Below, piece after piece: positions 1 through 24,567 of a DNA stretch of 24,567 bases (position 1 is the first letter of the stretch; each line of letters starts with the position of its first letter). The DNA is from a virus. The stretch spans positions 1-24,567 of IMG/VR virus record IMGVR_UViG_3300045999_001790; one strand, 5' to 3'. A program made the position numbers and the translations under genes. Below the pieces are notes generated by a model. That model was not told where the DNA came from. It saw only the letters and a list, made by a program, of their open reading frames with translations, and searched no databases.

Positions 1-261
1 TGCAGGACGTGTGCGCATTCAACTGCCACGGTTTCTGGATCTTGGGAATGTGCGAAGTGGGGCAATGACATCCCACTAGATTTTCAGCACAAGGGTTGCT
101 CGTCTCATGTGCTGCATCCGGACATGGTGCCATGGAAGATGAAAGGCAGCGACGAGAACGGATGGCGTGCTGTTTATCTAGTCAATGGGGCCGAGGTTGT
201 GAACGGTGAGCCTGGGCCCGGGGTTTCGACCAGTTTGGATTTGATAGGGGGAACGAGATGA
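1..261 (+). CDS. Cysteine-cluster phage protein, C-terminal part (5' end outside window)
   Basis: Frame 1 is open from the first base to the TGA at 259-261, giving the last 86 residues of a protein that begins before the window. The visible part opens with a Cys cluster, C1-x2-C4-A-H6, then W-E-C17-x2-W, I-P-x-D-F and G-C33, followed by LHPDMVPW. Four regularly spaced Cys plus a His suggest a metal site (zinc or iron-sulphur). This kind of tail is familiar from Betaproteobacterial phage proteins, but I cannot name the upstream domain. The stop overlaps the next start as ATGA (258-261), so the two genes are translationally coupled. The protein at 4977 carries a closely similar cluster. Confidence 0.75.
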   Translation, partial: CRTCAHSTATVSGSWECAKWGNDIPLDFQHKGCSSHVLHPDMVPWKMKGSDENGWRAVYLVNGAEVVNGEPGPGVSTSLDLIGGTR

Positions 262-695
262 ACAAAGACGACATTATCAGGATGGCGCGTGAGGCCGAAT
301 GCTCAGAGACATGGGGCGGAGATGCTTTTAAATTTACGGTTGATGAACTTGAACACTTCGCCGCCCTTGTTGCAGAAGCAGAGCGTGAGGCGTGTATGAA
401 GAGGGCTAATAACTTCACTGCTGCTGCCTACGCAGCAGGTGCCGCAGCGGAAGCAGACCGAATCGCAAACGAATCCAAACACATAATCAAACGGGCTGAA
501 GAGCGCGGGGCTGCAGCAGAGCGTGCAGATGCAGAACGCTACAGATGGCTAAGGGACAACAACGCTAGTTTTTCGTGGAACCCATCCAGATATAACCAAG
601 AAACCATTAGTGGTTTTGCAGCTTTCGGGACTGGTTATTGTGGGTTTGAATTTGAAGCTGCCGTTGACAAAGCAATGGGGAGCAACAATGACTAG
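258..695 (+). CDS. Small early phage protein with FAALV helix and YRWLRDN tail
   Basis: The product is 145 aa of unknown function. It starts MNKDDIIRMAREAE, has a helix with ELEHFAALVAEAEREAC, then an Ala/Glu-rich stretch of about 60 residues likely to be helical or coiled-coil, and a C-terminal module with ERYRWLRDN ... FEFEAAVDKAM. Both end modules are widespread in small accessory proteins of Proteobacterial phages and appear shuffled between them. The ATG overlaps the previous stop (ATGA), with a GGGGGAACGAG ribosome-binding sequence just upstream. The 3' end overlaps the next gene by 8 bp. No catalytic motif is visible. Confidence 0.85.
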   Translation: MNKDDIIRMAREAECSETWGGDAFKFTVDELEHFAALVAEAEREACMKRANNFTAAAYAAGAAAEADRIANESKHIIKRAEERGAAAERADAERYRWLRDNNASFSWNPSRYNQETISGFAAFGTGYCGFEFEAAVDKAMGSNND

Positions 696-912
696 AGACG
701 ACATCATCAAAGCGTGGAACAACCAAGCGGACAAACACAATCGATGGTCTGATCTTGGCGAGGACGAGATGTTGGAGTTTGCTATGCGGTTACAACGCGA
801 GGCGTGCGCAGCAATAGCAAACGAGCACAAAGAGCATTGCTACGACGGAGACCAAGATTGGTATAAGTGTCGCAGCATAGAAGCAGCCATCAGAGCAAGG
901 GGGAACAAATGA
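688..912 (+). CDS. Small early phage protein, paralogue-like to its neighbour
   Basis: The product is 74 aa of unknown function. It begins MTRDDIIKAW and has EMLEFAMRLQREACAAIANE and a C-terminal SIEAAIRARG, a common ending of phage accessory proteins. The first 50 residues follow the same plan as the gene at 258 (acidic DDII followed by a helix with FA and REAC), so the two look related by duplication. I chose the ATG at 688, preceded by AATGGGGAGCAAC (good Shine-Dalgarno). A longer GTG reading from 610 would sit entirely inside the upstream gene. The stop overlaps the next ATG (ATGA). Confidence 0.85.
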   Translation: MTRDDIIKAWNNQADKHNRWSDLGEDEMLEFAMRLQREACAAIANEHKEHCYDGDQDWYKCRSIEAAIRARGNK

Positions 913-1199
913 ACAAGCACACACCTGGACCGTGGAACTGCAACCGCGCCAGCGCGGCAGGCCGCGAAATCATTGTTTCTGAGGTGTCGCCGGTCGATGT
1001 TGCTGTACTTAGTCACCGCGACAAGTCGCAATCAGAGATTAACGCCAACGCCTGTTTAATCGCCGCTGCGCCTGATTTGCTGGCAGCATTGCAGGGGCTT
1101 TTGAGGGGGATATTTGACGGGCCGGATGATGCCGACGCTGCAACGTTAGTTGCTAAGGCCCGCGCCGCCATTGCCAAAGCGACAGGGGGAACGACATGA
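909..1199 (+). CDS. HTPGPW-type small phage protein
   Basis: The product is 96 aa. The hallmark is the N-terminal HTPGPW (residues 4-9), then a short beta-rich stretch, then N-A-N-A-C-L-I-A-A-A-P-D-L-L-x-A-L and a helical, Ala-rich C-terminus. This family is very common in early regions of Proteobacterial phages and has no known function. The ATG at 909 overlaps the previous stop (ATGA) and has AAGGGGGAACAA upstream. The stop again overlaps the next start. The reading from 867 is rejected because it extends back into the previous gene. Confidence 0.88.
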   Translation: MNKHTPGPWNCNRASAAGREIIVSEVSPVDVAVLSHRDKSQSEINANACLIAAAPDLLAALQGLLRGIFDGPDDADAATLVAKARAAIAKATGGTT

Positions 1200-1444
1200 C
1201 CACACTACGTGAAGCCGAACCAGAGGAACCATGTTTTTGTGACCGCAATGGAATAGGTGAACCTGGAGTGTCATGTGGAGACTGCCCCACAAGAGATTAC
1301 AAAAACACACCACCCCACCGCGAATGGCAAGGGCTGACGGATGAGGAGATCTGGTCTGACGGAAGCCGAATGGGCTTATCGGAGGGTGGGATACGCCGGT
1401 TCGCCAGAGAGATAGAAGCCAAGCTCAAGGAAAAGAACACATGA
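1196..1444 (+). CDS. Small phage protein with CxC/CxxC cluster and REWQGLTDEEIW motif
   Basis: The product is 82 aa of unknown function. The N-terminal third has C-F-C (residues 13-15) and C-G-D-C (27-30), a plausible four-Cys metal knuckle. The C-terminal half has REWQGLTDEEIW and a helix ending FAREIEAKLKEKN, which is a recurrent module of small phage accessory proteins. The FA...EA helix resembles those in the genes at 258, 688 and 1635. ATGA overlaps link it to both neighbours. A GGGGGAACGAC sequence precedes its ATG. Confidence 0.85.
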   Translation: MTTLREAEPEEPCFCDRNGIGEPGVSCGDCPTRDYKNTPPHREWQGLTDEEIWSDGSRMGLSEGGIRRFAREIEAKLKEKNT

Positions 1445-1638
1445 CAGTAAAACTGACAACAAGCTCAGTAGCCGTAGATCAAGATTACTTCTGGCAACCC
1501 ATGACCACTTGCCCATTATCCGTAAAGGTCCAACTGCTAGGAGCTGGAGGCGTGGCAACGTACGGAAACTGGGATGGCTATAACAGTTTCTGGAAAGGTT
1601 GGGCACCGTTGCCCAAGAAAATGGAGGCAGACAAATGA
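1441..1638 (+). CDS. Small phage protein, WQPM/GWAPLP type
   Basis: The product is 65 aa. The conserved-looking core runs from FWQPMTTCPLSVKVQLLG through a Gly-rich turn to FWKGWAPLPKK. The layout of short beta strands ending in W-x-P-L-P resembles the DUF551-type phage proteins in general plan, but I cannot assign it to a named family with certainty. It is coupled by ATGA overlaps on both sides. The function is unknown. Confidence 0.85.
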   Translation: MTVKLTTSSVAVDQDYFWQPMTTCPLSVKVQLLGAGGVATYGNWDGYNSFWKGWAPLPKKMEADK

Positions 1639-1802
1639 TCGAGGAGCCGATTAATCAAATCGCTTGGGAGTGTGGATTTCTAGAAGAAGATTTCGAGAAG
1701 CTAAAGAAGTTTGCAAGGCTAGTAAGAACACGCGCTTTTCTTGAAGGCTTCGATGCCGGGATGAACTATCAACAAGTCATTAACGAAAGAGAAGAGAAAT
1801 GA
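1635..1802 (+). CDS. Small helical phage protein
   Basis: The product is 55 aa and likely all-helical: MIEEPINQIAWECGF, then EKLKKFARLVRTRAFLEGFDAG. The KFARLV helix matches the FA(A/R)LV/EI element of the genes at 258, 688 and 1196. The ATG at 1635 is preceded by GGAGGCAGACAA (strong ribosome-binding site) and overlaps the previous stop. The reading from 1599 has no such support. The stop overlaps the following start. The function is unknown. Confidence 0.82.
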   Translation: MIEEPINQIAWECGFLEEDFEKLKKFARLVRTRAFLEGFDAGMNYQQVINEREEK

Positions 1803-2110
1803 AGAAGTTAATTGCACTTGTCCTGCTGGTCTCAACACAAGCCCAAGCCGAATCCTGGGGGGGTCGTGACAAATGGCAGCACGCAATTGTTGGGGCCGCT
1901 ACCGGCGCCGCATTCACAAAAGCCACTGACGACTGGCGCTATGGATGCGCTGCCGCTGCGGCTGTAGGGCTCGCCAAAGAGATTTACGACAGCACCAACC
2001 GCAACCGCCACACGCCATCGTTCAAAGACTTTGCTGTTACCGCTGCCGCAGGCTGCGGATCTAGCATCGTCGTTGCGCCAAACTATATCGGCCTCAACAT
2101 CAAATTCTGA
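1799..2110 (+). CDS. Exported small phage protein (YfiM/DUF2279-like)
   Basis: The product is 103 aa. Residues 1-17 form a typical Sec signal peptide (two Lys, a hydrophobic core LIALVLLV, cleavage after AQA), so the mature protein of about 86 aa should be periplasmic. There is no lipobox Cys at the cleavage site. The mature part has DKWQH (24-28), a Gly/Ala-rich hydrophobic segment, GLAKEIYD (57-64) and SFKDFAVTAAAG (74-85), a pattern I associate with YfiM/DUF2279-like small envelope proteins found in phages. Its role is unknown. An exported protein in an early operon could modify the envelope or exclude other phages, but that is inference. The ATG overlaps the previous stop and is preceded by GAAAGAGAAGAGAA. 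Confidence 0.82.
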   Translation: MKKLIALVLLVSTQAQAESWGGRDKWQHAIVGAATGAAFTKATDDWRYGCAAAAAVGLAKEIYDSTNRNRHTPSFKDFAVTAAAGCGSSIVVAPNYIGLNIKF

Positions 2111-2117
2111 GGATCAC

Positions 2118-2543
2118 ATGCCAAGACCTGCACCCCCATGCAACAAGGGCCGCAAAATCATCAAGGTGAATGCGCTGATGATGGCCCAGTTAATGAAGCA
2201 CCTGATGGAAGGCGATTACACGTGCCAGGAGCTGGCCGAGGAAACGGGCCTGCACTACGTGACTGTACTGCACTACACCCGCGAGATGTACAGAGAAGGA
2301 GTGCTGCACATCTGCAAATGGGACAAGCGGCCAGAATCAAAAGATCCAATAAGAATTTACAAGTTTGGATCAAAGCCTGATGCCAAGAAAAAAATAATGA
2401 CAGATGTGGAAAAATCTCAACGGTACCGACAGAAAAAGAAACAACTAAAGTTGGTGCAAATGATGGCAGGAGACTCTACGCTGTTCACCCGGAAACCGAA
2501 AGCACAGCAGACACAGCAGACACAACAAAAGGAAGCAGCATGA
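2118..2543 (+). CDS. Winged-helix-like DNA-binding protein
   Basis: The product is 141 aa. Residues 31-75 read as a helix-turn-helix: LMKHLMEGDYTCQELAEETG, then LHYVTVLHYTREMYREGVLHICKWD, which is typical of MarR/ArsR-like or replication-type winged helices with a beta wing. The rest is Lys-rich, with EKSQRYRQKKKQLK and a Gln/Thr repeat tail (QQTQQTQQ). The ATG at 2118 follows GAGGATCAC with a 7-bp gap after the previous stop, the only clean intergenic gap in the first 5 kb. It may regulate early genes or act in replication initiation; the sequence does not decide. The stop overlaps the next ATG. Confidence 0.82.
   Translation: MPRPAPPCNKGRKIIKVNALMMAQLMKHLMEGDYTCQELAEETGLHYVTVLHYTREMYREGVLHICKWDKRPESKDPIRIYKFGSKPDAKKKIMTDVEKSQRYRQKKKQLKLVQMMAGDSTLFTRKPKAQQTQQTQQKEAA
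2504..2530 (+). repeat. Period-9 direct repeat in coding sequence
   Basis: ACAGCAGAC occurs twice in tandem, followed by a degenerate third copy (ACAACAAAA). It encodes the QQTQQTQQ tail of the winged-helix-like protein. It is likely a replication-slippage product. Confidence 0.8.
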
Positions 2544-2731
2544 AGATTAAACTGGCACCCCCAAAAATGGATGCATTTGATGAGGATGACATCGCCGTTT
2601 TTACGATGGAACTAGTAGATGAGTCTGCCGCCAGCATTGAGATTAGGGCCTGGATCGATAGAGACAATTGGCCAGTGATTCAACAGGCTGTGGCGGATGC
2701 TTTGGAAATGATGTTTCCGGGGGATGCATGA
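2540..2731 (+). CDS. Small acidic phage protein
   Basis: The product is 63 aa of unknown function. It is acidic (FDEDDIAVFTMELVDE) and looks like a small alpha/beta fold: a strand IAVFTMELV, a strand SIEIRAWI, then a helix PVIQQAVADALEMMF. The ATG is preceded by AAAGGAAGCAGC (good ribosome-binding site) and overlaps the preceding stop. Its stop overlaps the methyltransferase start (ATGA at 2728-2731). Confidence 0.82.
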   Translation: MKIKLAPPKMDAFDEDDIAVFTMELVDESAASIEIRAWIDRDNWPVIQQAVADALEMMFPGDA

Positions 2732-3405
2732 ATGAGCTGGCTCTTTTCGCGGGTGCTGGTGGAGGACTCCTTGCGTCAAAAGTTCTCGGGTGGAGAACTG
2801 TCTGCGCCGTTGAGTTGGATCCCTATTGCAGAAGCATACTTATTAGGAGACAAAACGAAAGATTACTTGATCCTTTCCCAATATGGGATGATGTTAGAAC
2901 ATTTGACGGTAAACCCTGGATTTCATCCATTGATATTGTCACTGGAGGGTTTCCTTGCCAAGCATTCAGCAATGCGGCAGCAGGCAAAAATAATGCCGAT
3001 GATCTTTGGCCGGAAATGTTCCGAATCGTGGCAGATGTCTCTCCCAAATTTGTCTTTGCAGAAAACGTATCTAAAAATGCAATTGACAAAGCATGTAACG
3101 ACCTTGAAACGTTGGGTTACAAAACCAAAGCAATATCCCTTAGCGCGTCAGACATGGGTGCAGACCACGTACGGGAGCGCCATTGGTTACTTGCACACCC
3201 CGACAACAAAAGCGAATTATTGCGCGAACTCGATGCAGAAGTGGCCGTCGGCCAGGAATTTCAAAATTGTGTTTGGAAAACCTTCTCCGGAAATCCACGA
3301 ATGGCTGATGGGCTGGCCCATAGGATGGAGCGATTTAAAGCCACTGGAAACGGACAAGTTCCAGCGGTGGCTGCAACAGCATGGAGGTTGCTAAATGCTC
3401 CGTGA
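2728..3405 (+). CDS. DNA cytosine-5 methyltransferase (Dcm-like, phage type)
   Basis: The product is 225 aa and transfers a methyl group from S-adenosylmethionine to C5 of cytosine in DNA. Visible motifs are: I, LFAGAGGG (6-13); II, acidic VELD (28-31); IV, GGFPCQAFS (73-81) with catalytic Cys77; VI, AENV (111-114); VIII, VRERHW (148-153); and IX/X, RMERFKATGNGQVPAVAA (199-216). It is shorter than cellular Dcm (about 330-470 aa), with a very small target-recognition region between motifs VIII and IX. No partner endonuclease is nearby, so it is probably an orphan methylase protecting phage DNA from host restriction. I chose the ATG at 2728; the earlier start at 2668 lies inside the previous gene. 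It overlaps the helicase by 11 bp. The last third is also a convincing reading frame in the +1 frame (separate entry). Confidence 0.95.
   Translation: MNELALFAGAGGGLLASKVLGWRTVCAVELDPYCRSILIRRQNERLLDPFPIWDDVRTFDGKPWISSIDIVTGGFPCQAFSNAAAGKNNADDLWPEMFRIVADVSPKFVFAENVSKNAIDKACNDLETLGYKTKAISLSASDMGADHVRERHWLLAHPDNKSELLRELDAEVAVGQEFQNCVWKTFSGNPRMADGLAHRMERFKATGNGQVPAVAATAWRLLNAP
3191..3394 (+). other. Overlapping +1 frame encoding an alternative methylase C-terminus
   Basis: Within the methyltransferase gene the +1 frame is open from 2732 to the TAA at 3392-3394. From 3191 it reads LHTPTTKANY, then SMQKWPSARNF, FGKPSPEIHEWLMGWPIGW, DLKPLETDKFQRWLQQHGGC. This PTPT...EWLMGWPIGW ending is one I recognise as the C-terminus of other phage cytosine methylases, so it does not look like a chance shadow. 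Frame A over the same bases gives the canonical motif IX/X. The +1 product could arise from a +1 (or -2) ribosomal frameshift after RERHW, or from independent initiation at TTG 3191, which has GGGAG 13 bases upstream (weak). Its stop abuts the helicase ATG (TAAATG). Whether it is expressed is not known from the sequence. Confidence 0.55.
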
Positions 3406-4984
3406 CTACCAGCAGCGCACAATCGACCATCTTTATCAATGGTTCAGAAACGGCCACGAGGGCAATCCATGCTTGGTGCTGCCGACTGGCTCAGGAAAGA
3501 GCCACATCGTCGCGGCTCTGTGCAAGGATGCCCTGCAGAACTGGCCAGAAACCCGGGTTCTGATGCTCACTCATGTGAAAGAGCTTATTGAGCAAAACGC
3601 GGAGAAAATGAGACTCCATTGGCCAGGGGCGCCAATGGGTATTTATAGCGCAAGCATTGGACGGAGGCAACTCGGGGAGCCGATCACTTTTGCAGGCATT
3701 CAGTCGGTGAGGGACAAAGCCCATCTGATTGGTCACGTTGATCTGGTCATTATTGATGAGTGCCATTTGGTTGGCCACAAAGACGAGGGCGGTTATCGAC
3801 GTCTGTTGGCCGACCTGAAAGACATCAATTCCAATCTTCGTGTGGTTGGCCTTACCGCTACTCCCTGGAGGCTAGGACACGGTTTAATCACTGATGCGCC
3901 CGCGATCTTTTCCGATCTAATCGAGCCGGTATCAATTGATGAGCTGGTCAAACGCAAGTTTCTCGCTCCTCTTCGATCCAAGGTAACTGCTGAGCGCCTG
4001 GACGTATCAGGCGTTCGAAAGCGTGGCGGGGAGTACATTGAAAGCGAGCTGCAGGCCGCCGTGGACAACGAGGCGCAAAACCGAGCGATTGTGCAAGAAG
4101 TCATTGCTCGAGCTGGAGAACGCAAAGCTTGGCTGTTCTTCTGTGCCGGTGTTCAACACGCTCAGAATGTTCGTGACGTTCTGAAAGGCTTCGGAATTGT
4201 TGCGGAGTGTGTGACAGGGGCTACGACAAAAGCGGAGCGTGAACGCATTTTGACGCTCTACAAAGCTGGCGAGATCAGGGCATTGACTAACGCGAATGTG
4301 CTAACGACTGGCTTTGATTACCCCGATATTGATCTGGTTGCGATGCTCAGGCCAACCATGTCACCTAGTCTTTATGTGCAGATGGCAGGCCGAGGGATGC
4401 GGCCCAAGAGTCATGCCGATCATTGCTTGGTGCTGGACTTCGCTGGAGTTGTAGCAACACATGGGCCGATCACAGCCGTCCAGCCGCCAAAGAAGGCCGG
4501 GTCAGGCAATGGTGAGGCTCCGGTGAAAGTGTGCGAAGCGTGTCATGAGTTGTGCCCCATTTCCGCTAGGAAGTGTCCAGCCTGTGGCGCTCCATTCCCA
4601 GAGCCAGAAAAAAAGGCCCTGACGCTGCACATTGACGATATCATGGGCATTGAGGGCACGAAGATGTCTGTAAGGTCTTGGATCTGGCGAAAGCACACAA
4701 GCAAGGCCTCTGGCAAAGAAATGTTCGCAGTTACGTATTACGGTGATCTGAGCGATCCTCCGGTTACCGAGTATCTGACAGTGACGCATGACGGATATGC
4801 GGGCCAGAAAGCAGTCAAAACTCTGCTAGACATGGCCAACAAATCAAGAGCCATCATCAACAGTGATGACCTTGAGGAAACCGCCAAGATCATGACAAAA
4901 GCTACGCCGCCGAGCGTGGTGGAGTACCGCAAGGAAGGCAAGTACAGCCGAATCATCAACCGGGAGTGGAGGATAAATGAGTGA
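3395..4984 (+). CDS. DECH-box superfamily 2 helicase with zinc ribbon
   Basis: The product is 529 aa, an ATP-dependent SF2 helicase of the SSL2/COG1061 type, presumably for phage DNA replication or recombination. Motif Q-like DYQQ (4-7); Walker A LPTGSGKS (29-36); motif Ia LMLTHVKEL; motif II DECH (121-124); motif III LTATP (153-157); motif V ALTNANVLTTGFD (296-308); motif VI QMAGRGMRP (329-337). A four-Cys zinc ribbon follows (C380-x2-C383 ... C394-x2-C397), then a C-terminal domain with WIWRKHTSKASGKEMFAVTYYG that is common in phage versions of this helicase. The ATG overlaps the methylase end by 11 bp. The stop overlaps the next gene by 8 bp. Confidence 0.95.
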   Translation: MLRDYQQRTIDHLYQWFRNGHEGNPCLVLPTGSGKSHIVAALCKDALQNWPETRVLMLTHVKELIEQNAEKMRLHWPGAPMGIYSASIGRRQLGEPITFAGIQSVRDKAHLIGHVDLVIIDECHLVGHKDEGGYRRLLADLKDINSNLRVVGLTATPWRLGHGLITDAPAIFSDLIEPVSIDELVKRKFLAPLRSKVTAERLDVSGVRKRGGEYIESELQAAVDNEAQNRAIVQEVIARAGERKAWLFFCAGVQHAQNVRDVLKGFGIVAECVTGATTKAERERILTLYKAGEIRALTNANVLTTGFDYPDIDLVAMLRPTMSPSLYVQMAGRGMRPKSHADHCLVLDFAGVVATHGPITAVQPPKKAGSGNGEAPVKVCEACHELCPISARKCPACGAPFPEPEKKALTLHIDDIMGIEGTKMSVRSWIWRKHTSKASGKEMFAVTYYGDLSDPPVTEYLTVTHDGYAGQKAVKTLLDMANKSRAIINSDDLEETAKIMTKATPPSVVEYRKEGKYSRIINREWRINE

Positions 4985-5177
4985 GCCTCAAGTAGTCCAG
5001 GTGTACCGAGAGAAGATCAAAGAAGCCAAGAAGAACCTATATCCGCCCAGGTGCTGCTACACCTGCGATCACTACGCCGATCACAGCTTCTGCACCATGT
5101 TCAATGAAAAGGTGCCTCAAGATTTTGCAGAATCAATTGATCAATGCCCGAGCTGGTTTGAGGAGATTCCATTTTGA
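4977..5177 (+). CDS. Small cysteine-cluster protein
   Basis: The product is 66 aa: a charged helix (residues 8-20) and then a Cys cluster, C26-C27-Y-T-C30-D-H-Y, F-C39-T-M-F, V-P-Q-D-F, C57-P-S-W. The arrangement C-x2-C-x-H ... C-x2-F/W ... (I/V)-P-x-D-F ... C is the same as in the partial protein at the left end, so the two probably share a metal-binding domain (zinc or iron-sulphur). It lies between helicase and nuclease genes, so it may be an accessory factor of DNA metabolism, but this is only context. Overlaps couple it to both neighbours. A GGAGTGGAGGATAA ribosome-binding region precedes the ATG. Confidence 0.85.
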   Translation: MSEPQVVQVYREKIKEAKKNLYPPRCCYTCDHYADHSFCTMFNEKVPQDFAESIDQCPSWFEEIPF

Positions 5178-5353
5178 CCAAGAACGAACAACTCAAATTT
5201 CAAAGGCTTGAGCGATTGCTTGAGGCGGAGAGGCAAAGAGCGGAAAAAGCATGGGAAGCATACCGACAAACTCTCTATGAACTGGTGGATATAAAAATGC
5301 GCCTGGAGGGTGTACAGAAGGCACTTGATGACAAGTTTGAGGACGACAAATGA
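5174..5353 (+). CDS. Coiled-coil miniprotein (TTG start)
   Basis: The product is 59 aa, almost entirely charged helix: QLKFQRLERLLEAERQRAEK, then LVDIKMRLEGVQKALDDKFED. Heptad-like Leu spacing suggests a coiled coil or a DNA-metabolism accessory subunit. The only reasonable start is TTG at 5174, which overlaps the previous stop as TTGA. GAGGAG lies 9 bases upstream (5160-5165). The stop overlaps the VRR-NUC ATG (ATGA). The complete gap-free tiling with both neighbours supports it as a real gene. Confidence 0.78.
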   Translation: MTKNEQLKFQRLERLLEAERQRAEKAWEAYRQTLYELVDIKMRLEGVQKALDDKFEDDK

Positions 5354-5712
5354 GAACAGAACACGAAGAACAACGCGAATTTGTGAAGTGGTTCCGCCAG
5401 AGCTTTCCGGCAACGCGGATCTTTGCTATCCCCAACGGTGGCGCCAGAACCATCACCACGGCAACTCGCCTGAAGTCCGAAGGCGTGTGCAGAGGTGTTC
5501 CTGATCTTTTCATCCCAGCCTGGGGGCTTTGGGTGGAGATGAAGCGGGAGAAGGGGGGAGTGTTGAGCCAAGATCAGAAGGACTGGATCAACTATCTAGA
5601 AGCCAACCAATATCACTGCCTTGTCGCGAAGGGATGTGATGACGCAAAGCAACAGATTGGTGAGTTCATCGTAGAACACCTTGACATGGAATGTGAACGC
5701 ACTCACAATTGA
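5350..5712 (+). CDS. VRR-NUC domain nuclease
   Basis: The product is 120 aa, a stand-alone VRR-NUC (PD-(D/E)XK superfamily) nuclease. Motifs seen: E-x2-EQ near the start (residues 4-8), IPNGG (27-31), RGVPDLFIP (48-56) with Asp52, W-V-E63-M-K65 giving the E-x-K pair, then LSQDQKDWINYL and a C-terminal helix. Stand-alone phage VRR-NUC proteins are linked to branched-DNA or Holliday-junction cleavage and often sit beside SF2 helicases, as here. Together they look like a replication/recombination pair. The ATG overlaps the upstream stop. The length is normal for the family. Confidence 0.93.
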   Translation: MRTEHEEQREFVKWFRQSFPATRIFAIPNGGARTITTATRLKSEGVCRGVPDLFIPAWGLWVEMKREKGGVLSQDQKDWINYLEANQYHCLVAKGCDDAKQQIGEFIVEHLDMECERTHN

Positions 5713-5745
5713 ACCCATCGCAACACACAATCCGGAGCTTCCGAA

Positions 5746-5994
5746 ATGTGCTACATCACCAGCCAAACCAACAAATACCTCGACCAAATGGAACAAGACG
5801 AGCGCGAATATGAAGAACAATTTAAGTTCATCGCCGAGTTTCGGCTAGATGATGTGGCCGATGAAATGGAAAACGATACGCCAACTTTTGTTGAGGCGTG
5901 CAACAAGGTTGAGAAGGGCCTCATGACCCTGGAGGATCTTGGTCGCTTGGTGATGACGTGTCGCAATGACATCATCGACTCTATGATTGACTAA
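5746..5994 (+). CDS. Hypothetical small acidic protein
   Basis: The product is 82 aa, strongly acidic and probably all-helical (MEQDEREYEEQFKFIAEFRLDD; FVEACNKVEKGLMTLEDLGRLV). No family recognised. The ATG at 5746 follows a 33-bp gap with GGAG at 5734-5737, a workable ribosome-binding site. Orientation and packing agree with the early operon. Confidence 0.75.
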   Translation: MCYITSQTNKYLDQMEQDEREYEEQFKFIAEFRLDDVADEMENDTPTFVEACNKVEKGLMTLEDLGRLVMTCRNDIIDSMID

Positions 5995-6000
5995 AAATAT

Positions 6001-6041
6001 GGGGGTCTGAAAAGGTAAGTTCGGGTGAGCCCGACACCCCC
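6001..6041 (+). other. Nested inverted repeat (possible RNA structure)
   Basis: GGGGGT (6001-6006) can pair with ACCCCC (6036-6041). Inside it TCGGG (6021-6025) pairs with CCCGA (6030-6034) around a TGAG loop. It sits in the 55-bp gap between genes at 5746 and 6050. No T-tract follows, so it is not a standard terminator on either strand. The next start codon (6050) lies 8 bases downstream and has no clear Shine-Dalgarno sequence, so the structure may control or process the message. Confidence 0.5.
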
Positions 6042-6049
6042 GCCAAATC

Positions 6050-6292
6050 ATGAATACAAAAGCCCTGAGACTTGTTAGAAAGCTGTGGAACAGCAGTTCG
6101 GTTTCACGGGATGTAAACCGGCACAACCAACGAGAGTGGGTTCGTGCTGTTCGGCAACTAGGCAAGCGGTGGCTGCTTGCGGAGACTCAAAAATGCACAG
6201 TGAAAACGTGGAAAGAACATTGCAAGAGCGTGGCCAGAAATACGGCAAGTTTTCGGGACATGCAGAGGTCTCACAAGATCTCAAGCTTGTAA
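6050..6292 (+). CDS. Small basic phage protein (NRHN...WVRAVRQLGKRWLLA type)
   Basis: The product is up to 80 aa. The first 46 residues (LVRKLWNSSSVSRDVNRHN, REWVRAVRQLGKRWLLAE) match my memory of a widespread basic phage/prophage family that normally ends shortly after RWLLA. Here the frame continues for another ~33 unrelated-looking residues, overlapping the next gene by 100 bp. The tail may therefore result from loss of a stop codon or a small indel. The start ATG has no good ribosome-binding site and follows the nested hairpin at 6001-6041. The function is unknown; the many Arg residues suggest nucleic-acid binding. Confidence 0.65.
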   Translation: MNTKALRLVRKLWNSSSVSRDVNRHNQREWVRAVRQLGKRWLLAETQKCTVKTWKEHCKSVARNTASFRDMQRSHKISSL

Positions 6293-6477
6293 TCCGGACA
6301 CACCTCAAGCATCGAGGCAAGATTCTTGCCTTGGACCAGCAAGAGGCCCTAGAGATGATCTGTCACAAGATCGCCAGGATCATCAACGGAGATGCTGACT
6401 ACGCTGATAGTTGGCACGACATCGCAGGCTATTCAACTCTGATTGTTCAAAGACTGAAAGGGGACGATGATGTGTAA
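6193..6477 (+). CDS. DUF6378 family protein
   Basis: The product is 94 aa. It has the family signature RTLQERGQKYGKFSGHAEVS (with ERG.KYG near residue 11), then LDQQEALEMICHKIARIINGD, then YADSWHDIAGYSTLI. It is all-helical and common in phages. The biochemical role is not established. I chose the ATG at 6193, which has GGAG at 6181-6184, 8 bases upstream; a longer frame reading from 6085 is shadow sequence. It overlaps the upstream gene by 100 bp and the downstream one by 8 bp. Confidence 0.9.
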   Translation: MHSENVERTLQERGQKYGKFSGHAEVSQDLKLVIRTHLKHRGKILALDQQEALEMICHKIARIINGDADYADSWHDIAGYSTLIVQRLKGDDDV

Positions 6478-6634
6478 CGGTAACTGTGATCAAGGTCGTC
6501 AATGCGATTGCGTTCCAGATTTCGAATGGAACGAACCCACCGAGATTGAAGGCATCGCATCAATGGCGGCAAGCCTGTTGATGATTGTTCTAATCATCGC
6601 CAGCATCACCGGTATCGTGATGCTTTACGTATAA
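6470..6634 (+). CDS. Cys-rich one-TM phage peptide
   Basis: The product is 54 aa: N-terminal MCNGNCDQGRQCDC (Cys at 2, 6, 12 and 14), an acidic linker, then one hydrophobic segment IASMAASLLMIVLIIASITGIVM (given in two parts: IASMAASLLM, IVLIIASITGIVM) to the C-terminus. The CxGxCxQGRxCDC start is frequent in small phage membrane proteins of Proteobacteria. An ATG also occurs one codon earlier (6467). The Cys head with a single membrane span resembles an anchored metal-binding peptide; function unknown. Its last 45 bases overlap the convergent endolysin gene, so it is the last gene of the early operon. Confidence 0.75.
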   Translation: MCNGNCDQGRQCDCVPDFEWNEPTEIEGIASMAASLLMIVLIIASITGIVMLYV

Positions 6635-7096
6635 AAGTCGTTCAGCAATACGACGCCGTTGTAACCCGGGCAGGACTTTCCCGCCTGCTCGGACAAACTT
6701 CAAAAACTCGCTGGCTGCTCCAGCGTAGTCTTTTCTGAGGTGCTTTCTTCTGAGCGTTGACCGCTGAAGGGCACCGAGCCCCAGGTTGAAAGCGAAGCTA
6801 ACCAGAGCATCAAATTGACATTGCGTTGTGTTTCTTCCGCATAGTCTTTCAACACCTCGCTCAAACCGACGAAGATCATTTCTGAGTAGATCATTGACTT
6901 CCTCTTGTGTGAATGTCCGGTTGTGAGCTGGAGCGAGCTGGAAATGCATACGCTCCTCAAGTGTTAAGTGATGCTGTCTCGGGTACAAAACATGCCCGAC
7001 GCCAACAGTCCAGAGCAAAGCAGGGCACCTATATGGCTTGAGCCTGACACCCTCAAAGTGTTTGATAAGGCTGATGCCGACTTCTGAAGTCTTCAT
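6590..7096 (-). CDS. Endolysin, GH24 (T4-type) lysozyme
   Basis: The product is 168 aa and hydrolyses the glycan strand of peptidoglycan for host lysis. The catalytic pattern is E15-x8-C24-x5-T30 within HFEGVRLKPYRCP and WTVGVGH; the position that is Asp20 in T4 lysozyme is Cys here, the known E-8-(D/C)-5-T variant. Later come FTQEEVNDLLRNDLRRFE and FDALVSFAFNLG, standard for the family. There is no signal peptide or SAR anchor, so export should depend on the holin next door. The ATG overlaps the holin stop (ATGA on the minus strand). The 3' end runs 45 bp into the last early gene. Confidence 0.95.
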   Translation of the reverse strand: MKTSEVGISLIKHFEGVRLKPYRCPALLWTVGVGHVLYPRQHHLTLEERMHFQLAPAHNRTFTQEEVNDLLRNDLRRFERGVERLCGRNTTQCQFDALVSFAFNLGLGALQRSTLRRKHLRKDYAGAASEFLKFVRAGGKVLPGLQRRRIAERLLYVKHHDTGDAGDD

Positions 7097-7608
7097 TTGC
7101 CGAAGGCTCTGCCGCCGAAGTGAAACGCTATCACGGAGGCAAATAGCGCCTGGGTGTTCTCGTCCCAGAGCTGCGCCGCAACATCAACGAACGATGCGCC
7201 AGCAGCCACCCCATAGAAGAAAATGCCGATGTCGATCAGCACCAGAAGAATGAAGAACCCATAGGTAACTATGGGCCTCACAGAGGCGCGAAGGTTAATC
7301 ACCCACTGGCTAGCACCCTCGCCGATGGCAGCGTCATGGGTGTAGATCGCCTTCATTTCGTCGCTCTGTGCGCCGATTCTGGCTTGAATCTCGCGGCTTG
7401 CAATATCCATTTCCAACTGAGCGGAGCGGATCTCCTCAAGCTTGGCCTCTGCATCAAAGCCAAGCTTTCGAAGTTCCAACTCCCTCTGGATCTGCATACC
7501 CAGCAACTCAATCTCTTGTCGCTTGTCGCTGCGATCCTTCATAAACTCCAAGAACCGTGGCAATCCACCAGCTAGAAACGAGACGATTGTGCTGAGTAGG
7601 GTGAGCAT
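7093..7608 (-). CDS. Holin of the 3TM (GTA-holin-like) family
   Basis: The product is 171 aa: a short N-terminal hydrophobic segment (residues 2-16), a charged helical stretch (about 22-90, coiled-coil-like EIELLGMQIQRELELRK), NLRASVRPIVTYGFF, a strong TM segment (about 112-136) and a third hydrophobic segment (153-165) ending HFGGRAFGK. The VRP.(I/V)TY and terminal FGGRA.GK features fit the 3TM phage holin family. It sits directly upstream of the endolysin with an ATGA overlap. It would form the inner-membrane lesion that releases the endolysin. The start overlaps the previous gene's stop by one base. Confidence 0.85.
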   Translation of the reverse strand: MLTLLSTIVSFLAGGLPRFLEFMKDRSDKRQEIELLGMQIQRELELRKLGFDAEAKLEEIRSAQLEMDIASREIQARIGAQSDEMKAIYTHDAAIGEGASQWVINLRASVRPIVTYGFFILLVLIDIGIFFYGVAAGASFVDVAAQLWDENTQALFASVIAFHFGGRAFGK

Positions 7609-7832
7609 TATTTTTTATCCTCTTTATTGTCTAATTTGTCACTGATTTTGCCGAGTAACGTTTTGACCTCGCTCATATCTTCTCGATAATCATCACGTCG
7701 AACGTACTTTGCCGGGGAGGTTCTGGCCTCATCTTCAAGACGCTCAATCGCCTTGTAAATGTTGTTCAGAACCCAGCCACCAAGAAAGCCGGCAAGGCTG
7801 ACGGCTGCGTTGAAGATCATTTGATTGTCCAA
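7608..7832 (-). CDS. Small TM plus coiled-coil lysis-module protein (TTG start)
   Basis: The product is 74 aa. Residues about 6-27 (FNAAVSLAGFLGGWVLNNIY) form a membrane segment, followed by a charged coiled-coil-like tail with YVRRDDYREDMSEVKTLLGK and DKLDNKEDKK. Such proteins are frequent partners of 3TM holins. The one-TM plus helical-periplasmic layout could also suit an inner-membrane spanin, but no outer-membrane lipoprotein partner is visible. The start is TTG at 7832 (AAAAGG 8 bases upstream, and the MDNQM(I/L)FN opening looks family-like); an ATG four codons later (7820) is the alternative. Confidence 0.75.
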   Translation of the reverse strand: MDNQMIFNAAVSLAGFLGGWVLNNIYKAIERLEDEARTSPAKYVRRDDYREDMSEVKTLLGKISDKLDNKEDKK

Positions 7833-7853
7833 TTTATTACCTTTTATAAGTAG

Positions 7854-9995
7854 TCAATGCACAATATGCCAAATAACGTTTGCAGCGTCAGTGCCAGAAG
7901 TTGATTTGACATCAAATACTCCATTGCCAATGTTTGCCAAATAAAGGCTTCCTAGTGCTGCGCCTGAGTTGTCATAATAACTAACCATGATGTTATCTCC
8001 TGTGTTGCAATCTGAGCCAAGAACAGTAACTGTTCCACCTGAAAGCTTTGATTTGCCGAACAGAAGACCATTCCTAGTAATATTTCCGTATGCGTTAAAT
8101 GATAAATTTCCGCCTTGGATCAAATAATTTGTATTCTTTTGCGATCTATTGTTTGCAAGAACAACATTTCCGCAATTATTTAACTGGAACGCATAGTTGT
8201 ATCGTTGAATGAAATTATTTTCAACTTTTAGAGTTGTATTTGTTGGAGTTGCAGACGTGAGATTGATGCTTATTCCAATATTCGCAGACAACGTCGTTGT
8301 GGCATCAATTGTATTGTTTGAAACCTTAAACTCTCCGACATATGCTGTTGTTGTTATTGCATTTAGAGAAAGAGAAATAAATCCATTGTCTCCCCTGCTG
8401 CTTATCAGGTTATTTGAGATTTCAAGATTATTGAAAAATGAGTTTGACTGGGCTCCGTAACTTGATGCAATCCCAGCCATATGATCTAGATCAATAATTC
8501 CTGATGGAAATGACCCAGAAAATGAGTTTGATTGATTGTTTGAAATTTTAACACCATTGAACGGGCCTCTAATTGATACCATTCTTCTGAAATTGCTAAA
8601 ATTATTTGATTCAATGTTGATATTTTCAGACCATGCGCCCCAGTCGTAAGCAAATACGCCAATGCATGAAGCAATATTTACACCAGAATCATTAACAAAG
8701 ACATTGTCAGAAATAACAATATTTCTACATTTTGTGTTCGCTGATGGCAAGTAAACTGCACCAGACTGCATTGATAGCGTATTGCTTCCAATTTCGCAGT
8801 TGGGATTTATTTCTACTTGGTTGTTTGAGATCACGGCATTGTTGCATGTGCTTAAGCGCATGAATTCAGCCATTGTGTTTTTTGATACGCAGTTTGTGAC
8901 AGTCACATTGTCGACATCGTAATAAAAGTCTATTACGCCAACTCTGTGTGCTCCGGCGTTGTCTCTGCCGCAATAATTAAATGTACACCCATCAATTGTG
9001 ATGTACTTTGTAATGCCGCTGGCATATATTCCAGCAGCATTTGCGGACGGGCTTACACTTGCCGCATTGTCAAAATTGCAATTATTTACATTTACTTCTG
9101 CACTTGTTTGGAACAGAAGATGCTCAAGTTGCTGATTTTGTGTTTGTAATGGGGATTTGAATCTGCAATCAGCAACAAAAACATTTGTAGAATTTCTAAA
9201 AAATCCTGCAACAGTGTACAAATTAATAAAACTACAATCTTTAACATTTACATTTTGTGCGCCATTGTATGTATAAACTCCTGCGTTATAGATGTTTCCA
9301 TAATCACCTGGAGTGTACAAAGGCATTGATTGCATTTTTGCATCAAATGTAAAACCGATGATGTCAATGTCTGATGAGCTGTCTATGTTGAAATAACTCT
9401 GGATTCTTGTAGATCCACAATAAACTGTTGATCCGTATCCATTAATTGTTACGTTGCTTTTTCCAGAAAATGTAATTGGTGCAGTTACCTTGTATGATCC
9501 TGGAGGAAAAAGCAAAGTAGATCCTGAAGCCAAAGAACTTACTGCTGCTTGAATAGCAGCCGTATCGTCAGCAACCCCATCACCAACCGCCCCAAAGTCC
9601 TTAACGCTCACCGTCTCACGAAGCTTTGCTTGAACGGTGGTTGAAACAGCGCCAACCCCTGCAGGGTCATACTGAATTCCAGACGCATTTGGGTTAATTC
9701 CGCTTCCGTCCGGAAAGCTGTAAACCAGGTTCGCCTTGCTATCAAGCACCTTGATAGAGAAGTTGACACCGTTCACATAAAGCTGGGCCGGAGTGCCAGC
9801 ATTCGACACGTAACCGTTGATTGTGCGCAGTGGTTGAGCCGCTGGAATCGTCAGCGCGTCGTCAAAATAGACCTGCACAGGGTTGGTTTGCGGATCAAGA
9901 TATGGTGTTCCAATATAGACATAGCCATTGTCCAACGGCTGACCATCACGGTCTTGGAACACTGGGAAAGGTACGTTGATTGATAGTGCTGGCAT
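7854..9995 (-). CDS. Tailspike: P22-like head-binding domain plus beta-helix (Pectate_lyase_3-like)
   Basis: The product is 713 aa. Residues 1-115 match the P22 tailspike head-binding domain plan: FPVFQDRDGQPLDNGYVYIG, NPVQVYFDDALTIPAAQPL and TINGYVSNAGTPAQLYVNG. Residues 128-150 are VSVKDFGAVGDGVADDTAAIQ, the usual opening of a Pectate_lyase_3 right-handed beta-helix. The rest is rung-like (repeated N-N/V-x-I-S-N motifs such as ISNNQ, ISNNL and VSNNT) and ends WHIVH. It should bind the tail at its N-terminus and the host surface polysaccharide through the helix, possibly degrading it; no catalytic residues can be assigned by eye. The N-terminal part (9540-9995) has higher G+C than the beta-helix part, so the receptor part may have been exchanged. 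Confidence 0.92.
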   Translation of the reverse strand: MPALSINVPFPVFQDRDGQPLDNGYVYIGTPYLDPQTNPVQVYFDDALTIPAAQPLRTINGYVSNAGTPAQLYVNGVNFSIKVLDSKANLVYSFPDGSGINPNASGIQYDPAGVGAVSTTVQAKLRETVSVKDFGAVGDGVADDTAAIQAAVSSLASGSTLLFPPGSYKVTAPITFSGKSNVTINGYGSTVYCGSTRIQSYFNIDSSSDIDIIGFTFDAKMQSMPLYTPGDYGNIYNAGVYTYNGAQNVNVKDCSFINLYTVAGFFRNSTNVFVADCRFKSPLQTQNQQLEHLLFQTSAEVNVNNCNFDNAASVSPSANAAGIYASGITKYITIDGCTFNYCGRDNAGAHRVGVIDFYYDVDNVTVTNCVSKNTMAEFMRLSTCNNAVISNNQVEINPNCEIGSNTLSMQSGAVYLPSANTKCRNIVISDNVFVNDSGVNIASCIGVFAYDWGAWSENINIESNNFSNFRRMVSIRGPFNGVKISNNQSNSFSGSFPSGIIDLDHMAGIASSYGAQSNSFFNNLEISNNLISSRGDNGFISLSLNAITTTAYVGEFKVSNNTIDATTTLSANIGISINLTSATPTNTTLKVENNFIQRYNYAFQLNNCGNVVLANNRSQKNTNYLIQGGNLSFNAYGNITRNGLLFGKSKLSGGTVTVLGSDCNTGDNIMVSYYDNSGAALGSLYLANIGNGVFDVKSTSGTDAANVIWHIVH

Positions 9996-10021
9996 GGGTC
10001 ACCCGTGGGTTGATGTCTCAA

Positions 10022-12649
10022 TTATGGCTGAACAGTAGGCAATGCATTCAATGCTTCTGCAATTTTTGCTTTGGTGGCGCGCTCTTTCTTCATCTTGATC
10101 AATTGCCTAATCCCAGTTGCGACCGGCAATCCAGCTACAGCAGCTTCTGTAATTGCTGCAAGCAATGTAGCCGTTGTTCCTGATGTGTTGATTAGCGTCC
10201 CGGGAGGGACTGTGTTCACATCTTGAACAAGTTCATTCAAGTCTCTGATGATTTGAGCGTTTTTGTTTCCAAAAATAACATCAAGCCGACCATTCGAATC
10301 CAAGCCTCTAACCACTCTGTGCAGTTGAGCCGTAGAAACCAGAGGCCTTCCAAGTGAATCTGATCCGATATTTTTTGTGGCTTCGTTTTTAATGTAATTG
10401 ATGGTTGCGCCTTGTAAATTTTTCCACGCCTGTTGCCCATCCTTGCCAGATGTAACCAACACTCTTTTGAGAAATGTAATTTCTTCAGGTGAGGAGCTTA
10501 GTATTGATCTTTGCAGAACTTTGTCTGCGGCAACCATTGGGTCATCCATATTTTTGCGATTTTTGACAAGCCTCGCAACAATCGCCCTGTTTTCGAATTT
10601 TCTAGCCTGCTGCTCTCTTAATGATCTAGCTTTTTTGAACAAAGGGCCAGCTACAGGGTCAGTCTGAGCGTCAATAAGCTTCTTTAAAATTGTTTCGTCT
10701 CTTATGCCAATGTTGTCATCAAACCTTGCAATGCCGCTCATTTCCTTACGGAAGTCTTCCATCTTTTTGACTGTTGACGCAATTGGAACTAAATTTCCGT
10801 TTGCATCTTCGCTGGCAATGCCGAGTTTTTTTGCAATTCCTCTAACTGAATCAGTGACAGCAGATGATGGAATTCCAACAGGTTTGCTGTTCAGATAATC
10901 AAGGACTGATAGTTGAGTAGGGGTTCCATCAATGTCAAAAGTAACTTTTGTTCCAGGATTTACTGGAGCGTTTGATTCTGGCGAATTTCTTGCATTTTGA
11001 TAAGCAACTCGCGTCTTGTTCTTTGCTGATGCAAGGCCCTTAGTTAATGATTTGATTACAGAGTCACCTGTCGCAGTCAATTCAATGACCTTGGCATCAG
11101 TCATATCAATCAGAGCATCCATATTTTGCAATGCTTGCAGATTATTTTCCTCTGCTCGATTGCGCAATGGTCCGCCTATTGCAGATTTAATCTGCTCTTT
11201 TTCAAAGGCTAATTGAGTTGGCTCTCTTGTTGCGGCCCCTCTTGTCAGGGTCATTGGAACAGGCAACCCAGCAGCAGTTTCAACCCGCTGAATCGCAGCT
11301 GGGGTAACTGCAGCGCCTACAGCTTGAGGCCCGGCAGCAGCTTCAGGAGCAGCGCCAGTAATTCTTGACACACCCGCACGAACGGCTTGTCCAGTTCTTG
11401 CTGCAGCTTCCCTTACAGCAGGTGCAGCAGCCCTAGCAGCCGCTTCAACCGGTAAGGCCGTCATCCTTGCTGATGTCGTAATAGCTCCAGGTGGGCCTCC
11501 CAACATTGGGACAACTGGCGGCAAAACCTGAGTCAGAACCTGAGCGACTTCTTTAGTTTTCTCTTGTCCTGCCTCTGTCCTCGGGGTGTATGTCATGGCC
11601 TGAGAAGCTTTTAATGCTTCTTGCTCAACCATTCTCACAGCCTCAGGAGTGCCAAAGCTTCCATCTAAGATGGATTGCGCAATTCCTTTGACTGCGCCAA
11701 CAGGCATACCAACAACGCCACCAACTAGGCCGGTTGTAAGTGCTGCGCCGGTTTCAGCTTGACCAATAATCTTTTCGCCTAAAGTTGGCTCAGGTTTTGT
11801 TTCCCAAGTCGTTGGAGTTCCAGGGACAAGGCTGCCAACATCTTTCCAGATTTTTTGTGTTTTTGAATCTTGTTTAAAATAACTTGGTATTCCAACAATT
11901 CCGCGGGACACATCTTTCTCAAGCTCGAGCATCTCATCAGGAGACATTTTCCCTGATGAATAAGCATCAAGAACTTGATCAGGCAATACAAATGCGGCAG
12001 GTTTCTGCTCTTGTTTTTGAATGCTTTTATTAAGTGAAGCTCCACGCGGCAGCATGATTTTGCCATCATTCACATCCGACTCAAAATCAGATGCCTCTTC
12101 TGGTGTCATCTGTCCACTTTTGTATGCATCAAAAATTTGAGCGATTTGATTTTGAGAAATGTCAGAAACAGGACTAGCGGAAAGAGCGCGTTGAAAAGAG
12201 CTTACTGTTCCACCTTCTGCAATTGTTTTTTCTCCTGTTCTTGCAGTGGCACTAGTCAAACCTTCTGACACTCGTTGCACATAGGATTTTGTTCGTGGAC
12301 CCCAATTTTTTTGGTTAGTGCCTCCATGATATTCTGCAATAGCTAAAGAAATGTCACCATTGTTTCTATCAAGAGATTCCCTCAGTAGCAATCCTGCTGC
12401 CTCGGCAGAGTTTTGAGGACTCAAATAAGCATCAATGCCATATTTTTTCAACACGGCATCACGAGTTGCCGGAATGATCTGAAATGGAGTCCGAGCGTTT
12501 GCTTCAGACACCTGATCGGCATTACTTCTCTCGCCGCGAGTCAAAATAGAAACCAATAGCCCGTTTGGTAGATTTAACTTTTTCTCTGTATTTGATGCCA
12601 AATCAGACCAATATGGATCTTTATAGCTGTTTGGGGCTTTAGTTTCCAT
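10022..12649 (-). CDS. Ejection protein with N-terminal SLT transglycosylase domain (gp16-like position)
   Basis: The product is 875 aa. Residues 25-130 form a lytic transglycosylase fold: catalytic Glu40 in LTRGERSNADQ, ARTPFQIIPAT (52-62), and LAIAEYHGG (102-110). Two copies of a 30-residue helical repeat follow, IFDAYKSGQMTPEEASDFES at 172 and VLDAYSSGKMSPDEMLELEK at 226. A Gly/Ala-rich hydrophobic stretch (about 293-330) and another near the C-terminus (about 815-850) could insert in membranes. The size, domain and position next to the tailspike fit a P22 gp16/T7 gp16-type protein that is ejected with the DNA and opens the peptidoglycan. The ATG is preceded by GGCGGACAATAATAC. AT-richer than the coat-side genes. 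Confidence 0.88.
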   Translation of the reverse strand: METKAPNSYKDPYWSDLASNTEKKLNLPNGLLVSILTRGERSNADQVSEANARTPFQIIPATRDAVLKKYGIDAYLSPQNSAEAAGLLLRESLDRNNGDISLAIAEYHGGTNQKNWGPRTKSYVQRVSEGLTSATARTGEKTIAEGGTVSSFQRALSASPVSDISQNQIAQIFDAYKSGQMTPEEASDFESDVNDGKIMLPRGASLNKSIQKQEQKPAAFVLPDQVLDAYSSGKMSPDEMLELEKDVSRGIVGIPSYFKQDSKTQKIWKDVGSLVPGTPTTWETKPEPTLGEKIIGQAETGAALTTGLVGGVVGMPVGAVKGIAQSILDGSFGTPEAVRMVEQEALKASQAMTYTPRTEAGQEKTKEVAQVLTQVLPPVVPMLGGPPGAITTSARMTALPVEAAARAAAPAVREAAARTGQAVRAGVSRITGAAPEAAAGPQAVGAAVTPAAIQRVETAAGLPVPMTLTRGAATREPTQLAFEKEQIKSAIGGPLRNRAEENNLQALQNMDALIDMTDAKVIELTATGDSVIKSLTKGLASAKNKTRVAYQNARNSPESNAPVNPGTKVTFDIDGTPTQLSVLDYLNSKPVGIPSSAVTDSVRGIAKKLGIASEDANGNLVPIASTVKKMEDFRKEMSGIARFDDNIGIRDETILKKLIDAQTDPVAGPLFKKARSLREQQARKFENRAIVARLVKNRKNMDDPMVAADKVLQRSILSSSPEEITFLKRVLVTSGKDGQQAWKNLQGATINYIKNEATKNIGSDSLGRPLVSTAQLHRVVRGLDSNGRLDVIFGNKNAQIIRDLNELVQDVNTVPPGTLINTSGTTATLLAAITEAAVAGLPVATGIRQLIKMKKERATKAKIAEALNALPTVQP

Positions 12650-12652
12650 GTA

Positions 12653-14050
12653 TTATTGTCCGCCAAATGTTGCAGGTCCGACAGGTTGTTTTCCTGTTTG
12701 AGGGTTTGCCCATCTCATATAGCTTCTCTCTGGCATTGTTTGTTCTGCCTGTTGAGATGCTAGATCTTGTGCTTTTTTGTCAAGAAATTGCTTCGCAAAA
12801 TCTATATAAGATGAACCCTTTGGAACTCTAACTCCATCAACATCGATGTCTGTTCTGGCTCTGCCAAGTGATCCAACAGAGTTTATCCATTCAGATTTTG
12901 CTTTTTCCGCAACAGATTCAAATTGAGAAAGTTTTGCCATGCCTCTCAAGAATGAGGAAATAGTCGCAGCGTCTGCATTTTCATCTGGGAAACCTTTTAG
13001 CGCTAATTGAATATCTTTATCTGTCGCCGGGCCAGGAGGCAAAGATTTTATACCCTGAGCATTTCTTAATCTTACATATTCTTGACGTGTTTGCGTCCAA
13101 CTGTCTTGGTTACCTGTTGCATTTCTTAACCATGCGTTTAAGCCGCTAAATTTGCCGTAGCCACCACCTTCTTTTTCAAGCCTGTTAGCTAGATCAAGCA
13201 TTGATGCAGAAGATCTTTCGGAAGCTATTGAAGCAACTGCCGATTCATTAACCAATTTTGTAGCGTCTGGTGTTAATTGAGCACCTTTTGCCCTTAATTC
13301 ATTTATTTGTTTATCTACTTCTGACTGTAACTTATCTCTATCCAAATTCAATCTAGAAGCCCTGTCATTAATTTGGCTATCAAGATTTCTTATTTGTGCT
13401 TGTGTAAATTGATTTGCAAGCTTTAGTCTCTCAGGAGTATCAGCGGCCTCGGCAGTTTCTTTGCGAATCTTTTGTTTGTATTCTTCTTGAGTGCGCCGTT
13501 CTGCTCTTACTTTAGAGATTCCTTCATACCATTCTTTCCCATACAACGCTGCTCCACCAAGTTCAGCCGCCTGTGCGGCTGCTTGTGGGCTTACTTCGAC
13601 AGCTTGTCGAACACTTTGTAAAAATTGCTTTTGTTGTGGGTCTCGTTCTGCAGAAATGCGTTCTTCCAAAATGTTTTTTGTTACATTTGGATTTGTTTCT
13701 AGAGACAAAAGAATGTTAGATGCAAAATTCTTTTGAGATTGCAATTTAGTCGCATCCCCACGTTCTTGCATCGTTTTCAAAAGATCAATTTGATCTTTAT
13801 TTGGCGCAATTGCAAAGACCGATTCCCAGTCCGACCATGTTCTTTCAGAAGATGGTTTTGAAATTACTTGTGACAAAGTGTCCTGATAAGTTTTCAATCG
13901 GCTTTCAGCAGCCTGTTGCTGTTGAAGTTTTTGCTTTGCAAGTTCTCGCTGCTGCTGCATTTCGGCCATCCCAGCGCCGATCTTGAACCCACCAAGAGCA
14001 GCATCAAATGGGCTCTGGACGTTGATCCTGTAATCAATTGGCTGAACCAT
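12653..14050 (-). CDS. Internal virion / DNA ejection protein (gp20-like position)
   Basis: The product is 465 aa, largely helical and rich in Gln, Ala and Lys. The opening SPFDAALGGFKIGAGMAEMQQQRELAKQK and the coiled-coil stretches at about 25-60 and 185-255 fit phage internal ejection proteins. The C-terminus (PVGPATFGG) is Gly/Pro-rich. No enzyme motif. Its place between gp7-like and SLT-domain genes is that of P22 gp20, so a role in forming the channel for DNA across the periplasm is likely but inferred from order. The ATG overlaps the previous stop (ATGA), with GAAGGGAATTTTCTG upstream. G+C drops sharply after the first ~40 codons. Confidence 0.78.
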   Translation of the reverse strand: MVQPIDYRINVQSPFDAALGGFKIGAGMAEMQQQRELAKQKLQQQQAAESRLKTYQDTLSQVISKPSSERTWSDWESVFAIAPNKDQIDLLKTMQERGDATKLQSQKNFASNILLSLETNPNVTKNILEERISAERDPQQKQFLQSVRQAVEVSPQAAAQAAELGGAALYGKEWYEGISKVRAERRTQEEYKQKIRKETAEAADTPERLKLANQFTQAQIRNLDSQINDRASRLNLDRDKLQSEVDKQINELRAKGAQLTPDATKLVNESAVASIASERSSASMLDLANRLEKEGGGYGKFSGLNAWLRNATGNQDSWTQTRQEYVRLRNAQGIKSLPPGPATDKDIQLALKGFPDENADAATISSFLRGMAKLSQFESVAEKAKSEWINSVGSLGRARTDIDVDGVRVPKGSSYIDFAKQFLDKKAQDLASQQAEQTMPERSYMRWANPQTGKQPVGPATFGGQ

Positions 14051-14697
14051 CAGAAAATTCCCTTCCCGCCCATGGCTTTAGATCCAAAGTGCATCCCTGC
14101 AAACTGCATAGGCAAATTAAGTAAGCCAGAGTAAGCTTGTGCTTTTCCAAGCTCCGCACCAGCCTGGGCCGCGCCCTGTTGTGCCAATAGGCCGGCGATG
14201 CTTTCACCAGTACGCATTCCAGCAGTGCCGACACCTGCCGCGGATTGCTGCCCCAATGCCGTGAAGCCACCAAGCTTTGAATAACGATCCTCGAGTTGCT
14301 GCGCAAGCATCTGCGGCCTAAACTGAGCCAGTGCGCCTTGGATGTCACCACCACGCAATCCGCCAGTGGCCGAGGCCCTCGCTAGCAATGCCTCCTCACC
14401 CTGCCTAGTCAATTCCTGGAACATGGGCGAGCCCTGCACCTGGGCGATCTGTGCCGCCTGTTCTTCAGGAGTAGTGAGTCCTAACATCGCTCGCTGCGCT
14501 TGCATTGCTGGAAGACCAGCCTCGACGTATGGTTTGAGCAGCTCTTGAAGCTTGTCGAATTGGCGTTGTTGTTCTTCAATGCCAGCCATCGAAGCCGCTG
14601 ATTGAGCCTCAGCTCCTTTTTCCGCTGCCCTAGCCTGCATGGCTCCGCCAAGCAATTGACTACCGCCGACAACCAACCCGGATATTGGATCAGGCAT
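14050..14697 (-). CDS. DNA ejection protein, P22 gp7-like
   Basis: The product is 215 aa (P22 gp7 is about 229). It opens MPDPISGLVVGGSQLLGGAM, then has a helix QRQFDKLQELLKPYVEAG, GSPMFQELTRQGEEALLARA, ATGGLRGGDIQGALAQFRP, and a Gly/Ala-rich C-terminal half with repeated LGQQSAAGVG-like motifs. This arrangement is characteristic of gp7-like ejection/DNA-transfer proteins of P22-like phages. It would be packaged in the virion and delivered into the cell envelope with the DNA. It overlaps the upstream gene by 8 bp and the downstream by 4 bp. Confidence 0.87.
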   Translation of the reverse strand: MPDPISGLVVGGSQLLGGAMQARAAEKGAEAQSAASMAGIEEQQRQFDKLQELLKPYVEAGLPAMQAQRAMLGLTTPEEQAAQIAQVQGSPMFQELTRQGEEALLARASATGGLRGGDIQGALAQFRPQMLAQQLEDRYSKLGGFTALGQQSAAGVGTAGMRTGESIAGLLAQQGAAQAGAELGKAQAYSGLLNLPMQFAGMHFGSKAMGGKGIF

Positions 14698-15139
14698 TTT
14701 TAAATTCCCTCATGTAATCTTCGAATTTCTCGCCATACAAGGCCATCACGTATGGTGCCATTTTTATAGCAATCTCTGGCCCGTGGCAAATCTGGACGGA
14801 GGCAAGAACCAAATCATAGTAACCAGCACGCCAGACGAATGATTTTTCATCGGCCTTACCTGCTCGCTCCGCGATGTCTGAAGCCTGCCACTTGAGGATC
14901 ATCGTAGCCAGCAGTGGGGACAATGCATCCTGATTCAGTCTCCAAAACTTGTTCTGGTGCATTGCAACAAGCATATTCCAGATGGTCTTATCAAGCTCGT
15001 GGCGCGTCACTTCGTCGCCGTCTGCAACGTCATCAAAAACCTGGATAGCCTGATAGATCATAAGCAGCCATTCAACGGCAGACGATGGCAACCCAAACGC
15101 CTTTGTCAGGTTGTCATGCAGCGATTGAATGACGCTCAT
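14690..15139 (-). CDS. Helical virion-associated protein (gp14 position), DDxxD motif
   Basis: The product is 149 aa, predicted all-helical, no family named with confidence. Residues 31-52 read AIQVFDDVADGDEVTRHELD, followed by KTIWNMLVAMHQNKFWRLN and later YYDLVLASVQICHG. It lies just before the gp7-like gene, where P22 has gene 14, so a virion-assembly or ejection role is possible. The DDVAD motif with its flanking residues recalls the Asp-rich motif of isoprenoid synthases, but the protein is half their size. Start ATG at 15139; no overlap with the preceding stop (3-bp gap). Confidence 0.72.
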   Translation of the reverse strand: MSVIQSLHDNLTKAFGLPSSAVEWLLMIYQAIQVFDDVADGDEVTRHELDKTIWNMLVAMHQNKFWRLNQDALSPLLATMILKWQASDIAERAGKADEKSFVWRAGYYDLVLASVQICHGPEIAIKMAPYVMALYGEKFEDYMREFKNA

Positions 15140-15142
15140 TGA

Positions 15143-15550
15143 TTAATCTTCCTCTTGCTCTCGCTCTTCCCATGCCTGACAGGATCGCAGGTCATGACAG
15201 ATAAAGTCGAACTTGTCACAGTAGCCACGGAAGCCAGCATCAACATCCCATTCGTTCCATGGAATGCGATCCATCTTCACCTGGGTCATGACAGAATTAT
15301 CGTAGTATTCGCAATTCGAACACCTACGCCGACGGGCTTCAGCCTCATCGACCTGCATTGCCTTGGCCAGCGCCATCCAGTATGGTTTATTCGCCCCACG
15401 TTCGTTGGTTGGCTTCTCAGGGCCAAGCATCCAGTCATCAATGACCGTTTTGGTGTTCTTCTTGTTCTCTGCTGCCGTGATGAATGGTTCCTCAACTGGA
15501 AGCCCTCCGAAGCGAGAGACAAAAATTTTAGGTAGCTTTGCGCCTTCCAT
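15143..15550 (-). CDS. Cysteine-cluster protein in the tail gene block
   Basis: The product is 135 aa. The C-terminal half has C77-S-N-C80-E-Y-Y, then after about 30 residues G-Y-C111-D-K-F, C118 and C124-Q-A-W. Cys spacing of C-x2-C ... C ... C resembles small metal-binding or HiPIP-type iron-sulphur domains; the family of such phage proteins is uncharacterised to my knowledge. The N-terminal half (FVSRFGGLPVEEPFITAAEN, IDDWMLGPEKPTNERGANKP) is unlike anything I can name. I chose the ATG at 15550 with AAAGGGAAG upstream; the longer frame to 15640 lies inside the previous gene. Function unknown. Confidence 0.8.
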   Translation of the reverse strand: MEGAKLPKIFVSRFGGLPVEEPFITAAENKKNTKTVIDDWMLGPEKPTNERGANKPYWMALAKAMQVDEAEARRRRCSNCEYYDNSVMTQVKMDRIPWNEWDVDAGFRGYCDKFDFICHDLRSCQAWEEREQEED

Positions 15551-15560
15551 GTTCTTCCCT

Positions 15561-15896
15561 TTAAGTGATCTCGCGCCCAGAAATGCGCAACGTGAGTGCC
15601 GTGGCTGCGCTTGCAATAGTGCTGATGAATGCCCCAGCATCTAATTCATGACCGATCAACTCTGGGCAATTGTACGTCTCGCCAGGCACAACGGTTCGAT
15701 CATCAATGATAAGGTTTGCATTGGTCGCAGACCCGCCAGACTGGATGAGGTTAACGCTAAAAGAGCGGTTAACTGTATCAGTGTTGGTCACGGTCGCCTT
15801 GTCAATCAGCGCCTTGCAAAGCGTCGCTGTGTATTGCGTTGTGTTGGTAGCCTCCATCTGTTTGGGAGCCACCAGAGTCTTAGGCGTAACTGTCAT
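15561..15896 (-). CDS. Small beta-rich virion-associated protein
   Basis: The product is 111 aa, mostly beta-strands: TLVAPKQMEATNTTQYTAT, ALIDKATVTNTDTVNRSFSV, NLIIDDRTVVPGETYNCPEL, ISTIASAATALTLRISGREI. This type occurs in structural regions of many Proteobacterial phages and has no known function. It looks like a small decoration or tail-surface protein. It sits 2 bp after the knob protein stop and 10 bp before the cysteine-cluster gene. Confidence 0.78.
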   Translation of the reverse strand: MTVTPKTLVAPKQMEATNTTQYTATLCKALIDKATVTNTDTVNRSFSVNLIQSGGSATNANLIIDDRTVVPGETYNCPELIGHELDAGAFISTIASAATALTLRISGREIT

Positions 15897-15898
15897 TT

Positions 15899-16672
15899 TT
15901 ATACCCTAATGTTGTTTGAAACTGTGACGATGATAGATGGTATGGCTGGAACTGGTGCAACTGCTGCAAAGTATTGGAGCTGTACACTTATATCACTCAC
16001 CGCCCACATAAATTGAACGTAATCGCCAGCCTTCAGGTCAAGAAAGAAATTCGCTGCGCTAAAAATTTCAGCATCATTTCCCTGAATTCTTACTTGGCTG
16101 GCTGAATTTGCAACGTTTACGCCATTAACGCGAGGCCAAATCCAAAAATTTGCAGTCCCGCCGCTTGTTTTATCTACCTGAACAGAAAATTGGAAGTCGT
16201 AAACGCCTTCTGTATCAACTTGGATTTCAGAGTTGCCAGGCCGCAAAAATACGCCGTAGGACAAGTCGGTTGTGTTGTACGTGATTGCGTAAGCCGTATT
16301 GATCGCTGCAGCAGTCTGGATGGTCGTGTCATAAAACTGACCATATCTGGCCCGTTTCACTGGTGGATGCACAGGCATCATTTGCAATCCGCCAATTTCA
16401 GACATTAGCCTGTCAATCTGTAATAAGGCTTCTTCAGCCTTAATGTCAGCAATGGCTGAACTAATTGCAGAATCCTGAGCCAGTTTATGAACTAGATCAA
16501 GCGCAATATTTGCATTCGCCAGGGCTCCACCAGACTCAAGAACTGTCCCATCTGTGATGTCTATCTGCTGATTTGTTGTTGTGAAAAGTTTCTCAAACTG
16601 CTTTACCTTCTCATGGTCGTTGAGAAACGATGCAAGCTGATCGCGAGTGAGCCCTAGCTTTTTTGTTGCCAT
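15899..16672 (-). CDS. Putative tail needle/fibre with C1q-like C-terminal knob (gp26 position)
   Basis: The product is 257 aa in two parts. Residues 1-100 are helical (LTRDQLASFLNDHEKVKQFE, ANIALDLVHKLAQDSAISSA, EEALLQIDRLMSEIGGLQ) with coiled-coil-like spacing. Residues 110-257 look like a C1q/TNF-type jelly roll: YGQFYDTTIQTAAAINTAYA, GVFLRPGNSEIQVDTEGVYD, FQFSVQVD, FWIWPRVNGV, AGDYVQFMWAVSD. It follows the gp10-like gene directly, as gene 26 (tail needle) follows gene 10 in P22, and the Sf6 needle ends in a TNF-like knob. The needle call is therefore an inference from architecture and order; a generic virion fibre is the alternative. The ATG overlaps the gp10-like stop by one base. Confidence 0.75.
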   Translation of the reverse strand: MATKKLGLTRDQLASFLNDHEKVKQFEKLFTTTNQQIDITDGTVLESGGALANANIALDLVHKLAQDSAISSAIADIKAEEALLQIDRLMSEIGGLQMMPVHPPVKRARYGQFYDTTIQTAAAINTAYAITYNTTDLSYGVFLRPGNSEIQVDTEGVYDFQFSVQVDKTSGGTANFWIWPRVNGVNVANSASQVRIQGNDAEIFSAANFFLDLKAGDYVQFMWAVSDISVQLQYFAAVAPVPAIPSIIVTVSNNIRV

Positions 16673-18075
16673 CAGTTCACCAGCCCTTCAATTTGAGCCT
16701 CAAGCCTAACGAATGAGACATGAGCTTGACTGTCACCACGAAACCGCTGAATTCTCCAGTTCCTCATTGCGCCCTGCTGGAACCACACAAGCCGCTTTTT
16801 GGTGTCTCCGATGGTGCCAACTCTGATCGGACGATCTTGGCTCCAAGATAGCCCATCCAACGAATAGCTCGTTGTGATGATTGGATTGGCACCGAGAGCC
16901 ACGCGGCCAGGCAATGAGACTAGTTCGAGGCGATTAAATATGGCACCGTTGCTCTCGTTGTATACGATCATGGTGCCAAACTCCCACCGCACAATCTGGC
17001 CCCAGTGCGTGCTAATGGTGTCGATCAGATAACCAACACTTGACGACTGAGGATCACCAACCAGCCAGCGATCATAGGCCCAAACCATGTTCTTAGCCCG
17101 ATACTGGCTAAACCCATTCGTCGATGTGGTCAGCGTGAACCACACGGCTTGCTCGAGCTCTTGTGAAGCTGCCCCATCATAGACAATCGTGCGATCAGGT
17201 AAATGAATGTATAGCTGCTGATGAGCTTTGTCGTTGCGAGCCTCTAGTTTGACCTCTGATAGTTCTGCCTCAGTGTAGTTCAGCAAAATATCGTCAATCT
17301 CTTGAGTGCTGATCTTCTGGGCCTGTGCGTTTGCTCCAAGATAGATTCCGGGAGCCTCGTTGCGCCCACTGCCAAGAAACGCAATCATCTCAAGATAGAC
17401 GCAACATGCATGGGTGCCGATAACGCCTTTGGTAATCTGTGCACCATCGATGCGAGAGAATGGAAAGAAGTCACCGCCAACGTTATCAAACACTTCAATA
17501 GTGTTACGGTTTAGCGCATAAACTTCATTCCTCAGCTTCAACACGGCAAGCACTGGATCAGGATCTACTTCAGAGGACCCATACTTCAGCGGGTTGACCT
17601 GGGTAGGGTCAGTCAGCTCCGTGACAACCAGGCTTGTGCCATCAGTCGTCATGAAGTAGCCATCGACGAAAACCACATCAAGAACAACGCCGAGGTCTGG
17701 GTCTGTAACTTGGGTTAATGTGCCGTTCCAATAATACAAACGGCCACCTGATACGATGGCCAGTCGGTCGAAGCTGTAATCAAGCGTGACTAGGCTATCA
17801 ACAGGCCCGCCAACATCGCCGAGTACGGTCACAGTCCCATTGCTGGCTACGGTCACAAGCTTGGTGCCCATGACACGATAGCAGACCCCTTGCCAATTGA
17901 TCCCACCTCGATCAACCCCAGGCCCTGTTCCATTTGACACAATGCCATCAGCAGGCCGCAGGAATCCTGCACCGATGCCGCTATTCTTCGGCACAGGAAC
18001 AAGGTTCACAGGGTAAGACGTGCGTAGGTCTGGCCCGTTGTCTGAATATATGCCGCTGAGGATTGGGATTTGCAT
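16672..18075 (-). CDS. Packaged DNA stabilisation protein, P22 gp10-like (tail hub)
   Basis: The product is 467 aa, the size of P22 gp10 (about 472). It opens MQIPILSGIYSDNGPDLRTS, YPVNLVPVPKNSGIGAGFLR and PADGIV, then a beta-propeller-like series (CYRVMGTKLVTV, YSFDRLAIVSGGRLYYWNG, GYFMTTDGTSLVV, NEVYALNRNTIEVF). Gp10 forms the hub between gp4 and the needle and keeps packaged DNA inside. Assigned to the Phage_stabilise family from the start motif and size. Confidence 0.9.
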   Translation of the reverse strand: MQIPILSGIYSDNGPDLRTSYPVNLVPVPKNSGIGAGFLRPADGIVSNGTGPGVDRGGINWQGVCYRVMGTKLVTVASNGTVTVLGDVGGPVDSLVTLDYSFDRLAIVSGGRLYYWNGTLTQVTDPDLGVVLDVVFVDGYFMTTDGTSLVVTELTDPTQVNPLKYGSSEVDPDPVLAVLKLRNEVYALNRNTIEVFDNVGGDFFPFSRIDGAQITKGVIGTHACCVYLEMIAFLGSGRNEAPGIYLGANAQAQKISTQEIDDILLNYTEAELSEVKLEARNDKAHQQLYIHLPDRTIVYDGAASQELEQAVWFTLTTSTNGFSQYRAKNMVWAYDRWLVGDPQSSSVGYLIDTISTHWGQIVRWEFGTMIVYNESNGAIFNRLELVSLPGRVALGANPIITTSYSLDGLSWSQDRPIRVGTIGDTKKRLVWFQQGAMRNWRIQRFRGDSQAHVSFVRLEAQIEGLVN

Positions 18076-18080
18076 TCAGT

Positions 18081-18362
18081 TCACCACTTAACCTTGTTTG
18101 CCCAATAAGCCGCACTCATCTTGCCCTTGGAAATGTTTTCAGCGTGACGCGCCCTAAACGATTCACGCCGAGCCTTGTCTGCTGCGCTTTCACCCTCGTG
18201 CTTCGGTGAACCGCTGACACCTTGCTGGCCAAAGCGAATAGTTTTAACTTGGTCTCCAGACTTCGCCACAACGACGTGAGACTTCGTCGGATGGCTTGGA
18301 GTGCGCTTGGGCTTGTTATAGCCTTCGACGCCAGCGCGCTTTAAGCGTGAATCTGTTTTCAA
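18081..18362 (-). CDS. Small conserved virion-region protein (TTG start)
   Basis: The product is 93 aa and basic: GYNKPKRTPSHPTKSHVVVA, TIRFGQQGVSGSP, ADKARRESFRARHAENISKG, KMSAAYWANKVKW. This sequence type is well conserved in structural clusters of many unrelated phages; function unknown. No ATG start exists in frame. TTG at 18362 has GGAG six bases upstream and yields MKTDSRLKRAG, a natural opening; TTG at 18374 is possible but lacks a ribosome-binding site. A GC-rich hairpin (18377-18396) precedes it. Confidence 0.85.
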   Translation of the reverse strand: MKTDSRLKRAGVEGYNKPKRTPSHPTKSHVVVAKSGDQVKTIRFGQQGVSGSPKHEGESAADKARRESFRARHAENISKGKMSAAYWANKVKW

Positions 18363-18376
18363 GATTGGCTCCAATC

Positions 18377-18400
18377 GCCCGGCACTTAGGCCGGGCTTTT
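18377..18400 (+). other. GC-rich hairpin, terminator-like on the + strand
   Basis: GCCCGGC (18377-18383) and GCCGGGC (18390-18396) pair around an ACTTAG loop, followed on the + strand by TTTT (18397-18400). As an intrinsic terminator it would act on rightward, i.e. antisense, transcription. On the minus strand, the coding direction, no T-tract follows; the hairpin then lies just before the TTG-start gene and could affect its translation or message processing. Confidence 0.55.
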
Positions 18401-18405
18401 CTCAC

Positions 18406-18576
18406 TCAGTGTTGATACATGTCAAGGATCATGTCTTTGATTTGATTGTCTGAGGCATCTTCAGGCAATGGCAAAGCATATGAACCAATCAATGTACCAA
18501 TCGCATTTTCTACCGACGCAACCACATGTAAAACTTCGTCTGAGTAGGTCTTACTCTGAATTTTTACGAGAATCAT
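18406..18576 (-). CDS. Hypothetical 56-aa protein
   Basis: A short frame of 56 codons starting MILVKIQSKTYSDEVLHVVA, then ENAIGTLIGSYALPLPEDA, ending DMILDMYQH. The ATG (18576) overlaps the stop of the 746-aa protein as ATGA, and the frame fills an otherwise empty gap, which supports it as a real gene. No family recognised. The product is neutral to acidic, alpha/beta. Confidence 0.7.
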   Translation of the reverse strand: MILVKIQSKTYSDEVLHVVASVENAIGTLIGSYALPLPEDASDNQIKDMILDMYQH

Positions 18577-20813
18577 GGCGCAGCGTATCCTTGAGCGTTG
18601 AAGTAAACAGCACCGGCACCCGAGGCAGTCAAAGTGACCACTTCAAGCAGCGTATTAGCAGTACCTTTAAGCGGACTTGGAAAAACAATTGTCGTTGTTG
18701 GCAATCCGCCGGTCGGGATCTTAGTACGCCAGATGACAGTACCTGCCGCACCGTCACGAATCGCCAACTCAGTAGCCGTGGTCAACGTTTCAGCCATCAC
18801 TTGAATGCTAGTGATGTAGTTCCGAATGCCTGCGCCTGCAGCCGTTTTGATAGTCACAGCCGTGGTCGTATTGACAATGCCAGATGCCGCAGCGCCGTAA
18901 GACCACTCGCCTTCAGGGATGCTATAGGGCTTCGTAACAGGAACACCGATCAACGTACCAATTGCCTGCTGTTGACGTGCCGTGGTGCCAGCCGCCGGGT
19001 TAGCAGAAACACCAACAATCGAGGTCAAAACAGGGCTTGGGACCGTCGTTGCGTTATTGGCTTGAGTGCCTTGAACACCAGCAGTAGTAACGGTTGAAAC
19101 AGTGGTAACGGTACCGCCCTGGATAGCTACAGGAACAGCAGCGCCAAGATCCCCAGAAGGACGGGCCAGCAGCTCAACACGCTCACGCTCATAGTCAAAC
19201 ACGCGCAAGAACGAAACACGAATGTCGGTTCGCTTGATGACACCGCCGCCGCAGTTCGTGGAGCCGAAGTCAGCAGGTAGCGTCAGGCTTCCTGCGTATG
19301 GCAAAACGAGGGTCAGTGAAGTAGTCGCAGAGTTTGCAACTTTCCATGCCCCATCAACTCCAAGGGTGGCGCCAGTCGTGTTGTCACGAACTCCAACGAG
19401 ATTTACCAAGTCGCCGATAGACAAGCCTGCCCAGTTGGTGTTACCTGTGACCAGCAATTGTCGAGTGCCGTCTGCGAGGGTAGATAGTGTTGCAGACTGC
19501 GCAACAACCGCATTGGCTCCCAAGGCCGACATCAGGTTACCGCCCTGAACTTTGGCAACATAGCCGCCATAGCTTGTGACAGTGCCTGCGGTACCAATGA
19601 CGATAGTGAACGTCGTAGCATCAACAACAGAGGCAACAGCCGTAGCAGTCAACAGATTTGGGAATTCAGTGGCGCCCTGCGCACGAATACCATAAACAAC
19701 AACCGGATCAGTCGCAACCAACCCGTGAGGCCGATCAGTCGTAATCGTTGCCGTCGTAGTGCCCGTCTTAACCGCCGAGACAATCTGAGCGTTAGGAACG
19801 GTCAGCGATTTGTTGTTGGTGCAGCGAATCCGGACTTTGTAGGTCGCGCTAGGGTCAGGACAAACTTGGGTGCGTAACAAGCGTGACGTGGTTTGCGCCA
19901 CGGCATCAACAGCCCCATCGGCCCATTGCGTGCGATCAGCCTGGACAAACAAACGATATTCCGTCGTCGGGCTGAATGCGTACTGATAAGCAACGTTAAC
20001 AAGCTGGACAGAGGCCGTAGTTCCAACGGTTACAGAGTGGTTGCCAGCAATCGTTCCGGACGGTAAAGCATCACCAGCTTCTGAACGGATATACAGGCTT
20101 GCCTGGGTCACAGTCGATTGCTCAAAAATCTGAGCAATTCCGTTCTGTGCGCGACCAAGACGCTCGCGGAAATATACGAAGCCTTTAGCACCTGCAGGGT
20201 TGGCGATCGTCTGCGAAGGAATGGTACCACCAGGGCCAGCCGTAGCAGTAAATTGCGTTGGGCTGGTAACCGTTGCAACCACCAAAGCCGGGTAATTAGC
20301 TAGCAAGTTAGAGCAATCACGGATACCAATGCTTTTGCCAACGCTCAACCCGTGGGGCGCAACAGTGTCAACAGTCAGAACCGTAGTGGCTTGGCTGATG
20401 CTACTAATTTCAATGTCTGGCACATCTAACAGCGGTGCGCCAGCATCAACCATCTCAATCGCGAACTCTTGGCCGAGAGTGCGCTGAGACATGCTTGCGC
20501 CAATAGCGGCTTCAATTGGCAACGAAACTCGGCTAATTGACGTAATTGCAGTCTCAGTTCCAGCCGTTAGCGGATCTTTTGAGATGACAAGATATGAAGC
20601 AGCAGCAGCATTGCCGTCCACGTAGACAAGATCGCCAGATGCTTTGCTCTCCGTCCACCTCCCACCGCTAACCGGATCGTAATCCTCAAAAGCCTCACGA
20701 AACTTGTTGGTCATATTCTGAGAAATTGAAGTAATCACCTCAGAATATGTGCCGTCCAACATATCGACATTGCGTCTTGCAACGTCGTTATAACTCTTGA
20801 TGATGTCAGCCAT
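18573..20813 (-). CDS. Large beta-rich virion protein (fibre/decoration-like)
   Basis: The product is 746 aa. The N-terminus (VARRNVDMLDGTYSEVI; YVDGNAAAASYLVISKDPL; MSQRTLGQEFAIEMVD) is a domain I recognise from many Betaproteobacterial phage structural clusters. Residues 143-205 and 351-420 are related repeats sharing (A/R)PHGL ... FT; a third looser copy is at 446-510. The C-terminus (EGEWSYGAAASGIVNTTTAV, IRDGAAGTVIWRTK, FNAQGYAAP) is a common phage surface-protein ending. It is probably exposed on the virion, but its exact place is unknown. I chose the ATG at 20813 because GGGGGAG lies six bases upstream; a GTG two codons earlier (20819) is inferior. Confidence 0.85.
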   Translation of the reverse strand: MADIIKSYNDVARRNVDMLDGTYSEVITSISQNMTNKFREAFEDYDPVSGGRWTESKASGDLVYVDGNAAAASYLVISKDPLTAGTETAITSISRVSLPIEAAIGASMSQRTLGQEFAIEMVDAGAPLLDVPDIEISSISQATTVLTVDTVAPHGLSVGKSIGIRDCSNLLANYPALVVATVTSPTQFTATAGPGGTIPSQTIANPAGAKGFVYFRERLGRAQNGIAQIFEQSTVTQASLYIRSEAGDALPSGTIAGNHSVTVGTTASVQLVNVAYQYAFSPTTEYRLFVQADRTQWADGAVDAVAQTTSRLLRTQVCPDPSATYKVRIRCTNNKSLTVPNAQIVSAVKTGTTTATITTDRPHGLVATDPVVVYGIRAQGATEFPNLLTATAVASVVDATTFTIVIGTAGTVTSYGGYVAKVQGGNLMSALGANAVVAQSATLSTLADGTRQLLVTGNTNWAGLSIGDLVNLVGVRDNTTGATLGVDGAWKVANSATTSLTLVLPYAGSLTLPADFGSTNCGGGVIKRTDIRVSFLRVFDYERERVELLARPSGDLGAAVPVAIQGGTVTTVSTVTTAGVQGTQANNATTVPSPVLTSIVGVSANPAAGTTARQQQAIGTLIGVPVTKPYSIPEGEWSYGAAASGIVNTTTAVTIKTAAGAGIRNYITSIQVMAETLTTATELAIRDGAAGTVIWRTKIPTGGLPTTTIVFPSPLKGTANTLLEVVTLTASGAGAVYFNAQGYAAP

Positions 20814-20837
20814 TCTCACTCCCCCGGAGAATTAAAG

Positions 20838-21290
20838 TTAAGAAATACGGTACCACGAATTAGTGGACTGTACGAAGCGCACTCTAAAAAATGCGTTAGC
20901 TGCGAGCGTCGTAGGCGCTCCGAATGCTGCCGTTGCGCCATTCAATGCCAGCGTGAACGTGGTGATAATCTGAGTCGTCGTGACTAAAATTTCAGTGCCG
21001 TCAGGCGTTGTCGTGTTCAGTGGCAACGTTACCGTCCCAGCGGCCAGAGCTCCTGCAGGCTGGATAAGAATCCATTGAGGGCCGGTAGGCGTAGGCACTG
21101 CAATGTTGAACCCGGTGCCAGGCGTATAAACGTTCGTGGCTACCGTAGGGCTAGCAAAAGTCTGCTCAAAGTAATTGAGCAGGGTACCGATTGAAACACG
21201 CCGAGCATCGCCGTTGTTCGGACTATAGACGGGCAATTGCTCACCCGATGAAATGCTGGACATCAACGGTAATTGATTGATCTGAGCCAT
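20838..21290 (-). CDS. Small virion-associated protein
   Basis: The product is 150 aa. It opens MAQINQLPLMSSISSGEQLP, VYSPNNGDARRVSIGTLLNY, a motif frequent at the N-terminus of small phage structural proteins (an attachment-like segment), followed by a beta-rich C-terminal part (GPQWILIQPAGALAAGTVTL; ITTFTLALNGATAAFGAP; FFRVRFVQSTNSWYRIS). It lies between the gp4-like gene and the large fibre-like gene. The ATG has AGGGG 5 bases upstream. Role unknown; probably decorates the tail or head. Confidence 0.82.
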   Translation of the reverse strand: MAQINQLPLMSSISSGEQLPVYSPNNGDARRVSIGTLLNYFEQTFASPTVATNVYTPGTGFNIAVPTPTGPQWILIQPAGALAAGTVTLPLNTTTPDGTEILVTTTQIITTFTLALNGATAAFGAPTTLAANAFFRVRFVQSTNSWYRIS

Positions 21291-21299
21291 ATTTACCCC

Positions 21300-21782
21300 T
21301 CAATTGAATTCTAGTGGCCCATCAGGGCCAACGGTAACCGGATCCACTGGTGGCCGAATGAATGGACCATCGTAAACGCGCCAGGGCTTGTTTCCAGCGC
21401 CAGACGGCAATGAACCTGGGAGCTGCTGTTGTGGTGGCACAGTGGCCCGCTGCAGCAGTACGTCATAACCTTGTTTGGCCGATGCCTTTGTCTCGATTGC
21501 GACTTGCTTGCCGTAGCTCGGTGCGAGCCGGATGGCAAGGTTGAGAATCACGGCTTCATTCGCAGAATCAGGAACGTTTGACTCCTCGTCGAGATCGCTA
21601 TCTTGAGGGCTGGATGGCAACGGATAGCCGAGGCGAATGCCCTTGCCGTTCCAGTCAGCCATCAACGCATCAAGACGACGCAGCGCCGATTGGAGCTGCT
21701 CAGGCTGCAGGTCAAACACGTATGACGCCAGCCCGATTTCTTCCAGTGCTGCAGTCACGAACTGGCGTTTTGTGTATCCCAT
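21300..21782 (-). CDS. Tail accessory factor, P22 gp4-like
   Basis: The product is 160 aa (P22 gp4 is 166). Seen: TKRQFVTAALEEIGLAS, LQSALRRLDALMADWNGKGI, GYPLPSSPQDSDLDEESNVP, AVILNLAIRLAPSYGKQVAI, ASAKQGYDVLLQRA, and a Gly/Pro-rich tail with LPSGAGNK. These correspond well to gp4: a helical core and a C-terminal arm that binds the portal and gp10. In P22, gp4 binds the portal first and allows gp10 and the needle to close the head. I chose the ATG at 21782, which overlaps the upstream stop; a GTG one codon earlier is not needed. Confidence 0.9.
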   Translation of the reverse strand: MGYTKRQFVTAALEEIGLASYVFDLQPEQLQSALRRLDALMADWNGKGIRLGYPLPSSPQDSDLDEESNVPDSANEAVILNLAIRLAPSYGKQVAIETKASAKQGYDVLLQRATVPPQQQLPGSLPSGAGNKPWRVYDGPFIRPPVDPVTVGPDGPLEFN

Positions 21783-22105
21783 CACTTGCCCCCGATGGCT
21801 TCTTCAATACGTTTCAATAACAGCGCGTCAGTAGTGCGCCCATCAAACTTGATCCCAAGTTCACGGGCTTTCAATTCCAACTCCTCGCGCGTCACTGGTG
21901 AATCATCCACTGATTCCGTGGAATCGTCCACAGATTTTGATGGATTCAGGAATGCATCCACGGCCGTGACAAGGCTCTCGCTCCATCCATCGGCCAGCAG
22001 ATGCTCAAGTTGTTTCGAGTCTTCAGCGACGGCAGAACTATATGTGGTGCCACTCGGCCCGAAATTGGCTCCTGGGCAACGATAGACAAAAACAGGGAAC
22101 TCCAT
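21782..22105 (-). CDS. Head-region protein with C-terminal HeH/LEM-like domain
   Basis: The product is 107 aa. The N-terminal half (FPVFVYRCPGANFGPSGTTY; LEHLLADGWSESLVTAVDA) is a short phage module in which 'll..GW..s...a' is conserved. The C-terminal 35 residues (TREELELKARELGIKFDGRT; LLLKRIEEAIGGK) fit a HeH/LEM-type helix-extended-helix domain as seen in phage head proteins, where it may bind DNA or protein. In between is an acidic repeat (SVDDSTESVDDS). The stop/start overlaps on both sides are ATGA. I chose the ATG at 22105. Confidence 0.82.
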   Translation of the reverse strand: MEFPVFVYRCPGANFGPSGTTYSSAVAEDSKQLEHLLADGWSESLVTAVDAFLNPSKSVDDSTESVDDSPVTREELELKARELGIKFDGRTTDALLLKRIEEAIGGK

Positions 22106-22275
22106 CACTTGCCTTTTTTGGACGGTGCCTTGCTAGGCTTGCCTGCCTTCGTCGCAGCAGTGCGAGCGGTTGAGAGTGCAATCGCCACAGCTTGTTTTTG
22201 TGGCTTACCAGCCTTCATTTCCTTAGAAATGTTGGAGCTGATCGTCTTCTGGCTATAACCTTTTTTGAGCGGCAT
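22105..22275 (-). CDS. DUF6496-like small basic peptide
   Basis: The product is 56 aa: [36 protein letters not shown], and a Lys-rich tail. The pattern PLKKG.S..TIS.NI......GKPQ.QAVAIAL..AR is the DUF6496 signature, common in phage structural clusters, of unknown function. A strongly basic peptide could bind DNA in the head, but this is speculation. GGAGCAAGTGAA precedes the ATG (22275). The stop overlaps the next start (ATGA). Confidence 0.88.
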
Positions 22276-22285
22276 TTCACTTGCT

Positions 22286-22316
22286 CCATAAGAAGCCCGA
22301 GGATCGCTCCCCGGGC
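22286..22316 (-). terminator. Probable intrinsic terminator downstream of decoration-like gene
   Basis: On the minus strand GCCCGGGG (22316-22309) pairs with CCTCGGGC (22302-22295) around AGCGAT, with one G-U pair, followed by TTCTTAT. The T-tract is imperfect, so it is probably partial, reducing transcription into downstream tail genes. Confidence 0.6.
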
Positions 22317-22328
22317 CAGGTTTACAGC

Positions 22329-22943
22329 TTAGGCAATACGATAAACAACAAACGTATCAGCAGCGGTCTTGCGAACGCGGAAGCGAGCAGGAGCGCCAGC
22401 GGTGCCAGCGGTAGCAGGTGCGCCAACGATGGTCACGTTAGTGTTAACGGTGATCGTCAAAGCAAAAGCAGCCAGGGTCACAAGCGAGAAGTCGAAGCTA
22501 TCACCAATTGCAAACTCGGAAGCCGCATCAAGAGCAGCGCCGGTGGGCAATTGAATGTTGCGACCAGCGGTAGGCGTAGCAGTCACGATGCCGCTCAAAA
22601 GAGCGGCAGGAGTGAAGGCCATGGAACCGCCGTCAGTGATGTTGGTAGGATCGCCTTGGACTTGATTGTTAAGACGGCCTTGCTGCACCTGGGGTGCCGT
22701 TCCAACTTCGAAATAAACTTGTTGACTGCCAGTCGACTCAACAACGATGGTTGCGCCAGAGGCATATGGACCAAAAACGGTTTGGCCATTGCGCACCGTT
22801 CCAATCAAAGTCGTTTGGTCTGGGTAGTTAGGGAACCCGATGGTACGGGAAACCTGAGCCTCGCCCTGAGTGAACACAGCAATAGATTCGCCAGATGGAA
22901 TAGTGACGGTGGCTTCGCCATTCACTGCAACAAAGTTAGACAT
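22329..22943 (-). CDS. Head decoration/fibre-like protein
   Basis: The product is 204 aa, mostly beta. The N-terminus ([61 protein letters not shown]) and the C-terminus ([69 protein letters not shown]) are typical of phage head decoration or head-fibre proteins. It follows the coat gene, where decoration genes often lie. It has its own AAAGGAAAATC ribosome-binding site and is separated from the coat gene by a terminator, suggesting a lower expression level than coat. Confidence 0.82.
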
Positions 22944-22964
22944 GATTTTCCTTTCTGAATTTTG

Positions 22965-22986
22965 AAAAGGCCGGGATGACCCGGCC
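22965..22986 (-). terminator. Intrinsic terminator directly downstream of coat gene
   Basis: On the minus strand GGCCGGG (22986-22980) and CCCGGCC (22975-22969) form a perfect 7-bp GC stem with a TCAT loop, followed by TTTTC (22968-22964). It is 10 bases after the coat stop and before the decoration ribosome-binding site. It must be leaky or antiterminated, because the downstream genes lack another visible start point. Confidence 0.82.
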
Positions 22987-22995
22987 AGTTATATC

Positions 22996-24270
22996 TTAGG
23001 TCTGCGAGAACATGATCACGCCGGACATCTCGGGCTGCTTGTTCACAACGCCGAAAAGGGTATCCAGACGATACTTGGTCTTCATGGTGTTAATGTCGTA
23101 TTGCTTCTGCATGACCAGTTCGATACCTTGGTCAGTAGATGCACGCATCACAGCAGCGCCAGCGTCAGAAGGAACAGCATAGCGGCCAGGCAAGATTTCC
23201 AGGCTATCACGCTGCCAGAATGGGTTCACAAAGTTGCTGACCGTGTTCAAGAACACGATAGAAGCATTGGAAGCCGTAGAGGTTGCAACACAGTTTTGAT
23301 ACTGAACTTCAGCATCGGTGCCACCTTGAGCGGTAATCAGGGGTGGGCTGATGACCAGGGTGGTAGAGCTTGGCACAGAGATGACGCGGAAGGTCTTCAA
23401 CTGGCCGGTATCGCCCTTAGTGATGTGATGCACAGCATTGATGCCAGCAATCGTGAACGCATCGCCAGCGGCCACGTTGGTCGTGCTGGAAATGGTGATC
23501 GTCTGGAAGCGGTTATCAACGTTTGAGGTTTCACCGGTAGCAGCGACAGAGGTGGCCTTAGGAACGTAGTAATTACCAGCAGACACGCGGGTGTCAACGG
23601 TCAGACCTGCACCGCCAGCGGCCGCAGCCTTGCGGTTAGCATAGTCAAACTTATAGGTGCCGAAGCTTGCCATCTCGCCGACGAATGCCTTGCGCAGTGC
23701 GCGATCACTGATCTCGTTACCGAAAGAGCGGGAAGCCTTCGAAAGGTCGTTAGCCATGCCGTTGTAGTCGCGGGTGGACAGGGCAAGGAAACGGTCGTAA
23801 GAGGGAACACCTTGCTCGTTCATGATAGCTTCGCACTGTGCGACATCATCAAAGCCGGAGGCAGCAGAAGTGCGCTTCACGAACAGGGTGCCTTGATTGG
23901 CGGCCACGTTCATGATTGCAACGTTGATGTCAGAGGCCAGCTTTTGCTTGGCAGCGTCACCGAGGCGACCCTCTTGCATGCTGTCACGCAATTCGGTTGC
24001 GGTCATGACCCAGGGGACAGACTTGCTAAAACCGATGGTGGCAGGCACAGACAATTGGGTGAAGTCGTCAAAGTTGGACGACATATCGGTGCCACTGTAA
24101 GAAGTGGCAATGTAAGGCTGGGGACGCCAGATAACGTTGTTTGTACGCTCCATCATCGTTTGATCGGTGCGGTACACAGATACGTTTTTGCTCAAAACCA
24201 GAGCATCTTGAAAGCCTTCAAGGATGTCCTCGAACGCGACCCGTTCTTCTTTCGAAAATGAATTAGCCAT
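22996..24270 (-). CDS. Major capsid (coat) protein, P22-type
   Basis: The product is 424 aa (P22 coat is 430). Seen: N-terminal arm and helix (FEDILEGFQDALVLSKNVSV, YRTDQTMMERTNNVIWRPQP), HK97-fold core (VPATIGFSKSVPWVMTATEL, AIMNVAANQGTLFV, SYDRFLALSTRDYNGMAND, RKAFVGEMASFGTYKFD), an inserted beta-rich domain at about 240-360 (TITISSTTNVAAGDAFTIAG, TKGDTGQLKTFRVISV) equivalent to the P22 I-domain, and the C-terminal MKTKYRLDTLFGVVNKQPEM. It assembles around scaffold into the T=7 type procapsid. AAGGAAATATC precedes the ATG. Confidence 0.95.
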   Translation of the reverse strand: MANSFSKEERVAFEDILEGFQDALVLSKNVSVYRTDQTMMERTNNVIWRPQPYIATSYSGTDMSSNFDDFTQLSVPATIGFSKSVPWVMTATELRDSMQEGRLGDAAKQKLASDINVAIMNVAANQGTLFVKRTSAASGFDDVAQCEAIMNEQGVPSYDRFLALSTRDYNGMANDLSKASRSFGNEISDRALRKAFVGEMASFGTYKFDYANRKAAAAGGAGLTVDTRVSAGNYYVPKATSVAATGETSNVDNRFQTITISSTTNVAAGDAFTIAGINAVHHITKGDTGQLKTFRVISVPSSTTLVISPPLITAQGGTDAEVQYQNCVATSTASNASIVFLNTVSNFVNPFWQRDSLEILPGRYAVPSDAGAAVMRASTDQGIELVMQKQYDINTMKTKYRLDTLFGVVNKQPEMSGVIMFSQT

Positions 24271-24285
24271 GATATTTCCTTAAGT

Positions 24286-24567
24286 TTAGTTGCGCTTCTG
24301 CCGACGATATTCCATGACCTTTGTATAGTCACCAGTTCGCTCAGCTTCTGCGCGAAGCCTATTGAGTGTTGAATCAACCGACGCCGAAGATACTACACGC
24401 CCAGAATTCTGAACGATTTTCTCCGGTGCCGGAGCTGACTTGCGATTGCTTACTTTCAAATCTTTCTCCAGTCGCGCAACCGCGAAAGCAAATTCCACAG
24501 GATCACTGAGTTTTGCAAGTTCTGCGGCCTTCTTTGGGTTTTTGCCAAGAGCGTACACCAACAGAGC
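24286..24567 (-). CDS. Scaffolding protein, C-terminal part (5' end outside window)
   Basis: The frame is open from the window's right edge to the TAA at 24286-24288, giving the last 93 residues. It is helical (LVYALGKNPKKAAELAKLSD; VEFAFAVARLEKDLKV), then a linker rich in Ser/Pro/Ala (SNRKSAPAPEKIV), then a basic C-terminal helix (LNRLRAEAERTGDYTKVMEY, RRQKRN). A charged C-terminal helix following a flexible linker is what binds coat in P22-type scaffolds, and the position just before coat agrees. No in-window start codon is needed; the apparent TTG at 24561 is internal. Confidence 0.83.
   Translation of the reverse strand, partial: ALLVYALGKNPKKAAELAKLSDPVEFAFAVARLEKDLKVSNRKSAPAPEKIVQNSGRVVSSASVDSTLNRLRAEAERTGDYTKVMEYRRQKRN

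Follow-up and report, generated by a model that had tools for sequence, protein, structure and literature searches.

Two open reading frames on the same DNA

Does a single stretch of about 680 bases in a viral genome encode two proteins, and if so, how are these two proteins related? The question is raised by the IMG/VR virus record IMGVR_UViG_3300045999_001790, of which we analysed positions 1 to 24,567 (24,567 nucleotides, called the window hereafter). Between positions 6590 and 24270 the window has mostly minus-strand genes, among them those for an endolysin, a tail-spike-like protein, a transglycosylase-like protein and a major head protein, which points to a tailed phage. The stretch of about 680 bases carries two frames on the same strand, which we call A and B, B being at +1 of A. 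Frame A begins at ATG 2728, stops at TGA 3403-3405 and has the C-terminal end RMERFKATGNGQVPAVAATAWRLLNAP. Frame B begins at ATG 2732 and stops at TAA 3392-3394, and its peptide includes HTPTTKANY...EWLMGWPIGW...KFQRWLQQHGGC. The initial annotation had described B as open across the whole gene, with its TAA adjoining the ATG of a helicase; this is what we find, at these coordinates and with zero internal stops. The features of the region are as follows.

2540..2731, plus strand: small upstream open reading frame, in the frame of B; its TGA adjoins the ATG of B and overlaps the ATG of A
2719..2724, plus strand: GGGGGA, Shine-Dalgarno-like, 7 nt 5' of the ATG of B and 3 nt 5' of that of A
2728..2734, plus strand: dual start ATGAATG (ATG of A at 2728; TGA at 2729-2731, ending the frame of B upstream; ATG of B at 2732)
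2728..3405, plus strand: frame A gene, C5-cytosine methylase, proposed alpha subunit, 225 aa (PF00145, AlphaFold/Foldseek, alignment)
2728..3207, plus strand: residues 1-160 of A, catalytic domain, predicted folded (pLDDT mostly about 90)
3208..3354, plus strand: residues 161-209 of A, predicted disordered (pLDDT 37-44)
3340..3396, plus strand: motif X region of A, KATGNGQVPAVAATAWRLL (pLDDT about 86 at residues 210-223; A again more conserved)
2732..3394, plus strand: frame B gene, proposed beta subunit, 220 aa (openness, shuffle test, third-base constraint, PHROG matches)
3179..3382, plus strand: residues 150-217 of B, TRD-like segment and putative motif IX (pLDDT 87-92 at residues 161-200; alignment)
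3284..3331, plus strand: putative motif IX block of B, SPEIHEWLMGWPIGWS (profile match to the WillSterrel methylase)
3395..4984, plus strand: helicase gene (ResIII/Helicase_C), its ATG immediately 3' of the TAA of B

A longer form of A, starting from TTG 2668, is unlikely, as the relatives start at the position of the ATGAATG. Translational coupling is possible through the small upstream reading frame which ends at the ATG of B.

Frame B is open and constrained in the relatives

We gathered 355 loci by similarity to either frame, from IMG/VR, from GTDB genomes and from phage records. Both frames are present in all 355 and B lies at +1 in 354 of them, it being understood that loci selected by similarity are mutually related, so that the counts and statistics given here are concordant without being independent. 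In the exception (L252, from a Gallionella MAG), both frames jump together at about profile position 85-90, which is consistent with a frameshift or a sequencing error. Within this similarity-chosen sample we found no locus with B but without A, and none with an A of this clade but without B.

The initial annotation had suggested that stop codons be looked for in homologues and that synonymous sites be compared. In 261 non-redundant full-length loci, B is nearly always open and mid-gene stops are similarly rare in B and in A, while the +2 frame of the same loci contains a mean of 15.1 stops, with at least 7 in every locus. There are six loci in which B is intact and A interrupted (L203, L205, L213, L233, L267 and L352); A is intact where B has a mid-gene stop in L037, or early stops in L108, L115, L265 and L272. 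These loci with one interrupted frame could reflect decay or sequencing errors. In 83 relatives we then shuffled A, gene by gene, among its synonymous codons: B remained open in 0.36% of the trials on average, with a mean of 4.9 stops, and it is open in 82 of the 83 real genes.

As for the synonymous sites, an excess of constraint was found both in the fourfold sites of A and as a lowered dS. At 40-50% amino-acid identity, the fourfold-site identity of A is 0.46, versus 0.29 predicted from codon usage, and it peaks at 0.89 where B reads EWLMGWP. The similarity above that of shuffled sequences reaches a z of 6.2 for frame B and of 3.8 for frame +2. At matched dN, the dS of A is 0.71 versus 1.33 for neighbouring genes (p 0.003).

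Frame B has a start of its own

For the start we took 205 relatives whose B sequences are less than 85% alike. In 204 of them B starts 4 nt past the start of A. The second codon of A, an Asn, is AAT in 197 relatives and AAC in none, whereas elsewhere in those genes AAC is the commoner Asn codon (1010 versus 690 for AAT). An upstream stop in the frame of B is found at the start in 196 of the 205, and 75 have an upstream open reading frame of at least 30 aa. The start codon of A is variable (ATG in 131, GTG in 38, TTG in 18) and absent from this position in 18 loci, where A starts 3 to 21 codons upstream, many of these extensions having a GGAG before the ATG of B. A Shine-Dalgarno-like motif precedes the ATG of B in 158 of 203 relatives, versus a background of 18%.

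More remote relatives come from mycophages, from cyanophage S-H1, from phages of Porphyromonas and Bacteroides and from plasmids of Bacteroides and the archaeon Methanomethylovorans; in these the match to B starts only around motif IV of A, as would be the case for an internally started gene. Openness, shuffles, synonymous constraint and the invariant ATG thus strongly support one of the readings offered by the initial annotation, that of a true overlapping gene. We conclude that B is a conserved overlapping gene under selection, which can be started separately, and that the two frames are real, unusually clean overlapping genes.

Frame A is a methylase without a recognisable TRD

Searching with both peptides, as the initial annotation had proposed, led to separate families for each. 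Frame A matches Pfam PF00145 (E 2.5e-26) over residues 4-161 only and phrog_363 (E 1.5e-52); its AlphaFold model matches M.HhaI in Foldseek (E 2.7e-13). FAGAGGG, GGFPCQ, AEN and RxR are conserved in the alignment of A, which thus has motifs I, IV (with the catalytic Cys), VI and VIII of the C5 methylases. It also has motif X, the GNGQVP region being conserved and predicted helical. A alone has no recognisable target recognition domain (TRD) or motif IX: the PF00145 match stops at motif VIII, and in the AlphaFold model most of residues 1-160 are confident, residues 161-209 are disordered and a helix follows at 210-223. The ordinary C5 methylases of the same genomes have a full PF00145 match in a single frame, have about as many +1 stops as expected from shuffles, and gave no significant match to B.

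Frame B carries a probable motif IX

On its own, B matches three PHROG families: phrog_26627 (E 2.6e-12), phrog_35493 (E 7.4e-12) and phrog_1008, "DNA methyltransferase" (E 1.7e-7). These three families appear to be made of frame-B proteins, and phrog_1008 bears its label although the catalytic motifs would be absent from such proteins. With B alone, tblastn found 25 phage records, 15 of them at 80% or more of the length of B, the full-length matches being in phages of Pseudomonas, Klebsiella, Vibrio and Salmonella. No credible match to B was found in Pfam, NCBIfam or the PDB, and Foldseek found nothing with its model. The mean pLDDT of this AlphaFold model is 55: about two thirds of B, including roughly the first 145 residues, which are disordered, have no predicted fold, and the sole confident fold is in the C-terminal part (pLDDT 87-92 at residues 161-200).

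The profile of this C-terminal part matches the methylase of mycophage WillSterrel at ARLNPAFPEWMMGWPTGWV (E 2.1e-9 in a search of 53 proteins), in frame with the motif X of that enzyme and just 5' of it. On M.HhaI and dcm-type enzymes the same profile also falls at motif IX, in weak and non-significant matches, the link of B to classical enzymes being significant only via this one mycophage methylase. Very probably, then, B contains a motif IX block, with a TRD-like segment ahead of it. The alignments also show two subtypes, a short one with AENVS in A and HTPTTKANY and SMQKWP in B, and a long one with VENSPML in A and, in B, a longer TRD with PTP repeats and LNPxWVEWLMGWP; the difference in length hits both frames together.

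Conservation alternates between the frames

A is better conserved than B over codons 1-140. From codon 156 to 205 the order is reversed, with 0.84, 0.65 and 0.73 for B versus 0.60, 0.41 and 0.57 for A, and over the motif X codons, 206-222, A leads once more. The disordered segment of A and the folded segment of B share the same DNA. This means that constraint and predicted order switch between the frames along the DNA. The initial annotation had read both endings as C-termini of methylases. They are not rival endings: that of A is motif X, that of B would be a TRD-like segment with motif IX, and the two look complementary.

A proposed split methylase and its alternatives

We consider it likely that A and B encode two subunits of one split C5 methylase, each with its own start: a catalytic alpha subunit and a beta subunit for recognition. 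The alpha subunit would contribute the SAM-binding motif I, motif IV (GGFPCQ) with the catalytic Cys, motif VI (ENV), motif VIII (RxR) and motif X. The beta subunit, started at its own ATG 4 nt downstream, would begin with a long stretch that is probably flexible and end in a fold in which the TRD-like segment would provide DNA recognition and motif IX a scaffold; alpha and beta would join into one phage-encoded C5 methylase. The translation of B, its binding to A, the methylation activity and the anti-restriction role are what we infer. The role of the enzyme is likely the protection of phage DNA from restriction, since we saw no restriction enzyme encoded beside it, either in this window or in those annotated gene neighbourhoods that we consulted.

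Could A be the sole gene, and B owe its openness to codon bias, to composition or to phylogenetic inertia? Long open shadow frames are known in G+C-rich genes and our relatives are mutually related. Against this stand the shuffles within each gene, the same frame relation across the 355 loci, the control methylases, whose stops are about as many as shuffling predicts, the exclusive use of AAT at Asn-2 and the higher conservation of B over codons 156-205, so that chance or codon bias is close to excluded as the cause of B and this reading has hardly any credit with us. B might instead be a real overlapping gene with another role, for instance a regulator or a separate anti-restriction protein, which does not join A: its residues 1-145 have no recognised fold and belong to no family of known function. 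Yet its folded part matches the motif IX region of a methylase while A has none, and both frames occur together at all 355 loci, which makes this reading unlikely.

The initial annotation had also envisaged a programmed +1 shift after RERHW, giving two isoforms. In its fuller form, translation would start in A, shift by +1 near RERHWLLAH into the TRD and motif IX of B and perhaps shift back for motif X, giving a single chain. The constraint does pass from A to B and back to A, which is just the pattern that a doubly shifted chain would require, and the nucleotides CTTGCATAC at the switch show good conservation. However, these conserved bases follow from the GYLHTPT of B, two shifts are required to have motifs IX and X together, and the ordinary enzymes of the same genomes are single-frame. 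Such shifts also leave unexplained the invariant ATG of B with its Shine-Dalgarno-like sequence, the openness and constraint of B upstream of codon 150 and its conserved tail past codon 205. No slippery site of the run type was seen at codons 152-157. We therefore disfavour this reading, isoforms included, and give it a rather small probability. The last proposal, also raised by the initial annotation, is an ancestral frame swap, in which a compensating pair of frameshifts took the TRD/motif IX block out of A and left B as a remnant. WillSterrel, with a PEWMMGWPTGWV block in frame A just 5' of motif X and a truncated B-like stretch at +1, agrees with it and illustrates that a motif IX block is possible in either frame. 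But B is not decaying, its openness, start codon and residues being kept across very divergent hosts, and a family split in two by such a swap is not what we observe, all 355 loci carrying both frames. A swap may account for the origin of B; as the reason for its present maintenance it is very improbable. Two subunits, started separately, are thus the reading which we retain.

Comparison with known systems

Lee, Kam and Shaw are said to have described in 1995 a small chain of EcoHK31I read from another frame within the large gene. B, at +1 inside A, is laid out like this. M.EcoHK31I (specificity YGGCCR) is a C5 methylase made of two polypeptides, the large chain having motifs I-VIII and X and also the predicted TRD, and the small chain motif IX (PMC3404938). 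Likewise, A resembles a large chain with motifs I-VIII and X and without IX, and motif IX would lie in a smaller second polypeptide, B, itself an inferred product (WillSterrel match, E 2.1e-9). There are differences: here A is disordered at the position of the TRD and the folded TRD-like part is in B; B overlaps essentially all of A, with a start only 4 nt later; and no restriction enzyme is apparent beside the gene, whereas M.EcoHK31I belongs to a restriction-modification system. Given the different place of the TRD, M.EcoHK31I is better taken as a functional analogy than as a fellow member of one family. We found no further report of an overlap in the YGGCCR literature.

M.AquI (CYCGRG) is also a C5 methylase spread over two polypeptides (PMC3404938), but it is cut within the variable region and has both IX and X in the small chain, whereas here X is in A and only IX would be in B; a split of this type is ruled out by the motif X of A. 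WillSterrel gp71 is a single chain with the same catalytic domain and a PTPT-rich region and PEWMMGWPTGWV block related to the C-terminus of B; unlike here, its TRD, IX and X are in one frame, with a truncated B-like stretch at +1. This methylase (L362:1434-2609) is possibly an intermediate between fused and overlapping forms. The ShiLan domain is a hidden HNH endonuclease lying out of frame inside methylase genes of actinophages (PMC11855218). B differs in being no insertion, in covering the whole gene at +1 and in having no HNH match, and so does not fit a hidden HNH of this type. Paracoccus phage Pyei1_p05, whose specificity is presumed relaxed (PMC6536676, PMC3925955), was considered as a characterised relative and rejected, with a weak local match to A (E 1e-7) and no significant match to B. 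No description of this overlap was found in the literature searched, which is weak evidence, as that search covered few subscription papers and the original EcoHK31I paper lay outside it.

Distribution and annotation of the pair

The pair is found in assemblies titled Pseudomonas, Acinetobacter, Nitrosomonas, Opitutae, Lentisphaeria, Nitrospiria, Anaerolineales, Phycisphaerae, Patescibacteria and others, where it probably belongs mostly to prophages, and also in plasmid records of Leptospira and Acinetobacter. A DNA relative is present in 4 of 5,426 E. coli genomes. B is the annotated frame in Vibrio phage 1.236.O, Pseudomonas phage phPA-G and Stenotrophomonas phage SOVA965 (L112, L113 and L108), A in Salmonella phage S9-5, Pseudomonas phages PS-1 and Marin and others (L107, L109-L111): in GenBank, related phages carry opposite-frame annotations of the same gene, one frame having been chosen per record. 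In mycophages Llama, Seabastian, Jinglebell, Modragons and Ochi17, the methylase match comes in two pieces under two annotated genes, which suggests a frameshift. One more locus (L377, in Pseudomonas genome G008) encodes a methylase of 283 aa with a weak match to B (score 13) and a +1 frame open over 265 codons, a length reached in 0 of 300 shuffles; it is perhaps a more distant overlapping family.

To our knowledge, long same-strand overlaps with functionally linked products are rare, and we see in this locus an extreme and widely distributed form of the overlapping split methylase, itself a rare arrangement. On balance we lean towards one enzyme made of two obligately co-evolving halves, written in two frames from about the start codon to the stop codon (more than 200 codons) with alternating constraint, an arrangement which would be old, widespread in phages and prophages of many phyla, and often reduced by annotation to one subunit. 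If this is true, a large family of phage methylases is annotated one subunit short, an enzyme cloned as a codon-optimised frame A would be inactive or lack specificity, and frame B is where the specificity of the family should be looked for. The family would then offer hundreds of natural cases for the study of two proteins sharing one DNA.
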